From positions 1-61,711 of IMG/VR virus record IMGVR_UViG_3300042691_048653: a stretch of 61,711 bases of DNA; one strand, 5' to 3'. Below the pieces are notes generated by a model that saw only the letters and a list, made by a program, of their open reading frames with translations, did not search any database and was not told the DNA's origin. Shown in pieces: positions 1 to 61,711 of the stretch. Every line of letters begins with the position of its first letter. The stretch's first letter is position 1. Origin of the DNA: a virus. Made by a program: the position numbers and the translations under genes.

Positions 1-144
1 AACCCCGGTACAACAACTATAACACCAACAAACACGGCTGGGTTCACCTCAATAATTTTTAATTCACTTGGAGATACGGCGTCACTGTTGTTTAATGGTA
101 CAAGGTGGTACCTTTTATCATCTTATGGAGTTTCTATAATATAA
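1..144 (+). CDS. C-terminal end of a tail-fibre-like protein (partial)
   Basis: Frame 1 is open from the left edge to a TAA at 142-144, giving 47 residues with no start in view. The translation is Thr/Ser/Gly-rich and ends in RWYLLSSYGVSII. A short C-terminus of the type GTRWYL.SSYGVSI is common in phage fibre or appendage proteins, where it closes a beta-rich tip. The next gene on the same strand is a SHAEG-repeat appendage protein 28 bases downstream, so both probably belong to one rightward fibre module that began left of the window. The function is inferred from composition and neighbours only. Confidence 0.6.
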   Translation, partial: NPGTTTITPTNTAGFTSIIFNSLGDTASLLFNGTRWYLLSSYGVSII

Positions 145-172
145 TAAATAACAAATAAATAAAAAAAAAGAA

Positions 173-1225
173 ATGAGTATAGTTTATACAGATAAAATAA
201 GACCATTTACAACAGGTGGTGTGATAAGAGTTGAGGATCTTGGGGCTGTTAAATTTGCACAAGGTCAAAATACTGTTGCTTTAGGTCTAGGTACACACGT
301 AGAGGGTTCTCAAACAACAGCTTTAGATGTTTTTGACCATGCTGAAGGTTATTTAACTGTAGCTGGTGGTGGTAGTTCTCACGCTGAAGGTTATCAAACC
401 ACTACATTGGGTCAATCATCACATTCTGAAGGTAGACAAACAACAGCAACAGCTGATTTTTCTCACACTGAAGGTAGTCAAACAACGGCTTTCGCTTATG
501 CTTCACACGCTGAAGGGCTTTCAACAACGTCTTCAGGTTGGTATTCTCATGCAGAAGGTTGGTATAGTAAATCGGTGGGATATTATTCACATGCTGAAGG
601 TAATGGGTCAAATTCTATTGGTCAACATTCACACTCTGAAGGTTTATACACATCAGCATTTGGGGAGGGCTCTCACGCAGAAGGTAATAGTACGACTTCA
701 CAAGGCAACTATTCACACGCTGAAGGTTATTTAACAACTAGTATTGGTCAATATTCTCATGCTGAAGGTTATGTAACAACTACTGCAGGAGATTTTTCTC
801 ACGCTGAAGGTAACACAACATTATCTTCTGGTCAACATTCACACGCAGAAGGTAAACAAAGTACGGCATCAGGTAATTATTCTCACGCTGAAGGTAAAGA
901 AACAACAGCATCGGGTTATGCTTCTCATACTAGTGGTATCGGTACTGTAGCTCAGGGAACTGCTCAAAATGTGGTAGGTAGGTATAATACATTAGGTAAT
1001 GGTGAACAAGGGGCTTTTATTATTGGTAATGGTGCTAGTAGTGGTTCTAGAAGTAATTTATTAGTTGCGGGAAGTCAAACTGTTCAGATTTTTGGTAATC
1101 TTAAAGCTGAAAATTTAGAATTAACTGATACAACTGGTAGTATTATAATGAAAAGTCCTGATGGTACTAGGTTTGAAATAACTATCACTAACGGAGGTAC
1201 TTTTTCTATAGCAGCTCTTGATTAA
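173..1225 (+). CDS. SHAEG-repeat (YadA-head-like) tail appendage protein
   Basis: A 350-residue protein with a short N-terminal segment (about residues 1-40), then about 15 tandem units of roughly 14 residues, each carrying a [ST/D]H[AVST]EG core (about residues 41-255), then a C-terminal part ending IMKSPDGTRFEITITN. Such repeats form the left-handed parallel beta-roll of the YadA/Hep_Hag head domain, which is trimeric and adhesive in bacterial surface proteins. In a phage it is best read as a fibre or receptor-binding appendage. Unlike the 826-residue relative at 40653-43133, it lacks a Peptidase_G2-like C-terminus. The start follows an A-rich leader without Shine-Dalgarno. The gene ends just before a bidirectional terminator. 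The exact virion position is unknown. Confidence 0.8.
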   Translation: MSIVYTDKIRPFTTGGVIRVEDLGAVKFAQGQNTVALGLGTHVEGSQTTALDVFDHAEGYLTVAGGGSSHAEGYQTTTLGQSSHSEGRQTTATADFSHTEGSQTTAFAYASHAEGLSTTSSGWYSHAEGWYSKSVGYYSHAEGNGSNSIGQHSHSEGLYTSAFGEGSHAEGNSTTSQGNYSHAEGYLTTSIGQYSHAEGYVTTTAGDFSHAEGNTTLSSGQHSHAEGKQSTASGNYSHAEGKETTASGYASHTSGIGTVAQGTAQNVVGRYNTLGNGEQGAFIIGNGASSGSRSNLLVAGSQTVQIFGNLKAENLELTDTTGSIIMKSPDGTRFEITITNGGTFSIAALD

Positions 1226-1240
1226 TAGGGGTTATTAAAT

Positions 1241-1276
1241 AAAAAAATCCGAGGTATTTCTATCTCGGATTTTTTT
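1241..1276. terminator. Bidirectional intrinsic terminator
   Basis: A 13-base stem runs AAAAAAATCCGAG (1241-1253) against CTCGGATTTTTTT (1264-1276), with a 10-base loop. The A/T tracts on both flanks make it a U-tailed hairpin when read on either strand. It separates the rightward SHAEG gene from the convergent FKBP gene and should stop transcription from both sides. Confidence 0.9.
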
Positions 1277-1294
1277 ATTGCCTTTGATTAATTG

Positions 1295-1717
1295 TTAAGC
1301 AACCTCAACAATCTCGATTTCAAAAATTAATTTTCTACCAGCTAATGGATGATTAGCATCAACTAAAGCAACACCATCACTAATTTCTCTTACCACAACA
1401 GCGATAGGCATCCCATTTTCAGCCACACCCTCTAATCTATCACCAACTGATACACCTTCAGGTAGTTGTGTTAAACTAACTTCTTGAATTAAATCATTTC
1501 TTAATTCACCATAACCTTCAGTTGGTTCGATTTCTAAAGTTTTTTTGTCACCAACTTCTAATCCAATAACACCATTCTCAAAACCAGGGATTAACTGCCC
1601 TGTACCCACTGTAAATTCAAGTGGTTCTCTTTCTAATGAAGAATCAAAAACTTCTTCATTTTCAAATTTACCAGTATAATGTAATTTTACTGATTTACCG
1701 TTTTCAATTTTACTCAT
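1295..1717 (-). CDS. SlyD-like FKBP-type peptidyl-prolyl isomerase
   Basis: A 140-residue protein with the two-part SlyD layout: an FKBP half (KLHYTGKFENEEVFDSS near residues 11-27, GTGQLIPGFENGVIGLEVGD near 38-57), an inserted flap domain (about 72-120), and the closing DANHPLAG motif (120-127) typical of SlyD. These enzymes isomerise Xaa-Pro bonds and chaperone unfolded chains in the cytoplasm. The His-rich metal-binding tail of E. coli SlyD is absent, which is usual in short relatives. It is the last leftward gene before the terminator at 1241-1276. Fold is certain; its use in infection is inferred: possibly folding of virion proteins, alongside the nearby DnaJ. Confidence 0.92.
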   Translation of the reverse strand: MSKIENGKSVKLHYTGKFENEEVFDSSLEREPLEFTVGTGQLIPGFENGVIGLEVGDKKTLEIEPTEGYGELRNDLIQEVSLTQLPEGVSVGDRLEGVAENGMPIAVVVREISDGVALVDANHPLAGRKLIFEIEIVEVA

Positions 1718-1782
1718 AATATTTTTTATTTTATTTAATTATTAAAATTAATAATATTGATTATATTATAGATTGTAAATAA

Positions 1783-2559
1783 TTAAAACAACCAATCTTG
1801 TGGTGTTTTAATTTTATTTAAGTCTATTAATAATTCTTTTTCTTTAGGTATAGCTAAAACATTTATACAAATATAATTTTTATCAAAAACGTTAATTATA
1901 TTTTTTTTATGGTTATTAAGATTAAATAAATTACTAACGTGCCAATAACAATCATATCCATTAGAAAATAAAAAATTTAATAAATTTTCTGATTGATTAG
2001 GTCTATCATTTTCTATATATAGGATTGGTCTGTGTTTATTTAATGTTTCTTTAGCTCCATTTAAGACATTTATTTCCATCCCCTCAACATCTATTTTAAG
2101 TAAATTTAATTTTTCAAATGATATATCATCTAACTTAATTTGTTGTATTTTTATTTCACCCATATTAGAAAGTGAAATACCCCCAAAATTATTGGATTTA
2201 TTATAATCTATGTTTGGTAAAAATAGAGGTTGGTTTGAGTCACCTATAGCAATGTTATGTGATTCAACATTATTTAAATTATTTATAACAATATTACTAC
2301 ACAATATATAGTATATTTTTGATTGTGGTTCAAAAGAAAATACTTTACCATTTGACCCAACCATTTTACTAAATGGTATTGTCATTAAACCAATATTAGC
2401 CCCAATGTCTAATATTGTATCATCTTTTTTAACTAAAGTAGACAATAGATTTATCTCTTCATCACAATATTCACCATATTCCGATATACAATTACCCATA
2501 TAGTAATCGTTTGTGTTGTAAATAACTTTACCGTATTTGTAGTCAGAAACAATATTCAT
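1783..2559 (-). CDS. FkbM-family SAM-dependent methyltransferase
   Basis: 258 residues. The SAM-binding motif DIGANIGLM lies at 51-59, the acidic strand-2 motif FEPQ at 77-80, and the family hallmark KIDVEGME at 155-162. FkbM enzymes O-methylate sugars, lipids or natural products. The C-terminal third is Asn/Lys-rich and less conserved. It lies between the metalloprotease and FKBP genes in the same leftward run, close to fibre genes. A plausible but unproven role is methylation of glycans on virion or host surface. The substrate cannot be told from sequence. Confidence 0.88.
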   Translation of the reverse strand: MNIVSDYKYGKVIYNTNDYYMGNCISEYGEYCDEEINLLSTLVKKDDTILDIGANIGLMTIPFSKMVGSNGKVFSFEPQSKIYYILCSNIVINNLNNVESHNIAIGDSNQPLFLPNIDYNKSNNFGGISLSNMGEIKIQQIKLDDISFEKLNLLKIDVEGMEINVLNGAKETLNKHRPILYIENDRPNQSENLLNFLFSNGYDCYWHVSNLFNLNNHKKNIINVFDKNYICINVLAIPKEKELLIDLNKIKTPQDWLF

Positions 2560-2582
2560 AAAAACAATAATATATTTAAAAC

Positions 2583-3785
2583 TTATTTAATCAATAGAGA
2601 ACCTAATCTATAAATTTTTCTTTTCCATTTTTCAGCATTTTTGTGAAATCTATCTTCAAAAAATTTAAAAAATAAATAAGGGTCTTTTTTTGCGTTTTGT
2701 GGTACTGGTAACATATTAAAATCTATACCTGTCTCCCTTTTTATTTGTTCATTACCTGCCTGTAATAACATATCCCAAATACTAACTAAAGATTTTAAAG
2801 CTTCTTCTTTTGAAGAAACATCAATACCTCTTTGTTGTAACATTTGTAATTCAAATCTACCTTTTAAAGCATTACTTAAAATTTCTAATGGATTACCACT
2901 AGACATATCAATTTCAGTTGACGGTAAACTAAATGATTCTATAAATTTTTTGGCTTCAAATTCTTCCAAGTTTTTCATTTGTGACCAAATGTGTGATTTC
3001 TTAATTTCTTTAAGAAACTCTTCTTTTGTATTAACACCTTTTTCATTTAATTTATGGTATAATTCAGTTATTCTAGCATTTATTTCAAAAGATAGATGTA
3101 AGTAAACTAAATACATAAATTTTTTCCAAGAATCTATTTCTACCTCACTTAATAAAGGTATTTGTGTTAAACTATTTAAAGCTGTTTCCTTACCATAATG
3201 TCCAGCTTTACCTTTTTCTAATTGTTTATATTTTTGGTACCCGTGTAATAATTCATGAGCAATTGAGGACTTTAGTTCTGAACTAAATTTATTAGAAGGA
3301 CCATCCAAAGAAACTACAATATCAAACTGAAAATCTAATTTTGATAAAACTTTTATTTTACCAAAAGTACTTAAAGATTTATCTAAATCAGCACCTATTC
3401 TTGCTGAGATTGGGTTTTCTTTTTCGTTTTCATAAACTTGGTCAGGTATCCCTGTTATAGTAAAAGATATTTCTGGTCTCCATAAAGGTAATGATGTGAA
3501 AATATCTGATTTTATAAAATCATTTAAATCAGAAAAACCATTTTTTTCTATCATTAAATGCATAACTTCATTACCTGGTACTGTTATTTCATCACTTCTT
3601 TTAGCAGTTCCTTTTTCAACCTCACCTGTTTTGGGGTTTTGGTATGTCATTTCACCCTCATAAGTCCAATCACTTTTTATTTGTTCATTTACATAATCTA
3701 ATATTATTTCATAAAAAGAATTTACCCAAGGGTCTAAAGCTTTGGGTACCCCCATTATCTCGTTTATCAATATTTTTTTATTCAT
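2583..3785 (-). CDS. Putative zinc metalloprotease (HELLH zincin motif)
   Basis: 400 residues with no family I can name. A single HELLH motif at 177-181 sits in a helix-like context (SSIAHELLHGYQKY), which is the zinc-binding and catalytic core of zincin proteases. The N-terminal 110 residues contain an acidic and aromatic segment and the second half is helical and charged. No signal peptide or membrane segment is seen, so it would act in the cytoplasm or inside the virion. An ATATTTATATAA-type element lies just upstream (around 3799-3808), overlapping the end of dnaJ. It could process a structural protein or attack a host protein. The third zinc ligand cannot be assigned. Confidence 0.6.
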   Translation of the reverse strand: MNKKILINEIMGVPKALDPWVNSFYEIILDYVNEQIKSDWTYEGEMTYQNPKTGEVEKGTAKRSDEITVPGNEVMHLMIEKNGFSDLNDFIKSDIFTSLPLWRPEISFTITGIPDQVYENEKENPISARIGADLDKSLSTFGKIKVLSKLDFQFDIVVSLDGPSNKFSSELKSSIAHELLHGYQKYKQLEKGKAGHYGKETALNSLTQIPLLSEVEIDSWKKFMYLVYLHLSFEINARITELYHKLNEKGVNTKEEFLKEIKKSHIWSQMKNLEEFEAKKFIESFSLPSTEIDMSSGNPLEILSNALKGRFELQMLQQRGIDVSSKEEALKSLVSIWDMLLQAGNEQIKRETGIDFNMLPVPQNAKKDPYLFFKFFEDRFHKNAEKWKRKIYRLGSLLIK

Positions 3786-3806
3786 TAATTTCTTTTTATA
3801 TAAATA

Positions 3807-4739
3807 TCAAACAGTTTTGAAGTTGGGTGAATTTTTTAATACGTTCAATAAAGCTTCTTCTTGTGGTGTTATTTCTGTTGGGTATTTTGGTGTTATGTTG
3901 ATAAATAAATCGCCTCTAGTATTATTTTCTTTTTTCATACCCATATTTTTTAATCTAAAAGATTTGTTTGGATCTGAAAATCTAGGTATTTTAACTTTAA
4001 CTTCACTATCCAAAGTTTTTAAATTAATTTCAGTACCTAAAAAAATATCTATTATAGAAATATTTTTATTAACTTTTAAATCGTGTCCGTCTAATTCAAA
4101 TTGTTCGTGTTTTTTTATTTTAACATTTAAAATAACATCACCATTTGTACCGCCTAAAATCTCGTTTCCAATGTTTTGTCTTACTATATTAGAATCATTT
4201 TTAATACCAGGTTTTATATCAAACTCTAGATTAATAGATTCTGACCTATAACCGATAGCGCAGGACCCACATTTTTTCGTAAATAAAAAACCTTTACCCA
4301 TACAATTATTACACATGTAAATAATATTACCGTGTAATAAAGCTCCACCACCACCACATTGATTACATAAAACTTTATCTAACCCACCTTCACCATTACA
4401 ATTCTTACAAACAACCTTTTTATTAACTAATATATTTTTTTTAATACCAAAAAAAGCCTCTTCTAACGAGATCTCAACATTGTACAAAATATTTTTAGCT
4501 TTGATGTTCCTATGAAAATTATTAAAATTATGGAAACCGTTAAAAGGGTTTGATTGTGGCTGCTGTGGTTGTTCTTTTTTGTTAGTTAGGATTTGATAGG
4601 CCTCAGATATCCTCTTGAATGTATCCTCACTACCACCTTTGTCTGGATGGTGTATTAATGCAAGTTTTTTATAAGCCTTTTTAATTTCTTCTTGACTAGC
4701 ATTTTGATTTAATCCTAGGACTTGATAATATTGATTCAT
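3807..4739 (-). CDS. dnaJ: DnaJ/Hsp40 co-chaperone (type I)
   Basis: 310 residues from the start MNQYYQVLG. An in-frame ATG 22 codons further upstream would add an unrelated hydrophobic segment running into the divergent gene, so the shorter start is chosen. The J domain covers about 1-55 with the HPD motif at 31-33, which stimulates DnaK ATPase. A Gly/Phe/Pro-rich linker follows. The zinc-finger region has four CxxC pairs at C111/114, 125/128, 143/146 and 157/160. The C-terminal substrate-binding domain follows (about 165-300). All type I parts are present. It would recruit host DnaK for phage protein folding or replication complex remodelling. It is divergent from the gene at 4797. Confidence 0.95.
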   Translation of the reverse strand: MNQYYQVLGLNQNASQEEIKKAYKKLALIHHPDKGGSEDTFKRISEAYQILTNKKEQPQQPQSNPFNGFHNFNNFHRNIKAKNILYNVEISLEEAFFGIKKNILVNKKVVCKNCNGEGGLDKVLCNQCGGGGALLHGNIIYMCNNCMGKGFLFTKKCGSCAIGYRSESINLEFDIKPGIKNDSNIVRQNIGNEILGGTNGDVILNVKIKKHEQFELDGHDLKVNKNISIIDIFLGTEINLKTLDSEVKVKIPRFSDPNKSFRLKNMGMKKENNTRGDLFINITPKYPTEITPQEEALLNVLKNSPNFKTV

Positions 4740-4796
4740 ATTATTAATATTATTAAAAACATTTTTTTTGTAAATGTATGTACTTATAAAATATAT

Positions 4797-5438
4797 ATGT
4801 ATCAATTAGTTTTATGTGAAAATAATAAAAACATAAAAGTACTTTACACGTACCAAAGGAAATACGATGCTTTTTATCGTTTAAATGTTTTATCTAAAAA
4901 AAATATTTCTTTAAAAAAAGAAATTGTTTATAAAGATAAAAAACTTACAAAAGTTAATTATAGAATAATTCTTTTGAAAGAAAAAGAAGGTGATGAAAAA
5001 AGTATTGTTATTAGGGATGAATACGGTAAACTTTTAGATAATTTAGTACCTGATAATAAATGGGTTATAGTGGGTGAATGCCCATTTAATCTAGAGGAAC
5101 AATATAGTGTTTCGGGGGCTAATCGTAAATTATCAGCAGAGGAAATTTTAAAAAATGTATTGTTAAACAAATTATCAGAAAAAAATATTAAACAAGTTTT
5201 AATATTAAATAATAAAATTATTATTGATAGTTTGGTCTTAAATATGGTGACATGTAAAAATGTGGATGAAGCGATAAGATTGTACAATTATTTAAGGGTT
5301 TTTTGTTTTGATAATAAAACACAGAATGTTTTATTTTTTGGTAAAATACAGAAAACAGATAAAAAAATATGGTATAAGAAAATAAACGAAGTTACTGGTA
5401 TTGATTATAATCGTTTATATAGAAATACAAGTCGTTAA
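4797..5438 (+). CDS. Conserved-looking hypothetical protein
   Basis: 213 residues from the start MYQLVLCENN. An upstream in-frame ATG at 4722 would run back through the dnaJ start and is rejected. The protein is Lys/Asn-rich with alternating strands in the first half (IILLKEKEG, WVIVGECPFN) and a helical middle with SAEEILKNVLLNKLSEKNI. No signal peptide or transmembrane segment is seen. It is one of only four rightward genes with both ends in view, and stands alone between two leftward runs. Its end overlaps the convergent gene at 5435 by four bases. I do not recognise the family. Confidence 0.7.
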   Translation: MYQLVLCENNKNIKVLYTYQRKYDAFYRLNVLSKKNISLKKEIVYKDKKLTKVNYRIILLKEKEGDEKSIVIRDEYGKLLDNLVPDNKWVIVGECPFNLEEQYSVSGANRKLSAEEILKNVLLNKLSEKNIKQVLILNNKIIIDSLVLNMVTCKNVDEAIRLYNYLRVFCFDNKTQNVLFFGKIQKTDKKIWYKKINEVTGIDYNRLYRNTSR

Positions 5439-5632
5439 ATATTTTTATTATATTTATTTTTTATAAACTCTATTTGGTCTTTAGTTAATTCAAAATCTTC
5501 ACCATTCACCCAATTACTTACAACCATATTGGATATGTCTTCCATTATTTTGGTTAAATACTTTTCTGGTATTTTTTTGCTAATTCTTTTTTTTATTTTT
5601 TCTATATAAGAATTTAGCTCATAGGTACTCAT
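5435..5632 (-). CDS. Small hypothetical protein
   Basis: 65 residues, charged and helical: MSTYELNSYI at the start, then a Lys/Ile-rich segment. No known motif. The start overlaps the stop of the upstream gene by ATGA, indicating translational coupling, and the stop overlaps the convergent gene by four bases. Confidence 0.55.
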   Translation of the reverse strand: MSTYELNSYIEKIKKRISKKIPEKYLTKIMEDISNMVVSNWVNGEDFELTKDQIEFIKNKYNKNI

Positions 5633-5865
5633 ATGTTATTTTTAACTTCAAATTTAATGTTAATATCTAAAATAAGTACTTCAAAATCATTATTTAAATC
5701 ATCTGTATTAACATTTTTTTCTTTTAAGACTTGTTTATGTATTTTATTATGTAAAGACTCCTCTAAGGAAAAAGTAATTTCTTTAGGTAGAAAAAAATTA
5801 CCACCTTTAACCTCATCCATGTTTTTTAATGAGTAAATAAAATCTACTATATTTTTTAATTCCAT
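5629..5865 (-). CDS. Small hypothetical protein
   Basis: 78 residues starting MELKNIVDFIYSLKNMD. A predicted mixed alpha/beta chain ending in VLILDINIKFEVKNNI. No motif recognised. It overlaps its upstream neighbour by ten bases and its downstream neighbour by four, so the small genes between the Nudix gene and 5435 read as one coupled operon. Confidence 0.55.
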   Translation of the reverse strand: MELKNIVDFIYSLKNMDEVKGGNFFLPKEITFSLEESLHNKIHKQVLKEKNVNTDDLNNDFEVLILDINIKFEVKNNI

Positions 5866-6056
5866 CTAAAAATATTTTTAATTTTAGAAAAAAAACCAAG
5901 TTTTTTTTGTTTTTTATTAGGTTCTTCTAATATACACTTACCTAAACCATTTTTAATCTCATCAATAAACTTATCTTTTTTAAAATCAGTTATCATTTGA
6001 TCTTGAAGTATTTTTCTTCTTTCTTGTTCAATCTCCCAATCTTTTCTACTTTTCAT
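5856..6056 (-). CDS. Small basic hypothetical protein
   Basis: 66 residues, strongly basic and helical, starting MKSRKDWEIEQERRK and ending FFSKIKNIFRWN, a C-terminus with the look of an amphipathic membrane-peripheral helix. No family recognised. It overlaps both neighbours by about ten bases. Confidence 0.5.
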   Translation of the reverse strand: MKSRKDWEIEQERRKILQDQMITDFKKDKFIDEIKNGLGKCILEEPNKKQKKLGFFSKIKNIFRWN

Positions 6057-6207
6057 CGTATAAAATTTTTAATAATTTTGACGCTATTATACAAGTAGTA
6101 TTATCTTCATTAATAAAAATAATTTTACTACCACCAACAAATGAATCGTCCTTAACTAATTCCCCAGTAAACTCTTTACCTTTATAAATGAATTTTATTT
6201 TTTTCAT
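6046..6207 (-). CDS. Small hypothetical protein (53 residues)
   Basis: ATG at 6205-6207 and TAG at 6046-6048 give 53 residues starting MKKIKFIYKGKEFTGELVKD and ending KLLKILYDEK. The start shares ATGA with the stop of the Nudix gene, and the stop region overlaps the start of the next gene by 11 bases. Both fit a coupled operon and support a real gene. The beta-rich N-terminus looks like a small barrel; function unknown. Confidence 0.55.
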   Translation of the reverse strand: MKKIKFIYKGKEFTGELVKDDSFVGGSKIIFINEDNTTCIIASKLLKILYDEK

Positions 6208-6620
6208 TTAACATGTTTTTTAAAAGTATTAATTAAATTTAATAGTGGTTTTACTAATTGAAAAGTGTTTCCCCATTTTTTATGTATTGGTTTTGGTAGA
6301 TTATTTTCACTAAACCAACCAAACTCATCGTTTTCATCTAATTTTAAATTAGGTTTAAATTCTTCATCAACAAAACCCACAAAAAGGTGGAATATATTCT
6401 CATCTTCTATTACACCAATTTTTTCAATGTTTTGTATTTTGTTTGAATTAATTTTTATCTCTTCTTTTATTTCCCTTTTAACAGTATCTATTGGTGTTTC
6501 ACCTTCCACATCCATTGTACCAGTTAAAATAGACCAAACAATAGGTTCACTAACTCTGTGTAATAATAAAAAATTATTAGTGTTTTTTGCTATTATTAAA
6601 ATTCCTACAGACTCTTTCAT
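6204..6620 (-). CDS. Nudix hydrolase
   Basis: 138 residues. The Nudix box is visible near residues 34-57: GTMDVEGE followed by seven residues and REIKEE, which holds the metal-binding glutamates. Two departures from the strict Gx5Ex7REUxEExGU pattern are seen: the first Gly is one residue early and the last Gly is Lys. Nudix enzymes cleave nucleoside diphosphates linked to another moiety (dNTPs, NAD, ADP-ribose, RNA caps). The substrate is not predictable here. An ATATTTATAA element lies 22 bases upstream (6643-6653), shared with the divergent gene at 6668. It leads a run of coupled small genes. Confidence 0.85.
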   Translation of the reverse strand: MKESVGILIIAKNTNNFLLLHRVSEPIVWSILTGTMDVEGETPIDTVKREIKEEIKINSNKIQNIEKIGVIEDENIFHLFVGFVDEEFKPNLKLDENDEFGWFSENNLPKPIHKKWGNTFQLVKPLLNLINTFKKHVK

Positions 6621-6667
6621 TTTATATTAAAATAACTTATAATTATAAATATTAAAAACATTTTATT

Positions 6668-7000
6668 ATGAACACACTACTTTTTATTTTAATTGCATAT
6701 AGTTTTTCAAACATTGTTGTTTATGGTTCTATATTTGCCGGTTTAAGAGAATTTTTAAATAAAGTTAATCCTAGTTTTTTTGGTACTTTATTTTCTTGTA
6801 TGATTTGTTTTCCTACTTGGGTAGGGTTTTTACTTTCTTTAATATTTTTTTCACCCACTCTACATTATGGGTTAGAAGATTTTTATTTTATACCAAAAGA
6901 GTTTTTATCAGTTTTTTTTGATGGTCTTTTAGCTTCAGGTACTACTTGGTTTATTCATACGTATCAAGAAATGGCTGAAAGAGCTTTTAATAAGGAATAA
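6668..7000 (+). CDS. Small membrane protein with CxxC (DUF1360-like)
   Basis: 110 residues. Hydrophobic segments lie at about 3-25, 38-60 and 80-97. The middle contains FSCMICFPTWVGF, resembling the C..C..W pattern of DUF1360 membrane proteins found in many phages. It is probably an inner-membrane protein. The gene is rightward and divergent from the Nudix operon, sharing a 47-base intergenic region. The holin role sometimes suspected for such proteins is not supported by anything specific here. Confidence 0.65.
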   Translation: MNTLLFILIAYSFSNIVVYGSIFAGLREFLNKVNPSFFGTLFSCMICFPTWVGFLLSLIFFSPTLHYGLEDFYFIPKEFLSVFFDGLLASGTTWFIHTYQEMAERAFNKE

Positions 7001-7004
7001 AAAA

Positions 7005-7019
7005 GGGGTTTTTAACCCC
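7005..7019 (-). terminator. Intrinsic terminator for leftward transcript
   Basis: The stem GGGGTT (7005-7010) pairs with AACCCC (7014-7019) across a three-base loop. Read on the minus strand it is followed by six T residues. It overlaps the stop of the gene ending at 7012 and closes the leftward operon that begins near 8966. On the plus strand no U-tract follows. Confidence 0.75.
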
Positions 7020-7413
7020 CATTAAAATTTAATAAATCTAATAAATTTTTATTTTCTAACTCTTCTTTAAAACTTCTTTCACTGAAGTTTAATATTTCAT
7101 AACTTTCAATTATACCCAAATCAATCGATTTACCTAGCCATTTACTTAATTTTTCTTTAGCTATTTCTGAATTAAAGGCATTAATTCTATTTCTACCAAT
7201 AATTTTTTTATTACCAACAAAGTTTAATTCACCTAAAAAATCTTCTAGTTCGTCAAAACTTTTATTTTTATCGTAAAATTCGTTTATTGTTTTTTTTGTT
7301 AGAATAATAGAGTATTCAAATTCGTAAAAAAATAAATCATTTAATGAATCAACTCTTTTAGTTAGATTGACTGTTTGTTGATAGTTCTTTGGTAGACCCA
7401 TTTTCAGTTGCAT
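7012..7413 (-). CDS. Hypothetical protein
   Basis: 133 residues if started at 7413; a second ATG at 7401 (MGLPKNYQQ) is equally plausible. It is helical and acidic, and ends LLDLLNFNGG. It overlaps the 3' end of the upstream gene by 44-56 bases in another frame, an unusually long overlap for this window. No motif recognised. Confidence 0.6.
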   Translation of the reverse strand: MQLKMGLPKNYQQTVNLTKRVDSLNDLFFYEFEYSIILTKKTINEFYDKNKSFDELEDFLGELNFVGNKKIIGRNRINAFNSEIAKEKLSKWLGKSIDLGIIESYEILNFSERSFKEELENKNLLDLLNFNGG

Positions 7414-7843
7414 TAATAGTGTTATTGTTATTGGCTGTACCTAAACCATTTACACCAACCTTAATCCCATTAAGTTTAAGTGTGTCTTCATTTGTTGTAA
7501 ACTTAAGATTATTTAATTCATCTAAACTTTTTGTTTCAAAAACTTTTTTTAATTCCTCGACTTTAGCTTTTAATAAACTTTCTTTTTGTTCCAACTCTAA
7601 ATTGTAGTTTACAACCTCTTCAACAAAATCTAAAATTTCATCAAATGTTTTATTTTCAGAATAAAACATAGTATAAATCATTTTTGGGTTATCTTTTAAT
7701 TCTTTTTGTTGTACCGATATTTCATCAGTATCATTAACTATGTCCCAAACTTTTTTAAAATTAATTTCAACTATTCTATAGTTTTCAGCTAATTTAATAC
7801 CCCTAAAGTATGGTTTTAATAAATCTATTCTTTTTTGTATCAT
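7358..7843 (-). CDS. Hypothetical coiled-coil protein
   Basis: 161 residues. A long charged helix spans about 85-115 (LELEQKESLLKAKVEELKKVFE) and the last 40 residues form an Asn/Ser/Thr-rich tail. No family recognised. The tail is encoded in the region overlapping the next gene, so its low-complexity composition may be forced by the double coding. Confidence 0.6.
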   Translation of the reverse strand: MIQKRIDLLKPYFRGIKLAENYRIVEINFKKVWDIVNDTDEISVQQKELKDNPKMIYTMFYSENKTFDEILDFVEEVVNYNLELEQKESLLKAKVEELKKVFETKSLDELNNLKFTTNEDTLKLNGIKVGVNGLGTANNNNTINATENGSTKELSTNSQSN

Positions 7844-7844
7844 T

Positions 7845-8036
7845 TTAAAACCCTGTAAATATTATTGTTAATATAAAAGAAATAGATAAGCCTAAAAAAA
7901 GAATATCACTTTTGGAGTATACAATTTCTTTAGGCTCTTCTTTTCTAAACTCGACTAAAATCACCCATATATGTTTTATAACATTTAAAGCAGATAAAAA
8001 AAATAAAACAAAAGGTAATTTATCTAGTAAAAACAT
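7845..8036 (-). CDS. Small two-helix membrane protein
   Basis: 63 residues with two hydrophobic stretches, about 7-25 (LPFVLFFLSALNVIKHIWV) and 45-62 (DILFLGLSISFILTIIF), joined by a charged loop. This hairpin topology fits a small inner-membrane protein. It is a possible holin candidate by size and shape only. It is one base away from both neighbours, so co-translated. Confidence 0.6.
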   Translation of the reverse strand: MFLLDKLPFVLFFLSALNVIKHIWVILVEFRKEEPKEIVYSKSDILFLGLSISFILTIIFTGF

Positions 8037-8037
8037 A

Positions 8038-8229
8038 TTAATTAGATGTTAAATCTTTTTTATCTTTACTAATCTCATCTCTAAGTTCTTTAGCTAGATT
8101 ACGAATATCTTGTAGATGTTTTCTCGCTCTCGTTGCCGCAGCCTTATTACCCTTCTCAGAAAACTTAACATATTCTACTTTAAAGTTTTCCACCAAAGAT
8201 TCCATTTGTGTTGTTTTTTCAGTACTCAT
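8038..8229 (-). CDS. Histone H1-like DNA-binding protein (Bacteroidetes type)
   Basis: 63 residues. The core FSEKGNKAAATRARKHLQ (near 23-40), followed by DIRNLAKELRDEI, matches the short Bacteroidetes histone H1-like (Hc1) family, in which KGNKAAGTRxRK is the hallmark. Members are small helical proteins thought to bind DNA and compact the nucleoid. The lysine-rich tail of chlamydial Hc1 is missing, as in the Bacteroidetes proteins. In a phage it could organise phage DNA or perturb the host nucleoid. It sits in a run of small genes between a membrane protein and a coiled-coil protein. Family assignment is by recall of the motif. Confidence 0.75.
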   Translation of the reverse strand: MSTEKTTQMESLVENFKVEYVKFSEKGNKAAATRARKHLQDIRNLAKELRDEISKDKKDLTSN

Positions 8230-8241
8230 TTTTATTTAATT

Positions 8242-8484
8242 TTAATTTACCACATCTTCGTTTTCTGTGGTTTTATTATTATTTATTGGTTCGATAAAAT
8301 CTAACCATATTTTTAAATTTTCTATAGAATTCCTATAGTCATTTAATTTATTGTTTAAATTTTCACAAATATCACCAATACTTAAATTGTTATCATTTAT
8401 GAAACGTTCTAACTCTAATTCTTTTTTTCTTTTTTCTAGAGTTAAATGTGTTGTTAATAACTCAAATTTTTCAATAACATCCAT
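8242..8484 (-). CDS. Small coiled-coil hypothetical protein
   Basis: 80 residues, mostly a charged helical hairpin (LTLEKRKKELELERFI, then NLNNKLNDYRNSIENLKIW). No motif recognised. Its ATG overlaps the upstream stop by one base (TAATG), implying translational coupling. Confidence 0.55.
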   Translation of the reverse strand: MDVIEKFELLTTHLTLEKRKKELELERFINDNNLSIGDICENLNNKLNDYRNSIENLKIWLDFIEPINNNKTTENEDVVN

Positions 8485-8966
8485 TATAAGCTAACACTAA
8501 AACTTTTATTAAAAATTTTATACAGTTCTAAAAAATTATCTAGTTCTGATTTTGTTTTTATTTCATTATAATTAAATGAATTAATTACAAAATATAAAGT
8601 TTTTTCAAAGCTTTTTTCTTCTTTTAAATCTTCTTTATAGAATATTTCATAGAAAAAATATGAAAAGTAACCATAAAGGTCACCTTTTTTGTTAAAGAAA
8701 ATATATTCCTTACTAAAATCTTCTAAAACACTATTCCAACACCAATCAAAGTGTTTTTTTTTATCCTCATCACTCATTAAATTATCACCAAGATAGGTTT
8801 TAATCATTTTTTGTATGACAGAATTTGTAAAATCAAATAATAGGTCCCCCCTTTCTTTAATGAACCCGTTGATTTTAAGAATCATATTTATATCTTTTCT
8901 ATCCATAGGTTTTGATATGTATTCTATGAAATCAACACTTCTTAATATTCTGTTAAATTTACTCAT
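8484..8966 (-). CDS. Hypothetical protein
   Basis: 160 residues, helical and Phe/Tyr-rich, with MSKFNRILRSVDFIEYI at the start and the segment WCWNSVLEDFSKEYIFF in the middle. Only one frame is open through the region. It heads the leftward run that ends at the terminator 7005-7019. The 41-base upstream gap carries a GATATTTAAC sequence, a weak version of the recurrent ATATTTATAA element. Family not recognised. Confidence 0.6.
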   Translation of the reverse strand: MSKFNRILRSVDFIEYISKPMDRKDINMILKINGFIKERGDLLFDFTNSVIQKMIKTYLGDNLMSDEDKKKHFDWCWNSVLEDFSKEYIFFNKKGDLYGYFSYFFYEIFYKEDLKEEKSFEKTLYFVINSFNYNEIKTKSELDNFLELYKIFNKSFSVSL

Positions 8967-9007
8967 TTAGGTAATGATAGTTAAATATCAACCTTTGTAA
9001 ATAATTG

Positions 9008-9616
9008 TTAAACAATATCAGTAGATTCCAATAGAGTGTATGAAAATTTGTTTCCATGTATTTTTGCTGCTTTTTTACATAAAGACATGAATACATCGAA
9101 ATCTTTTACCCTTTTGAATACTTGGCAACCCTCAGACCAATTTTCAACCCATTGTGAATCTTGACCTGCTTTGTGGATGTTAATACCAAACATACCCGTA
9201 TCTGTTTTTGTTTCCTCAAACATAAGGTCTTTGTTAGCATCTCTCCAAACAGTTACATTACCGTTTCTTTGACAAAGTGCTTCATATTTACCTTGGTGTA
9301 AATCAACTTTCCAAACCCCTCTGTATTGACCAGGAACTAATCTTGCAACACCATTTTTATTGTGAAATTGTTGTACACCTTTTTTACCTGGGTCACATGT
9401 TGCCATCCAACAATAATATTGCCAAACACCTTTCTCATCTTTAAATGAAAGTGTAAGGTGATCATCAAATACATTTGTTACCTTTCTGTAAACTGAAGGT
9501 GAAGTGTTTCTAATTCCTACGATATTTACGTCATAACTTTTGTTAGTGGTGTCCTCAAACCAAACATACCCTTTTGCTTTTACAGCGTTTTCTACTTGTT
9601 CTCTTGTATAACTCAT
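9008..9616 (-). CDS. L,D-transpeptidase-fold cell-wall enzyme (endolysin candidate)
   Basis: 202 residues. The C-terminal half carries INIHKAG with H148, then a Ser-x-Gly-Cys motif (S161, G163, C164) in NWSEGCQVF. This is the His...SxGC catalytic arrangement of YkuD-type L,D-transpeptidases, where Cys is the nucleophile. The N-terminal part is beta-rich with many aromatic residues. No signal peptide is present, so it would need a holin or pass with other lysis proteins. A role in cleaving or remodelling peptidoglycan at lysis is inferred. It has its own upstream ATATTTATAA element at 9628-9638, suggesting strong, possibly late expression. Confidence 0.7.
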   Translation of the reverse strand: MSYTREQVENAVKAKGYVWFEDTTNKSYDVNIVGIRNTSPSVYRKVTNVFDDHLTLSFKDEKGVWQYYCWMATCDPGKKGVQQFHNKNGVARLVPGQYRGVWKVDLHQGKYEALCQRNGNVTVWRDANKDLMFEETKTDTGMFGINIHKAGQDSQWVENWSEGCQVFKRVKDFDVFMSLCKKAAKIHGNKFSYTLLESTDIV

Positions 9617-9627
9617 AACTTTTTATT

Positions 9628-9638
9628 TTATAAATATT
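9628..9638 (-). promoter_or_regulatory. ATATTTATAA element upstream of the cell-wall enzyme
   Basis: The minus strand reads AATATTTATAA ending 11 bases before the ATG. Its consensus, position and orientation match about a dozen other sites in this window. It is interpreted as the -10-like element of a phage promoter. No transcription data are available. Confidence 0.5.
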
Positions 9639-9650
9639 ATGTTACATAAA

Positions 9651-9672
9651 AAAACCCTCAGTTGAGGGTTTT
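9651..9672 (-). terminator. Intrinsic terminator
   Basis: ACCCTC (9654-9659) pairs with GAGGGT (9664-9669) over an AGTT loop, extended by A/T pairs. On the minus strand it is followed by a run of T. It lies just after the stop of the gene at 9678 and ends that leftward transcript. Confidence 0.88.
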
Positions 9673-9677
9673 TAATT

Positions 9678-10640
9678 TTATTTATTTCTAACTTTATTCA
9701 TCATCTTAAAAAAGATATCTTCGGTACCTTCCTTAATATTGTTTTTAGTTGAGTTTTTATCAGAAGATTTAAAACTCCAAAGTTGTTTCATTTTTTTTAT
9801 ATCCTGATTAACTGTTTTAGTATTCATTTCGTTAATTATAACAGCCTCACCATTAGTAGAACCCTCCCAAATTAATTTGTAATAATTATTACCATCTGTA
9901 ATAGCAAACTCGGTTTCATTTACTTTAACTCTACTTGGTAGTTTTTCTATTAATTTAAGTACTTGTTCTTTTGATTTAATCTCATTTTTAGTTTTAAAAA
10001 TATTTTCTTTACTTACGTCAGAATAGTTTTCTCTAATTGGTTTATCTGTTGTTCTTACTTTTGGTGTATAATGATACTCGTCTGGTGCCTCATATTTGTG
10101 TTTTAAATACTTTTCAGAATAAGATCTCAATTTTTTATATGTTAAATCGTTACCATTCATGTCATCCATTCTTTTTACAAACTTATCATGAACAGGTGTT
10201 CCCTGATTATCGTATTTTAAAGCTAACATACCAGGTCCTAAAGCTTCAGTATCATATACCTCCATTTCTTTATCTTGGTCATCTTTTCTATTTACCTTTG
10301 GTGGTTCAAAAGCCTCTCCTATTTGTGAAGGTTTTGATTCGGAAGATTTTTGAAAGTTTCTCATTCTATCCAAAACCATTTTATAGTACTCTTCAGCATC
10401 TTTTAAATCATCTTTATGTACTTTATTTAAATCTGTTTGTACTGGAGCGTCACCCAATTTAACTAAACCCGTTTTTTTATCTTGTATAGTTTCCATTGAA
10501 CCGAATTGTTTTTTTTCAGCATCAGAAAGGTTGTCACTTTTTTCTTTAACACCAAAAGCTACCTCCATTTTTTCAAACCCTTTTGTTTCTAATAAAAAAT
10601 CTAAATTCTTTTTTACTATTTTTTTAATATTTTTTGACAT
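9678..10640 (-). CDS. Hypothetical protein, possibly virion-associated
   Basis: 320 residues from the start MSKNIKKIVKKNLDFLLE. An in-frame ATG 47 codons upstream lies inside the preceding gene and is rejected because the ATATTTATAA element (10654-10664) lies between them. The protein is very charged, with a central Pro/Asp/Glu-rich stretch and a C-terminal domain around residues 215-300 (TEFAITDGNNYYKLIWEG). The N-terminal helix resembles the K/I-rich helix seen at the start of several small proteins here. Family not recognised. Confidence 0.65.
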   Translation of the reverse strand: MSKNIKKIVKKNLDFLLETKGFEKMEVAFGVKEKSDNLSDAEKKQFGSMETIQDKKTGLVKLGDAPVQTDLNKVHKDDLKDAEEYYKMVLDRMRNFQKSSESKPSQIGEAFEPPKVNRKDDQDKEMEVYDTEALGPGMLALKYDNQGTPVHDKFVKRMDDMNGNDLTYKKLRSYSEKYLKHKYEAPDEYHYTPKVRTTDKPIRENYSDVSKENIFKTKNEIKSKEQVLKLIEKLPSRVKVNETEFAITDGNNYYKLIWEGSTNGEAVIINEMNTKTVNQDIKKMKQLWSFKSSDKNSTKNNIKEGTEDIFFKMMNKVRNK

Positions 10641-10653
10641 AAGATTGTTTTTA

Positions 10654-10664
10654 TTATAAATATC
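10654..10664 (-). promoter_or_regulatory. ATATTTATAA element upstream of 10640 gene
   Basis: GATATTTATAA on the minus strand, 13 bases before the chosen ATG. It lies just past the 3' end of the upstream gene, where a new transcript start is most useful. Confidence 0.5.
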
Positions 10665-10680
10665 TTCTTTTATAATAAAA

Positions 10681-12192
10681 TCATTGTTTATTAATTTGAT
10701 TAATGATTTTATTGTAGATGTGTTCTTCAGATAAACCTGTTTTTTTAGATACCCTTTGTATGTTCTCAAAGGTATTATCACTCAGTTGTATTGGGTTATC
10801 GATTGCTCCTTGGCTACACCACGGTTGGTTATTGTACTTGGCACACTTATCTTTTATTTTAACGTATTTACCACCTTTAACCCATTTAATTTTATTTATT
10901 TCATCTAATAGTTTAGATTCATTTAAATTTTGTATTATTTTACCACCAGGCCAAATTGTTTTTTTTGATGGTATGTGTTTACCTTTTTTAGCTGCAAACA
11001 TAGGTGTTACAGGAAAACCACCACCAAAAACAGAACCAAAAGTAGTTGTTTCTTCTATGTCTTCTTTTTTTCTATGTGGTTTTTTTATAGATCCTTTATA
11101 CCCAATTGAATCGGTACAAACAGCCTCTGGGTTATAACTAGTCCCGTTTTTTTTATTTTTTTCTTCAACAGCTTTAACACAACGGTCCCATTTAAGAGTG
11201 TGAACTTTATCTTTTTTATTTTTTTCTTCATTAATAATATTATTAGTGAATCTAATAATATCCTCTTTTTTTATTGTTTTAGAAAAATTTTGTACAGTAC
11301 CAACTGGTTTGTTAGGTTTTATTGTTAAACCAATTTGTAAAGAATTTTCCCAATCGTTATTGATTGGATCTATGTTTAGATCAAAACCCTTATTTGTTGT
11401 AATAACAGATTTTTTATATTTTTCAGGATTTTTTTCTATCTCTTTTTTAAATATACTAACATCTTGGTCGATTTTTACTGTTAATTTATCATCATCCCAA
11501 ACATCATCTGTTTTAGCGTATGGGTCAGTAATTACACCACCATTATAAGTAGGTATTTTTTGCCACCACCAGTCTTCATTTTTACCATTATCAGCCTTTT
11601 TACTCGAACTAGGCCAAGGTGGACTTAAGTCAGATAATCTACCCCATCCCATTAAATTTGTTACTAAAAAATCTACAGTAGAACTTATACTATTAACACC
11701 AGTAACTTCATTTAAAAAATCTTTTGATTTAATTATTTTAGATTCTAACTTAGGTGTGTAAGAATAACCAGCTGCACCAGCTAAACCCCCACCACCACCG
11801 GCTGAAGTCGTTTCTTCTAAATCTTTTTCTATTTCAGTTTTTAAATTATTTTTGGTTTTAGCACTTTTAAAAATTGGGTCTATTGATTTACTGATATTTT
11901 TTTTACCAACTTGTCGTCTAACATTTTCTGCTGAATTTTCAAAAACTTCAAAATCTATTTGTTCAGATGATGGGGGTAATAATTGATATTCATCTAAACC
12001 AGGTATAACCCCAAAATACCTATTATCATCCCAAATAACATGTAAAGTACCTGCGTCATCAATTCTAGCTATAGTACCCTCTGAATTTTTTTTAACTGGA
12101 TTTTTTTCATTACCACCCATTTTAACCATTCTAATCCGCATATCTTTTTTGGCGTTTGGGTCAAATTTCACATTTTCTTCGTACCAACCCAT
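10681..12192 (-). CDS. Large hypothetical protein with N-terminal DUF4314-like domain
   Basis: 503 residues. Residues about 18-72 read as a small SH3-like barrel with GTIARIDDAGTLHVIWDD and then FGVIPGLDEY, the pattern of DUF4314. Beyond it lie a Gly-rich linker (near 132-145), a Trp/Pro-rich segment (WWWQKIP) and a charged C-terminal half with six or more Cys (CVKAVEE..., DKCAKYNNQPWCSQG). No enzymatic motif is evident. Composition suggests a multidomain structural or internal virion protein. Its ATG overlaps the upstream stop by one base. Confidence 0.65.
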   Translation of the reverse strand: MGWYEENVKFDPNAKKDMRIRMVKMGGNEKNPVKKNSEGTIARIDDAGTLHVIWDDNRYFGVIPGLDEYQLLPPSSEQIDFEVFENSAENVRRQVGKKNISKSIDPIFKSAKTKNNLKTEIEKDLEETTSAGGGGGLAGAAGYSYTPKLESKIIKSKDFLNEVTGVNSISSTVDFLVTNLMGWGRLSDLSPPWPSSSKKADNGKNEDWWWQKIPTYNGGVITDPYAKTDDVWDDDKLTVKIDQDVSIFKKEIEKNPEKYKKSVITTNKGFDLNIDPINNDWENSLQIGLTIKPNKPVGTVQNFSKTIKKEDIIRFTNNIINEEKNKKDKVHTLKWDRCVKAVEEKNKKNGTSYNPEAVCTDSIGYKGSIKKPHRKKEDIEETTTFGSVFGGGFPVTPMFAAKKGKHIPSKKTIWPGGKIIQNLNESKLLDEINKIKWVKGGKYVKIKDKCAKYNNQPWCSQGAIDNPIQLSDNTFENIQRVSKKTGLSEEHIYNKIINQINKQ

Positions 12193-12461
12193 TATATGCT
12201 GTCTAATTTATTGGCCCAAAAACTTCTTCTAGTCCATAGGGTTTTATAGAATTGTACTAAAACTTTTTGTGATATTTCAGCAACTTCTTTTTGTGTGGGT
12301 TTATCGTTTTTAAGTTGTTTTTTAACCAAATCCTCTATTTTAGACTTAATGTTTGAATCCTTAAGCATAGATTCAAATTCCGTTCTAGCTAGTTTTTTAA
12401 TCTCAGCTTTATCGGCACGCGTAAGTTCTTCTTTAAGAATTTGTTTAATAACTTTTTCCAT
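12192..12461 (-). CDS. Small helical hypothetical protein
   Basis: 89 residues starting MEKVIKQILKEELTRADK. Entirely helical and charged, ending TLWTRRSFWANKLDSI. The N-terminal pattern of a short amphipathic helix with I.....LKEEL recurs in the genes at 12461-12613 and 16569. It is coupled to both neighbours by TAATG overlaps. Function unknown. Confidence 0.6.
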   Translation of the reverse strand: MEKVIKQILKEELTRADKAEIKKLARTEFESMLKDSNIKSKIEDLVKKQLKNDKPTQKEVAEISQKVLVQFYKTLWTRRSFWANKLDSI

Positions 12462-12613
12462 TATTTACGATTTCTTCTTACAATATTTCTTGCTGTATCG
12501 TATTTTTCTTTTTTAGATTCATTAAGAGTTTCCTCTTGTTTAACTCTTTTTACGATATTTTCTAATAGAGTGATAAATTCTTCTTCTGTGTAACGTAATA
12601 CTTTTTTTCCCAT
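12461..12613 (-). CDS. Small basic hypothetical protein (50 residues)
   Basis: ATG at 12611-12613, TAA at 12461-12463, giving a 50-residue product that starts MGKKVLRYTEEEFITLLENI and ends NIVRRNRK. The stop overlaps the next ATG (TAATG). A version of the recurrent promoter element, ATATTTATATAA, lies about 32 bases upstream (12646-12657). The RYTEEEF..LLENIV segment resembles N-terminal helices of other phage structural proteins. It is real by context; function unknown. Confidence 0.6.
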   Translation of the reverse strand: MGKKVLRYTEEEFITLLENIVKRVKQEETLNESKKEKYDTARNIVRRNRK

Positions 12614-12682
12614 TTTTTTTAATTTTTTATAAAAAATTATTATATTATATAAATATATTTAAATAAGTAAAAAATAATCTGA

Positions 12683-12862
12683 TTAACTAAATTTACTATT
12701 ATAATATTTATTTATTTCTTTTTTATTGGGAAATGATTGAGAAGATTCTTTAATATTTTTTGATTTTAATTTTTTTTTAGTATTATTAATGGTACCTGTA
12801 GTATCCACTGAATTAAATTCTTCCAAATTAGAATAATTTTCTAAAATACTAAATAACTTCAA
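12683..12862 (-). CDS. Small hypothetical protein with TTG start (59 residues)
   Basis: An open frame from TTG at 12860-12862 to TAA at 12683-12685 encodes LFSILENYSNLEEF followed by a Lys/Ser/Asn-rich tail. There is no in-frame ATG. Support comes from an ATATTTATAA element at 12875-12885, placed as in front of other genes. The 69 bases between this gene and 12613 hold only the element for the next gene. Confidence 0.4.
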   Translation of the reverse strand: MKLFSILENYSNLEEFNSVDTTGTINNTKKKLKSKNIKESSQSFPNKKEINKYYNSKFS

Positions 12863-12906
12863 GAGGGTGTTTTATTATAAATATGTTGGTCTTTTACAAA
12901 AGTTTA

Positions 12907-13230
12907 TTAAGTTAACACAACCTTTTTACCAACTAAAATAGAAACAGTTTTACTTATTAGTTCATTAACGGTTTCATATTCTTCTTCTTTAATTAAGTAA
13001 CCATCGACCTTAATTTGTGGTGCGTACTCACTACCTCCCCATTCCTCTAATTTTAGCCACATTTCTTCGTTACCATTCATTTTAATATCTTCATAAACAA
13101 CACCAATGTTGTCTAATTTTTTTTTCAATTCTTCACAAGCGGGACAACCTTCTAAAGCATAAACAAAAACTTCTTTGTGATTATTTTTTTTAATTTCCAT
13201 TAATAATTCAATGACTTTTTTCTTATCCAT
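12907..13230 (-). CDS. Glutaredoxin-like thiol-disulfide protein
   Basis: 107 residues with a thioredoxin fold. The strand VFVYALEGCPACEELKKKL places the redox pair at C29 and C32 (CPAC), and the cis-Pro loop is APQIKVDGYLI near residues 69-79. Such proteins reduce disulfides, classically for ribonucleotide reductase. A class II NrdJ that depends on external reductant for its C-terminal cysteines is encoded at 53858, so the two may work together. The partner is inferred. Confidence 0.85.
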   Translation of the reverse strand: MDKKKVIELLMEIKKNNHKEVFVYALEGCPACEELKKKLDNIGVVYEDIKMNGNEEMWLKLEEWGGSEYAPQIKVDGYLIKEEEYETVNELISKTVSILVGKKVVLT

Positions 13231-13278
13231 TTTATAAATTTTTTATTAATTTAATTAAATTAAAATAATATTTAAAGT

Positions 13279-13701
13279 TTATTTAAATATAAAAATATAG
13301 GTTAATCCTGTTATTATTACCCCAGATACTATATTTGATATATTATTTCTTAATTTTAATAATGTAACGTCTTTTCTTAAATTTTTATTTTCTTCGTCAA
13401 CTATCTGAAATTTTTCTTTATTTTTACTAATAATAGTATCACAAATTTGTACAGTTTTATTTAAATCTAAAATAACACCGTCTTTTTCTTTAATTTTATC
13501 ATTAAGTAATTGTATTTCTACACTGTCAATTTTTAACAATTCTTTATTTTTATCACATTCATTTAGTTCGAATAATATTTTTTGTCCTACTTGGTAAGGA
13601 AAACAAATTTCTGTACTATCTATTTTAGGTGTTTTGGTGTTTTTTTGTGAAAACGTGATTAAAGTTGTCAGTAAAAACAATGTGGTTAATAATTTTTTCA
13701 T
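13279..13701 (-). CDS. Exported coiled-coil protein with C-terminal anchor (spanin candidate)
   Basis: 140 residues. A signal peptide (MKKLLTTLFLLTTLITFSQ) has the FSQ cleavage region common in flavobacteria. A periplasmic region with four Cys and a coiled coil (about 60-118) follows, and residues 122-139 form a hydrophobic C-terminal segment. It directly follows a gene with an N-terminal membrane anchor and coiled coil. That pair resembles the two-component spanins that fuse inner and outer membranes at lysis, but there is no lipobox. Role inferred from topology and neighbours. Confidence 0.55.
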   Translation of the reverse strand: MKKLLTTLFLLTTLITFSQKNTKTPKIDSTEICFPYQVGQKILFELNECDKNKELLKIDSVEIQLLNDKIKEKDGVILDLNKTVQICDTIISKNKEKFQIVDEENKNLRKDVTLLKLRNNISNIVSGVIITGLTYIFIFK

Positions 13702-13706
13702 CTTTT

Positions 13707-14060
13707 TTAATATCTAAATCTTAATTTTAAGAGACTATCAGTTTTTTTGGCGTCAGCCTCTCTTATTTCAACTTCCTTTATTTGGAATATATTATTTACG
13801 GTTTTTCTTTCTACTTTTAAATTATTTAAAGATGAGTCAATTTTTTCTATATTTTTATTACGAACATTAATTGAGGAATCTAAACTCTTTCTTTGTTCAT
13901 ACAATTGATCTATTTCTTTATCTAAAGTTTCTAATTTAAACTTAATGAGTTCATTATTACTATAAGTGGTAAAATATATTTTATAGAGAAATACTGTAAT
14001 TATTATACCAAAAATTAAAATTATAGTCTCTCTAAAGTATTTTGTAAAAATTGTTTTCAT
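13707..14060 (-). CDS. Membrane-anchored coiled-coil protein (i-spanin-like topology)
   Basis: 117 residues. One N-terminal transmembrane helix spans about 10-29 (ETIILIFGIIITVFLYKIYF); the rest is a long coiled coil rich in Lys, Glu and Asp (LDKEIDQLYEQRKSLD). This is an N-in, C-out layout like Rz i-spanins. It sits six bases upstream of the exported coiled-coil gene, supporting a functional pair. No sequence family recognised. Confidence 0.55.
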   Translation of the reverse strand: MKTIFTKYFRETIILIFGIIITVFLYKIYFTTYSNNELIKFKLETLDKEIDQLYEQRKSLDSSINVRNKNIEKIDSSLNNLKVERKTVNNIFQIKEVEIREADAKKTDSLLKLRFRY

Positions 14061-14070
14061 TTTTTTATTT

Positions 14071-14577
14071 TTAAAAACCCGCTTCAGCTGTACCTAAACC
14101 TCCTTCTTGACCTAAATTAGTTTCACCACCCATTTCTGTTGGTGTACCTGTTAGTCTAGAAGACCATTCTTCTGCCCAAACATCATAATAACCTCTTAAT
14201 TTTTTAAGAACTTCTAAGGTTTCATCTCTTAGTTGTATTAACTCTGTTGTGTGAATATAACAACCTACGGTATCATCCAAAGAAAATGTCCAATCTATTT
14301 TTTCTCTTATTAAGTGACCAGACCATTCTACATTTTCATTATAAACTTTTATTGGGTTGAATTTAACCAGTTTCGACACAATGTCTTTAAACTTATTTTC
14401 TTCCTCTCTTTGTTCTTCTGATTCTAAAGTTTGTATATCTTCTCTTAGTAATTGAAGAATATTTTTTTCCTTGGATTCAGAAATAAGTTTACTATTAACT
14501 GGTATATCAGTTAATTCTATTTTTTGGTTACCTTCTTGTAATCTTCTAATTTTTTTTAGAAATTCTCTATCATCCAT
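14071..14577 (-). CDS. Hypothetical protein
   Basis: 168 residues, acidic and helical in the first half (LQLLREDIQTLESEEQREEE), then an ordered segment around WSGHLIREKIDWTFSLDDTVGCYIHT, and a Gly-rich tail. It lies between the amidase-like gene, overlapping it by eight bases, and the spanin-like pair. Function unknown; it may be part of the same lysis or tail unit. Confidence 0.6.
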   Translation of the reverse strand: MDDREFLKKIRRLQEGNQKIELTDIPVNSKLISESKEKNILQLLREDIQTLESEEQREEENKFKDIVSKLVKFNPIKVYNENVEWSGHLIREKIDWTFSLDDTVGCYIHTTELIQLRDETLEVLKKLRGYYDVWAEEWSSRLTGTPTEMGGETNLGQEGGLGTAEAGF

Positions 14578-15175
14578 TTTTTACTTCTTTTAAATTTTCA
14601 ATTTTAAATGCCGGACTAATGTCTGTTAAATCAGCTGAGTAGTTACTTCTAAACACCACTCCTTTATAAATATCCACATCTTTATCATAAACATTACTGT
14701 TTATACATTCTTTTTCAATATTAAAGTCGTTACACAATTTTTTTATTAAAAAAAATAAAGATTCTTCTTGTTCTTTTGTATATGGAAACCAAAAATCCTT
14801 TTCTCTCCAACTTTTTTTAAAAAACTCATTTTTTACACTATATGTGTGACCCAACCAATCTAAATAAATATTATTTATATTGTCGTATTTTAACCAACCC
14901 ACATTAACTAAAGTAATACCTATGCTACACTTATCTTGTTGGTGCTCAACAAAATCTGAATAATATTTTGGGTCAAAATGCTGGTATACTTTTCCATCTC
15001 TATCGATACTAAAAGCGGATGTTTTTTTAAAATTACCAAAATCCCTTCTTAACCAACCCTCACAATGTCTCATGTCTTTTCGACTATTATGTCCAACTAT
15101 GATTTGAGTTTTTTCATAAACCTCTTGGTGATAATTAGATTCTTTTAATTTATATTTTGTGTCGTCTATTAACAC
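14570..15175 (-). CDS. N-acetylmuramoyl-L-alanine amidase-like protein (Amidase_2 fold)
   Basis: 201 residues. The fold signature is present: IIVGHNS with H29 as likely metal ligand, FSIDRDGKVYQHFDP near 55-69, SIGITLVNVG at 84-93, and a C-terminal DISPAF matching the DPGPAF region of phage amidases. In active enzymes the C-terminal loop supplies a second metal His just upstream of that motif; here the corresponding stretch reads VVFRSNYSADLT with no His. The zinc site may therefore be degenerate or differently built. It could be a peptidoglycan hydrolase or a cell-wall-binding relic. It overlaps its upstream neighbour by one base. Confidence 0.65.
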   Translation of the reverse strand: MLIDDTKYKLKESNYHQEVYEKTQIIVGHNSRKDMRHCEGWLRRDFGNFKKTSAFSIDRDGKVYQHFDPKYYSDFVEHQQDKCSIGITLVNVGWLKYDNINNIYLDWLGHTYSVKNEFFKKSWREKDFWFPYTKEQEESLFFLIKKLCNDFNIEKECINSNVYDKDVDIYKGVVFRSNYSADLTDISPAFKIENLKEVKNG

Positions 15176-15996
15176 TATTCACCTAATTTACTTATCGAGT
15201 TATTCTTTTTGTTTTTAACTATATTTTTCCAAGTTCTACTTAATTCAACACCCTTGTTTTCTATTTCAATAGGTTTATCGGAAGTTGTATCATCAATAAC
15301 TTCTCCACCAAATATTTCATCTACTTCTATTTCTTCGTTTCTGTATTGTGAATTGGCTAGAGCTGAAGGTTCTTCGGCAATATCTTCTTCAGTAGGGTTT
15401 GGTAATTTACCCTTTTTTCTAAGTTCTTTAACTTTTTGCCAAATACTTTTTTCAATTTTAGGATACTCATCTTGGTCAGTACTTGGTTGAGCCTCAGTTG
15501 GTACTTGATCCTTTTCTTCTGAAGGTTCTTTAACTTTATCCTCGTATTTAACAAAAAAGTGTAAAGATGTTAGGGATATAATAGGTAATAACCCACCCTC
15601 TAAAAAAGCTAACCACCTTTTCATACCAACTATATCCGTTAATTCTGTACCCATTAATTCCCATACTGGTCCTGTTAGTTCTACCCAAGATTTAAATAAA
15701 TCACCGTTTGGGTCTATCTCTTTGTAAGAATAAAATATGTTACCTATCATCTGTATAAACGTAACAATACCAAACATAAACCATATACCACCTTTTATTC
15801 TATTTGTTGCTGCAACTAATGCTGTTATTGCTCCAATTTCAATAGCTATTGATAAGTATATTGCCCAACTAATTGGGTTTGCCATATCGTACCATGTTAC
15901 AACGTGGGATATAGAAATAGCTGCTACCAATAAAATTGGTACTAAAAACATAGACCTGTTTGGGTTATTTTTTACCCAATTCCAAATGTTTTTCAT
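15175..15996 (-). CDS. Multi-pass membrane protein with acidic cytoplasmic tail
   Basis: 273 residues. Four hydrophobic segments lie at about 14-34, 42-63, 70-92 and 130-150. After that comes a charged, low-complexity tail rich in Glu, Pro and Lys that takes up nearly half the protein. No signature of a transporter or known holin. In context, with amidase-like and spanin-like genes downstream, it may act in lysis or membrane takeover; that is only inferred. Confidence 0.6.
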   Translation of the reverse strand: MKNIWNWVKNNPNRSMFLVPILLVAAISISHVVTWYDMANPISWAIYLSIAIEIGAITALVAATNRIKGGIWFMFGIVTFIQMIGNIFYSYKEIDPNGDLFKSWVELTGPVWELMGTELTDIVGMKRWLAFLEGGLLPIISLTSLHFFVKYEDKVKEPSEEKDQVPTEAQPSTDQDEYPKIEKSIWQKVKELRKKGKLPNPTEEDIAEEPSALANSQYRNEEIEVDEIFGGEVIDDTTSDKPIEIENKGVELSRTWKNIVKNKKNNSISKLGE

Positions 15997-16160
15997 AATT
16001 CAAAACCAAAATTTAAAATCATAAATCTAAACTTATTACATCCTTCTTCATTACAAGGACAAAATTTAAATTCAATAACAGTTAATTTTCCTAAACGAAA
16101 AGTTAAACTATACTTACTTTTTTTGTTTCCACTTTTCCAAGAGTTAATAAAATTTGCCAT
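15993..16160 (-). CDS. Small Cys-containing hypothetical protein (55 residues)
   Basis: ATG at 16158-16160 and TGA at 15993-15995, with an ATGA overlap onto the next start. The product is basic at the N-terminus (MANFINSWKSGNKKSKYS) and carries FCPCNEEGC, a possible small metal or redox site. Coupling to the membrane-protein gene supports it as real. Confidence 0.5.
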   Translation of the reverse strand: MANFINSWKSGNKKSKYSLTFRLGKLTVIEFKFCPCNEEGCNKFRFMILNFGFEL

Positions 16161-16165
16161 TTTTT

Positions 16166-16495
16166 TTATTTTTCTAATTTTTTTATGTTACTTTTAACTA
16201 TCATGTGTAACTCCATTAATTGTTCACCTCTATCTTTTCCTGAAATATAGTTATCATATTCAGTATGAACTTTAATCTTTTCAACTCTAATAACTTCAGA
16301 AATGTTATTAATAGTGTCTTTTTGACCGTTGATCACTTTATTTAAACTATCTATAGTTTGTTCATTACCTTTTTTTACTTTTTCTAGTTTTTTAACACCA
16401 TTAGAATTAATACAAGAACGCATAAAAAAAATAAAAAGTAAGGTAGATAAGATGTGTATCTTATATTTTTTAATAAATTGTAAAATATTTTTCAT
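16166..16495 (-). CDS. Membrane-anchored coiled-coil protein
   Basis: 109 residues. One transmembrane helix at about 13-28 (HILSTLLFIFFMRSC) and then a charged coiled coil to the end. The same layout as the protein at 13707, so it may be a paralogue by topology. A Cys follows the helix (FMRSCINS) but is not a clean lipobox. The upstream region is shared with the divergent gene at 16569. Confidence 0.55.
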   Translation of the reverse strand: MKNILQFIKKYKIHILSTLLFIFFMRSCINSNGVKKLEKVKKGNEQTIDSLNKVINGQKDTINNISEVIRVEKIKVHTEYDNYISGKDRGEQLMELHMIVKSNIKKLEK

Positions 16496-16555
16496 GTTTT
16501 TTTTGTTTTAAACATAATTATTATCTATATAAAGTATATATTCTTATTATTATAA

Positions 16556-16565
16556 ATATTTATAA
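16556..16565 (+). promoter_or_regulatory. ATATTTATAA element, rightward
   Basis: The same decamer as before leftward genes, but here on the plus strand before the rightward gene at 16569. This orientation switch with the gene supports a directional signal. It lies only three bases from the ATG, so a promoter here would give a leaderless or near-leaderless transcript. Confidence 0.4.
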
Positions 16566-16568
16566 AAT

Positions 16569-16961
16569 ATGAATATTAAATCGTTAATAAAAGAAACTAT
16601 ACTAAGGGAAGAAAAATTCCACCAATTAAATGCTGAAATTACTTTCACATTTGACCTATATCACGATTTTGGTGGCCACACAGCACAAAGAAAGTGGAGA
16701 CACGGTAGTAGTGAAAAAATATATGATTTAGATATCGTTAAACTACTTAATGACGCGAAAGAAGATATTATTTACAATATAATAGATGGTTACATAAAAC
16801 CTAATAGAAGATTTATTATCTCTAGAGATGGTGGTGATTATTTAAATGTTGTGGTTAATCCAGAAAAATTAGAGTCAAACCATTGGAATTTGGTCACAAT
16901 AACTGTAATGAAAAAACCTGATTTTACGGTTAGTGCTGGTCAATTACAAATATTTGTATAA
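16569..16961 (+). CDS. Hypothetical protein
   Basis: 130 residues. The N-terminus (MNIKSLIKETILREE) is a short amphipathic helix like those of the genes at 12192 and 12461. The remainder is an alpha/beta domain with GGHTAQRKWRHG near residues 37-48, then YLNVVVNP and WNLVTITVMKK. The pattern of a HxxxR-type motif followed by strands loosely recalls small toxin-like domains (DUF4258/BrnT), but similarity is too weak to name. It is an isolated rightward gene. The element on the opposite strand just after its stop looks like a small RNA gene. Confidence 0.65.
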   Translation: MNIKSLIKETILREEKFHQLNAEITFTFDLYHDFGGHTAQRKWRHGSSEKIYDLDIVKLLNDAKEDIIYNIIDGYIKPNRRFIISRDGGDYLNVVVNPEKLESNHWNLVTITVMKKPDFTVSAGQLQIFV

Positions 16962-17040
16962 AAAAAAACCACGGTATTCTGACCGTGGCTGTTCTTAATG
17001 TATTCTGACAATAAGAACATTTAATTATCTCATTATTTAT
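16961..17040 (-). ncRNA. Candidate small RNA with two hairpins sharing one loop
   Basis: Leftward unit of about 80 bases. From a consensus host-type promoter (17045-17076) a transcript would begin near 17039, form hairpin 1 (GTTCTTA at 16991-16997 with TAAGAAC at 17012-17018, inner mismatch then TG/CA), then hairpin 2 (CCACGG at 16969-16974 with CCGTGG at 16983-16988), and end in eight U. Both loops read TCAGAATA on the transcript, within a repeated decamer GTCAGAATAC. Hairpin 2 plus the U-run is a standard terminator. An identical loop in two different stems suggests a binding sequence under selection: base-pairing to targets or a protein site. The alternative is a plain terminator for the sigma operon. 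Confidence 0.55.
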
Positions 17041-17044
17041 AGTA

Positions 17045-17076
17045 CAAAGATAAATGTTTTATTTTAAAAGGCAAAA
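17045..17076 (-). promoter_or_regulatory. Bacteroidetes-type promoter for the candidate sRNA
   Basis: On the minus strand TTTTG (17072-17076) is followed after exactly 19 bases by TATCTTTG (17045-17052), matching the Bacteroidetes primary-sigma consensus TTTG-N19-TAnnTTTG. It lies between the stop of the gene at 17100 and the two hairpins, so its only product would be the short RNA. Confidence 0.7.
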
Positions 17077-17099
17077 TATTTTTTTAAAAAATATCACTA

Positions 17100-17300
17100 T
17101 TAATACTCCTCTATACCAAAATCGTATTCTTCCTCATCTTGTATTTCATCCCATTCTAATTCTTTAGACCCATCTACATCAACCTCATCGAAAAATTTAT
17201 CTTCATCTTCTTCAAAAAGTTTTGCTTCCTCATCTGTTAACTCTACTGAGTACTTACAAATAGTTGTGTAAGATTCAAACCATACTAATTTTTTTCCCAT
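17100..17300 (-). CDS. Small acidic hypothetical protein
   Basis: 66 residues, very rich in Asp and Glu, with an ordered start (MGKKLVWFESYTTICKYSVEL) and an acidic second half. Acidic small proteins of phages often mimic DNA or bind host proteins, but nothing here proves that. It follows the sigma factor gene by three bases, so the two are expressed together; a partner role with the sigma factor is possible. Confidence 0.6.
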   Translation of the reverse strand: MGKKLVWFESYTTICKYSVELTDEEAKLFEEDEDKFFDEVDVDGSKELEWDEIQDEEEYDFGIEEY

Positions 17301-17303
17301 TTT

Positions 17304-18119
17304 TTATTTTTTTATAAATTCAAATAAATTATCACAATTAGACCTAAGTTTACGTAAACTTTTTTCTTTTATTTGTCTAATTCTTTCTTTGGTTAGACCA
17401 TACTCTTCACCTATTTGTTCCAATGTCATAGCAGAACCGTCAATACCAAAATACATATTTATAATATTTCTCTCCCTGTCAGATAAAATACTTAAAGTTT
17501 TTTCTAAATTATTTTTTAATATTTCATCAGAATAAAAATCATCATCAGGTCTTCCAAAAGAATTATCCTCAATTAAATCAACTAATTCATCACCCTCCTC
17601 ATTTATTTTATCATTAAGTGATGTACATGTTGGGTGATTTAAAGCTGACATATCAACCTCTAAATCAGTCGGTCTTCTATGGTTTAATTGTTCAAATTGA
17701 GCAATCTCTTTGTTTATTTTGGATAATTGGTTTGTGATATTTACGGGTAATCTAACTGTTCTACTATTGTCAGAAAGACATTGTAGTATGGATTGTCTAA
17801 TCCACCAAACAGCATAGGAGATAAACCTAAACCCTCTAGTGTAATCAAATTTTTTAGCGGCTTTAATTAAACCGTAGTTACCTTCATTTATTAAATCAAC
17901 TAAAGGTAGACCTTGATTTTGATATTCTTTAGCGATAGAAATAACAAATCTTAAATTCGCTTTAATTAAAAACTCTATTTGAGATTCATCACCTTCAGCT
18001 ATTTTTTTTGTTATTTCAAACTCCTCCTCTGGGGTTAAAATTTTAGCTTTTCTAACCTCTTTTAGGTAGATTGAAATTGACTCTTCTGATGTGTCGATAA
18101 ATTTTTTGTTGTATGCCAT
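17304..18119 (-). CDS. Phage-encoded sigma-70 family factor, Bacteroidetes RpoD-like
   Basis: 271 residues, close to the short (about 285) RpoD of Bacteroidetes. Region 1.2 (SIYLKEVRKAKILTPEEE) starts at about 16. Region 2 holds LIKANLRFVISIAKEYQNQGL, DLINEGNYGLIKAAKKFD and FRFISYAVWWIRQSIL, then RTVRLPVNI. Region 4 has LSDRERNIINMYFGIDG and the helix-turn-helix MTLEQIGEEYGLTKERIRQIK. All parts for core binding, -10 melting and -35 contact are present, unlike the minimal gp55 of T4. It would redirect host polymerase to phage promoters, perhaps those with ATATTTATAA. It is in an operon behind a host-type promoter at 18539-18570. Confidence 0.95.
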   Translation of the reverse strand: MAYNKKFIDTSEESISIYLKEVRKAKILTPEEEFEITKKIAEGDESQIEFLIKANLRFVISIAKEYQNQGLPLVDLINEGNYGLIKAAKKFDYTRGFRFISYAVWWIRQSILQCLSDNSRTVRLPVNITNQLSKINKEIAQFEQLNHRRPTDLEVDMSALNHPTCTSLNDKINEEGDELVDLIEDNSFGRPDDDFYSDEILKNNLEKTLSILSDRERNIINMYFGIDGSAMTLEQIGEEYGLTKERIRQIKEKSLRKLRSNCDNLFEFIKK

Positions 18120-18122
18120 ATT

Positions 18123-18515
18123 TTATTTTTTTCCGAAAATTAAATTACTATTTTTTGTTTTAAGATTATTAGACTTTGTTTTTTTAGTTTTGTTTGGTTT
18201 TGGTTTGGTTTTTTCTAGTTCTATAATTTCTTTTTCTACCCTATTTTTTTTAATCAAATAAAAATCACCATTCAATGTATACGGTAAATTACATAAATTG
18301 TTTCTTATTGCCGTTATATAAGCCGTTCTTTTTTCTTTATCACTACCCCTTAACTCCATTAAAGTAGATTCTAACTTATCTATTTCAGTAGAAAGATTTT
18401 CTGCGGCCATAGATATAGAGGGTGTTATTAATTCTTCTGGTACTAACACACCATACCACTCTATTTTTTTACCATTTTTTATTATTTTTTCGTACTCAGT
18501 AGTTGAAAACGCCAT
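18123..18515 (-). CDS. Hypothetical protein with basic tail
   Basis: 130 residues. An ordered N-terminal part (IEWYGVLVPEELITPSISM, then a helical segment with DKLESTLMELRG) is followed by a Lys/Thr/Asn-rich tail from about 105. First gene of the sigma operon, three bases before the sigma gene. The basic tail suggests nucleic acid binding. Unknown family. Confidence 0.6.
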   Translation of the reverse strand: MAFSTTEYEKIIKNGKKIEWYGVLVPEELITPSISMAAENLSTEIDKLESTLMELRGSDKEKRTAYITAIRNNLCNLPYTLNGDFYLIKKNRVEKEIIELEKTKPKPNKTKKTKSNNLKTKNSNLIFGKK

Positions 18516-18538
18516 TTTAAAGAATTATTTATTTTTTA

Positions 18539-18570
18539 CAAATATACAAAAAATTAACAATCATTCAAAA
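18539..18570 (-). promoter_or_regulatory. Bacteroidetes-type promoter of the sigma operon
   Basis: On the minus strand TTTTG (18566-18570), a 19-base spacer, then TATATTTG (18539-18546). It overlaps the last codons of the upstream gene and lies about 25 bases before the ATG at 18515. It implies that host RNA polymerase transcribes the phage sigma factor. Confidence 0.7.
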
Positions 18571-18988
18571 TTTTTAACTCTTTTTTTGTTAAACAAGATG
18601 TGTCATAATTATTTTTACTTAATTTATCTAATATCTCGTTTATATCGGTTAATTCGTCTTGGTTGATTTCTGGTGTACTATCTTTAGAGTAACTTTCCAC
18701 CTCTGGTATAATTTGGTCTATTTCTGGGAATAAACCTTTATAGAATTTTTTAGGTAAGTTAACCCCATAATTAACATTATTAGTTATGTCAAAAATTAAA
18801 TAAGCGTTTCTATGTGCCAATAAGTTATATATTTCATCTGTCTTATATGGGCTATAAAAAGTTGCCATAAAAATACCGTTACCATCCACATAATTAACAC
18901 CATCTTCGGAATCTGCAATAAAATTTAAATCTTCGTCGATGCCTTTGGTAGAACCAATTAAGGTTAAAAAATATCTATTATTTCCCAT
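18554..18988 (-). CDS. Hypothetical protein
   Basis: 144 residues. A beta-rich first half (RYFLTLIGSTKGIDEDLNFIADSEDG, FMATFYSP) and an acidic helical tail ending KKELKILNDC. No known motif. It is preceded both by a host-type promoter (19017-19046) and by an ATATTTATAA element (19001-19011), the only gene here with both, so it may be expressed early and late. Confidence 0.6.
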   Translation of the reverse strand: MGNNRYFLTLIGSTKGIDEDLNFIADSEDGVNYVDGNGIFMATFYSPYKTDEIYNLLAHRNAYLIFDITNNVNYGVNLPKKFYKGLFPEIDQIIPEVESYSKDSTPEINQDELTDINEILDKLSKNNYDTSCLTKKELKILNDC

Positions 18989-19000
18989 AGCTTTTTTATT

Positions 19001-19011
19001 TTATAAATATC
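19001..19011 (-). promoter_or_regulatory. ATATTTATAA element upstream of 18988 gene
   Basis: GATATTTATAA on the minus strand, 12 bases before the ATG and five bases downstream of the host-type -7 box. Stacking of the two suggests a switch from host to phage promoter use at the same gene. Confidence 0.5.
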
Positions 19012-19016
19012 TTTAA

Positions 19017-19046
19017 CAAAGATAATGATACTTATTGTATTAACAA
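19017..19046 (-). promoter_or_regulatory. Bacteroidetes-type promoter
   Basis: Minus strand TTG (19044-19046), 19-base spacer, TATCTTTG (19017-19024). The -33 box is CATTG rather than TTTTG, so slightly weaker than the other two. Confidence 0.6.
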
Positions 19047-21407
19047 TGATGAAACATTATTTTTCTTGTTAATTGTTATAATTTTTGTTGCCCAATCTTT
19101 AACAATTTCGTTATGTGTTATTAAAAATATGTTAGGGAACATTTCTGAACATTTTTGAAAAAAGTTACCTACTAGTTCTAGATTCGTGTTAGCCACTTTA
19201 CCAAAAACCTCGTCAAAAACTATTATGTTAGGCTTTGGTAAACAACTAACTTTAGACATAACACATCTTAAAGCTAATGAAGAAACTGTTTTTTCAAACC
19301 CACTACCCTCATTTATTGGGTATTTTATAGAAACCCCATCTAAATCTTCTTTTACAATTAAAAACTCAACTTCTTTTTTATCGTTTATATCTACCTCTAA
19401 TTTGAATGGAGCGGTATCAATCAACAATCTATCTAGTTCAGAATTAATTAGAGGCATAACACTTTTCATTATTATTTTTATGATACCGTTTTTACCAACC
19501 ATCCTTTGATAAACTTCAAATATCATTTTTATTTCTTCTTCAGCCTTTATAGTCTTAATATATTCTTCGTTTTTATCTATTTGGGTTTGATTTTGTTTAT
19601 TTTCGTTTTCTAGTCTTTCACTTAATCTAATTTTGTTTGTTTTATCTAAGTTTAGATTAGAAATTTTAGAATTGTAACCTAATATTTGGCTATCGAGGTC
19701 TTTATTTTTTTCTATGTTTTCTAAATTATCCTCATATCTTTTTTTAAGGTCTAATTTTTCCTTTCTTTCTATCCTTAATTTTTCTAAATCTAATTCTAAT
19801 TTATCTACCATTAAAGAAGTTCTATCATATTCAGATACGGATGATTTAATTTTATCCTGTTCTTCTACTAATGCACTAATTTCTAATAATTTCTCCGTTA
19901 AAGACAATAAATCATTACCTAAATTATTTAATAATACCTTATTTTCTTCTATTTCTTCAGAATGATCAACATCAGCTAAAGGTTGTTTACATAAAGAACA
20001 AAACTCACCCTCTTCTAAATTTTTAATCCTATTTTGTGTTTCTTTTATTTTTGATTTTGTTTTTTCAACCTCTAAATTAAATTCCCTTTCCTTTTTTACA
20101 TATTCTTTATGTAAATCTTCTTCATAAGTAGGTTCATTCATTTTTTCAAAAGATTCTTTAGTGTTTTCATAATCTTCTTTTTTCTTTTTACCTTTTTCGG
20201 TAATACTATCTATTTCTCTATCAATATCTTCAGGTCTTAAATTAATGACTTCACCATCTATCTCAACTTTTTTTGAAATTAAACCCTCTTTTTTACTTGT
20301 GGCTTTATTAATACTATTTTCTAAATCTTTTATTTCAATAGTCGTTTCAACAATTGTATTTTCATTTTCTTTTATATTACTTTTTAGTTCATCAATCTCA
20401 CTTGTTAAGTCAGTAATATTATATTGGTCGGATTTTAAATTTTTCGACCAAGAAGATTTCATCTCTTTAACAATATTTTCTTTATCTTCAATTATTTCCA
20501 ATCCAATAAATCTAGATAATATTCTACCTTTTTCAGTTGGCTTTGTGTGAATAATGTCTTCTAAATTATCAGCGTCAGCAATTATGGTTAATAAAAAATC
20601 ATCAACAGAACCAATAGATTTTTTAATAAATTCTTCAGTTTCACGTCTTTGTTCACCCTCTAAATTTTCAATTGTATTGTCTGGTAATATTCTATAAAAT
20701 GATAAATCAGTCCTAGTATTATACTCTGTACCACCCCTTTTTAATTTTCTACTTACAACCCTTTCTATGATATAATCAACACCATCTATAGCTACTTTAC
20801 CTTTAACAGAAACCTCATCTTTATCTCTAAAGAGATTAAACATTTTTATCGCGGTATTACCTTTTGTTGTAGTATTAAAAAATAAAAATAAAAGTAAATC
20901 TAAGGCTAAAGTTGTTTTACCACCCATATTAAGTGGGTTAGAAGTGATCACTGTAATACCCTCAAGTTCTCTAAAAGAAATTTTATTACTATCACCATAT
21001 GAAAGAAAATTAGACCATTCTAATTCTTTTATATACCAATTACGATACCTATAATCAATATCTCTTTGTTGTGAAAGTTTTTCATTTACCTTGTCATCTA
21101 AACGTAATAATCTATCCCAATCAACATCTACCTTATTATCTGTTACCCACTGCTTAAACAATTTTCTTTGGTAATTTATGTCCATGATATTGTCAGCAAC
21201 AGTCATTTCTACTTCACCATTTTCTGTGGAAACTTTTTTAGGTTTAAATATTACCTGTACATTAGGGTTATTATATTTTTCTGTTATATATTTAGATATT
21301 CTATTAGCCCTTTCTTTTGTATAATTTTCAGGATTGTCTTCCCAAATTAAACGTATTTTAGCCTTATTAGGTATATTAACTTTTGTTAAATTCATCGTTT
21401 TTACCAT
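19032..21407 (-). CDS. 46: gp46-like recombination endonuclease subunit (SbcC/Rad50 family)
   Basis: 791 residues. The ATPase head starts with LEWSNFLSYGD near 129-138. The P-loop NPLNMGGKTT (157-166) keeps GKT but has Pro at the place of the first Gly. A long coiled coil is broken by a zinc hook CSLC (C470, C473). The C-terminal head has the signature near SSLALR and Walker B NIIVFDEV. An N-terminal extension of about 120 residues precedes the usual start and is unique to this type. With gp47 it resects DNA ends for recombination-dependent replication. A second ATG at codon 5 is possible. The gp47 gene lies 1.5 kb upstream in the same operon. Confidence 0.95.
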   Translation of the reverse strand: MVKTMNLTKVNIPNKAKIRLIWEDNPENYTKERANRISKYITEKYNNPNVQVIFKPKKVSTENGEVEMTVADNIMDINYQRKLFKQWVTDNKVDVDWDRLLRLDDKVNEKLSQQRDIDYRYRNWYIKELEWSNFLSYGDSNKISFRELEGITVITSNPLNMGGKTTLALDLLLFLFFNTTTKGNTAIKMFNLFRDKDEVSVKGKVAIDGVDYIIERVVSRKLKRGGTEYNTRTDLSFYRILPDNTIENLEGEQRRETEEFIKKSIGSVDDFLLTIIADADNLEDIIHTKPTEKGRILSRFIGLEIIEDKENIVKEMKSSWSKNLKSDQYNITDLTSEIDELKSNIKENENTIVETTIEIKDLENSINKATSKKEGLISKKVEIDGEVINLRPEDIDREIDSITEKGKKKKEDYENTKESFEKMNEPTYEEDLHKEYVKKEREFNLEVEKTKSKIKETQNRIKNLEEGEFCSLCKQPLADVDHSEEIEENKVLLNNLGNDLLSLTEKLLEISALVEEQDKIKSSVSEYDRTSLMVDKLELDLEKLRIERKEKLDLKKRYEDNLENIEKNKDLDSQILGYNSKISNLNLDKTNKIRLSERLENENKQNQTQIDKNEEYIKTIKAEEEIKMIFEVYQRMVGKNGIIKIIMKSVMPLINSELDRLLIDTAPFKLEVDINDKKEVEFLIVKEDLDGVSIKYPINEGSGFEKTVSSLALRCVMSKVSCLPKPNIIVFDEVFGKVANTNLELVGNFFQKCSEMFPNIFLITHNEIVKDWATKIITINKKNNVSSLLIQ

Positions 21408-21455
21408 GTATTTTTATTTAAAATATAAACATTTTTTTTTAATAAATAAACTATC

Positions 21456-22094
21456 TTATTCACCATAGATATCCTCACCATCTCTTTCAGCTTTTGAAAC
21501 CCATGTGATTACATTATTTAATCCTCGACCCTGTGGTCTATTATCAATAACTTTTTCTTTTGGTTTAGGTTGAAAGTTTCTATTTTTTTCAAGTTCCAAT
21601 TCTATTTTTAAGTTCTCTACTTGTTGTTCTAATTTTTTTACTTTTTCATCATTATTTGTACCAACAAAGACTTCTTTTTCTACTACAACTTCTTTAATTA
21701 TTTCGACAGGCACCTCAATTATTTTTTCTATTATAATTTCTTTTTCTAAGGTTTTTGTTTTACCTTTTACTTGTTTTTCGACAATAACTTCTTTAATTAT
21801 TTCAATAGGGACTTCTTTAATGACCTCAACAATTTTTTCAACTTCAATAGGTACTTCTTTAATAATTTCTTTTTCGACAAAGATTTCTTTAATTATCTCA
21901 ACAGGGACTTCTTTAATGACTTCCTTTTCAATTACTTCAGCTTCTTTTTGACCAATTTTAAATGGTGTAGTACCGTATTTTTCTGTATTATACCCTTGTC
22001 TTAACATTCTTATCATAAAAGCATTTAAATCGGTTATATCGTTTAATCTACAATATTCCCAAATCTCATCTTTTATATCTTTAGGTATTTCCAT
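21456..22094 (-). CDS. Hypothetical protein with EVPVEIIKEV repeats
   Basis: 212 residues. An ordered N-terminal domain of about 50 (MEIPKDIKDEIWEYCRLND, a small helical fold) is followed by about 95 residues of VPVEIIKEV-type repeats with alternating V/I and K/E, then a coiled coil and a basic tail with QGRGLNN. The repeat should form extended charged beta or solenoid fibres. It lies between the gp46 gene and 22094, in a TAATG-like overlap with the latter. It may connect the nuclease to other replication proteins; unproven. The antisense strand opens as an artefact of the repeat. Confidence 0.65.
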   Translation of the reverse strand: MEIPKDIKDEIWEYCRLNDITDLNAFMIRMLRQGYNTEKYGTTPFKIGQKEAEVIEKEVIKEVPVEIIKEIFVEKEIIKEVPIEVEKIVEVIKEVPIEIIKEVIVEKQVKGKTKTLEKEIIIEKIIEVPVEIIKEVVVEKEVFVGTNNDEKVKKLEQQVENLKIELELEKNRNFQPKPKEKVIDNRPQGRGLNNVITWVSKAERDGEDIYGE

Positions 22095-22687
22095 TAAAAT
22101 TTATGTATTAATTTACTATCACCAATTGAATTTGATTTGTTTTCCTCTTTTGTTACTTGGTTATTTCTACCATACCTTTCAAAAAATCTTTCAGGTTCTA
22201 TTACAGTTGGTACTGGTTCACTATAAGAGGGGTCATACCAATAATCAGTATTTATTGTACCATACCTTATTATTGGTCTAATAATTGGGTCGAAGTTCAT
22301 TGGGTCATATGTTATATTAAATTGAATTACATAAATAAAAACTTCTTCATTATTGTTTAAATGTTCACTTATTTTAGTGGTTAATTCATAAAAACTACTA
22401 AAGGCCACAGAATTCATCGATAAGGTCTTTTGATTAGGTGTACCAGTTAAAACTGGATCGACCAATCTACGCCTATTTTCAGGATGTGTGATTAAATTTA
22501 CTGGTGAGTTTACGATATAAACTTTTTGGCCATCAAAATATTCCATTAAAGCTAATAATTGTTCACGAAAATTTTCATAATTTTCTCTTAATAATTGTGC
22601 ACCATTTCTAATACTATCATCTATGTTATGAAAACTATTACTAATTAATTTTGCTTTTTTTTCTTCTAAAGTTAAATTTCTACACAT
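22094..22687 (-). CDS. Hypothetical protein
   Basis: 197 residues. N-terminal helices with a segment ISNSFHNIDDSIRNGAQLL, then beta strands with KVYIVNSPVNLITHP and a C-terminal Tyr/Pro-rich stretch. No motif recognised. It is placed between the gp46 and gp47 genes and coupled to both neighbours, so probably part of the recombination or replication unit. Confidence 0.65.
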   Translation of the reverse strand: MCRNLTLEEKKAKLISNSFHNIDDSIRNGAQLLRENYENFREQLLALMEYFDGQKVYIVNSPVNLITHPENRRRLVDPVLTGTPNQKTLSMNSVAFSSFYELTTKISEHLNNNEEVFIYVIQFNITYDPMNFDPIIRPIIRYGTINTDYWYDPSYSEPVPTVIEPERFFERYGRNNQVTKEENKSNSIGDSKLIHKF

Positions 22688-22688
22688 T

Positions 22689-22910
22689 TTATTTAAAATT
22701 AAAACCCAAATTATTTTTAAAAGGTTCGATTGTATAAGCTTTTAACCTTTTATCATCTATTTTTATTTTCTTTGTCTCTCCATTTTCAAAATTAACAACC
22801 CAATTACCCATACCTTTACATTTACATCTAGGTTGTTCTTTACCCTCAATATAACCAATCATTGGGTCCGAAAATGAATCCTCAAAAATTACTTTATCAC
22901 CAACATTCAT
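22689..22910 (-). CDS. Small beta-rich hypothetical protein
   Basis: 73 residues, starting MNVGDKVIFEDSFSD, with CKCKGMGNWVVNFENGETKKI. A short SH3/KOW-like barrel is plausible. The two adjacent Cys may bind metal. It is one base from both neighbours in the gp46/47 operon. Confidence 0.55.
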   Translation of the reverse strand: MNVGDKVIFEDSFSDPMIGYIEGKEQPRCKCKGMGNWVVNFENGETKKIKIDDKRLKAYTIEPFKNNLGFNFK

Positions 22911-22911
22911 T

Positions 22912-23721
22912 TTAAACTAATTTTTCTTTTTCTTCTTCAATATCTTCTATTGAATTTATTTTAAAAGTATAAAATCCATAATCAGATTCTATATTAATAT
23001 GTTTATGTTTTTTTGTATCAACGTCCCATAATACATAGCCATGGTTATTTGTAGACTCACCAAAGTCTTGTTGGATCATACTACTAGGTTGTACGATTGT
23101 TATTCCATGATAATCCATTACTTGATATAAATGAATATCACCACAACAAACAAAATCACAACCATCAAAAATAGAGATGTCTTTGCCGTCCTCAAACTCA
23201 AAACCAACATTTGTTTTAAGACCAATTAACGGGTCGTGATATAAACCAATGTATCTTTTATCACCATATTTCTCCCTAGCTTCTTCAATATTAGGCCTTT
23301 CAGAACCTTCCATATGACCATAAACACACCAAACAATATTATTATCATTATAACAACCAGTATGTTTTAAAAATTTAAGCCTATTATCATTTAAAGTTTC
23401 AATTATTGGTGTTAATGCGTCCATTCTATCTAAGTTATTAGCTAAGAAATCGTGATTACCTAAAATAACTACAGTGTCACAAATATCACAACAATTTTTA
23501 AAAAACCAAGTTACTAAATCTACTAGTTCCGGTGTTAATTGATTTTTAGAATGAACAATATCACCAGCAATAACAATTCTTACTTCTTCCCTAGTTAGTT
23601 TATTTTTTTCTATATGTTCTTTAACAGAATCAAAAAACTTTTGAAATTGTTCACGATATTCATCATGTCTTTTATAAAGTCTGATATGAAGGTCAGCACA
23701 GTGGTATATAAATTTTATCAT
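22912..23721 (-). CDS. 47: gp47-like recombination nuclease subunit (SbcD/Mre11 family)
   Basis: 269 residues with all metallophosphoesterase motifs: ADLHIR (D10, H12), GDIVHS, GNHDF, a mid His (GHMEG or GLYHDP) and GDIHLYQ. These residues bind two metals for the 3' exo/endonuclease. It forms the ATP-dependent complex with gp46. It is shorter than cellular SbcD, typical of phage gp47. Coupled by ATGA to the gene upstream. Confidence 0.95.
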   Translation of the reverse strand: MIKFIYHCADLHIRLYKRHDEYREQFQKFFDSVKEHIEKNKLTREEVRIVIAGDIVHSKNQLTPELVDLVTWFFKNCCDICDTVVILGNHDFLANNLDRMDALTPIIETLNDNRLKFLKHTGCYNDNNIVWCVYGHMEGSERPNIEEAREKYGDKRYIGLYHDPLIGLKTNVGFEFEDGKDISIFDGCDFVCCGDIHLYQVMDYHGITIVQPSSMIQQDFGESTNNHGYVLWDVDTKKHKHINIESDYGFYTFKINSIEDIEEEKEKLV

Positions 23722-24011
23722 AATTTAAATTTTTTAATTTCTTTTATTGGTTTAAAGTTTTTATCTAATCGATATCCACATGATTTTAATAAAGCGTCAA
23801 ATAATAATTTTCTTAATTCTAAATCATTAAGGGTGAGTTCTAAAACTTTTTCCAAATTTATTTTATTAATATTCGTATTATTTTGTTTGTGTAAAATATG
23901 AAAATAAAATTTTTGACTACCTTCTTCTCGAAATAATGGTGATAATTTAAAATCTAAATGTCCATAATTATCTAAAAACCAATCATATATTGTGTTCCAT
24001 TTTTTTATCAT
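23718..24011 (-). CDS. Hypothetical protein
   Basis: 97 residues: MIKKWNTIYDWFLDNYGHLDF, then a helical segment with leucine spacing (LEKVLELTLNDLELRKLLFDALL) and a Lys-rich end. Overlaps both neighbours by four bases. No family recognised. Confidence 0.6.
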   Translation of the reverse strand: MIKKWNTIYDWFLDNYGHLDFKLSPLFREEGSQKFYFHILHKQNNTNINKINLEKVLELTLNDLELRKLLFDALLKSCGYRLDKNFKPIKEIKKFKL

Positions 24012-24397
24012 AATTTGTGTTTTGGCATATATTTTATTGGGTCCATTTCGGGGTTATCCTTAATCCATTCACAATAATCTTCAGAAAATATTCTACACAT
24101 TTCGGCTTCAACATCAAAATCTACCCCATGTAAATCATCCATAACTTGTCTATTATCGGTTATAAACTGGTTAAATTTTTGTATTAAGTCAAGTACATTT
24201 TTAATTACACACCCTGTTTTTGATATTCGGTATATTACAGGAAATATTGCTACTTTTAAAAATTCATCGTTATCATTTTGTAATACATTAGCAGCTTTTT
24301 CATAAGTTAAAGCTGTATTTAATTTTAACGTATCATCTGATAACCCATATAAAAAACCTAAATCATCCCATTTATCAATTATTTCCTGTGAATCCAT
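24008..24397 (-). CDS. Hypothetical helical protein
   Basis: 129 residues, all helical. Contains DDLGFLYGLSDDTLKLNTALTYEKAANVL and an acidic second half. The run AALTYEKAA-type and conserved Trp suggest an ordered domain. No motif known; it lies within the replication cluster. Confidence 0.6.
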   Translation of the reverse strand: MDSQEIIDKWDDLGFLYGLSDDTLKLNTALTYEKAANVLQNDNDEFLKVAIFPVIYRISKTGCVIKNVLDLIQKFNQFITDNRQVMDDLHGVDFDVEAEMCRIFSEDYCEWIKDNPEMDPIKYMPKHKL

Positions 24398-24788
24398 GTC
24401 TTTTTAAATTAGTACTAGGTTTTAAACAATTTATTTTACTATGATAATTTAATATCTCATCTATTACAGAATTAAAAAAAGGACCAGGTTTTCCAGTGTA
24501 ATAAGCGTTTTTATCAAATATTAAATTTTTGGGTTCAATACTCCAAAGTTCATCAACAAATTGTTTTATTGTTACTTTAGGTGTAATCATTTTATAAGAT
24601 GTTATCACTCTATGTTCACAAGGTCTACCACATTTATTATAAACTTCTTTTTGTATATCTTTTCTACGATACTCACTTTTGGTAATAATTAAAGCTGATT
24701 TATCTATGTTATTTTTTAAAAAAGTAATAACATTTTCTACCAACCTAGTTGTTTTACCCGTTCCTCTATTGCCTACCTCAAGATACAT
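24375..24788 (-). CDS. Small P-loop NTPase
   Basis: 137 residues. The N-terminus carries Walker A GNRGTGKTT (6-14). KNLIFDKNAYY near 88-98 could be the Walker B strand, ending in Asp but without a following acidic residue. The chain is short for a full NTPase, with no sensor motifs identified. It lies among replication genes and overlaps the next gene by 23 bases. It may be a nucleotide kinase-like or DNA-packaging accessory; not determined. Confidence 0.65.
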   Translation of the reverse strand: MYLEVGNRGTGKTTRLVENVITFLKNNIDKSALIITKSEYRRKDIQKEVYNKCGRPCEHRVITSYKMITPKVTIKQFVDELWSIEPKNLIFDKNAYYTGKPGPFFNSVIDEILNYHSKINCLKPSTNLKRHGFTGNN

Positions 24789-24791
24789 AAA

Positions 24792-25136
24792 CTATCTTTT
24801 TTCTACATTCAATCTCATTGTTATTTTTTTTGTTTGTGGGTTATAACCATAATTTACATCTTCTTCTATTGTTTCTATAAAATTGTTGTTATATAATATT
24901 TCAGCAATTTTAATAGTCATTTCTTTTTTTATCGTATCTAGAACATCACCATCACGTAATCTTAATACATCATAATCTATATTTTCAGCAACAGATATTG
25001 TTTCCCATTCTCTTGTTGATGTTTCTATTATAAAATTTGGTGTTTGCCTAAATAATTCGTTCCAATTTTGTAAAAAATCTGAAGGAATTTTATTATCTTT
25101 CTCAAGAAAATTATGTTTTAATTTATTATTTTTCAT
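24792..25136 (-). CDS. Hypothetical protein
   Basis: 114 residues from MKNNKLKHNFLEKD. A start 35 codons upstream would overlap the oxygenase gene and is rejected. An acidic alpha/beta protein with TREWETISVAENIDYDVLRL and a beta C-terminus (KKITMRLNVEKR). Unknown. Confidence 0.6.
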   Translation of the reverse strand: MKNNKLKHNFLEKDNKIPSDFLQNWNELFRQTPNFIIETSTREWETISVAENIDYDVLRLRDGDVLDTIKKEMTIKIAEILYNNNFIETIEEDVNYGYNPQTKKITMRLNVEKR

Positions 25137-25140
25137 AATT

Positions 25141-25686
25141 TTAAATAAATTTTTTTTCTCTAGCCCAAATAACAGCAATATATTTAAAACCACTTTTAAC
25201 TGGTAATCCAGCGTGTGAACTAAAAGGGTTTGTTTTACCATTCACAACATTATCCCAAGAAAGTAGTTTACCCTTTACTGGGCTTATTTTAAGTCCAAAC
25301 TTAGGGAAAAAAGTTTCACCACCTTCAAAATCATCGTTTAAATACATTAAAGCTGTTTTTAATCTTTGACCTCCTCTATTCATTTGTTCTTGGTAATATT
25401 CAGTTCCCTCTTGAAAATAGTCGTAGTGTACGTCATATTTACCACCAACCCCATATTTAACTACATGAAATGCTTCTAAATTTTCTAAAGGTAAATTAAT
25501 TAATTCTGATATTTTTTTTCTTATATCACCAATGTTTAATTCATCATCCTTTAACCAACAACCTTCAGCTATTCTATAGTCATTATTTTTACCTAAAGTA
25601 TTGGCTTTATTAAATTTATCTTCAGAGTGACTTACTATTAAATCACACTCTTCTTTTGTTAAAAAATTAGTAGATTCGTTTATCAT
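25141..25686 (-). CDS. 2-oxoglutarate/Fe(II) oxygenase, prolyl 4-hydroxylase-like
   Basis: 181 residues, a complete P4Hc domain. Iron ligands are H87 and D89 in YDVHYDYF and H158 in SSHAGLPV. K168 in SGFKYIAVIW is positioned to bind 2-oxoglutarate. GGETFFPKF (122-130) is the typical strand before. The enzyme would hydroxylate proline or another residue on a protein, or a nucleobase. Marine T4-like phages often carry such genes, but targets are unknown. It sits between the putative DUF4338 gene and small replication-region genes with no gap. Confidence 0.9.
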   Translation of the reverse strand: MINESTNFLTKEECDLIVSHSEDKFNKANTLGKNNDYRIAEGCWLKDDELNIGDIRKKISELINLPLENLEAFHVVKYGVGGKYDVHYDYFQEGTEYYQEQMNRGGQRLKTALMYLNDDFEGGETFFPKFGLKISPVKGKLLSWDNVVNGKTNPFSSHAGLPVKSGFKYIAVIWAREKKFI

Positions 25687-26819
25687 TATCTTACCATATC
25701 AACTTCTTTGTTATTAATACTATCTTCAGTATAAATTTCTATTTCAGTTCTAAGTCTATTTTCTTCTTTTAATTTTTCAAAACGATTTTGTGCTTTCTTT
25801 TTCCACCAATCAAACATATAACTTAAATTGTGTTTATGAAAATTTTGTCCTTCTTTTAAAGATTTTTCACCGTTAGAATTAATGTGTTCTACAACATTAT
25901 CAAAACCAAAATCTGAATAATAATATCTTTTTTTAGTTTTAGCCTTCATACTATCATTAGTAAACTTATGGAATTCTTTATATGCTTCTTCACTATAATT
26001 TCTTAAATGATTTTTAAGGATAGAAATAGCTTTGTTAAACTCTCTCATTTTTGGACCGGAAGGTTTAGGGTCTACTGTATTCCCATTCCATTCCTCACGA
26101 CCATAAAGCTCTCTCATTCTTCTTCTAATTGGGTCATAAACTTCTTCTGTTGGGAATAAAAATAAATCAGATTCAGTTAATGCCTGATACCTAATAAAGG
26201 GTTTCATACCATCATATTGACTAACCCCCTTCAAATCTCCATAGAGTGACGTTGTTTCAAAAAAACAAGGTTCAATTTTATCACCATATTTATCCTTTAA
26301 CATATTTCTAATTTCATGTGAACAAGAAATTAGTGCTAATAATTTACCACCCAAAACATTATAACCAAATGGTTGTACAGGTACAATGACGGCTCCGTTA
26401 ATCATATGTCTGTTAACAGAAGTTGCTTGAACTGTTTGTCCAAAATATTCATTTCTAGGTTTAATGGTAAGAACTGGTGAAGCCATTCTAATAAATCCAA
26501 CATATTTATTTGTTGTTGTCTCTTTAACACCAATCATGATTTGTCTACCGATTTGTGACTCTAAAGGGAGTGAGGTAATGATTTGAGTTATTGGATTAAA
26601 ATCCGAACCGTCAATAATCTCTAATTCAAAATTCATGTCTTTAGGTTCTAAAGATGTATCATTAAACATCTTACCAAGATATTTTTTATGGTCAATACCT
26701 GTTATCTTTTCTTTTTTTCTTTCTAAGAAATAATCTTGTATTGTTTCTAAATCTTTATAAAAATTAACAAATCTATCTCTTATTTGATATGTTTCTTCTT
26801 CCGATAATTTTATCTCCAT
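25686..26819 (-). CDS. DruA-like (DUF4338) protein, putative
   Basis: 377 residues. The central part resembles DUF4338: VGFIRMASPVLTIKPRNEYFG near 106-126, then INGAVIVPVQPFGYNVLGGKLLALI near 139-164, KYGDKIEPCFFETTSLYGDLKG near 175-196. In DruA the matching blocks are GYIALGSP, NLASRLLAL, YG..P.LLETFVD. The family is a component of Druantia defence and is also scattered in phages and transposons; its activity is unclear. Here no DruB-E partners are nearby, so it is more likely a phage replication gene than a defence system. The extra charged C-terminal 110 residues are unassigned. Confidence 0.5.
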   Translation of the reverse strand: MEIKLSEEETYQIRDRFVNFYKDLETIQDYFLERKKEKITGIDHKKYLGKMFNDTSLEPKDMNFELEIIDGSDFNPITQIITSLPLESQIGRQIMIGVKETTTNKYVGFIRMASPVLTIKPRNEYFGQTVQATSVNRHMINGAVIVPVQPFGYNVLGGKLLALISCSHEIRNMLKDKYGDKIEPCFFETTSLYGDLKGVSQYDGMKPFIRYQALTESDLFLFPTEEVYDPIRRRMRELYGREEWNGNTVDPKPSGPKMREFNKAISILKNHLRNYSEEAYKEFHKFTNDSMKAKTKKRYYYSDFGFDNVVEHINSNGEKSLKEGQNFHKHNLSYMFDWWKKKAQNRFEKLKEENRLRTEIEIYTEDSINNKEVDMVR

Positions 26820-26870
26820 TTTTTTTATTTTATTTAAATATAATAATAAAAAATAATAGTTTAAATACTA

Positions 26871-27608
26871 TTATTTTTGTTTTTCTAACCAAAAATCCAA
26901 TACTTTTTTGGCTTCTAAACCCATGTATGGAACAGGGATTACTTCAAATTTTTCAGTTTTCGGGTTTAAATAAAAAAGATTCATTTTACCCACTTTTTTA
27001 CGGGTTTCCATTTGGTACATATAAGCGTAGATTGACATTTGTAGACTATATATACTGTATTGGCAATCTGTTAAATGTGAAACAGGTGGGTTTAACCAAT
27101 GACCGTATTCAGATATGTATTTTATTTTTTTATTTGTCTTAAAATCCCTAACATTAAAATAATCACCACAATCCTCAATGATATCAGCCGTACCAGCTAA
27201 CTTGTGTTTAGCCGAAAATAAAACAGTTTCGGGGTATAGAGTACCTCTCATATCGTCAACTTCTTGGAAGAGGGTTATTATTTTTCTTTCATATTCATTT
27301 TTAGGAAAATAAATTCTACCAGCTAAAAGATATCTTTCTAATATTTCATGTATTTCAGTACCGTATTCATTAGCCTCTTTATTTATCCTTTCCCATTCTA
27401 ATAAGATTTGGTTTTTGTCCATACCCCTATATTCAGGTTTTCTGTCCTCGTCAGATTGTAAGGAAATAGCTAATGCAACCTCTTCAGCGGGGAAATGTGG
27501 TTCTAACATACCTAGAACTGTGGTAACTGACTTAAATTTTTCACCTGTTTTTTTGTGTATGTACACATGTTCTACAGGTTCTAAATAAACATCACATTCC
27601 CTTTTCAT
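26871..27608 (-). CDS. PD-(D/E)XK superfamily exonuclease
   Basis: 245 residues. Motifs of the Cas4/AddB/lambda-exonuclease type: YGTEIHEILERY with H87, E127 in YPETVLFSA, GTADII with D142, and the catalytic DFK (155-157, DxK). These coordinate the metal for DNA cleavage. No Cys for a Fe-S cluster is visible. It would process DNA ends in recombination, in line with gp46/47 and UvsX nearby. It overlaps the next small gene by 17 bases. Confidence 0.88.
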   Translation of the reverse strand: MKRECDVYLEPVEHVYIHKKTGEKFKSVTTVLGMLEPHFPAEEVALAISLQSDEDRKPEYRGMDKNQILLEWERINKEANEYGTEIHEILERYLLAGRIYFPKNEYERKIITLFQEVDDMRGTLYPETVLFSAKHKLAGTADIIEDCGDYFNVRDFKTNKKIKYISEYGHWLNPPVSHLTDCQYSIYSLQMSIYAYMYQMETRKKVGKMNLFYLNPKTEKFEVIPVPYMGLEAKKVLDFWLEKQK

Positions 27609-27807
27609 TTAAAATATTTTTAATCATAACATCTTTTTTAGTGGGACAATTATCACAATAAGTTATATCTAAAATTTCTTTTATTTCATCATCCAAACCA
27701 AATAATGTGTCAGCTTTACCTATATAATCTATTATGCCTTGATAACCCCCTAATCTAAATTTTTGAATCAATACCTCCTTATTGATAAATCTTTTATTAA
27801 ATCCCAT
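27592..27807 (-). CDS. Small hypothetical protein with CxxC
   Basis: 71 residues with YCDNCPTKKDVMIK near 50-63 and a helical rest. CxxC alone does not identify a metal site. It lies between the primase and nuclease genes, within the operon. Confidence 0.55.
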   Translation of the reverse strand: MGFNKRFINKEVLIQKFRLGGYQGIIDYIGKADTLFGLDDEIKEILDITYCDNCPTKKDVMIKNILNEKGM

Positions 27808-27818
27808 TTTTAAATTTA

Positions 27819-28784
27819 TTATAATTCACTTTCTTTTAATTGTTTAGCACTTTTCATAACTTTAATCACACCCTCTCTACCAAAATCTTCATGTATTTTA
27901 GCTATATCATAACCATCTTCTAATTTTATAACTTTAATTCTACCAAATAACTTACCCACGTTTAACTTCACATAATGTTTTTTTGCGTCTTCCCAAGCAT
28001 CAGAATCTAATAAAATTATTACATTAGCTGAAGATTTATTAAATAAAGAATTCATTAATTTATCTGAAATTTTTTTACCTAGGATTGGTATTGAATTGTA
28101 AACAACCAAATGGTCAAAAGGTCCCTCAACCAAATAAATATCTGAATCCCAATTCAAGCAACATTCATTGAATATAATTTGTTCTTTATCAGAATCTGGA
28201 TTTAAATATTTTGGTTTAGCGTTAACATAAGTTCTAGTAACCCAATAATTTAATTCATTTTTAATATCGTAAGCAGGAATAACAACTCTAGAATCATAAT
28301 ATCCACCACTAACATAACCCATTTTAAATTTAAAAATTGTTTCAGGGGATAGTTTTCTTTGCTTAATTAAATAATTCCAAGCTTGTTTATATAAAATAGA
28401 TTTAACATTACCCTCTTCAAAACTAATAAACCCTTTTGGTAGAGTTAAATCTTCTATTACGTTTGATTTTTTAACTTTTGATTTAAACTCACTTAAATCA
28501 AAACCAATCATTTTTAACTTTTTAATCTGATTTTTATTAGCAAAAGTTTTAAATAATTTTTTTAAACCACCCCTAGTACCCTGTATTTCACCACATGACC
28601 AACAATGGTATACACCTTCAGCTAAATTGACTTCTAGATTTCCTTTACCATCACCATCATATTCACCTTTTTCTGCAGAACAAACAGGACAATCAAAAGC
28701 ATATTGTTGTTTATTTTCATTTCTTTTTTTAGGTTTACCTAAAACATCCAATAAAATACCGTATATTAATCTGTTTTCAGCCAT
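27819..28784 (-). CDS. 61: DnaG-type primase (T4 gp61-like)
   Basis: 321 residues. The N-terminal zinc-binding domain has C32 and C35 (CPVC) and C61 and C64 (CWSC). The Toprim core shows LVEGPFDH with the catalytic Glu and VIILLDSDAWEDA with the DxD metal pair. The length is near T4 gp61 (about 340). It makes RNA primers for lagging-strand synthesis with the gp41 helicase coded at 55743. Upstream lie two tandem hairpins (28842-28889). Confidence 0.93.
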   Translation of the reverse strand: MAENRLIYGILLDVLGKPKKRNENKQQYAFDCPVCSAEKGEYDGDGKGNLEVNLAEGVYHCWSCGEIQGTRGGLKKLFKTFANKNQIKKLKMIGFDLSEFKSKVKKSNVIEDLTLPKGFISFEEGNVKSILYKQAWNYLIKQRKLSPETIFKFKMGYVSGGYYDSRVVIPAYDIKNELNYWVTRTYVNAKPKYLNPDSDKEQIIFNECCLNWDSDIYLVEGPFDHLVVYNSIPILGKKISDKLMNSLFNKSSANVIILLDSDAWEDAKKHYVKLNVGKLFGRIKVIKLEDGYDIAKIHEDFGREGVIKVMKSAKQLKESEL

Positions 28785-28841
28785 TTTATTAAAAATACAA
28801 AAAAAATATATTAAAGTCTATTAAATTTATTTGCAAAAAAA

Positions 28842-28863
28842 ATATCGGTCAAAAAACCGATAT
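28842..28863 (-). terminator. Intrinsic terminator after the resolvase gene
   Basis: ATATCGGT (28842-28849) pairs with ACCGATAT (28856-28863). On the minus strand eight T follow. It ends the transcript carrying the resolvase; the primase start lies 58 bases beyond, so a fresh promoter or read-through is needed for the primase. Confidence 0.8.
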
Positions 28864-28871
28864 TAATTATA

Positions 28872-28889
28872 ATCGGTTAAATAACCGAT
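28872..28889 (-). repeat. Second ATCGGT hairpin, stem shared with the terminator
   Basis: ATCGGTT (28872-28878) pairs with AACCGAT (28883-28889) across four bases. The stem sequence is almost the same as that of the adjacent terminator, but no T-run follows. It may be a duplicated operator or a processing site. Confidence 0.5.
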
Positions 28890-28902
28890 ATTAGTAATTA
28901 TT

Positions 28903-29547
28903 TTATTTTTTATTACAATCCCATATACCGTCTCTACACATAGCAGCTCTAACACAAGTATAACTGTCTGTCATATCAAAATTTTCTTTTTTAAGTTTTT
29001 GGTTTTTGTCGTATTCCCAAACAATCTGTGGCTCTAAATCAGAAACTTTTTCCCAAACTAACATTTTTTTATCAACATCATATGGGTAATCTCCAAATAA
29101 AACTGCCGAATTTTTATCTATTTCTTTTTGTGAATAAGGTTCACCTTTTTTATTAAATTTTCTTTTTTGTACTAATTCTGGATAAGCGTACCGTCTAGAA
29201 TCGTTTGATGAAATAAATTCTGGTATTACATTTAAAACTTCTGAAACTACTTTAGAAATCATACCGTTAAATTTTAATAATGTTGCAACAGTAAAAACAT
29301 TATTACTACCTAATAGAGGTTCTTCTATTATAACACGGTCAATATCTAATTCAATATAACGTGTTATTAATAATTCAAAAGCATCAACTTTTTTAAACAA
29401 CTCCTCTAACTTTGATTCTGGTTGTGGTTTAATTTTGGGTGTTATGTGAGTTAATTCTAATAACTTACCGTCTCCTTCAAAAAGGGATATACCTATAGTT
29501 TTTGTACTAACGTCTAAACCTAGTACCCTACCAACATTATCTTTCAA
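28903..29547 (-). CDS. RuvC-like Holliday-junction resolvase
   Basis: 214 residues. RNase H-fold acidic residues are visible: D12 in LGLDVSTKTIG, E75/E76 in VIIEEPLLG, and an Asp in NFDMTDSYTC near 194-203. The start is TTG, since LGLDVS must lie near the N-terminus and no in-frame ATG precedes it. It would resolve branched intermediates before packaging, like T4 endonuclease VII but unrelated in fold. It is followed by an intrinsic terminator. Confidence 0.88.
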   Translation of the reverse strand: MKDNVGRVLGLDVSTKTIGISLFEGDGKLLELTHITPKIKPQPESKLEELFKKVDAFELLITRYIELDIDRVIIEEPLLGSNNVFTVATLLKFNGMISKVVSEVLNVIPEFISSNDSRRYAYPELVQKRKFNKKGEPYSQKEIDKNSAVLFGDYPYDVDKKMLVWEKVSDLEPQIVWEYDKNQKLKKENFDMTDSYTCVRAAMCRDGIWDCNKK

Positions 29548-29570
29548 AATATTAAAACATTAAAAAAAAA

Positions 29571-30692
29571 TTATAACTTAATATTAGCGTTTAAAACTAA
29601 TATTTGGTTCCTTTCTTTGCTTATAGGTGTTTCTGTGACACCTTTAGCAACTAATTTACCTGTACTGTCGTAAAAGTCAACATAAGTTATATAAATTTTA
29701 CCATCACACGATACTGGATCATAAGTTGGATTTTCTGATGTATCAAATTCATTTTTACCCGCAATAAGGGTCATGTCTAAACCTTGTTCAATATCATAAG
29801 ATTTAAAAACAGTGTTAGCATCTGTAACTGAAAAAGTTGCCCCAGAAGTACTAGTTCCACCTGTAGCTACAGAAAAATTAAATCCGTTAACTAAATCTTG
29901 GTTAAAGATAGTGACTTTACCACCTAATAAATCTACTGCTCCAACTGGTTGGTCATAGTAATATCCATTAATGTCATCATTTAATAAATTAAATGGGAAT
30001 TTTTTTCTAACAGTATAAGGACAATCTGCAGCAAAACCTGTCGACCAAGAATTAGTTGTAGACATAGTATAACCACTAACATTCGGTTTTTTAATATCAT
30101 CACAGAAAAGATATAAAATACCACTACTATAATAAGAGTTACTGTCTTTTGGGTTAACTCCGTCTTGTCTACTTAAACCTTCTTTTACTTGAGTTGTAAC
30201 TTTTTGTGAATTCTCTGAAAGTAATCCATCCATTATTGAACAAGCACATGGTCCATTTGTATTTTTTTTGTCATAAAGTTCTGTTTTCATATAAGAACCA
30301 TATAAAGTTGTCGCACTTAAACCTAAAAAAGTTGATCCTGTATAGGTTGTATCTAAAGGTATTGTTAAACTAAAATTTAATCCATCGATACCAACTTCAA
30401 AAGAATCTTTACTAATATCCGTCACAATTATATCACTACCAACTTCTTTGACTAAATATTCTAAAGCCGTACCAGACCAACCACCATCTAAATATGGGGT
30501 GATGAAATCATATTTCATTTTTGTATTAACAGGCATTTTAAATAAAGGCCCCATCCATAAATGAGAATAACTACTACCAGAAAAAGGTACTAACATGAAT
30601 TTTAAATCTTCACCTGAAATTGTTTTAAGTGTACTTTTAATTATCTCTTCTGTATAACTAACACTATCTATTGGTTTTAATAATTTTGCCAT
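29571..30692 (-). CDS. Virion structural protein (tail/fibre-like)
   Basis: 373 residues, last gene of the long structural operon. It is Ser/Thr/Gly/Asp-rich and beta. The C-terminal segment (ITYVDFYDSTGKLVAKGVTETPISKE) resembles the C-terminus of the 700-residue protein at 32361 (ITELGVYDNIGNLVAIGK), suggesting a shared small domain. No enzymatic motif. Exact position on the virion unknown. Confidence 0.7.
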   Translation of the reverse strand: MAKLLKPIDSVSYTEEIIKSTLKTISGEDLKFMLVPFSGSSYSHLWMGPLFKMPVNTKMKYDFITPYLDGGWSGTALEYLVKEVGSDIIVTDISKDSFEVGIDGLNFSLTIPLDTTYTGSTFLGLSATTLYGSYMKTELYDKKNTNGPCACSIMDGLLSENSQKVTTQVKEGLSRQDGVNPKDSNSYYSSGILYLFCDDIKKPNVSGYTMSTTNSWSTGFAADCPYTVRKKFPFNLLNDDINGYYYDQPVGAVDLLGGKVTIFNQDLVNGFNFSVATGGTSTSGATFSVTDANTVFKSYDIEQGLDMTLIAGKNEFDTSENPTYDPVSCDGKIYITYVDFYDSTGKLVAKGVTETPISKERNQILVLNANIKL

Positions 30693-30709
30693 TTTCTTTT
30701 ATTTTTTAA

Positions 30710-31018
30710 TTAAGATACACCTAACATCCATTTATTATTTTTTCTAGTCACATAAACAGCATCTAAATTTGGGAAAGCCATTTTTTGTGAGTCAATTTGT
30801 TGTCCGTTAACTTGGTAAACGAATCTACCAAACTCAGATAAAGAAAAACCATAGAATTTAGTCGCATTTAAATTAATAGAATTTCTATCAAAAGAATCTG
30901 GTATATTAAAAATGTTAGAACCGTAAGGTTTACCTTCATTCATTTTTAATTCACCTGTTTTAGAGAATTGTCTACATTTAGTACAAGAAGGGCTAGCTAA
31001 TAAATAAGTTTTTTCCAT
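30710..31018 (-). CDS. Small structural-region protein
   Basis: 102 residues starting MEKTYLLASPSCTKCRQFS, with one CxxC, and a beta-rich remainder (FVYQVNGQQIDSQKMAFPNLDAVYV). Co-oriented and close-packed with tail genes. Function unknown. Confidence 0.6.
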   Translation of the reverse strand: MEKTYLLASPSCTKCRQFSKTGELKMNEGKPYGSNIFNIPDSFDRNSINLNATKFYGFSLSEFGRFVYQVNGQQIDSQKMAFPNLDAVYVTRKNNKWMLGVS

Positions 31019-31020
31019 TT

Positions 31021-32133
31021 TTAATTAATATTGTAAAAAGGGTTAGATGAATTCCAATTCGATTCATTTGAATCTAAAGTTATTTTTAACCTTAATTTAG
31101 CCATTTTTGGTTTATTGATAAATTTATTAGACTCTGAAGTTGTTACATCCATATTAATATTAACAACTTTTACTGTTGGGCTTAAATTTGATTGTTTTCC
31201 ATAAAAATCAAACATATTTTTAGCCGCCGTTATACCAGATTCTAATAAACCTTTAAATCTAAAAATAGGTAAGTTAACGTTATCTTTATAAATTTTGTTA
31301 CTATCCATCATTAAATTATGGTCAACACCATTAAACTTAACTGTTGGTAATATATTACTAGTTGTATTAAATTGTAAATCTACCAATTCTTCTAATCTTA
31401 ACTGACCAGAATCAAGTGTATATACAAAAGAATCTACTGGATATAATTGTAAAACAAATTTTCCGTTTTGTGTGATTTTATTAGTAGATTTAGATTTGTA
31501 ACTACTAGCTGTTAATTGGAAAGGTGATTTAAATCTATTATTATCGTATAAAACAGTAGATTTACCATCCACTTTATTAACTAATGTGTTTGTAAATACA
31601 GTATAATTTTTATAATCTTGATCTGTTTCAAACACATAGTTAAGGTTATAATTTTTTGTATCCCATAATTTATATTCACCAAAAGCATTTTCAGTGTATT
31701 CATATACATTTATAAAATCGTAAAGTTTTATAAATGGTTCATAACTTCTAGAAACAGCATCAATATTAGAAATTGTATCTCTTAAACTTTGTAAATAGTT
31801 ACCTAAATAAATTGTTACATCTAAATTTTTGTACTCATTACCACCACAGTCATCAACAAAAACAATTTCTCTTTTAGCAATATCTTCTGTTGCTCTACCT
31901 GGTGTACCGATTATACTAATATTATCGGTATCATTATAAATTGTTTTTATGTCATCACCATTAACTGATGTTACTAAAACAGATGAATTAACAGTTTCAC
32001 TGTAGTTAATACCATCATCATTTAGACTAAAATATTTAATATCAAATTTACCATTAGGGTTTAATAATCTAGAAACACCATATTTGGTTAAATAAGTTTT
32101 AAATCCTGTTGTATTTACTTCTTCAAAAGCCAT
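31021..32133 (-). CDS. Tail/baseplate structural protein with LTKYG N-terminus
   Basis: 370 residues. N-terminal motif FKTYLTKYGVSRLLNPNGKF and IKYFSLNDDGINY is shared with the next two genes upstream, so these three are paralogues in the first 45 residues. The rest is beta-rich. Probably a fibre or baseplate attachment subunit. Confidence 0.65.
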   Translation of the reverse strand: MAFEEVNTTGFKTYLTKYGVSRLLNPNGKFDIKYFSLNDDGINYSETVNSSVLVTSVNGDDIKTIYNDTDNISIIGTPGRATEDIAKREIVFVDDCGGNEYKNLDVTIYLGNYLQSLRDTISNIDAVSRSYEPFIKLYDFINVYEYTENAFGEYKLWDTKNYNLNYVFETDQDYKNYTVFTNTLVNKVDGKSTVLYDNNRFKSPFQLTASSYKSKSTNKITQNGKFVLQLYPVDSFVYTLDSGQLRLEELVDLQFNTTSNILPTVKFNGVDHNLMMDSNKIYKDNVNLPIFRFKGLLESGITAAKNMFDFYGKQSNLSPTVKVVNINMDVTTSESNKFINKPKMAKLRLKITLDSNESNWNSSNPFYNIN

Positions 32134-32136
32134 TTT

Positions 32137-32361
32137 TTATCTTTTATATATTATAGGACTTTTATTACCATTATAAATAGTAGTATCAGAGTTACCCTGA
32201 GTTTCTACTACTTTTTCAGGTTCTTGTGTTGCATCATATCTAACACCGTCATCAGAAAAACTAAAGTACTTAAAATCAATTTTACCTTCTTTAATTAGTT
32301 TTTCTTTTCCGTATTTAGTTAAAGTCAACCTAAATTTTTTATTTATATCAACAAAAGCCAT
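32137..32361 (-). CDS. Short paralogue of the LTKYG structural family
   Basis: 74 residues consisting almost only of the shared N-terminal domain (LTLTKYGKEKLIKEGKIDF, KYFSFSDDGVRYD) plus a short tail. Either a truncated duplicate or a free-standing adaptor domain. One-base overlap with the upstream gene. Confidence 0.6.
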   Translation of the reverse strand: MAFVDINKKFRLTLTKYGKEKLIKEGKIDFKYFSFSDDGVRYDATQEPEKVVETQGNSDTTIYNGNKSPIIYKR

Positions 32362-34463
32362 TAAAAATCTAAAGCTACCTCTAATATTATTGTTGTAACA
32401 TTTGTTTTTTCAATCGGAGCTATAAACTTACCTATGGCCACCAAATTACCAATGTTATCGTAAACACCTAATTCTGTTATATGTACATTTTGTCCACTAC
32501 CAGCATAAGTTGGGTTTGTAGAAATATTAAATTGGTTTGGTGGTATTGTAAAGTTAAATAGTGTTCTATATTTAGTACTTAAACCAGAAGCGGCCATGTT
32601 ACCGTATAAAAAGTATTCATCACCAAACTGTAATATTTCGGTTTCACCAATTTCAGGAATGTTTATATAATCATTTAGATTAAAGGTTGTTGAGCTATAT
32701 GTGTATAAATTTTCTGTTATAGTAAATGTTGAGTTTTCTAGGTTAATAGGGTCTATTCTTGTACCGATTGTGTGACCATTTATATTACTAGTATAATCAA
32801 TTTTCTTCCATCCAGCTGGGTCTGGTTTGTCACCCACCGGTACTCTTTGTACTAAAATTTCAAATTTATCTGCGTACCAACCAGTACCACCAGAAGTCAT
32901 CATATAAGGTAGTTGTCCAGTAGGGAAAGTAATATTTACATCTTTTTTAGATGCGTCAGGTGAACAAGGTTCTATTGAATTGTTATAAAAGACACAAGTA
33001 ATATTTTGACAAGGTAAACCACTAGTGTAACCACTACTACTAGATAACAAATAAGTTACAAACACATCTTGTGTTTGATTAATAAATCCGTTTGTATTCG
33101 TTGTTAAACCATAACCTAAAGTAGGTAATGTCCAATTCCTATTTGATTTATAAGATAAAGCCGCTACCATTTCTTGGTCATGTATTGTAATCGTTTGTAA
33201 ATCAGGGAAAACTCTACCAATACTAATTGTTGGTATATTTGGGTCAACTAAATCGTAGTAAGAAATATTTGTTATATTACCACCTAAAGTAACAAAATTA
33301 GTACTACCACTAGCAATGAATTCGTAACCAATAATATCTCCTGTTCCAGAACCTGAAAAAATTCTGTTATGCCACATTAAAGTAGGCATTTTTAAAACAG
33401 GACTTTCATTAATAGATGGGTCAATATAAAATTTTTGACCATAAACTAATTCTGGTTGATTTTGACAACTTTCGTTATTTGAATAATGAATAATTGATAT
33501 TGAATTTATATCATCACAAAATGTATTAGGATTGGTAATATTAGCTGGTTCATTATTGATAAATGTTTGTGTTAAACCTGATAATTGTCTTTCTGATGTA
33601 TATCCATAATATTCTTTTGGTCCAACAAAAGATTCTGAACCATAAGTTTCAAAACCTCTATAAACTGAAGTATCTATTCCTGGCATGTTATAAGTCCAAA
33701 CATTATTCATATTCCAAACAGAACCACCAGAATATAAACCTGTATCAAAAGTGAAACCACTCATAGAACTAGGGTAGAATGTTGTATAGGCTATATTAGT
33801 AGATAAAGAAGTGTTAAAGTTCGGTAAATTTCTATCTACTCTAACGATTAATGTGTTTGCTGAAACACTACCACTCAACGATTGTACTTTGTACCATAAA
33901 TAAGGAACCGGTACATCTAATTCAACAATACCTTTATTTTGTGATAAAGTTAAATCAGGATTACTCATTTTTATTAACATAAAATCACCTACCGATGGTT
34001 CTAAACTACTTGGTACATAACTAGGTCCTTGGAAAACGTTAACAATATCAGTACCACTCATTCCAGTTACAGGAATAAAAGTGTCTGCTTGTATAACATA
34101 GTTAGAATCTGTGTATGCTGTATATTGAACTGGTGTTACTCCAGATAAAGAAGTAAAAAATCCTTTTTCAGGTGCTTGAATAACAGTGGTTATTTCTACT
34201 GGTGCTAAAAAGGGTATTGTTATATCTGGTGTCCCATTAGTAGTTGGGAATAGGGGTGTTTTTATATTAGGTTGGTTGTTCTTTGGTTTTAGAACGTTTT
34301 GTAAACTAATATTGTAATTAGGGCCTAAAGTTGTGTAATCTATTTCAGAATCACCTAATCTAAATGTTGTGAAATTTAATTGTCCAATAGACAATAATTC
34401 TCTACCTTTATCAGTTAACCTTGCGTTAACAAAAGCTCCTGTATTTTTACTTATATAACTCAT
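32361..34463 (-). CDS. Large tail-fibre/baseplate structural protein
   Basis: 700 residues. N-terminal LTDKGRELLSIGQLNF and FRLGDSEIDY define the paralogous domain. The middle is Ser/Thr/Gly/Asn-rich beta. The C-terminus has TELGVYDNIGNLVAIGKF, a fibre tip-type module. An ATATTTATAA element sits just upstream (34467-34477), three bases from ATG. It is likely a fibre or collar subunit. Confidence 0.7.
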   Translation of the reverse strand: MSYISKNTGAFVNARLTDKGRELLSIGQLNFTTFRLGDSEIDYTTLGPNYNISLQNVLKPKNNQPNIKTPLFPTTNGTPDITIPFLAPVEITTVIQAPEKGFFTSLSGVTPVQYTAYTDSNYVIQADTFIPVTGMSGTDIVNVFQGPSYVPSSLEPSVGDFMLIKMSNPDLTLSQNKGIVELDVPVPYLWYKVQSLSGSVSANTLIVRVDRNLPNFNTSLSTNIAYTTFYPSSMSGFTFDTGLYSGGSVWNMNNVWTYNMPGIDTSVYRGFETYGSESFVGPKEYYGYTSERQLSGLTQTFINNEPANITNPNTFCDDINSISIIHYSNNESCQNQPELVYGQKFYIDPSINESPVLKMPTLMWHNRIFSGSGTGDIIGYEFIASGSTNFVTLGGNITNISYYDLVDPNIPTISIGRVFPDLQTITIHDQEMVAALSYKSNRNWTLPTLGYGLTTNTNGFINQTQDVFVTYLLSSSSGYTSGLPCQNITCVFYNNSIEPCSPDASKKDVNITFPTGQLPYMMTSGGTGWYADKFEILVQRVPVGDKPDPAGWKKIDYTSNINGHTIGTRIDPINLENSTFTITENLYTYSSTTFNLNDYINIPEIGETEILQFGDEYFLYGNMAASGLSTKYRTLFNFTIPPNQFNISTNPTYAGSGQNVHITELGVYDNIGNLVAIGKFIAPIEKTNVTTIILEVALDF

Positions 34464-34466
34464 TTC

Positions 34467-34477
34467 TTATAAATATG
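34467..34477 (-). promoter_or_regulatory. ATATTTATAA element before the 700-residue structural gene
   Basis: CATATTTATAA on the minus strand in the 17-base gap between two structural genes. Only three bases separate it from the ATG, so it may also act in translation rather than only in transcription. Confidence 0.4.
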
Positions 34478-34480
34478 GTC

Positions 34481-36085
34481 TTAGTAAGAATTTATCTTAT
34501 TATTTGTCGAGAATTTACCTATTCTACTGACACTATTTGTTGTAAATATATTATCTAAAATGCCAGAATAAACCTTTTTATTGGTTACCCGCCATATATA
34601 ATTTTTATTTGCTTGTAAATTAGGGGGTAAGTTAACATAATAGTAACTTTCACCATCAACATAATTAACTGTTATACCAGTTGTAACACCTGTGATAAAG
34701 TTAGGGTCACTATCTTCTGTTACTTCAACTAAAAAATCACCATCTAACCTATCATTAACTATTGTTGGGCTAACATTCCACTCCAATAAACTACCATAAG
34801 TAACAGTATTATAATTACCTTCTAAACAACCATCATTTGTATAAGCCGCATATAATCTATCACCAATAGATAAATTTATACCATCAAATATTAATCTATT
34901 TTCTATACTTAAACTTAAGTAGTAATCTAAACCATATGTTAACTTAATACCGTTTAAAAATAAAGTCATGTTTTTTTCAACATCTTTAGATGGTTTGTAT
35001 TCTAAATAATATTCAAATTTACCCTCCTCTATGTTGTAATATACTTTATCTGTTGTTGTTACAGCTGAAGTAACACCACTAGTCACAGCACTTAATATTT
35101 CGTATTGTTCCGAATAAACAATATTAAAATCTAAATCTGAAGTTAAATAACTAGAGGTTATAACATCTATCAATGGATCTAAGCCCTTAATTAAAACAAA
35201 AGTTGTATCACCACTGATTTTATAATTAGAACTACTTAAAGTAATACCGTTAACAGTTACCAGTAGAGTGTTGTTTAAAGGCTTTTTACTAATAGTAAAA
35301 GTGTCACTGTATAATGGGTCTATGTTTAAAGTTTCATTAATAAAACTAACTTCTTCTGTTTTAAAAACATAACTTTGCCCACATTCATTTTTTACTATTT
35401 CTCTAGCGGATAATAATTTATTACAACATTTTGTTGAATAACAATCAAATGGTCCTAACCTAGGTTTTTCTGGGTCAACTAAAGTAACAAAAAACCAAGA
35501 ACTATTTTCATCGTAAAAATTACCTAAATTGGGTTCTACATATTTAAAGCCTTTAGAAAGACAATTATTTTTTATAAAAGTATAATTAGTATTTAATATA
35601 TACTCTTGGTCTTTTTTAAATAAAACATTTAATTCTTTTGTATAGACAAAAGGGTTTAATGTTATAGCGCTAAAATCTGTTGAGGCACTATAAACCAAAT
35701 TATTGGTGTATAGTTGTGGTATTGTATTTAGTGAACCAAACAAATTATCGGTATTTGGTGGTATAAATTCAGAAGTTCTTTCGTATATTTGATAATCGAA
35801 GGTACCTGTATAAGCCGTTAAAGTGTCTGTGTTACCAGTAAAATTAACAGTAAAAAATAAATTATTATTAGTTATGTTAAAAACACCAATGGAAGTTTCT
35901 GTTAATCCCGTATTTAATTTAGTTAAATTAGTGTAATATCTAGGGCCTTCAAAAAGTTCAGTACAGATATTAAAATTTGTTTTAATATTATTAATAGGAA
36001 AAAGTCCATACTCTTTTTTAATATTTTCAATTACAATTTCTTCAGAAAAAGTACTAGGTATTATATTTTTTTCACATATAGACAT
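34481..36085 (-). CDS. Virion structural protein
   Basis: 534 residues, beta-rich, Thr/Asn/Tyr-rich, with internal strands such as FTISKKPLNNTLLVTVNGITLSS that resemble Ig-like or fibre repeats. Region around NLPPNLQANKNYIWRVTNKK is near the C-terminus. No catalytic motif. Placed in the tail operon. Confidence 0.65.
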   Translation of the reverse strand: MSICEKNIIPSTFSEEIVIENIKKEYGLFPINNIKTNFNICTELFEGPRYYTNLTKLNTGLTETSIGVFNITNNNLFFTVNFTGNTDTLTAYTGTFDYQIYERTSEFIPPNTDNLFGSLNTIPQLYTNNLVYSASTDFSAITLNPFVYTKELNVLFKKDQEYILNTNYTFIKNNCLSKGFKYVEPNLGNFYDENSSWFFVTLVDPEKPRLGPFDCYSTKCCNKLLSAREIVKNECGQSYVFKTEEVSFINETLNIDPLYSDTFTISKKPLNNTLLVTVNGITLSSSNYKISGDTTFVLIKGLDPLIDVITSSYLTSDLDFNIVYSEQYEILSAVTSGVTSAVTTTDKVYYNIEEGKFEYYLEYKPSKDVEKNMTLFLNGIKLTYGLDYYLSLSIENRLIFDGINLSIGDRLYAAYTNDGCLEGNYNTVTYGSLLEWNVSPTIVNDRLDGDFLVEVTEDSDPNFITGVTTGITVNYVDGESYYYVNLPPNLQANKNYIWRVTNKKVYSGILDNIFTTNSVSRIGKFSTNNKINSY

Positions 36086-36098
36086 TTATATAAAATTT

Positions 36099-38045
36099 TT
36101 AACATTCATCATTTGGTGTTCTATTAGTATCAAATTTAACAAAACTGGTTAGATTTATTCTATCTTGTATTATGTTTGTAGCTAACTGCTTTCTAATATA
36201 AATAGGGTAATTACCAAATAAATAATGGGCTGAATTAACAAACGGGTAATCAACACCTATTTTGTCGTTACTACCCTCAAAAACACCAATATCCAATAAA
36301 TCTCTCCAAGAAACAGTACCATCATTATTTATTTGTACATAATCTGGAAAAATTTCATCATCTTTATTATCTACGGTTTCAATCACATCTGAAAATTCCC
36401 TAATTTTTATTTTATGGTGTATTTTATATGTGTACCCATCATAAAAATTATAAGTAACATTGTTTGGGTCAGGGTTTGTTGTATCATTAAAATAAACCTG
36501 CTTTGGAGCAAACCTACCTAAAGTTTCTGATAAAACAGTTTCATCTAAAAAAGCTCTATTATATTCAACAAAGTCACAATAATTATAAACATCATTTATT
36601 GTTTTATAGGTACCAGAAGTACCAGAAAAATTAAATTCTAAATCAGAATATGTTTCTAAATTAAATCCAGAAGTTGTTGTTAAATTAGTTGTTAACCTAT
36701 TGTGGTCCATTATTTGTAAAGTTTCAGACCAATTAAAATAACCATCATAACCATTAGCTACGGAACTAGATCTTTTTACTACTGTTAAAAATAAATCACT
36801 AATAGGTCTGCCTAAATTATCTCTTAACCCCGAAACATCTATGTCTTTATTAAAATGAAATAAAAAAACCTTATTTAAGGCATTGTCATTAAATATGTTG
36901 GTGGAAAAAGAAGCACGATAAACTTCATAGTCTTTTGGTTCGGTTATTATTTTAAATTGTCTAAAATAATATTCAGAAGGTACACCATCTAAATACTTAT
37001 AAAGTAAACTATAGTTTATTAAATTTAAAGTATTTCCTTGTGGTGTAAAATCATATTTTATAACAAAAGTATCTAATGTAGGCGTAGACACAACCTTATA
37101 CAAATTATTTAATTTATCAATAACAACATTAGAAGTTGTTGTTCCCACCCTAACTTCAACAAAATCGTTAACTCTTAATGTATGTCCTTGACTAAAAATC
37201 TTAATATATTCTAATGTTGTACCCGTTTGTTGTCCATTAGCATCACATCTTTGTATTTGTGAAGTCGCTATTGAATTTGAAAAAGAAAAATCGTTTAGTG
37301 ATGGTTCAAAAACCCTTTTGCCTGTTGCAAAAAATGGTATCTGTATTGGTACATTTTGTGGTGCACCTGGAGGTCCAGAAACTGTTGTTGTTGGTGTTAT
37401 GTATTCTGTTTCTAAAATTAATCCATAATCTTCATTACCAGCCTCAAAATCTAATATTCTATGAAAACCCAAATAATTAACCGTATTAACACCGTCTGAA
37501 ATAAAATTAGATGTTGGACTCATATATAAAAACTCATCAGTGTTTTTTATACCGTGTTTTTGTGATGTTCTAACCAAAATGTTAACAGTACCAGTGGTAT
37601 AATTGTATGGTAACAACTCTTTAATTTGAAAACCTCTATTGGCCTCTGTTGTATTTTGTGGTTCTTCTCTACCTAATGTTATAATTTTTTTAGTGTCGTT
37701 AGAACTAAAGGGATAAGTTATTTGTAATAACCAAGTTCTAGGTAAAAAGGATTGATCTAATTCTTCTGGTGACCAAACATCATTGCCTAGTGGAACACTT
37801 GACCAAGTATCAATGATTGTATTATCTGTCACTATCTCAATCTTACCGTTAATTCTGTATTTTAATATCTCATTTCTTTCAATATCTGTTTGTTGTATGG
37901 AATTAACTACATAAAGATAATCATCTGGTTCAGTTAAGCCTTTTTTAGAGTTTAATTCGATCGGTATAAAAGTTTGGCTATTTAAAGCCAAAGCATGTCT
38001 CTTTGATGGAGCGACGTATTTTATTTTATAATCAGAATTAGACAC
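36099..38045 (-). CDS. Virion structural protein
   Basis: 648 residues, all-beta appearance. N-terminal part (KYVAPSKRHALALNSQTFIPIELNSKKGL). No motif recognised. Overlaps its upstream neighbour by eight bases. Likely part of baseplate or fibre network. Confidence 0.65.
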   Translation of the reverse strand: MSNSDYKIKYVAPSKRHALALNSQTFIPIELNSKKGLTEPDDYLYVVNSIQQTDIERNEILKYRINGKIEIVTDNTIIDTWSSVPLGNDVWSPEELDQSFLPRTWLLQITYPFSSNDTKKIITLGREEPQNTTEANRGFQIKELLPYNYTTGTVNILVRTSQKHGIKNTDEFLYMSPTSNFISDGVNTVNYLGFHRILDFEAGNEDYGLILETEYITPTTTVSGPPGAPQNVPIQIPFFATGKRVFEPSLNDFSFSNSIATSQIQRCDANGQQTGTTLEYIKIFSQGHTLRVNDFVEVRVGTTTSNVVIDKLNNLYKVVSTPTLDTFVIKYDFTPQGNTLNLINYSLLYKYLDGVPSEYYFRQFKIITEPKDYEVYRASFSTNIFNDNALNKVFLFHFNKDIDVSGLRDNLGRPISDLFLTVVKRSSSVANGYDGYFNWSETLQIMDHNRLTTNLTTTSGFNLETYSDLEFNFSGTSGTYKTINDVYNYCDFVEYNRAFLDETVLSETLGRFAPKQVYFNDTTNPDPNNVTYNFYDGYTYKIHHKIKIREFSDVIETVDNKDDEIFPDYVQINNDGTVSWRDLLDIGVFEGSNDKIGVDYPFVNSAHYLFGNYPIYIRKQLATNIIQDRINLTSFVKFDTNRTPNDEC

Positions 38046-40086
38046 CTAAATTGTTTTTTAAATAAGTTAAAGCGTTATTATTTTTTTCTAAACCAAAAAA
38101 GAAAGCGTACCAACCTTTTTTTGATTTTTCACCACCATTAGTACCAGTAGATTCTGTTATTAACTCGGTCACACCTTGTGTGGTTTCTTTATCTAATCTA
38201 TTCGGAAAATTAGCAAAACCAGATGCATCAACACCTAATGATGATGTTAATGGTATAAAATGATCTTTTAGATTAATATTTGAGGTAGCATTGTTTATAG
38301 TACCGTTATTATAAATACTTAAAAAAGCTGAGGTTGGGTCTAATGGTCCGTTGGGTTTAAAAATTTTTATTATTTCTGTTATATCTAAAGTATTTTTAAC
38401 ACCTAAATAATTATTGTAAACTAAAACTCCCCCATTTGGTGGTGTTGGGGATGATAAAGCATCAAAAGAATTGGCTATTTTAACACACCATTCGTCACCT
38501 TCACATTTAAGTCTCATAAAATAAAGTGAACCGTAACAAATACCTTTAGCCAAAAAACCGTTTATTTTACCAAAACGATCTTCACCACCAACCTGATAAG
38601 TCACTGGATATCTAGTTCTATTAGTATTTCCATTAAATCCTTGATTACCTGCTATAGCTATTCTTACATCATCATCACCAGTATCACTAGATGCACCATT
38701 AAAATTACCAGGTGTATAAATTAATTTTTTTCTATTTTTTAAATCGTATTTGTATTTTGTTGTTGGTATTCTGTGATTAGCGTGACCAGAACAATCATTA
38801 GAAGGTCCGCAACTAGTATCTGTTATATTTTCAGTAAGACTATGAACATACACAGTATATCTACCACTAGTGGGTATTCCTTTATTTGGATCATTAGAGG
38901 GTATTGTATTACCCAATTCATCTGTTATCACGTTGTCTTCGTACATTGGTAAGGGGTATAAAACTTGTCCGTTTGTGAATTGTATACCAACTAAATCGTC
39001 TCCATTAGCCCCAAAAGCTAAGGCCTCCACACCAACACCTAATCTAACCATTTTACCTATTGCTCTAAAATTATCACTATTACCACCAAGAATATCATTA
39101 CAACCCCTAGATATTCTAGCATCATCATAATTAGTAAAAGCCTCAAACATTAATATAGCTGAAGGAACTATTTTTTTAGTTAGTTTAAAATCTAACCTAG
39201 TTATACCAATTTCGCATTGTTCAGTATTACCCCAAAAAGGTACCACATCTACTGATAAGTTTTGTGTTTCTATTTGTGGTAGTTCATCTAAATTAGTACT
39301 ACTCTTAAATTTATTACCGTCGAAAATGCTACTTGGGTATCCTAAGTTTATGTAGTCATCTACAGTTAAACTTGCAGCACCGGTATCACTTAAATCAACA
39401 TCCATATGAACCGTTTTTGTACCAATAGGAACACCAAATATCATATAATCACCAGATTCATTAGTTCTAGTTGTGTATTTATAATATTTATCATAAATTT
39501 CTAATAAAGTATCATTGTCTAAAATTTCAAATTTAGAAGGGAAAGTTCCTACCGGAACTGTTGGTCCATTACCTATTATTGTTCTTTTCCAAATAGAAAA
39601 ATTACCAGTCCCAAAATTAGACGAGACTAATATCCATGGGCCTGTATATGTACCTAAACTTGTAGCATAACTATTTGCGTAATAATCCTGTGGTTGTAAT
39701 AATTGTCCGTTTGACCCGTTAGGTACCTTAATTGTTACTTGAAATTCTTTCCCTGTGTTAGGTAACAAATTATATCTAATACCAACATTATTAGTATCTA
39801 AAGGTGTTATATAAGGATATAGATTATTTATTAAAGGGTTTTCAGCGTCCTCATCCGATAATGGTATAAAAACAGATATTTTAGCATTTTCAACACCAAA
39901 ACCGTCATTAGCTATTACTCTGCCAGCAACAACACCATAATTTGAACAAAAGTTTCTATAAGCTTCTTCTTGTGTTATTTTTAAGCTTAAAAAATCTAAT
40001 GTATCAAATTCCTGTTCAATTTTTACTACTATGTTTTTACTTGACCCAGGTTCTGTACGTAATCTTATGCTTTTATTAGCTTTCAT
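38038..40086 (-). CDS. Virion structural protein with CarboxypepD_reg-like domains
   Basis: 682 residues. GVVAGRVIANDGFGVENAKISVFIP near 51-75 has the pattern of a carboxypeptidase-regulatory-like beta-sandwich, and NESGDYMIFGVPIGTKTVHMDVDL around 213 looks like its continuation. Such domains are common in Bacteroidetes outer-membrane and surface proteins. The rest is beta-rich with several Cys. It may connect tail and fibre or bind host. Confidence 0.65.
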   Translation of the reverse strand: MKANKSIRLRTEPGSSKNIVVKIEQEFDTLDFLSLKITQEEAYRNFCSNYGVVAGRVIANDGFGVENAKISVFIPLSDEDAENPLINNLYPYITPLDTNNVGIRYNLLPNTGKEFQVTIKVPNGSNGQLLQPQDYYANSYATSLGTYTGPWILVSSNFGTGNFSIWKRTIIGNGPTVPVGTFPSKFEILDNDTLLEIYDKYYKYTTRTNESGDYMIFGVPIGTKTVHMDVDLSDTGAASLTVDDYINLGYPSSIFDGNKFKSSTNLDELPQIETQNLSVDVVPFWGNTEQCEIGITRLDFKLTKKIVPSAILMFEAFTNYDDARISRGCNDILGGNSDNFRAIGKMVRLGVGVEALAFGANGDDLVGIQFTNGQVLYPLPMYEDNVITDELGNTIPSNDPNKGIPTSGRYTVYVHSLTENITDTSCGPSNDCSGHANHRIPTTKYKYDLKNRKKLIYTPGNFNGASSDTGDDDVRIAIAGNQGFNGNTNRTRYPVTYQVGGEDRFGKINGFLAKGICYGSLYFMRLKCEGDEWCVKIANSFDALSSPTPPNGGVLVYNNYLGVKNTLDITEIIKIFKPNGPLDPTSAFLSIYNNGTINNATSNINLKDHFIPLTSSLGVDASGFANFPNRLDKETTQGVTELITESTGTNGGEKSKKGWYAFFFGLEKNNNALTYLKNNLGV

Positions 40087-40646
40087 TACTTTTCTAGGAT
40101 ATAGGTTTTTTGTGTAAATTTATTTTGGTATGCAATTTTACCTCTCCTAAGTAATGGTAATTCACCCCTTACTAAAGTCAATCTTTTTTCTTTTAAAACT
40201 GAATCATCTTTTTTTAAGAAAAAACCAATAAAATTATTTAAGATGACAGGGCCATTATTTTTATTATCACTATAACCACCATCTTTTTTAGAAGTTACTT
40301 TTTCTTCAGATACTATTGTTTCAGATTCTAAAGTATTATTTTTATTTTTTAGTCCAGGTTTTAATTCACCATCTGTCTCTAATAAACCTAAATCAGATTT
40401 AGTGAATATGTTATCATACCCACACTCTTCTATAGTGGGACAAATTTCTTCTTCTTTTGTACACCATTTTTCACCAGAAATAAATATTGTTGTAGACGGT
40501 ATAAATTGTTCTATAAACCTAACCCAAAAGTTTTGGAAGTTCTTTTTATAGGCCAATAATTGTTGCAAGTCTAATTTTTTAGTACAATTATCGAAATTTG
40601 CTGGTACTGTAATTAACTGAGTTGTTCCAGAGGTACTTCCTGTCAT
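40086..40646 (-). CDS. Structural-region hypothetical protein
   Basis: 186 residues. Contains an aromatic/ordered segment (LQQLLAYKKNFQNFWVRFIEQFIPSTTIF), a Cys-containing patch (CTKEEEICPTIEECGY) and a basic C-terminus. One-base overlap with the next gene. Function unknown. Confidence 0.6.
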   Translation of the reverse strand: MTGSTSGTTQLITVPANFDNCTKKLDLQQLLAYKKNFQNFWVRFIEQFIPSTTIFISGEKWCTKEEEICPTIEECGYDNIFTKSDLGLLETDGELKPGLKNKNNTLESETIVSEEKVTSKKDGGYSDNKNNGPVILNNFIGFFLKKDDSVLKEKRLTLVRGELPLLRRGKIAYQNKFTQKTYILEK

Positions 40647-40652
40647 TTTTTA

Positions 40653-43133
40653 TTATCTTATTAAGTATAATGCAATATCTTCATTAATATCTTTCATTTT
40701 TATCCATCTAGTAGGGATTTGTTGATTTTTTAAAACTTTAATTTGGCCCATTAAACCAACAATATTCCATTCTGGTCTTTTAGCTCTAGGAACATAAGTA
40801 ATATTTGGATCAAAATTTTGATTTAGTTTACGTCTTTGTCCTGTTACTGTTTTATAAATTGTTTCTCCACTAATATTAATATAGTCAAAATCTTCATAAG
40901 TGTAGTCTTCCATTACAAAATTACCCCACACATCTTTTTCGTATTTACCAACCCATTCATCAGCAGTACCTTCATCGTTGTTTCCTACCACGGTTGGGTT
41001 AGAAGAAATGACACCGATAGCTTTATCTGAATCTTGGCAAACTTTTACTTTATCATTTTCTAATTCTACAACAGTACCATAAGGTATTTTTTCACCGTTT
41101 ACAGATTCAAAATATTCAGCGTAGTCAGCACCAGTATTATAAGTAGCCCCAGCACCATAAACATTTCCTGCTGAATCAACTCTGAATGCATTTGACCTAG
41201 CAGTCGGCCCTGTACCATTACCTATAATAAAATATTGTAAAGTGTTACCAGTTGTATTCCATAAACCAGATACGTGTTGGTATACTTCATATGATACAGT
41301 ACCAAAACCTTCAGCGTGAGAATAATTTGCTGAAGCTGTTGTTTGTCTACCTTCAGCGTGTGAACGACTACCAGAAGCTATTGTTACACCACCTTCAGCG
41401 TGTGAAAAATCACCTGTTACTACTGTAAGAAAACCTTCAGTGTGAGAAGCTACACCTATAGCTGCTGTTTGAGAACCTTCAGCGTGGGAATAATTGCCTA
41501 ATGCCGTTGTCCCATTACCTTCAGTATGTGAATATTGTCCCAAAGAAGTTGTAAACCCACCCTCAGCGTGAGACCAATTACCTAAAGCCTTTGTTGTATT
41601 ACCCTCAGCGTGGGAGGTATCACCTGTTGCTGTTGTTTGAAAACCTTCAGTATGTGAACCTTTTGCTAAAGCTTTTGTTCCTTCACCTTCAGAGTGAGAA
41701 TAATTTCCTGATGCGGTTGTTGTTACACCTTCAGCATGTGACCAAAGACCATTTGTTATTGAGTATAAACCTTCGGTATGAGAGTGATTAGCTATTGAAG
41801 TGGTACCTAATCCTTCAGCGTGAGAATATTGTCCAGTAGATGTTGTTAACTCACCTTCACTATGTGAATACTGACCTAAAGATGTTGTTGTAAAACCTTC
41901 TGAGTGTGAAAATGCTCCCAAACCTACTGTGTTGCTACCTTCAGAGTGAGAATAATTTCCTGAGGTTGTCGTAGTAAAACCTTCTGAATGTGAGTATTGT
42001 CCTGATGCGGTTGTTCCTCTACCTTCAGCGTGAGAACCAAAACTTAATGCCCTAGTGAATCTACCTTCAGCATGTGAATAATCACCTATTGTTGTGGTTT
42101 GATAACCTTCAGTGTGAGAATAAGCCCCTAAAGAGTATGTTATTCTACCTTCAGCGTGAGAACTACCCCCTGAAGAAACTGTAGATACCCCTTCAGCATG
42201 TCCATTTATAGATATCGTTAAAATACCTTCAGCGTGACCAGCAATAGCTGTTGTTGATTGTCCCTCAGCATGGCCACCAGAAACAGCTGTTGTTAAACTA
42301 CCTTCAGCGTGACCAAGAATGGCGACAGTATATTGGCCTTCAGCATGTGAAGCACTACCTATAGCGGTTGTACTTTTACCTTCAGCATGAGAACCACCTC
42401 CTGATGCGGTTGTTGTCTCACCTTCAGCGTGTGAATATAATCCCGATGCCGTTGTTGAAAGACCTTCAGTGTGAGAACCTTGTCCTGATGCTGTTGTATT
42501 AATACCTTCTGCGTGTGAACTAATTCCTATTGCTGTTGTTAACGCACCCTCTGTGTGAGAATACTCACCAAGTGCTGTAGTTAAAATACCTTCAGCGTGA
42601 GAACTTTGTCCTGATGCTGTTGTCCAAGTACCTTCTGAGTGAGAATAAGTACCAAAAGATGTTGTTCCACTACCTTCAGAGTGTGAATAGTTTCCAATAG
42701 AACTATTATTATCACCAAAAGATAGTGAAAGAGTACCTGACACAAAAGAACCATTTGATTGGGTACTATCCCAAACAGTAATTGGCGAACACCCGTGTAG
42801 GTTAGAAATATATAAATCAGTAATACAGGTTGCTGATGTGTTTCCTGTGAATGTTCCACCACCTCCTCCAGATAAAGAAGATAAATCTACCACAATTTGT
42901 GGTTCACCATTATTTCTATCTAATTCTAAATCAGTTCCATTTAATGTGGCTCCTGTTAAATATGTATCAGTACTAATCACAGTTCCACCAGTAAACAAAG
43001 GAGCTAATAAAGAGAGGGGTGATTTATAAGAAGAACCCGCTGGGTCTTGTGATATATCGTCAGTATTTACAATATGTATATAAGTGTTGTTTAATGTTAC
43101 ACCTGTTGCCGTACTTCTTTGAGTTAATTTCAT
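40653..43133 (-). CDS. SHAEG-repeat appendage with self-cleaving Peptidase_G2-type C-terminus
   Basis: 826 residues. After an N-terminal domain (about 1-135), 34 tandem units of mostly 14 residues each carry [SG]H[AST]EG; units 10-13 are shortened and begin GHAEG. The C-terminal 190 residues match the intramolecular chaperone/autoprotease (Peptidase_G2) domain: GADYAEYFE, GVISSNPTVVGN, then RAKRPEWNIVGLMGQ. In phi29 gp12 the same domain trimerises the appendage and then cuts itself off. It probably forms a trimeric adhesive fibre. Upstream it has a near-palindromic ATATTTATAA element at 43147-43157. A DNA tandem array of about 42 bases underlies it. Confidence 0.85.
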   Translation of the reverse strand: MKLTQRSTATGVTLNNTYIHIVNTDDISQDPAGSSYKSPLSLLAPLFTGGTVISTDTYLTGATLNGTDLELDRNNGEPQIVVDLSSLSGGGGGTFTGNTSATCITDLYISNLHGCSPITVWDSTQSNGSFVSGTLSLSFGDNNSSIGNYSHSEGSGTTSFGTYSHSEGTWTTASGQSSHAEGILTTALGEYSHTEGALTTAIGISSHAEGINTTASGQGSHTEGLSTTASGLYSHAEGETTTASGGGSHAEGKSTTAIGSASHAEGQYTVAILGHAEGSLTTAVSGGHAEGQSTTAIAGHAEGILTISINGHAEGVSTVSSGGSSHAEGRITYSLGAYSHTEGYQTTTIGDYSHAEGRFTRALSFGSHAEGRGTTASGQYSHSEGFTTTTSGNYSHSEGSNTVGLGAFSHSEGFTTTSLGQYSHSEGELTTSTGQYSHAEGLGTTSIANHSHTEGLYSITNGLWSHAEGVTTTASGNYSHSEGEGTKALAKGSHTEGFQTTATGDTSHAEGNTTKALGNWSHAEGGFTTSLGQYSHTEGNGTTALGNYSHAEGSQTAAIGVASHTEGFLTVVTGDFSHAEGGVTIASGSRSHAEGRQTTASANYSHAEGFGTVSYEVYQHVSGLWNTTGNTLQYFIIGNGTGPTARSNAFRVDSAGNVYGAGATYNTGADYAEYFESVNGEKIPYGTVVELENDKVKVCQDSDKAIGVISSNPTVVGNNDEGTADEWVGKYEKDVWGNFVMEDYTYEDFDYINISGETIYKTVTGQRRKLNQNFDPNITYVPRAKRPEWNIVGLMGQIKVLKNQQIPTRWIKMKDINEDIALYLIR
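41312..42709 (-). repeat. About 42-base tandem repeat array within the SHAEG gene
   Basis: About 34 degenerate copies of a 42-base unit in the reading frame, each with a conserved core that reads CTTCAGCGTG on the plus strand (HAEG codons on the minus strand). Copies differ at third positions and in the variable residues, so it is an old protein-level repeat. Units 10-13 are shorter, indicating in-frame deletion. Confidence 0.8.
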
Positions 43134-43146
43134 TTTTTTTGTTTAT

Positions 43147-43157
43147 TTATAAATATT
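43147..43157 (-). promoter_or_regulatory. ATATTTATAA element before the SHAEG gene
   Basis: AATATTTATAA on the minus strand, 13 bases before ATG, embedded in the palindrome TATTTATAAATA. Located between the two largest fibre-type genes. Confidence 0.5.
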
Positions 43158-43171
43158 ATTTTTTATTTATT

Positions 43172-46100
43172 TTAAAAATCCATAAAGTCATATCTTTGTC
43201 CGTCTTGAAAATCAAAATCAATTCCGTCTTGGAATTGTTTACTAACTATGTCTACGTATTTATAACATGTGTTTGTACCAGCACTTAAAGTAAATCCGTT
43301 TGGACAAGGCGTGTATTCATAACAACATGTAGAACACATATTAAAAGTTAAGTAAACTTCTTTGCTGTTCAAGACTAGTCTACTATCTCTTTCATATAAA
43401 CCAGATTGTTCAAAATAATTTGTATATCTCCAAGGTAAATCCGCATCGGGGCTTGGAGCAAACACTCTGTTTATTGTTTGTTCGGTATTTTTAACCCAAG
43501 ATTTTTTATTGTCAATTACTTTTTTTAATTTAAAACCTGGACAAGAATTATAATTAGTAAATGTAAAACTATCTTGTTTAGTACACTCTACTTTAATATC
43601 ATCAACAAATATATCATACTCACAACATTCATTTAACCCATTAATAACTAATTTTACTTTAAAAGGTGTCGTTGTATCATTAATAATACTACTCGATATT
43701 TCTGTCCATTGGCAATAACCGTCTGAAGCTAAATTAAAGGTACTTACTATATCTGTTTGAATTACCGTATTATCCATACTATCACCAGTATAAACAATCA
43801 AACTAGCTGTAACTTCTTCACCATTTAACGGTTCACAATCTTGTGAATCTGGTCTCTCTAAATAAAAAGACGCTGATACGGTTAAATTAGTACATTCAAG
43901 GTCATCTACTAAAATTTCATTTTCACTTAAACCAAATTCAATTGGAGTAGGTATTAAAGCCGGGTTCCAGTAACAAACCCCATTTACATATTGCCACCCT
44001 AAATCTTCACCTAATGTTAAACAACAAACTTGACTAAGATTTTCAAAAGTATTTTCCCCATTTGGTTCTTCTGGGTCAATAGGTACTTCAGTATCACAAG
44101 GACTTATTGGTGGTCCAGTTTCTGTTGGTGGTGGTGGCTCTACCCCAAAAACGGGTATTCCTTTATTGTTTATAATTGTATTATTATTTGTAATTATACC
44201 ACCAATAGGTACTTGGCACATACAATATGTGCCTGTTTGTGTTGTATTACAAGGGTTGGTTGGTAATAAAAGTGGTGCCCCTAATAATGCCTGACCTACA
44301 CTACTGGGGATAACTAAATCCAAATATATTTCACCCGTTAAACCGTCTCTACCTAATATTGTTACAACTCTTGGTGTGGTGTCTAAATACTGAGCAAAGC
44401 AACTATTTTGTAAATTATCCCAAAAAGAACTACCTAAATAAACTTGTTGACAAATAACTTGTCCGGCAACCCAACCATAAGAATCAAAACCAGTACCATT
44501 AATTGTTAACAAATAATCATTAGCGTTAATTTGTTGTCCACAAATACTAATAACACCACTAGTTGTTGGCCACCAAGATAAATTATTCGGTCCACCTAAA
44601 AATTGTGATAAACCTGTTGTTGTATTTGGACTAGCGAAACTATAAGAAGTAAATTCTTTTAATACAACACCACAATCACAACCACCTGTTCCACCGCCTG
44701 TATCTGTTCCACCGCCTGTATCTGTTCCACCGCCTGTATCTGTTCCACCGCCTGTATCTGTTCCACCGCCTGGATTTATGTAGACATAACAAACTTGTGC
44801 CGTAGGTGAAGCGTTTTGTTCAGTACATAATGATAAAAAGGAACTATCAATTAAATTAGTAATATTTAATCTAGTTGTTATTGTATAGGTACCATCACCG
44901 TTGTTGAATACTTCTGCCTGAAAATTATCATTACCGGCAACCCTAGTTTGACCATTAAATTGACTAGTATTAACAAAGTTAGTCCAACAAGGTCCAGAAG
45001 GACCAGGCGTACTCATTAAATTAGTTATCTCAATGTCTATACCATATGTTATATTACTCAATAGGGAACTATTGGAGTTAGTTTTTAGTGTTAATAAGAA
45101 AGTTCCAGCAGGGAAAAAATCATCTGCATCATCTGGGTCTCTAACTTCGTTTTCACCAACTTTTCTGTAATACCAACTAACCACATTAAAACAACCCTCT
45201 GTTGGGTCTACATCAGTACCACCACTACCACCACCACTACCGCCACCACCAAAATCAATATCACCAAAATCGATATCGATATCTATTGGGTCAAAACCAC
45301 CACCACCGGTGTTTGAATCCGCACAAGTGGGTTGTGAACTATCATAGACAACAGTACCATTTTCTAGATATATTACATCTTCTATACATAAATCACAAGG
45401 TTCACTGTTAAGTACATCATCTTTGATACATGCACCGAATTTATTGTTACCTAAATCATAGTTAGGTACATAACTATACCCTTCTTGTGTGTTACAACAA
45501 GCCTCACTAACAGGTAAACCCGTATCACCATCTATTAAAACACCTTCAATTGTTAAAGCTAAATTAATTGGGCAATCGGTTGGCTGGGTTAATCTACAAA
45601 ATTGACCATCCCAATAAACATCTTGTCCCACAACATCAGGGTCACAACATTGTTCTGTTAATGGTTGTAATAAATTAAAATTATCTAAAAAATCTGTTAA
45701 GATAATATCACCCAAAGAATTTCCACCATCACCATTTTCTGTTTCAGTAGGACCGTCCAACTCACCACTACTAAAATCTGTTAAAATAATATCACCACTA
45801 TATATACAACAGTTATTACAATCAAATACAGCGTTAGGGTTATAATTTAAAGCATTTGGGTCTAAACAACCAGTAACGTTACCTGATGGATATTCACAAC
45901 AACCACTAGTGTAACTACCACCTAAATCTAAACTTACATCACCATTAGGTCCACAAGGTATTGATGCTAGTGGATTATAATTTAAAGCAGATGGGTCAAC
46001 ACAACCTATTATATCTTCTATTGGTCCTGTTGGTGTTGTTAATGATTTTGTTATCCCAGCAAAACTAATATTTGTAGAATCTGATGGATTATTTGTTGTT

Positions 46101-46381
46101 ATACCCGTGTTTTGTGTATTACCAAGAATATTATAATAAACAACCCCCTCTTGTGTTATTGTTATACCCGTTGGGCAAACGTCATAAATACAAGTACAGT
46201 TATCTATTAAAGCTTCTGGGTTATAGTTTATAGCAGTTGGATCGGTACATCCTGAGATTTGACCCTCATATGAACAACCACCATCATCTAGTGTTGCTTC
46301 TTCATCAAAATTAGTGGCTAATGGGTCGGTACAACCTAAAACAACTTCTGATGGGTCTAAATCTTCAATAGTACAAGCCAT
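43172..46381 (-). CDS. 1069-residue fibre/surface protein with GCTDP repeats
   Basis: The N-terminus carries four repeats of the type GC[TVL]DPxAxNYNP: near 16-38, 43-66, 125-150 and 170-192. This Cys-containing repeat is well known in secreted and surface proteins of Bacteroidetes. Further on lie a Gly-rich hinge and a GGTDTG tandem run (about 545-568), a beta-rich C-terminal half with a C-terminal segment FDFQDGQRYDFMDF. High Cys content suggests disulfides or metal binding. It probably is a long tail fibre or adhesin with parts borrowed from host surface proteins. An ATATTTATAA element precedes it (46397-46407). Confidence 0.7.
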   Translation of the reverse strand: MACTIEDLDPSEVVLGCTDPLATNFDEEATLDDGGCSYEGQISGCTDPTAINYNPEALIDNCTCIYDVCPTGITITQEGVVYYNILGNTQNTGITTNNPSDSTNISFAGITKSLTTPTGPIEDIIGCVDPSALNYNPLASIPCGPNGDVSLDLGGSYTSGCCEYPSGNVTGCLDPNALNYNPNAVFDCNNCCIYSGDIILTDFSSGELDGPTETENGDGGNSLGDIILTDFLDNFNLLQPLTEQCCDPDVVGQDVYWDGQFCRLTQPTDCPINLALTIEGVLIDGDTGLPVSEACCNTQEGYSYVPNYDLGNNKFGACIKDDVLNSEPCDLCIEDVIYLENGTVVYDSSQPTCADSNTGGGGFDPIDIDIDFGDIDFGGGGSGGGSGGTDVDPTEGCFNVVSWYYRKVGENEVRDPDDADDFFPAGTFLLTLKTNSNSSLLSNITYGIDIEITNLMSTPGPSGPCWTNFVNTSQFNGQTRVAGNDNFQAEVFNNGDGTYTITTRLNITNLIDSSFLSLCTEQNASPTAQVCYVYINPGGGTDTGGGTDTGGGTDTGGGTDTGGGTGGCDCGVVLKEFTSYSFASPNTTTGLSQFLGGPNNLSWWPTTSGVISICGQQINANDYLLTINGTGFDSYGWVAGQVICQQVYLGSSFWDNLQNSCFAQYLDTTPRVVTILGRDGLTGEIYLDLVIPSSVGQALLGAPLLLPTNPCNTTQTGTYCMCQVPIGGIITNNNTIINNKGIPVFGVEPPPPTETGPPISPCDTEVPIDPEEPNGENTFENLSQVCCLTLGEDLGWQYVNGVCYWNPALIPTPIEFGLSENEILVDDLECTNLTVSASFYLERPDSQDCEPLNGEEVTASLIVYTGDSMDNTVIQTDIVSTFNLASDGYCQWTEISSSIINDTTTPFKVKLVINGLNECCEYDIFVDDIKVECTKQDSFTFTNYNSCPGFKLKKVIDNKKSWVKNTEQTINRVFAPSPDADLPWRYTNYFEQSGLYERDSRLVLNSKEVYLTFNMCSTCCYEYTPCPNGFTLSAGTNTCYKYVDIVSKQFQDGIDFDFQDGQRYDFMDF
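44689..44772 (-). repeat. 18-base tandem repeat (minisatellite) encoding GGTDTG
   Basis: More than four near-identical copies of an 18-base unit (ccgcctgtatctgttcca on the plus strand). Copies are identical at DNA level, so this is a young, slippage-prone array; copy-number change alters only a flexible linker by six residues at a time. Confidence 0.85.
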
Positions 46382-46396
46382 TATTTATATTATTTT

Positions 46397-46407
46397 TTAT
46401 AAATATT
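46397..46407 (-). promoter_or_regulatory. ATATTTATAA element before the GCTDP gene
   Basis: AATATTTATAA on the minus strand, 15 bases before ATG in a 40-base intergenic gap. Confidence 0.5.
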
Positions 46408-46421
46408 TTTATTTTATTTTT

Positions 46422-48845
46422 TTAACCGTTAACTAATATAGGGTCTACTGTAATACCTATTTTTTTACAGAATTTAGTTCCATTTAAATTAGTACCGGCT
46501 TGTCCACCTCTTTTAATGCAACAAGCCTTATCTAAAGGTTTAGATACCTGTTGGTTTATATCTGTATAATATAGCCATATATCACCATTTGATTGGGTAA
46601 CTTCTGTTAAAGAATCTGACGGAGGACACCAATAACAAGGGTAAGTACCGTCTTCAATATTTAAATAATTATTGAACCCTAATTTTTCACAACAATAATT
46701 ACTTTCCAAAACTAAAACTTGTCCTGATTGTATATAAGTTATTAAACCGGTACCATCTAAAGATGTGTTCGTTGGACAAACTTCTATTTCACAACCCTCT
46801 TCATTACCAGTAAAAAAGTTTATATGAAAAGAATTTAAACCATTATTACTGGTTTCATTATCACTACCAGCGTTTAAAACAACAGCATTATTAACCCTGT
46901 CTTCATTCATTACTGTAGCATAAAAATCATTATAAGTGTTTAGAATATTACCAACACCAGTTGTGGTGGTACTACCTAAATTATTACCTTCTATGATTGT
47001 TTGTCCACCGCTTTCTATCGTACCTAAAGTATAATCAGTAAAATAGTTAAATGTTAATAAATTTAAATTAATAGTTGTTTGTGTTGGTTCAAAGTTTGGT
47101 ATTAAACAAGTGTATTTTTCAAAATAAGCTCTACCAAAATCATACGGACCAAAATGTGGGTTATTACCGTTAACATTTGGTTTTGTGTTTTCGGGTGTTC
47201 CTCCATTATACCAAAAACCATTTAATTGAAAATAGTATCTATCTGTATTTGGGAAAATTTTTGGGTACCCTTCTTGATCTATACCTATTTGTGAATCCTC
47301 AGGAACATAACCAAGATAGGTTAACATTTGAGTTATAATTTGTGGGTAATTTAATTTTTTTTCTGCTAAGTAAACTACTTCATCAAAAGAAATTAAACAT
47401 TGGTCTATATTGAATAGGTTTAAAAAGAATTCAATAACTTTTCTTGTACCTTTAGACTTAAATAACCACCAAGCATTTATCACCAAACGTCTCCACAGTT
47501 CTCTATCCATTTCAGCTAAAGATGGTGAGACCCCATTTGGGTTAAATACACCTTGTGGTGAGGTTTGTAAAAATTTAATTAAATTATTATCCGAAAAAGA
47601 TTGTAAAGAATCAAAACCTAAATTTTGTGCCATCATCTTGATTAACTCATCAGGCATATTATCCACACCGTCATAGGTAACAACATTAGCAAAAGAAATA
47701 TTATCAATATATAGTTTTATTTTGTCATACTCTCTACCCCAAATTTTAACTAACTTATCCATTTTACGACCACTATTAGGGTCTGTCCCATCACCTGGTG
47801 TATCAAATTCAAATATTGCCGTTGCTACTAATTTTCTAACCATTATGTTGGTTATTTCAGCATCAAAATTTGCCGCAAATTTTAATAAATTTTCTATATA
47901 ATTTGCATAATCTCTACCAGTATAATCAATATTGTAACCATCATTAGTTGGCCAAGTGAAACTAATTCTATTATTACTAACACCATTAATTGTTTCAGTT
48001 GGTCTGTCTAGTTCTATTGTATATTTAGGTATCGAATTCCTATTTAATAACTGTCTTTGGAACTCACTTATTTTATTAAAAAATATATTATTTAAAGTTT
48101 CATCATTAGGTTTTATATGATATTCAAAAGAACCTGATGTTAAACCAGAAGTATACAAAGTTGGCCAAACTAAACCACTTGTTTGTATTTTTATATAATC
48201 ATCTGTTTCAGTGTTACCCGTATAACTTATTATAGGGAATTTACCGTAACTATTGTTAATTTCATATTTAGTAAAATTATTTTGTATAAAAGATATATCA
48301 GTGTAATCATTTGTGGTAAATACATTTGGTAAATTTTCAGTTATTAAATTAAATTGATTTTCTATAACATTTCTAGATACAGTAAAATATGATATATTCT
48401 TATCTAAGTCATATTGAAAGTCATTTACAGTGTCATTTATATATGAAAACCTAACAAATAAACTACCTTTCCAATTTGTTACTATGTCTACAATTTCTGT
48501 TTCGACAAATTTTCTAGCATCACTAAAATATACATAGTTTTTTAGTTTGTTGGGGTTTGTTTTTAACACCACCTCTAAACTATTACTTTGGTTACTAATA
48601 TCTACAGCTTGTTGTAAAGTTAAATTAAGATTGTCTAGTGTAAATAATTCTGAAAATTCACCCTCAGTAGTAAAAAATTCACCAGAAAAATTATTGGCCC
48701 CTGTTGTTAAAGAAAAATTACCAAAAGTAAAAAAAGCATCACCATTTTTACTGGTAAGTTGGTTACCCACTAAATCAGGTGAAAAATCACCAGCTCTTTT
48801 AGTATATGATTGTGTTAAAGAACCTGGTACTACTCTTTTAGCCAT
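46422..48845 (-). CDS. Baseplate/tail protein with tail-I-like helical segment
   Basis: 807 residues. An N-terminal beta part and a long central region. Residues about 448-480 (RRLVINAWWLFKSKGTRKVIEFFLNLF) resemble the phage tail protein I signature in which a conserved helix with KGT..A/V is found. C-terminal Cys-rich segment. It is probably a baseplate component linking fibres. The exact T4 equivalent is not clear. Confidence 0.6.
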   Translation of the reverse strand: MAKRVVPGSLTQSYTKRAGDFSPDLVGNQLTSKNGDAFFTFGNFSLTTGANNFSGEFFTTEGEFSELFTLDNLNLTLQQAVDISNQSNSLEVVLKTNPNKLKNYVYFSDARKFVETEIVDIVTNWKGSLFVRFSYINDTVNDFQYDLDKNISYFTVSRNVIENQFNLITENLPNVFTTNDYTDISFIQNNFTKYEINNSYGKFPIISYTGNTETDDYIKIQTSGLVWPTLYTSGLTSGSFEYHIKPNDETLNNIFFNKISEFQRQLLNRNSIPKYTIELDRPTETINGVSNNRISFTWPTNDGYNIDYTGRDYANYIENLLKFAANFDAEITNIMVRKLVATAIFEFDTPGDGTDPNSGRKMDKLVKIWGREYDKIKLYIDNISFANVVTYDGVDNMPDELIKMMAQNLGFDSLQSFSDNNLIKFLQTSPQGVFNPNGVSPSLAEMDRELWRRLVINAWWLFKSKGTRKVIEFFLNLFNIDQCLISFDEVVYLAEKKLNYPQIITQMLTYLGYVPEDSQIGIDQEGYPKIFPNTDRYYFQLNGFWYNGGTPENTKPNVNGNNPHFGPYDFGRAYFEKYTCLIPNFEPTQTTINLNLLTFNYFTDYTLGTIESGGQTIIEGNNLGSTTTTGVGNILNTYNDFYATVMNEDRVNNAVVLNAGSDNETSNNGLNSFHINFFTGNEEGCEIEVCPTNTSLDGTGLITYIQSGQVLVLESNYCCEKLGFNNYLNIEDGTYPCYWCPPSDSLTEVTQSNGDIWLYYTDINQQVSKPLDKACCIKRGGQAGTNLNGTKFCKKIGITVDPILVNG

Positions 48846-48854
48846 TTTATTTTT

Positions 48855-49739
48855 TTATACAGTAAATATGTTATTAAAGTTTTTAGTCGTATCAACATTA
48901 AGCCTAACTTCCCTAGCCTCATATAGTGGGTTGTTACTATCGTCCTGTACTTCAAATAAATTATATTGTTTATATATATTATTTTGGTTGTCGTAGATTG
49001 TGTAAATACCGTCTTGTATAGATTTAGACTGATTCCCATACAAAGCATATGATAGTGTTTGTGCGTCATGTTCAACAACTTCTAATTCTATATGAATTGG
49101 GTCAAAATACGTATTGGTCAAACTAATTACTTGGTTCGGTGAACCAATAAAAGGTAGTTTATTAGGTAAGGTTATTGGACTAGATGTTGGTGTTAATGTA
49201 CAAAATATTAAATCACCGGCGTCATTATACCTATATCTTATCGCTTTTTGTGAGGTATTATTTAAATTTTGATTAACCGGTTCAACTCTACCACTAGAGG
49301 TTATAATTCTAAATAAATTACGTACTTTACCGTTGTTATCGTAATACTCAATTCTGAAACCAATTAAAGAGTTGTCTGTTGTTAAGTTGGTTGGTAATTC
49401 GTCTGCCCGTAATATAATACCTTTAATATCTGGTGAAGAAGATAAAACACCACAATCTGCTATTCTTAAAACAAGTTGTCTAGGTCTTATCATCATATTG
49501 TATATACCGACAACACCAAAAATACCCGATGGTAAAGTTAAATTTTTAAGACCTGGTAAACTTTGTGCCAACCCATTAACTAAAACAGGTTCACCAACAT
49601 CTGATAATAAAGATGTTGCATCTAACTCAATCATATTACCAACAGGTGTTTGTCTGTCTCTAGCGTAATTATAAAAAATTTGTATATCTTCAGAGTTAAC
49701 ATCTGATGGTCTAATAATACCGTAATTACCTGTAGCCAT
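48855..49739 (-). CDS. Virion structural protein
   Basis: 294 residues, beta-rich: MATGNYGIIRPSDVNSEDI, then IGVVGIYNMMIRPRQLVLRIADCG-like strands, ending NVDTTKNFNNIFTV. The N-terminal pattern is of a tail or baseplate subunit. It is in the operon after baseplate genes. Unknown equivalent. Confidence 0.65.
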   Translation of the reverse strand: MATGNYGIIRPSDVNSEDIQIFYNYARDRQTPVGNMIELDATSLLSDVGEPVLVNGLAQSLPGLKNLTLPSGIFGVVGIYNMMIRPRQLVLRIADCGVLSSSPDIKGIILRADELPTNLTTDNSLIGFRIEYYDNNGKVRNLFRIITSSGRVEPVNQNLNNTSQKAIRYRYNDAGDLIFCTLTPTSSPITLPNKLPFIGSPNQVISLTNTYFDPIHIELEVVEHDAQTLSYALYGNQSKSIQDGIYTIYDNQNNIYKQYNLFEVQDDSNNPLYEAREVRLNVDTTKNFNNIFTV

Positions 49740-49743
49740 TTTA

Positions 49744-50442
49744 TTAAATTGTGTTTATTAATTTGTAATAACCGTTTAAATAATTTTTTAAATCGTTAAA
49801 ATTATTTATTTCCGACAATCTTTGGTGTCTTTCAAAAACAGAACCATTGTCTCTTTCCATAAATAGGTCTGAATCCACATTTGGTTTATCAATCAACCCA
49901 ACATACCTATTATTTTTAAATATTTTTTCTTGTATAAAATTATCATAAGATAATTTTTTAGTTTCAAATATTGTATCTCTAGGTTCTACACCATTACTAT
50001 AAGAGGAAAAACTTCTATTTAATATTAAATTACCCTGTAAATCGAAATTAAAATTATTTTTTGGTTTTTGTTTTTTTAAAAGTTCTACTGGACTACCTTT
50101 TGAAAAGTCTGGTATAAATTTTAAATTTTTAGATATCCCTATTTGTTTTTTTTCAATTACCGAAGGGTTATTTAAATTTGTATTTTTTTTGTTTTGAATG
50201 ATGGTTCCTTTTTTGGAAGTAATTAAATCATCTTTACTGTATAGATTTTTTTCTGATTGTTTTACAGTAAAGGAGGTGTAAGTAATGTTATCTATAATAT
50301 ATTTTACTTTATATAAATTTTGTGAACCATCAATTGGGCTAACGCTAATTACCCCATTTTGACCCACTTTATACGGATTTTCTGAATCTAAAGTTTTAAC
50401 CTTAAATAATTTATTACTAGTTTTACCTGTTAAACCACCCAT
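49744..50442 (-). CDS. Baseplate-associated structural protein
   Basis: 232 residues. N-terminal beta part, Lys-rich middle, and a C-terminal segment with ERDNGSVFERHQRLSEI, a pattern I associate with baseplate proteins of T4-like phages. The specific gene product is not identified. Confidence 0.6.
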   Translation of the reverse strand: MGGLTGKTSNKLFKVKTLDSENPYKVGQNGVISVSPIDGSQNLYKVKYIIDNITYTSFTVKQSEKNLYSKDDLITSKKGTIIQNKKNTNLNNPSVIEKKQIGISKNLKFIPDFSKGSPVELLKKQKPKNNFNFDLQGNLILNRSFSSYSNGVEPRDTIFETKKLSYDNFIQEKIFKNNRYVGLIDKPNVDSDLFMERDNGSVFERHQRLSEINNFNDLKNYLNGYYKLINTI

Positions 50443-50446
50443 TTTT

Positions 50447-50662
50447 TTATTTTAAAATATCATCATATATACCTAAATCTTTTACTTTTTGTTTAAAAAA
50501 GATTAATATATTTATATTAGGTCCCACGATACCAGTAAAAGCGACTCCATCTCTAATTTTTTGTCTTAACACAGTACTATCATAATTAGTAACACTAGCG
50601 TCACTAAATGTAAATTTGTATTTGGAAAAATCTAATCTTATTTTTCTGACATACTGACTCAT
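50447..50662 (-). CDS. Small baseplate-region protein
   Basis: 71 residues, MSQYVRKIRLDFSKYKFTF, beta then helix. Position between two baseplate-region genes suggests a small structural subunit. No family recognised. Confidence 0.55.
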   Translation of the reverse strand: MSQYVRKIRLDFSKYKFTFSDASVTNYDSTVLRQKIRDGVAFTGIVGPNINILIFFKQKVKDLGIYDDILK

Positions 50663-50663
50663 A

Positions 50664-51464
50664 TTAATTTATTTTAACTTCATTAAATATTATGGTGTCG
50701 TCTGTATTACCGTTAGATGGTTCCACATAAAAAATCCTATTTAAACTACCAACATTATTTTGTGTTATGTATGGGTTTAATAACCTTAATTTAGCAAAAC
50801 GCCATTGTGGGTTTGCATTATACTGTGATAGTGTTAGGGTGTTTGTACCAGAAGGACTATTTATAAATTTTTTTATTATTCCCGTTTTAGAATCAAAAAA
50901 AGTTGCCTCAAAATATAATGTCCTAAAAGTATTTTCTTTAATAAATTTTGGGTCGTTTTTTAACCAAAACAACCTTTTTAAGGGGAATGAGGTTGAGGTG
51001 GTGTTTTGATAGATATTTAAAAATTCTGAAAATAAAAAATTTTGACTTGAGAAATCGTCTGAATCATAAAAATCTAATCTATAAAAACTATTTGTAATAT
51101 TATTTGTTAGACCAGTTATTTCTTCTTGTGTAAAACCAGCGGCTTTATAATTGTTTTCTAAGTTACCTGTTTGTGTGTTATAAAAATAAAACGAAATATC
51201 TAAGTTAGAATTATTTTGTTGTCCATAATTAGCTGATTTAAATTTTATTTTTTCATTATCACTAGTTATGTTAATTGTTTTATTTTTTTCCTCAATAAAT
51301 AATTGATTAGCCAAACTTTCATAACCATCATTTTTATTTTGTTGGTTAAATGGTATTAGAATATTTTTACTAAAAACTTCGGCTCCAGCTAGTTGTCCAT
51401 CACTAATAAAATTTATTTTTGAGGGATTTCTATCTATAAAATCAATAATTTTGTATTTTAACAT
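50664..51464 (-). CDS. Structural protein downstream of gp6
   Basis: 266 residues, beta-rich with aromatic and Asn-rich strands (SFYRLDFYDSDDFSSQNFLFSEF). Its ATG overlaps the gp6 stop by one base. In T4-like phages a wedge component follows gp6, but I cannot match it to one. Confidence 0.6.
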   Translation of the reverse strand: MLKYKIIDFIDRNPSKINFISDGQLAGAEVFSKNILIPFNQQNKNDGYESLANQLFIEEKNKTINITSDNEKIKFKSANYGQQNNSNLDISFYFYNTQTGNLENNYKAAGFTQEEITGLTNNITNSFYRLDFYDSDDFSSQNFLFSEFLNIYQNTTSTSFPLKRLFWLKNDPKFIKENTFRTLYFEATFFDSKTGIIKKFINSPSGTNTLTLSQYNANPQWRFAKLRLLNPYITQNNVGSLNRIFYVEPSNGNTDDTIIFNEVKIN

Positions 51465-53287
51465 TAATTAGTTCTAACTCTTACTTTAATATCCTTATTA
51501 GGGTATTTTATTTCAAACATAGACTTTGGGGTTGAGTATACGGTATAATCAGTTAAATTTAACCCATATAATATCGGTGAACCGGTTTCATCTACACTAA
51601 CTATTTCTTGTGGTGACCTATTTGTAGAATAATCCCCACCAACTAAATTATTAACCCTAAAATCAACAATATTTAAAACACCTGGTACATTATTTAAATT
51701 TTCAATTAAATTAGAGATGTAGATATCTTGACCCATTGACCATTTTTTAATGTCAAAATACTCTATTGTTTTTCTTATAGTATTGTTAACAACTTCTGAT
51801 TGATTAAACGTTTTATCAACAAAAATATCTATCTCTACACTTAGATTTATTATAGAACCGTCACCAACCTCAACATAATCGTTAATCATTCTATAGTCAG
51901 CTAACCAAGTAGCTATATTTTGTTTTAATGTACTAGAAGATATATTAGACAGTTTACCAGAACTATCTAAACCAATAGTTGTTATCATAATTTTGTTAGA
52001 TTGTTCTTCTACTGACCATCTAAAAGCTAAACCATATTTTCCTGGCATTTTTAAAAATTGTGCTACATAATCTTTAATTGTAACACTTCTATTTTGTGAG
52101 GCAAAATTATATTTAACAAGATTTCTTAGTTCTTCTAATGACGGAGCTTCAGCACCACCAACAGCGGGAATAGGGTTATTAACCCTTAAACTTCTTCTAA
52201 CTCTTTCATTAATAGATTGGTTAGGTCCTGTTACATCCATTGTAAACTGACCCAAATTTGTCAACACACCTGTACCAATGTTAGCACTAGAACCACCACC
52301 GACTCTATATTTAACATACATAATAGAATTTTGTTTTGGTATTTCACCTAAAGCTGTTGTATTAATAAAATTAGAATAATTATTTATTAGGTTTATTAAA
52401 CCAGATGTATCGTTTCCTGTACCACTACCAAAAGTTAATTTACAAAAACCAGTATCAGTATATTCTTTAATAAATTTCCTAGTAATTCTTTGCCATTTTG
52501 CTGGTGTTATAGACCTATTATCTGACACTCTACTATTATCATCTATGAAAACTTTATCTTCCGCTAAAGAATCTACTTCATACCATCTGATTTCTTTATT
52601 ATTAAATAAACTATCAGTTGGTACCCCACCTGGTACTGAATTTTCTGTGGTTATTATACTTTCAACTGAAAGAACATTTGATTCTGGTAGTGTTAATTGA
52701 AAAAACGGTCTGTAATCACTAGGGTTTATACTTTTTGAGTAGTAAACTGTTCTACCATTAACGACTAATTCTCTTTTTGTTATAGTGTAGTTAACTAAAT
52801 CACCATTACCATTAAAATTGGGTATAATAACTCTATTAGGTAATCCACCATTAGTAAAAGGTGAATTAAAATCTATATCTTCTAAGTTCTCAAAAACTTT
52901 ACCAGCTCCAGTTACTTGTGTACCATATTTTAAAACAGGGGCATATCTAACATCGTATGTATCACCATATGGGGGTACATTAACTGAAAAGTCAACTAAG
53001 GTTAATGCTGGTCTATACCCAGGTATTTTTACACCTAAAGTTCTAGCTATACTTAAAATTGATTTTCTTTGTTGTGCGTAATCTATCTGAGTCTCATTAA
53101 ACATCCTATCGGTATGGAATGATAACATATCAGCAACACCCGCGTTCAATTCTATTAACATAGTACCAATAGAGGCGTCATTAAAATCTGAAAATATTTC
53201 TGGATAATATCTTTTAATGAAATTAAATAGTTCCGACCTTACGTCTGCAAAATTTCTAGATAAATAATTTATTTTTTTTTCAGCCAT
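51464..53287 (-). CDS. 6: Baseplate wedge protein gp6-like (baseplate J family)
   Basis: 607 residues. The N-terminal hallmark FNDASIGTMLIELNAGVADML and YYPEIFSDF is clearly that of gp6/BaseplateJ. Further parts have IPKQNSIMYVKYRVGGG and DYVAQFLKMPGKYG, the latter typical of the BaseplateJ C-terminal domain. In T4 gp6 forms the ring that holds the wedge together and opens on contraction. It directly follows the gp25 gene. Confidence 0.93.
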   Translation of the reverse strand: MAEKKINYLSRNFADVRSELFNFIKRYYPEIFSDFNDASIGTMLIELNAGVADMLSFHTDRMFNETQIDYAQQRKSILSIARTLGVKIPGYRPALTLVDFSVNVPPYGDTYDVRYAPVLKYGTQVTGAGKVFENLEDIDFNSPFTNGGLPNRVIIPNFNGNGDLVNYTITKRELVVNGRTVYYSKSINPSDYRPFFQLTLPESNVLSVESIITTENSVPGGVPTDSLFNNKEIRWYEVDSLAEDKVFIDDNSRVSDNRSITPAKWQRITRKFIKEYTDTGFCKLTFGSGTGNDTSGLINLINNYSNFINTTALGEIPKQNSIMYVKYRVGGGSSANIGTGVLTNLGQFTMDVTGPNQSINERVRRSLRVNNPIPAVGGAEAPSLEELRNLVKYNFASQNRSVTIKDYVAQFLKMPGKYGLAFRWSVEEQSNKIMITTIGLDSSGKLSNISSSTLKQNIATWLADYRMINDYVEVGDGSIINLSVEIDIFVDKTFNQSEVVNNTIRKTIEYFDIKKWSMGQDIYISNLIENLNNVPGVLNIVDFRVNNLVGGDYSTNRSPQEIVSVDETGSPILYGLNLTDYTVYSTPKSMFEIKYPNKDIKVRVRTN

Positions 53288-53288
53288 A

Positions 53289-53675
53289 TTAAAGTTCTAA
53301 TATTATAAAATCACTTTCAGTGAAAGTATTATTTGTTACAGTATATTCCAATCTTACAATAACACTGTGTTCTTCATTTTTTACAGGTTCAACTTCTAAT
53401 TTATCTATTTTTAGATTAGGTATGTACTTGTTTATGGCTTTTTGTATTTCAGACCTTATATCGTTTTGTACAGAAACCACATTTGGTTCAAAAAGGTATC
53501 TCCTTAAATCAGTACCAAAATCTGGTGAATAAAATCTTTCACCTTTGTTTGTTAATAAAAGGTGCATAACATCCGATTTTATAGCTCTTTTATTACTCTT
53601 AGTCATATCTAAGAAGTAACCATTTTCTGAATCAAAAAAAGGAAATCTTATGTTTATGAATGATTCTTTAGCCAT
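53289..53675 (-). CDS. 25: Baseplate wedge protein gp25-like
   Basis: 128 residues, close to T4 gp25 (132). The hallmark is LLTNKGERFYSPDFGTDLRRYLFEPN, with the E..Y.PxFG..L pattern of the gp25/lysozyme-like wedge family. It connects sheath initiation to gp6. It starts the structural operon and has a GATATTTATTAATAA element upstream (53687-53697). Confidence 0.95.
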   Translation of the reverse strand: MAKESFINIRFPFFDSENGYFLDMTKSNKRAIKSDVMHLLLTNKGERFYSPDFGTDLRRYLFEPNVVSVQNDIRSEIQKAINKYIPNLKIDKLEVEPVKNEEHSVIVRLEYTVTNNTFTESDFIILEL

Positions 53676-53686
53676 TTTATTTTTAT

Positions 53687-53697
53687 TAATAAATATC
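53687..53697 (-). promoter_or_regulatory. ATATTTATAA-like element before gp25
   Basis: GATATTTATTA on the minus strand, 11 bases before the gp25 ATG, one base off the decamer ATATTTATAA (ATATTTATTA). It lies at the head of the long structural operon, where a late promoter is expected. Confidence 0.5.
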
Positions 53698-53750
53698 TAA
53701 TTAATTAATTTATCTTAAAAAACTTAAATGTAAATTATTAATCAATAAAA

Positions 53751-53771
53751 AACCCCTCAAGTTGAGGGGTT
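53751..53771 (-). terminator. Intrinsic terminator after nrdJ region
   Basis: AACCCCTC (53751-53758) pairs with GAGGGGTT (53764-53771) over AAGTT. On the minus strand six T follow. It ends the leftward transcript of the gp32-to-nrdJ unit and insulates the structural operon. Confidence 0.9.
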
Positions 53772-53777
53772 ATATTT

Positions 53778-53873
53778 TTAACCGTTTTGTTTTCTAATGT
53801 TATAGAATGCTATAAGTACCTGTTGTATTAGGGTAGTATCATTACCCCAAGACACTTTTACTTTACTTCGCAT
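53778..53873 (-). CDS. Possible 31-residue protein overlapping the nrdJ 3' end
   Basis: ATG at 53871-53873 within the last codons of nrdJ, TAA at 53778-53780. The product is MRSKVKVSWGNDTTLIQQVL then IAFYNIRKQNG. It overlaps by 16 bases in another frame and is followed by the terminator. It fits the coupled style of the genome but is short, so it could be chance. Confidence 0.3.
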   Translation of the reverse strand: MRSKVKVSWGNDTTLIQQVLIAFYNIRKQNG

Positions 53874-55717
53874 GCTCCCCCACTACAAGCTAACTCACCA
53901 CTTAAATCGGTGTTATCTGTCAACTCAACTACTTTAGATAAATCTATATTTGATAAAGATTTCATCATTCTTTCGTAAGTTTCTTCATCACAATCTTCAA
54001 AAGGAGCTTGTTGATAAGTGCCTCCATTATAAGGTAATACCGATAAACCATTATAGTATTCACGATTATTCCACATCCATTCACCAGCTAAATCCCACTC
54101 ATCTTCTTTCAATGAAATTGTTGCAGAAACATTATGTGTATTTTGTCCGTTTCTATGCCCAGGTTTAATCCATTCTTGTGAGACTTTTTTAACTCTTTCT
54201 AATAATTGGAAAGGTGACTCATGTCTTAAAATAGAACCTTCAGGTGATTTCTGTGGTACAGAAATTACAGCTGTATCGTGTGGTCTAAAAACTTCATCTT
54301 CAATTAACTCTGGGTGGTTTATAGATAAGTAAGTATATATAGATTCATTTTTACCTACTCTTACTCTTCTAATGTAATAATCATTATGCCAAGCGTGAAT
54401 ACCCGAAGAAGTACCCAAAGTTAGTGATGTTGTCCCAGCTGGTTTAACAGTAGTTGTTCTTGCTGAAGGATTAATACCAATTATTTTAGCAATTCTAGTA
54501 TTTTCTTCTTTAACAGCTTTTGCTGCCGCTTTCATATCATACCCTAAAACAACACCAGAACCAATACCTGTCATTGATACACCAATTAAAGCGTCTTTTT
54601 CAGTTGTTCTTTTCCAAACATCTCTTAAATAATGAAAATCAGTGTAACCAGCTTGTAATGTACCAATAAATGCTGCCGCTTTAACTCTTTCTTCAAAATC
54701 TTCTTGTGACTCAATATTAGAAACGTTTACCTCACATAAGTTACAAAACTGATAAGGTCTAAGAGCAATTTCACAACAAGGGTTAGTTCCCCAATCCTTA
54801 TCATAAGAAAAATAAATACCAGGTTCACCAGCTCCAGATAATTCAACTCTTTTCCATAAATCTAAGAAAAATTCTTTTGTAATTTTATTTCTTAAAAGAA
54901 CTGCTGAATTGTTAGCTCTACCTCTTTGTGGGTTTAATTCCCACCATGCTCCTGATTTACAAGTAATCATATCGTTATCATCTGCTGAAAACAAACTAAT
55001 AAGAGCTGCTCTTCTAATACCCCCAGCTAAAACAGCATCTGCAATATGACAAACAATATCGTGTACCTCTAAAGTTGTTAGTCTTTCTCTATTTTCTTTA
55101 GCGTCTAAAACTTTTTTAATGTTGTGAACACAATCTTTTAAAGGTTGTGGACCAGGTGCTTTACCACCAGAGGTGACTAATAAAGCGCCTTTTGGTCTAA
55201 TATCTGAAAAATCAAATATTGGTGTTGATGAAGTAACCCCAAAATAAGATTTCATTAAAACTTTAATTGCGTCTGCCCACCCTTCAATTGAGTCCCCAAC
55301 TAAATACCTTCTTGTTCTACTAGGATTTGGCTTTTGAATTTCAGGTAATTTTTCTACATGGTGTTTTTGTACAGAATAACCAACACCAGTACCACCTAAA
55401 AGTAAAAACATTGTTTCAGAAAAAGCATCAATGTGGTCAATAGGTAGATAAGCACAATTATAAACCCTATTTGGTGAGATTTCGATTGGCCTACCACCAA
55501 ATTGTAATGACCTCATAGAAGGTAAAACTTTTTTGTCATACACCATTTTATAAACTACCTCAATCTCTTCTTTTAATTGTGGGTATTTCTTTTGATGCAT
55601 TTCTTTATTTCTTGTTACTAACTCTTGCCAAGTCTCTCTTCTCTCTTTTTCAGGGAGAAATTTAGCGTACTTCATATAGACAGTAATTTCTGACAGAATT
55701 TGATTTGATAATTCCAT
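53858..55717 (-). CDS. nrdJ: Class II (B12-dependent) ribonucleotide reductase, monomeric NrdJ/RTPR type
   Basis: 619 residues. Family landmarks are PSMRSLQFGG near 66-75, GGTGVGYSVQ, the active-site region NPCCEIALRPYQFCNLCEVN with the radical and redox cysteines, and a C-terminal pair in ELACSGGACEVK that relays electrons from thioredoxin/glutaredoxin. The size fits the monomeric triphosphate reductase. It reduces NTPs to dNTPs using adenosylcobalamin from the host, oxygen-independently. The glutaredoxin-like protein (12907) might reduce it. It follows gp41 in the replication operon. Confidence 0.93.
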   Translation of the reverse strand: MELSNQILSEITVYMKYAKFLPEKERRETWQELVTRNKEMHQKKYPQLKEEIEVVYKMVYDKKVLPSMRSLQFGGRPIEISPNRVYNCAYLPIDHIDAFSETMFLLLGGTGVGYSVQKHHVEKLPEIQKPNPSRTRRYLVGDSIEGWADAIKVLMKSYFGVTSSTPIFDFSDIRPKGALLVTSGGKAPGPQPLKDCVHNIKKVLDAKENRERLTTLEVHDIVCHIADAVLAGGIRRAALISLFSADDNDMITCKSGAWWELNPQRGRANNSAVLLRNKITKEFFLDLWKRVELSGAGEPGIYFSYDKDWGTNPCCEIALRPYQFCNLCEVNVSNIESQEDFEERVKAAAFIGTLQAGYTDFHYLRDVWKRTTEKDALIGVSMTGIGSGVVLGYDMKAAAKAVKEENTRIAKIIGINPSARTTTVKPAGTTSLTLGTSSGIHAWHNDYYIRRVRVGKNESIYTYLSINHPELIEDEVFRPHDTAVISVPQKSPEGSILRHESPFQLLERVKKVSQEWIKPGHRNGQNTHNVSATISLKEDEWDLAGEWMWNNREYYNGLSVLPYNGGTYQQAPFEDCDEETYERMMKSLSNIDLSKVVELTDNTDLSGELACSGGACEVK

Positions 55718-55742
55718 TTTTTATTAATTTTTAAATTTTTAA

Positions 55743-57149
55743 TTATTGATTTGTTTCGGTTTCTCTTTCTTGTTTTCTGAGTTTAACCATTTTTAATCTT
55801 TCTTTTGCGTTTTCTTCTTTTCTAACTTCAACTTTTCTTTCGTAACCTAAAAAAGTATCTGAAGTCTCGGTGTCTATAAAAACCCTACCGTTGTCAAAAG
55901 TACAATCCTCAAATATAACACCGTCTTTTCCAAACCTAGATTTTAAAACCGCTATTGTTGCTCTATTACTTTCTTTTTGTGAAAGTGTTCTAGCTACTGA
56001 CATAATAAAATGTCCTATTTGAGCCTTTTTGATTGAACCACCCATTTGGTCACCTGTTACAACATCTGAAGATATTGAACTTCTATTACCTTGTACAGCC
56101 GTCCAACCAACTATCCCATATTCGGCTAACATAGATTCAAAACCTCTCATCACATTACCCTCACCAGACCATTCATCATTATATCTTTTTGTTGACTCTA
56201 CACAATCGATATAATCTAAAACAATTAAATCGGGTTTAAAACCAGTAGAAATTAAATGTCTAAGATAAGATTTAATGTGATTTACGGTAATACCCTCTGA
56301 TGTAAACTTTTTAATTACTAAATCATTTTTTCTACCTTCAGTTTTTTCTTTTATAACGTCAATAACTTTCTCTTTATCTTCTGATAGTTGATTGAGTTCT
56401 ATGCCACTCCAACAAGCGGCATGTTTTCTTTTAATAACATCTGGTATGTCTTCAAAAACAATTTGTAAAACATTCACTCCCACATTATATGCTGTGTTAG
56501 CTATTTTAGTAAGAATAGTGGTTTTACCAACACCATAAGGTGCCAATACAACCCCTAATTCACCCCTAGATAGACCTCCGTCGGTTAATTCATCAATACC
56601 ACTTATTCCCGTAGGAATCGGATGTCTAAAATCTTCTTCTAAAACTGAATCCCAACCTTCAGTAATAGACGTACCATCATCTTTTTCTGAACCAACAGAT
56701 AAAGCATCTTTCATTATTTCAGCACATTCTTCATATCTTTCAAAATCACCATTATCAATGATTTTAGATATTTTATCATTAGCTTTTTTTAATTCTTGTT
56801 GTCTACAAAAGTTTAAAGATTTTTCTTGTATAAACTCCCAATCAGTAACATCTAAATCTCTAATTTGTTTAATCAATTCAAATAAATAATCTTGTGTTAT
56901 TTTATCTTTTATTTCAATTGTTAAGATTGTTTCTAATGTGTCCCATGTTGGGATTTTTTCAAATCTCTCAAAATAGTCTTTAATTGTAGCTACAATTAAT
57001 CTAAAATATTCGTTATCAAAATAATTTGCGTGTAAAATTTCTATAATTCTATCACCAAATTTTTTATTAGCCGGATGTAAAATTTGATTTATGAGTTCTG
57101 TTTGAAACTTGTAACCTAAATAACCTAATGTAACTTTTTTATCACTCAT
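55743..57149 (-). CDS. 41: DnaB-family replicative helicase (T4 gp41-like)
   Basis: 468 residues. An N-terminal primase-interaction domain is followed by the RecA-like core with Walker A APYGVGKTTI near 205, Walker B LIVLDYIDCV, and a late QGNRSS / GSIKKAQIGHF arginine-finger region. It unwinds the replication fork and recruits the primase at 27819. Element GATTATTTATAA-like upstream (57167-57176) is one base off the consensus. The nrdJ gene lies 26 bases downstream. Confidence 0.92.
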   Translation of the reverse strand: MSDKKVTLGYLGYKFQTELINQILHPANKKFGDRIIEILHANYFDNEYFRLIVATIKDYFERFEKIPTWDTLETILTIEIKDKITQDYLFELIKQIRDLDVTDWEFIQEKSLNFCRQQELKKANDKISKIIDNGDFERYEECAEIMKDALSVGSEKDDGTSITEGWDSVLEEDFRHPIPTGISGIDELTDGGLSRGELGVVLAPYGVGKTTILTKIANTAYNVGVNVLQIVFEDIPDVIKRKHAACWSGIELNQLSEDKEKVIDVIKEKTEGRKNDLVIKKFTSEGITVNHIKSYLRHLISTGFKPDLIVLDYIDCVESTKRYNDEWSGEGNVMRGFESMLAEYGIVGWTAVQGNRSSISSDVVTGDQMGGSIKKAQIGHFIMSVARTLSQKESNRATIAVLKSRFGKDGVIFEDCTFDNGRVFIDTETSDTFLGYERKVEVRKEENAKERLKMVKLRKQERETETNQ

Positions 57150-57175
57150 ATTTGTATAAGTTTAATTATAAATAA

Positions 57176-57616
57176 TCAGGCTAATTTGATTGAACCATAT
57201 TCCACATCTAATTTTTCTTGCGATAATGTTTCTGTTATTTTTGCTATTATTTCTGGTATAATTTTTCTAACATCAACCGAATATCTAACTCTTTGTTGGT
57301 AGATATTTCCAGTAAATTGTTTGGCTATAACAACCCTGTCATCAACCTTAATTTCAAAATCAAAAACATCTTCATTTTCAAAAATATTTTCTTTCACAAT
57401 TTCTTCTTCAAGTTGTTCTTTATAAGGGTTAAAAGATTTCCATGAGTAATCAATAGATTTACTTTTTAAATCACTCTCAATTAACTCAACCGCATCATTT
57501 ATACAATAATACAAATCGATTGAGTTGATTACTTCTTTGTTAAAATTTCTAACATTAAAATATCTTTGACAGATAATGTTTTTGTTAATGTACAGAATAA
57601 ATTCACATTTTTTCAT
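57176..57616 (-). CDS. Hypothetical protein
   Basis: 146 residues, alpha/beta: MKKCEFILYINKNIICQRYF, a middle EEEIVKENIFENEDVFDFEIKVDD, and a beta C-terminus. No motif recognised. Its place between the FEN and gp41 genes suggests a replication accessory. Confidence 0.65.
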   Translation of the reverse strand: MKKCEFILYINKNIICQRYFNVRNFNKEVINSIDLYYCINDAVELIESDLKSKSIDYSWKSFNPYKEQLEEEIVKENIFENEDVFDFEIKVDDRVVIAKQFTGNIYQQRVRYSVDVRKIIPEIIAKITETLSQEKLDVEYGSIKLA

Positions 57617-57641
57617 TTTTGTTTTTTTTTGTAATTAATAA

Positions 57642-58667
57642 TTAATTTTTCTTAAAATTTGTTTTTTCTTTTTTTGCTAACACAATAAATGGTTCCATAA
57701 AATTTAAATAACCATTTTCACCACCAGGTATAGCGTATATAACACCATCTTCTATCATCATTTTAAGTACATTTTTATACTCTCTACCTTCTGGGTCTAA
57801 TGGTAATTGTATTAAATTTTTAATAGATTCTCCAGCCTCTTCTGTTAATAAGGGGTAATTTAAATCTATTATTTTTTTATTTATTTCATAAAAAGGTCCT
57901 CTATGTGACCCTTTTGAGACACCATTAATAATGTTATCAATAACTTTAAAGGGTTTATTACCTCTTTCTTCTTGAATTAATTTACCTTGTTCAAATATTT
58001 CTTCTAAAGTAACTTTACGTTCTTTTAATTGTGGAAAATGTGTTAATAAAGTATTTTCTGTTACACCGTCAATACCTTTAATATTATCACTACTACACCC
58101 TTCTAGTATTTTTATTAAACCAGCGTTTTGGTAATGGTGGTCAAAAAACCATTGGTAGTTACCTATGCCTATTTCCATTTTTTTGTCACCTAAAAAAATG
58201 GTAACATCTTCGTTTATTAACTGACAAAGGTCTCTATCATTTGTATAAACCATAACCTCCTCATTTCTTAATTTATTTTGACAATAAAAAGCTATTAAAT
58301 CATCTGATTCAACATCTTCATGTTCGTATTGTCTAATAAAAAGATCTTCAGAGTATTGTTTAACTCTAAGTTTTTGGATTTCATATTCTTGGTCAAAAAA
58401 TTTAGGTCTATTACCCTTATATTCTGGGTAATAATCTAAACGTAAAGTACCACTACGTTCACCATCCCAAGTGATTACTACTTTATCAATTTTATGTTCA
58501 ACAATTAATTTACGTAAAGTACTATAAAAAGCAAATATACCACCAATGTGTTTGTCTTTATGGTAAACGTTCTTTGCTCCATTATATGAACGTTTCATAA
58601 GAACGTTACCATCGACAATAAGTGTTTTTGTTTTTTTAGTTTTTCCTTTAGGAGTTCGTAGACCCAT
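57642..58667 (-). CDS. rnh: 5'-3' exonuclease / RNase H (T4 rnh, FEN family)
   Basis: 341 residues. FEN motifs are complete: LIVDGNVLMKR near 16-26 (first Asp), VVITWDGERS then YPEYKGNR, EDVESDDLIAFY (two Asp), VYTNDRDLCQL and GIDGVTE with the helix-hairpin-helix. It removes RNA primers from Okazaki fragments. The stop lies near the hypothetical 57616 and the start overlaps 58648 by 20 bases. Confidence 0.92.
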   Translation of the reverse strand: MGLRTPKGKTKKTKTLIVDGNVLMKRSYNGAKNVYHKDKHIGGIFAFYSTLRKLIVEHKIDKVVITWDGERSGTLRLDYYPEYKGNRPKFFDQEYEIQKLRVKQYSEDLFIRQYEHEDVESDDLIAFYCQNKLRNEEVMVYTNDRDLCQLINEDVTIFLGDKKMEIGIGNYQWFFDHHYQNAGLIKILEGCSSDNIKGIDGVTENTLLTHFPQLKERKVTLEEIFEQGKLIQEERGNKPFKVIDNIINGVSKGSHRGPFYEINKKIIDLNYPLLTEEAGESIKNLIQLPLDPEGREYKNVLKMMIEDGVIYAIPGGENGYLNFMEPFIVLAKKEKTNFKKN

Positions 58668-58896
58668 CTTCTGAAAATTTAAAAGGTCCTACAATATTTT
58701 TTCTATGAATCTCATCTTCAGATTCTTGAATGACGGCTAAATCAATTAATAATTGTTTATGTATCTCAGTAATTGTTTCTCCGTGCAGTATTTTTTCAAC
58801 ACCATTTTGAATAATCCAATAACAAGACATTTGATCACCTGATGGTGAAAGAGAATGCTCATTGAGTACTTTTAAATTATTATAATTAATTCTCAT
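58648..58896 (-). CDS. Small hypothetical protein
   Basis: 82 residues starting MRINYNNLKVLNEHSLSPSG, with CYWIIQNGVEKILHG and a helical tail. It lies between UvsX and FEN with a 20-base overlap into the latter. Unknown; probably replication-related by position. Confidence 0.6.
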   Translation of the reverse strand: MRINYNNLKVLNEHSLSPSGDQMSCYWIIQNGVEKILHGETITEIHKQLLIDLAVIQESEDEIHRKNIVGPFKFSEDGSTNS

Positions 58897-58905
58897 TTTT
58901 TTTAA

Positions 58906-59967
58906 TTAAACTAAACCATCAATTTCTTCATCTTCTAGTGTAAGTTCACTTTCTTCTACCTCAAAATTAAGGTTATTTTCATCCACTTCTTCAACACCAC
59001 TTTTAATAAACATATCAATCCAATAATCAGCATATCTTGCTTTATAATCGTTTTCTGCTTCTTTAGTGTCGTCAATAAAATCATGTGGCGTCACAATAAC
59101 TTTACCGTCTTGATATCCAATTCCGTTAACATGGTTTTTTAAAATAGAAATTTTACTTCTAGTAGCGTAATTAATACTTCTACTGTTTTTAGTAGCTTTT
59201 AATTTTTGTGTTCCAGCATTTTTTTGGTTACCAAACAAGAAAATTAAAGTACTATTCAAATAAATGGCTTCACCACCTTTCATCTTAATTTTAGGTTGTC
59301 CAAATGGATTGTCTGGTAGTTCAACCCAAGGTTGGTTTACAAACACAATTGTATTAGTATGTATGTTAGTTTCTTTTCTAGAACCTGTGATTCTACCATT
59401 AAGACCCATACCAATTTTATCTGCTAAAACAGATGCGTTATGCATTTTACCACCTTTACCTTCGTAAGTCATTTTACAAGGAATTGAACCCACTGAGTCC
59501 CACAAGAAACAAATATCCATTGGTGTTCCATCTTCATGTGACCAATTTTCTTTTTCTTGTGTGTCTAGAACTTCATTTACATAGTCTGTGATTTGTTCGA
59601 TATAATCGAAATCATCTCTAAATAAAAAGAACCCAGACCAATCACCAGGTGATTCTTCCTCACACTCAAAACCCATCATTTTAGCGTGAGTAAAATTCCA
59701 TTTTTTTTCTGTAATAATAAACACAGGTAGAATACCATTTTTCTGACACCAAATGGCACTCTTAATGAGTGCCGTGGTTTTACCAGTGTCAGAATGACCT
59801 AAAAAAACATTAAGATGTCCGATAGCTGGACCAGGTACACCTGTAGCTCTCTGAAAGACAGGACCTAAGTCAATAAATCTATCTGGTTTATATTTTGTTT
59901 TTGAAGAGAATCTGTCCTTAACAGAATCTAACGAAAACGATTTTTTCTTAATACTAGTTTTAGCCAT
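58906..59967 (-). CDS. uvsX: UvsX-like RecA recombinase
   Basis: 353 residues. Walker A GHSDTGKTT (57-65), Walker B-like strand ICFLWDSVGS, and VFVNQPWVE / GGEAIYLNSTLIF further. The C-terminus is acidic, as in UvsX. It catalyses strand exchange for recombination-dependent replication with gp32 and gp46/47. It follows gp32 closely. Confidence 0.95.
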   Translation of the reverse strand: MAKTSIKKKSFSLDSVKDRFSSKTKYKPDRFIDLGPVFQRATGVPGPAIGHLNVFLGHSDTGKTTALIKSAIWCQKNGILPVFIITEKKWNFTHAKMMGFECEEESPGDWSGFFLFRDDFDYIEQITDYVNEVLDTQEKENWSHEDGTPMDICFLWDSVGSIPCKMTYEGKGGKMHNASVLADKIGMGLNGRITGSRKETNIHTNTIVFVNQPWVELPDNPFGQPKIKMKGGEAIYLNSTLIFLFGNQKNAGTQKLKATKNSRSINYATRSKISILKNHVNGIGYQDGKVIVTPHDFIDDTKEAENDYKARYADYWIDMFIKSGVEEVDENNLNFEVEESELTLEDEEIDGLV

Positions 59968-59977
59968 AATTTATTTT

Positions 59978-60859
59978 TTAAAACGGTTCTTCATCTTCAT
60001 AATCATCTTCAACAACTGGAACTGATGATTTTGTTTCTTTTTTAGGACTTGGTTTAAAAGACGATTCAACTTCATTCTCATCACCTTTAGCAACAAATTT
60101 CTCTAGGTTTTTATCCCATACAGGAGTTTCACCGTCAGCAATTAGTTGTACATAATCTAAAGGTTGTGATTTATAAATTTCTTTCCAAGTCATTGTATCA
60201 CCAACCCATTCTTTAGCTTTACTAGATTTAGGGTCTGTTAAAACAGAAACATCTTCTGCCATAATAGAAGTTATTTTAGCATAACCTTTATTATCTCTAC
60301 CTAAAATTAAAGTGATATCTCTACCTTCTCTTGGGTCGGTAACGTCCCCTCTTTTTGTGAATAAAGGAATAATTTTATCTAAAGCACCTTCACCTTTGTA
60401 ATTGTGAGGAAATCTCCAAAATTTAATCCCATCATCTTCATGGTCTCTATCAATAATTCTAGCTAAATAAAATTTCTTAGCTGAATATTGTGTCGCCAAT
60501 TCTTTGTCTGATTTATTTCCTGTTTCTTTCCAAGATTTAAAAAGTTCATCAGAAACTTCACATAATGGACAGTGTTCACCATCATTATGTTTTCTACAGT
60601 AAATTTTACGCCATTTACCACCTACTTTAACAGAATGCCAATGTCCCTCATCAAAAGGAGTATCACCTTGTTTAATAACAGGATGAACACTTTTTTTAGG
60701 TGGCATTATTCTAATTGTTGATTCTCCATTATCAACACCGTCTTCAAGTCTTACAGCAAAATACTTACTGAAGTCTTGTTCATATGATGAACTACCACCT
60801 GTGTTACCACCAGATTTGTTGTTCTCATACTGTTTTGCAATTGCATCGAGTACACTCAT
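59978..60859 (-). CDS. 32: gp32-like single-stranded DNA-binding protein
   Basis: 293 residues. The zinc site is visible: C88, H91, C97 and C100 in YCRKHNDGEHCPLCE. An N-terminal basic/helical part precedes it and a C-terminal acidic tail (EVESSFKPSP, VVEDDYEDEEPF) follows, as in T4 gp32, where the tail binds partner proteins. It protects ssDNA and coordinates UvsX, gp41 and polymerase. An ATATTTATAA element lies upstream (60903-60913). Confidence 0.95.
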   Translation of the reverse strand: MSVLDAIAKQYENNKSGGNTGGSSSYEQDFSKYFAVRLEDGVDNGESTIRIMPPKKSVHPVIKQGDTPFDEGHWHSVKVGGKWRKIYCRKHNDGEHCPLCEVSDELFKSWKETGNKSDKELATQYSAKKFYLARIIDRDHEDDGIKFWRFPHNYKGEGALDKIIPLFTKRGDVTDPREGRDITLILGRDNKGYAKITSIMAEDVSVLTDPKSSKAKEWVGDTMTWKEIYKSQPLDYVQLIADGETPVWDKNLEKFVAKGDENEVESSFKPSPKKETKSSVPVVEDDYEDEEPF

Positions 60860-60902
60860 TTTTTTTTGTTTTTTTTAGTTAATAATTAATAATTTTATAT
60901 GT

Positions 60903-60913
60903 TATAAATATAA
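60903..60913 (-). promoter_or_regulatory. ATATTTATAA element before gp32
   Basis: TATATTTATAA on the minus strand, about 43 bases before the ATG, leaving a longer leader than at other genes. gp32 in T4 controls its own translation via its leader; whether this leader does the same cannot be judged. Confidence 0.45.
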
Positions 60914-60950
60914 GTAATAATAGATAATAGTAAAGTGCTAAAAACAAAAA

Positions 60951-60969
60951 AGGGGTCAATAAGACCCCT
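60951..60969 (-). terminator. Intrinsic terminator
   Basis: AGGGGTC (60951-60957) pairs with GACCCCT (60963-60969) over AATAA; six T follow on the minus strand. It ends the transcript of the truncated gene at 60989. Confidence 0.9.
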
Positions 60970-60988
60970 AATTTTTTCTATAAATTAC

Positions 60989-61711
60989 TTATGATTTAAA
61001 AGATGATTGTATATCAGATTCGTTATAATCGTCAATATCTTCAGGGTTTATAACATATTCCTTTTCCATGTTTTCTTTACCAGAAGAAACTTTATAGTGT
61101 GGATTACTATTTGCTTTTTCTTCCCAATAATCTGTTAATTTCATGTTAAAAGGATAACTGTCTAAAGACCTTAATTCTAATTTTTCTTCAGGTGTTTTAA
61201 TATCCTGTTCTAATTTAGATAATTTAGAAGCTATTGTATCCATTTTAGATAAACTAGTCTCCAAGTTGTTTAATTTATCTGTTAATGTTTGTAAAAATTC
61301 TGTGTTTTTTTCACCAACAGTTACCGCTTTTTGTGCTAAATTTTTAGCTTCTTCAGATTTATCTACAATGGCTGTAACATCAATTTCTTCTACATCTTCA
61401 TCTCCACCTAATTCATCTGAGGCTGAAAACTCATCAGCTGTACCAAACTCATCTTCTTGTGGTTCTTCTTCAGCATTAGGCATTTCTTCTGTAGCAGGTT
61501 CTTCTGTAGTATCTTCTTCTCCCTCTGGAGATCCAGCTTCACCAAAATCAAAATCACCACCTTCAGTATTTTCATCTTCAGAAGGTTCTTCTGTAGTATC
61601 TTCTTCTTCAGGTTCAGCTTCATTTAAAGTTTCCCCCATATAATCCCTATATCCAGGTGCTTCTCTTCTTTTAGATTCTGTTATATTACCTAAAGATGGG
61701 TCATACCCTAA
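60989..61711 (-). CDS. Acidic coiled-coil phage protein (N-terminus outside window)
   Basis: The frame stays open from the stop at 60989 to the right edge, so at least 240 residues and 5'-truncated. The visible first residues are LGYDPSLGNITESKRR and YRDYMGETLNE. An in-frame ATG at 61639 exists, but conserved-looking sequence precedes it. A long Glu/Asp/Pro-rich repeat region (about 80 residues) is followed by a coiled coil (LQTLTDKLNNLETSLSKMDT). Acidic plus coiled-coil build suggests scaffolding or prohead core, unproven. Confidence 0.7.
   Translation of the reverse strand, partial: LGYDPSLGNITESKRREAPGYRDYMGETLNEAEPEEEDTTEEPSEDENTEGGDFDFGEAGSPEGEEDTTEEPATEEMPNAEEEPQEDEFGTADEFSASDELGGDEDVEEIDVTAIVDKSEEAKNLAQKAVTVGEKNTEFLQTLTDKLNNLETSLSKMDTIASKLSKLEQDIKTPEEKLELRSLDSYPFNMKLTDYWEEKANSNPHYKVSSGKENMEKEYVINPEDIDDYNESDIQSSFKS

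Follow-up and report, generated by a model that had tools for sequence, protein, structure and literature searches.

We report a real, previously unnamed family of phage RNAs, built from two hairpins that display the same six-base loop, CAGAAU, on unlike stems. Read from its sequence and surroundings, the element is a small-RNA gene where it follows a phage sigma-factor gene, and a 3'-UTR with terminator where it follows a gene for a 98-aa protein. We put the chance that each loop, with its closing pairs, is bound by an RNA-binding protein at about 45%, which places protein recognition first among the functions considered, base-pairing second and a 3'-end function third. To our knowledge, the literature describes few small RNAs from phages of Bacteroidota; the viruses that carry this one probably infect Bacteroidota.

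The window is the whole stretch of DNA analysed, 61,711 nucleotides of the IMG/VR virus record IMGVR_UViG_3300042691_048653 (Table 1). An earlier note on this DNA had proposed a compact small-RNA gene of the phage whose two hairpins share a loop, a proposal borne out in the window and in 22 distinct relatives. The minus-strand promoter, the two hairpins and the U run that it described are all present, with nine U instead of eight, and the flanks are as claimed: the element lies behind a sigma gene, between convergent genes. The loop is indeed identical in both stems, but it is the hexanucleotide CAGAAU and not an exposed octamer. A UGU/ACA helix and a U.U mismatch, overlooked at the time, sit below the loop of hairpin 1. 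In the predicted fold CAGAAU is unpaired and framed in both hairpins by the closing pairs GU/AC (U-A, G-C). Hairpin 2, which is G+C-rich and followed immediately by U9, is an intrinsic terminator.

Table 1. Positions of the twin-hairpin element, its parts and its neighbouring genes in the window.
Feature	Positions	Strand	Composition or basis
Element (promoter, two hairpins, U tract)	16960-17076	minus	sequence
Promoter -33 element TTTTG	17072..17076	minus	sequence match; fixed distance in relatives
Promoter -7 element TATCTTTG	17045..17052	minus	spacer 19 nt from TTTTG; sequence match; fixed distance in relatives
Hairpin 1	16990..17019	minus	outer stem GTTCTTA/TAAGAAC with flanking U-A; U.U mismatch; inner stem UGU/ACA
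Hairpin 1 hexaloop CAGAAU	17002-17007	minus	predicted fold
Hairpin 2	16969..16988	minus	stem CCACGGU/ACCGUGG; predicted fold
Hairpin 2 hexaloop CAGAAU	16976-16981	minus	predicted fold
U9 tract of terminator	16960..16968	minus	sequence
Phage sigma-70 factor gene P0001	17304..18119	minus	Pfam Sigma70_r2, r4, r1_2; PHROG 351
66-aa acidic ORF P0002, between sigma gene and element	17100..17300	minus	no family match
130-aa ORF P0003, convergent	16569..16961	plus	family seen in these phages only

Could two identical loops have arisen by chance? The decamer GTCAGAATAC has two exact copies in the window, both in the element. The 823 kb searched in this phage group contain 58 pairs of hexaloop hairpins spaced 18-45 nt apart; six pairs share an identical loop, and all six come from the twin-hairpin element, which three records contain and which is counted on each strand. 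The suggestion that the same loop twice is unlikely by chance was thus correct. The element folds at -22.7 kcal/mol, against -9.35 +/- 2.49 for shuffled sequences (z -5.4). Both strands fold far more stably than shuffles, so that folding alone cannot assign the strand; a wobble-pair test gave 4 G.U versus 3 A.C, which favours neither strand. We assign the minus strand because of the promoter and the U run.

Promoters of Bacteroidota follow the consensus TTTG/TAnnTTTG (PMC2483708). The window contains 5 matches where 3.0 are expected, so the promoter of this single window is, taken alone, within chance. It becomes convincing because relatives keep it in a fixed position: TTG-N19/20-TANNTTTG is located 53-66 nt upstream of loop 1 in 13 of the 16 listed class I (twin-hairpin) loci behind the sigma gene, the three in which it was not found being L007, L196 and L006. 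It is present in L030 as well, and at most 1% of shuffled upstream regions carry such a promoter. None of six elements tested at the second site, after the 98-aa gene, has it. The claim of an independent promoter therefore holds for most relatives at the sigma site and fails for those after the 98-aa gene, whose element is an mRNA 3' end. Behind the sigma gene the attributes of a small-RNA gene come together: a conserved promoter, a terminator and no conserved reading frame. The promoter type also suggests the Bacteroidota host; by core protein, the nearest named phages are weak matches that include Tenacibaculum phages. In L025, L026, L027 and L037 a gene that is Sir2-like by sequence separates the sigma gene from the element, and the promoter is kept.

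Scanned for the doubled decamer as a pattern, IMG/VR yielded 19 loci, 13 of them with the full architecture. Further relatives were retrieved by scans with looser loops, via the sigma gene irrespective of the loop, and with a covariance model run over about 100 phage records; pattern matches without hairpins (L003, L005, L009, L012, L021, L193) were left out. This gave 22 distinct relatives, every one on uncultivated phage contigs. L016 (contig IMGVR_UViG_3300024996_000122) was discarded as a relative; its palindromes are unrelated to the twin-hairpin element and form a dense array of GGTATTCTGA/TCAGAATACC units.

Among the 22 relatives the first loop reads CAGAAU in 18, UAGAAU in two (L349 and L463), CGUCAU in one and CUUCAU in one. 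The second reads CAGAAU in 11, CAGAAA in five, CAGAAC in four and CACGGC in one, and has lost its C in one (L029, one base lost). The core AGAAU is hence kept in 20/22 first loops and CAGAA in 20/22 second loops, a constancy that is overstated, since several loci were retrieved by loop search. Thirteen loci came from the model or from the sigma-gene route (L023, L025, L029, L031, L195, L196, L198, L201, L216, L243, L245, L349, L350); in this small set the loop is kept in most, with L196 (CGUCAU/CAGAAU) and L198 (CUUCAU/CACGGC) as clear exceptions.

The stems behave differently from the loops. Both sides have changed in 9 of the 17 pairs across the 22 relatives, and 46 cells are changed on both sides, compared with 20.7 +/- 3.0 in shuffles (0/500 as high). 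The covariation score is 0.312 versus 0.146 in shuffles, again reached by 0/500, and the signal is lost when pairing partners are slid. Compensatory changes affect 6/10 pairs of hairpin 1; in hairpin 2, 3/7 pairs have changed on both sides and 100% of cells are paired. Between groups the stems are wholly unlike (GUUCUUA, AUUAAUUG, UUUUGGUG, GAUCG), while the loop is retained. The two pairs adjoining each loop are nearly unchanging (in hairpin 1, U-A in 22/22 and G-C in 21/22), whereas the outer pairs vary freely. It had been set beforehand that relatives keeping the stems and losing the loops would speak against the proposal; the opposite was seen, with stems that compensate and a loop that is mostly kept.

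Since the stems change by matched mutations and the loop stays, the loop is probably what some component of the infected cell recognises. Near-invariant closing pairs beside freely varying outer ones are what recognition of the loop together with its closing pairs would lead one to expect. Such recognition is typical of RNA-binding proteins, and for this reason we prefer a protein ligand, an alternative already named in the earlier note and as yet unproven. The predicted RNA would be about 70-80 nt long, with a short A/U-rich leader and two hairpins, the second doubling as terminator. In the window and in most sigma-site relatives, a host-type promoter within the 3' part of the sigma operon would drive it as a small RNA of its own; in other relatives the element would form the 3' end of an mRNA, and these second-site elements without promoter are a counterpoint to a general free small RNA. 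The putative recognition unit of each hairpin is G-U-[C-A-G-A-A-N]-A-C, that is, the loop with two closing pairs. The protein that binds it would probably come from the host, which is the likelier source because no phage gene tracks with the element: in the incomplete records available, no gene was common to the element phages of all groups yet absent from five comparison phages. The RNA may then act as a two-site ligand, either decoy or scaffold, or may mark and protect a 3' end. We infer transcription, the protein partner and the decoy role from these patterns. The twin-hairpin RNA is compact, backed by covariation and easy to make, its duplicated loop could be used directly as bait, and should a partner protein be found, the two would make up a new RNA-recognition pair.

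Could the loops instead be seeds that pair with another RNA? Known small RNAs display repeated loop seeds, and the unpaired state of CAGAAU in the predicted fold suits an antisense small RNA whose two identical loops find the sequence AUUCUG(AC) in an mRNA of the host or the phage, or in some other RNA, and pair with it, perhaps by loop-loop contact. We regard this as possible, if doubtful. Base-pairing with phage translation starts, as first suggested, is not supported by the count of the complement ATTCTG, which occurs once against about 6.5 expected in the -40..+20 regions of 679 ORFs from seven element phages. No second site of the 10-nt complement is conserved, and the complement in the sigma gene is limited to the window and L028. 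An exact complement in G005 and G007 was set aside, as it apparently lies inside a short reading frame and occurs only in those two near-identical records. Moreover, position 6 of loop 2 may be U, C or A, so that only a five-base seed remains.

A somewhat less probable view is that the element is a strong tandem terminator, or stabiliser of the 3' end, for the sigma operon and the 98-aa gene, its loop constant through a stable hexaloop fold or a recent spread of the DNA. Every copy closes an operon and is followed by a U run, and CCAC/GTGG stems are common in the terminators of these phages. Most copies sit behind the sigma gene; at the second site the element directly follows the unrelated 98-aa gene or overlaps its stop codon (L004, L014, L017/L019, L188, L349, L350, L463, L467), with a DUF932 gene next in most of these loci. 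On the other hand, the covariance model finds one strong match per phage record, the sigma-site element has its own promoter, and hairpin 2 alone would suffice for termination, with no need for two equal loops. Neighbouring phages have ordinary loops in the same place: in the close relatives L022 and L024 the sigma operon stops at plain terminators with unrelated loops, which indicates that terminators at this site do not need CAGAAU. Mere recent spread is disfavoured because the stems, unlike the loop, have diverged through compensatory changes.

The sigma-operon end also accommodates other RNAs. Three further classes (II, III and IV), without Rfam match, occur behind the same sigma gene in related phages, usually with the same kind of promoter, and two RNA classes stand in tandem in L006 and L187/L245. 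As several classes share the slot, trans-acting RNAs swapped at one site are a reasonable, unproven idea. In its fullest form, which we hold to be speculative and rather unlikely, the 3' end of the sigma operon would be a swap site behind one promoter for unrelated small RNAs (twin-loop, pseudoknot and two more classes, with a small protein gene there in some cases). Each would act as decoy or inhibitor against a different host RNA-binding or defence factor, the twin-loop RNA with its two sites being a decoy for some protein that recognises CAGAA hexaloops. Such a site would offer several unnamed phage RNAs for side-by-side testing.

That the element is an RNA antitoxin or cis-antisense regulator of P0003, which might be an RNase of the RelE/HigB type, we consider very improbable. 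P0003 is the usual convergent neighbour, its stop codon overlapping the U tract, and its family has the conserved motifs RKWRHG and TVMKK; it has no Pfam match and no convincing PHROG match. Its AlphaFold model (pLDDT 80) finds the HigB2 toxin 5jaa_D as second match and with the highest probability, 0.57, at a non-significant E of 0.097. Homologues of P0003 were not found in the element phages G001, G002, G003, G005, G007, G008, G042, G045 and G077, which are fragments, and the convergent genes form no antitoxin-toxin operon. Neither is this a type III toxin-antitoxin system, in which an operon places RNA repeats immediately before the toxin gene; here the neighbouring gene is convergent. A small peptide gene is hardly credible: in the window group a frame reading ATG-TTC-TTA-TTG-TCA... 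crosses the hairpins, and the window, L008, L011, L018, L025, L029 and L031 have both the ATG and an open frame, but the ATG is absent in L015, L020, L183, L187 and at the second site, and L007 has an in-frame stop.

In the collections searched, the element is phage-only. The doubled decamer is present in 78 bacterial contigs, none of which shows the architecture of the element, and a model scan of 295 bacterial genomes of one class gave no true copy, the sole match being a chance terminator with other loops between respiratory genes. A search of known phages with the element gave weak AT-rich matches only. Rfam 15 contains no family that matches at gathering or permissive thresholds; the best sub-threshold match is MicC, with 25.1 bits versus 90 needed.

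How does the element compare with known RNAs? CsrB/RsmZ-type decoys are cellular genes whose repeated hairpin loops, carrying GGA, titrate an RNA-binding protein. They resemble the action we propose, with more hairpins and GGA where the element has CAGAA; no GGA is found in either loop of 22/22 distinct relatives, and the element is not one of them. The iron-responsive element, restricted to animals, has a CAGWGN hexaloop with a C1-G5 pair and a bulged C. Like it, our element has a hexaloop that starts with CAG and varies in the sixth base; its fifth base is A, not the G required, and there is no bulged C, which excludes membership. The Guanidine-II (mini-ykkC) riboswitch is an upstream leader. 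Like the element, this gene-control RNA has two adjacent small stem loops of similar sequence; its ACGR loops (PMC2864571) dimerise by loop-loop contact and bind guanidine (PMC5486947). Unlike these, CAGAAU cannot self-pair and the element lies at 3' ends; with CAGAAU hexaloops in place of ACGR and no Rfam match, it does not belong to this class. The TwoAYGGAY motif, also a find of comparative genomics, likewise has two copies of one short loop motif, but its loops read AYGGAY, not CAGAAN, and its sources (gut, gamma-Proteobacteria, Clostridiales) are not phage-specific (PMC2864571). Both loops must read AYGGAY for membership, and ours read CAGAAU/C/A. FopS/GibS of Bacteroides, bound by RbpB and with one copy reported in a phage, are, like the element, short Bacteroidota small RNAs with the same promoter type and a terminator end; their seed is a single-stranded 5' stretch before the terminator hairpin, whereas the element has repeated loops (PMC11697453).

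The other RNAs of the sigma slot have features of their own. Class II lies directly downstream of the sigma gene (L208, L213, L215, L230, L245 and others) and consists of a GGGUUGAACCGAGAUUACCC...CUCGGC H-type pseudoknot, two or three hairpins and a terminator; its 29 distinct sequences show strong covariation. Class III, GGGAAGCUUACUCCUGGGGUCGUAAGUCGUCGUGACACCGCGG..., is very conserved among 8 distinct sequences and has a terminator at its end; it occurs in L204, L205, L209, L210, L221 and L226, and upstream of the element in L006. Class IV (L197, L203, L212, L250, L253; 6 distinct sequences) has a closing stem GGUUAAGUAG/CUACUUAAUC and a conserved GAUGGAAGACGAUUCAGAUACUA. In L030, about 370 nt past the sigma gene, a larger structured RNA behind a promoter of its own has kept a single CAGAAU hairpin with GU/AC closing, far from the terminator; another fold takes the place of the second hairpin. 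In L259, about 180 nt past the sigma gene, ATTAATGTCAGAATACTGTGATTT follows a class II RNA and resembles what is left of a decayed first hairpin.
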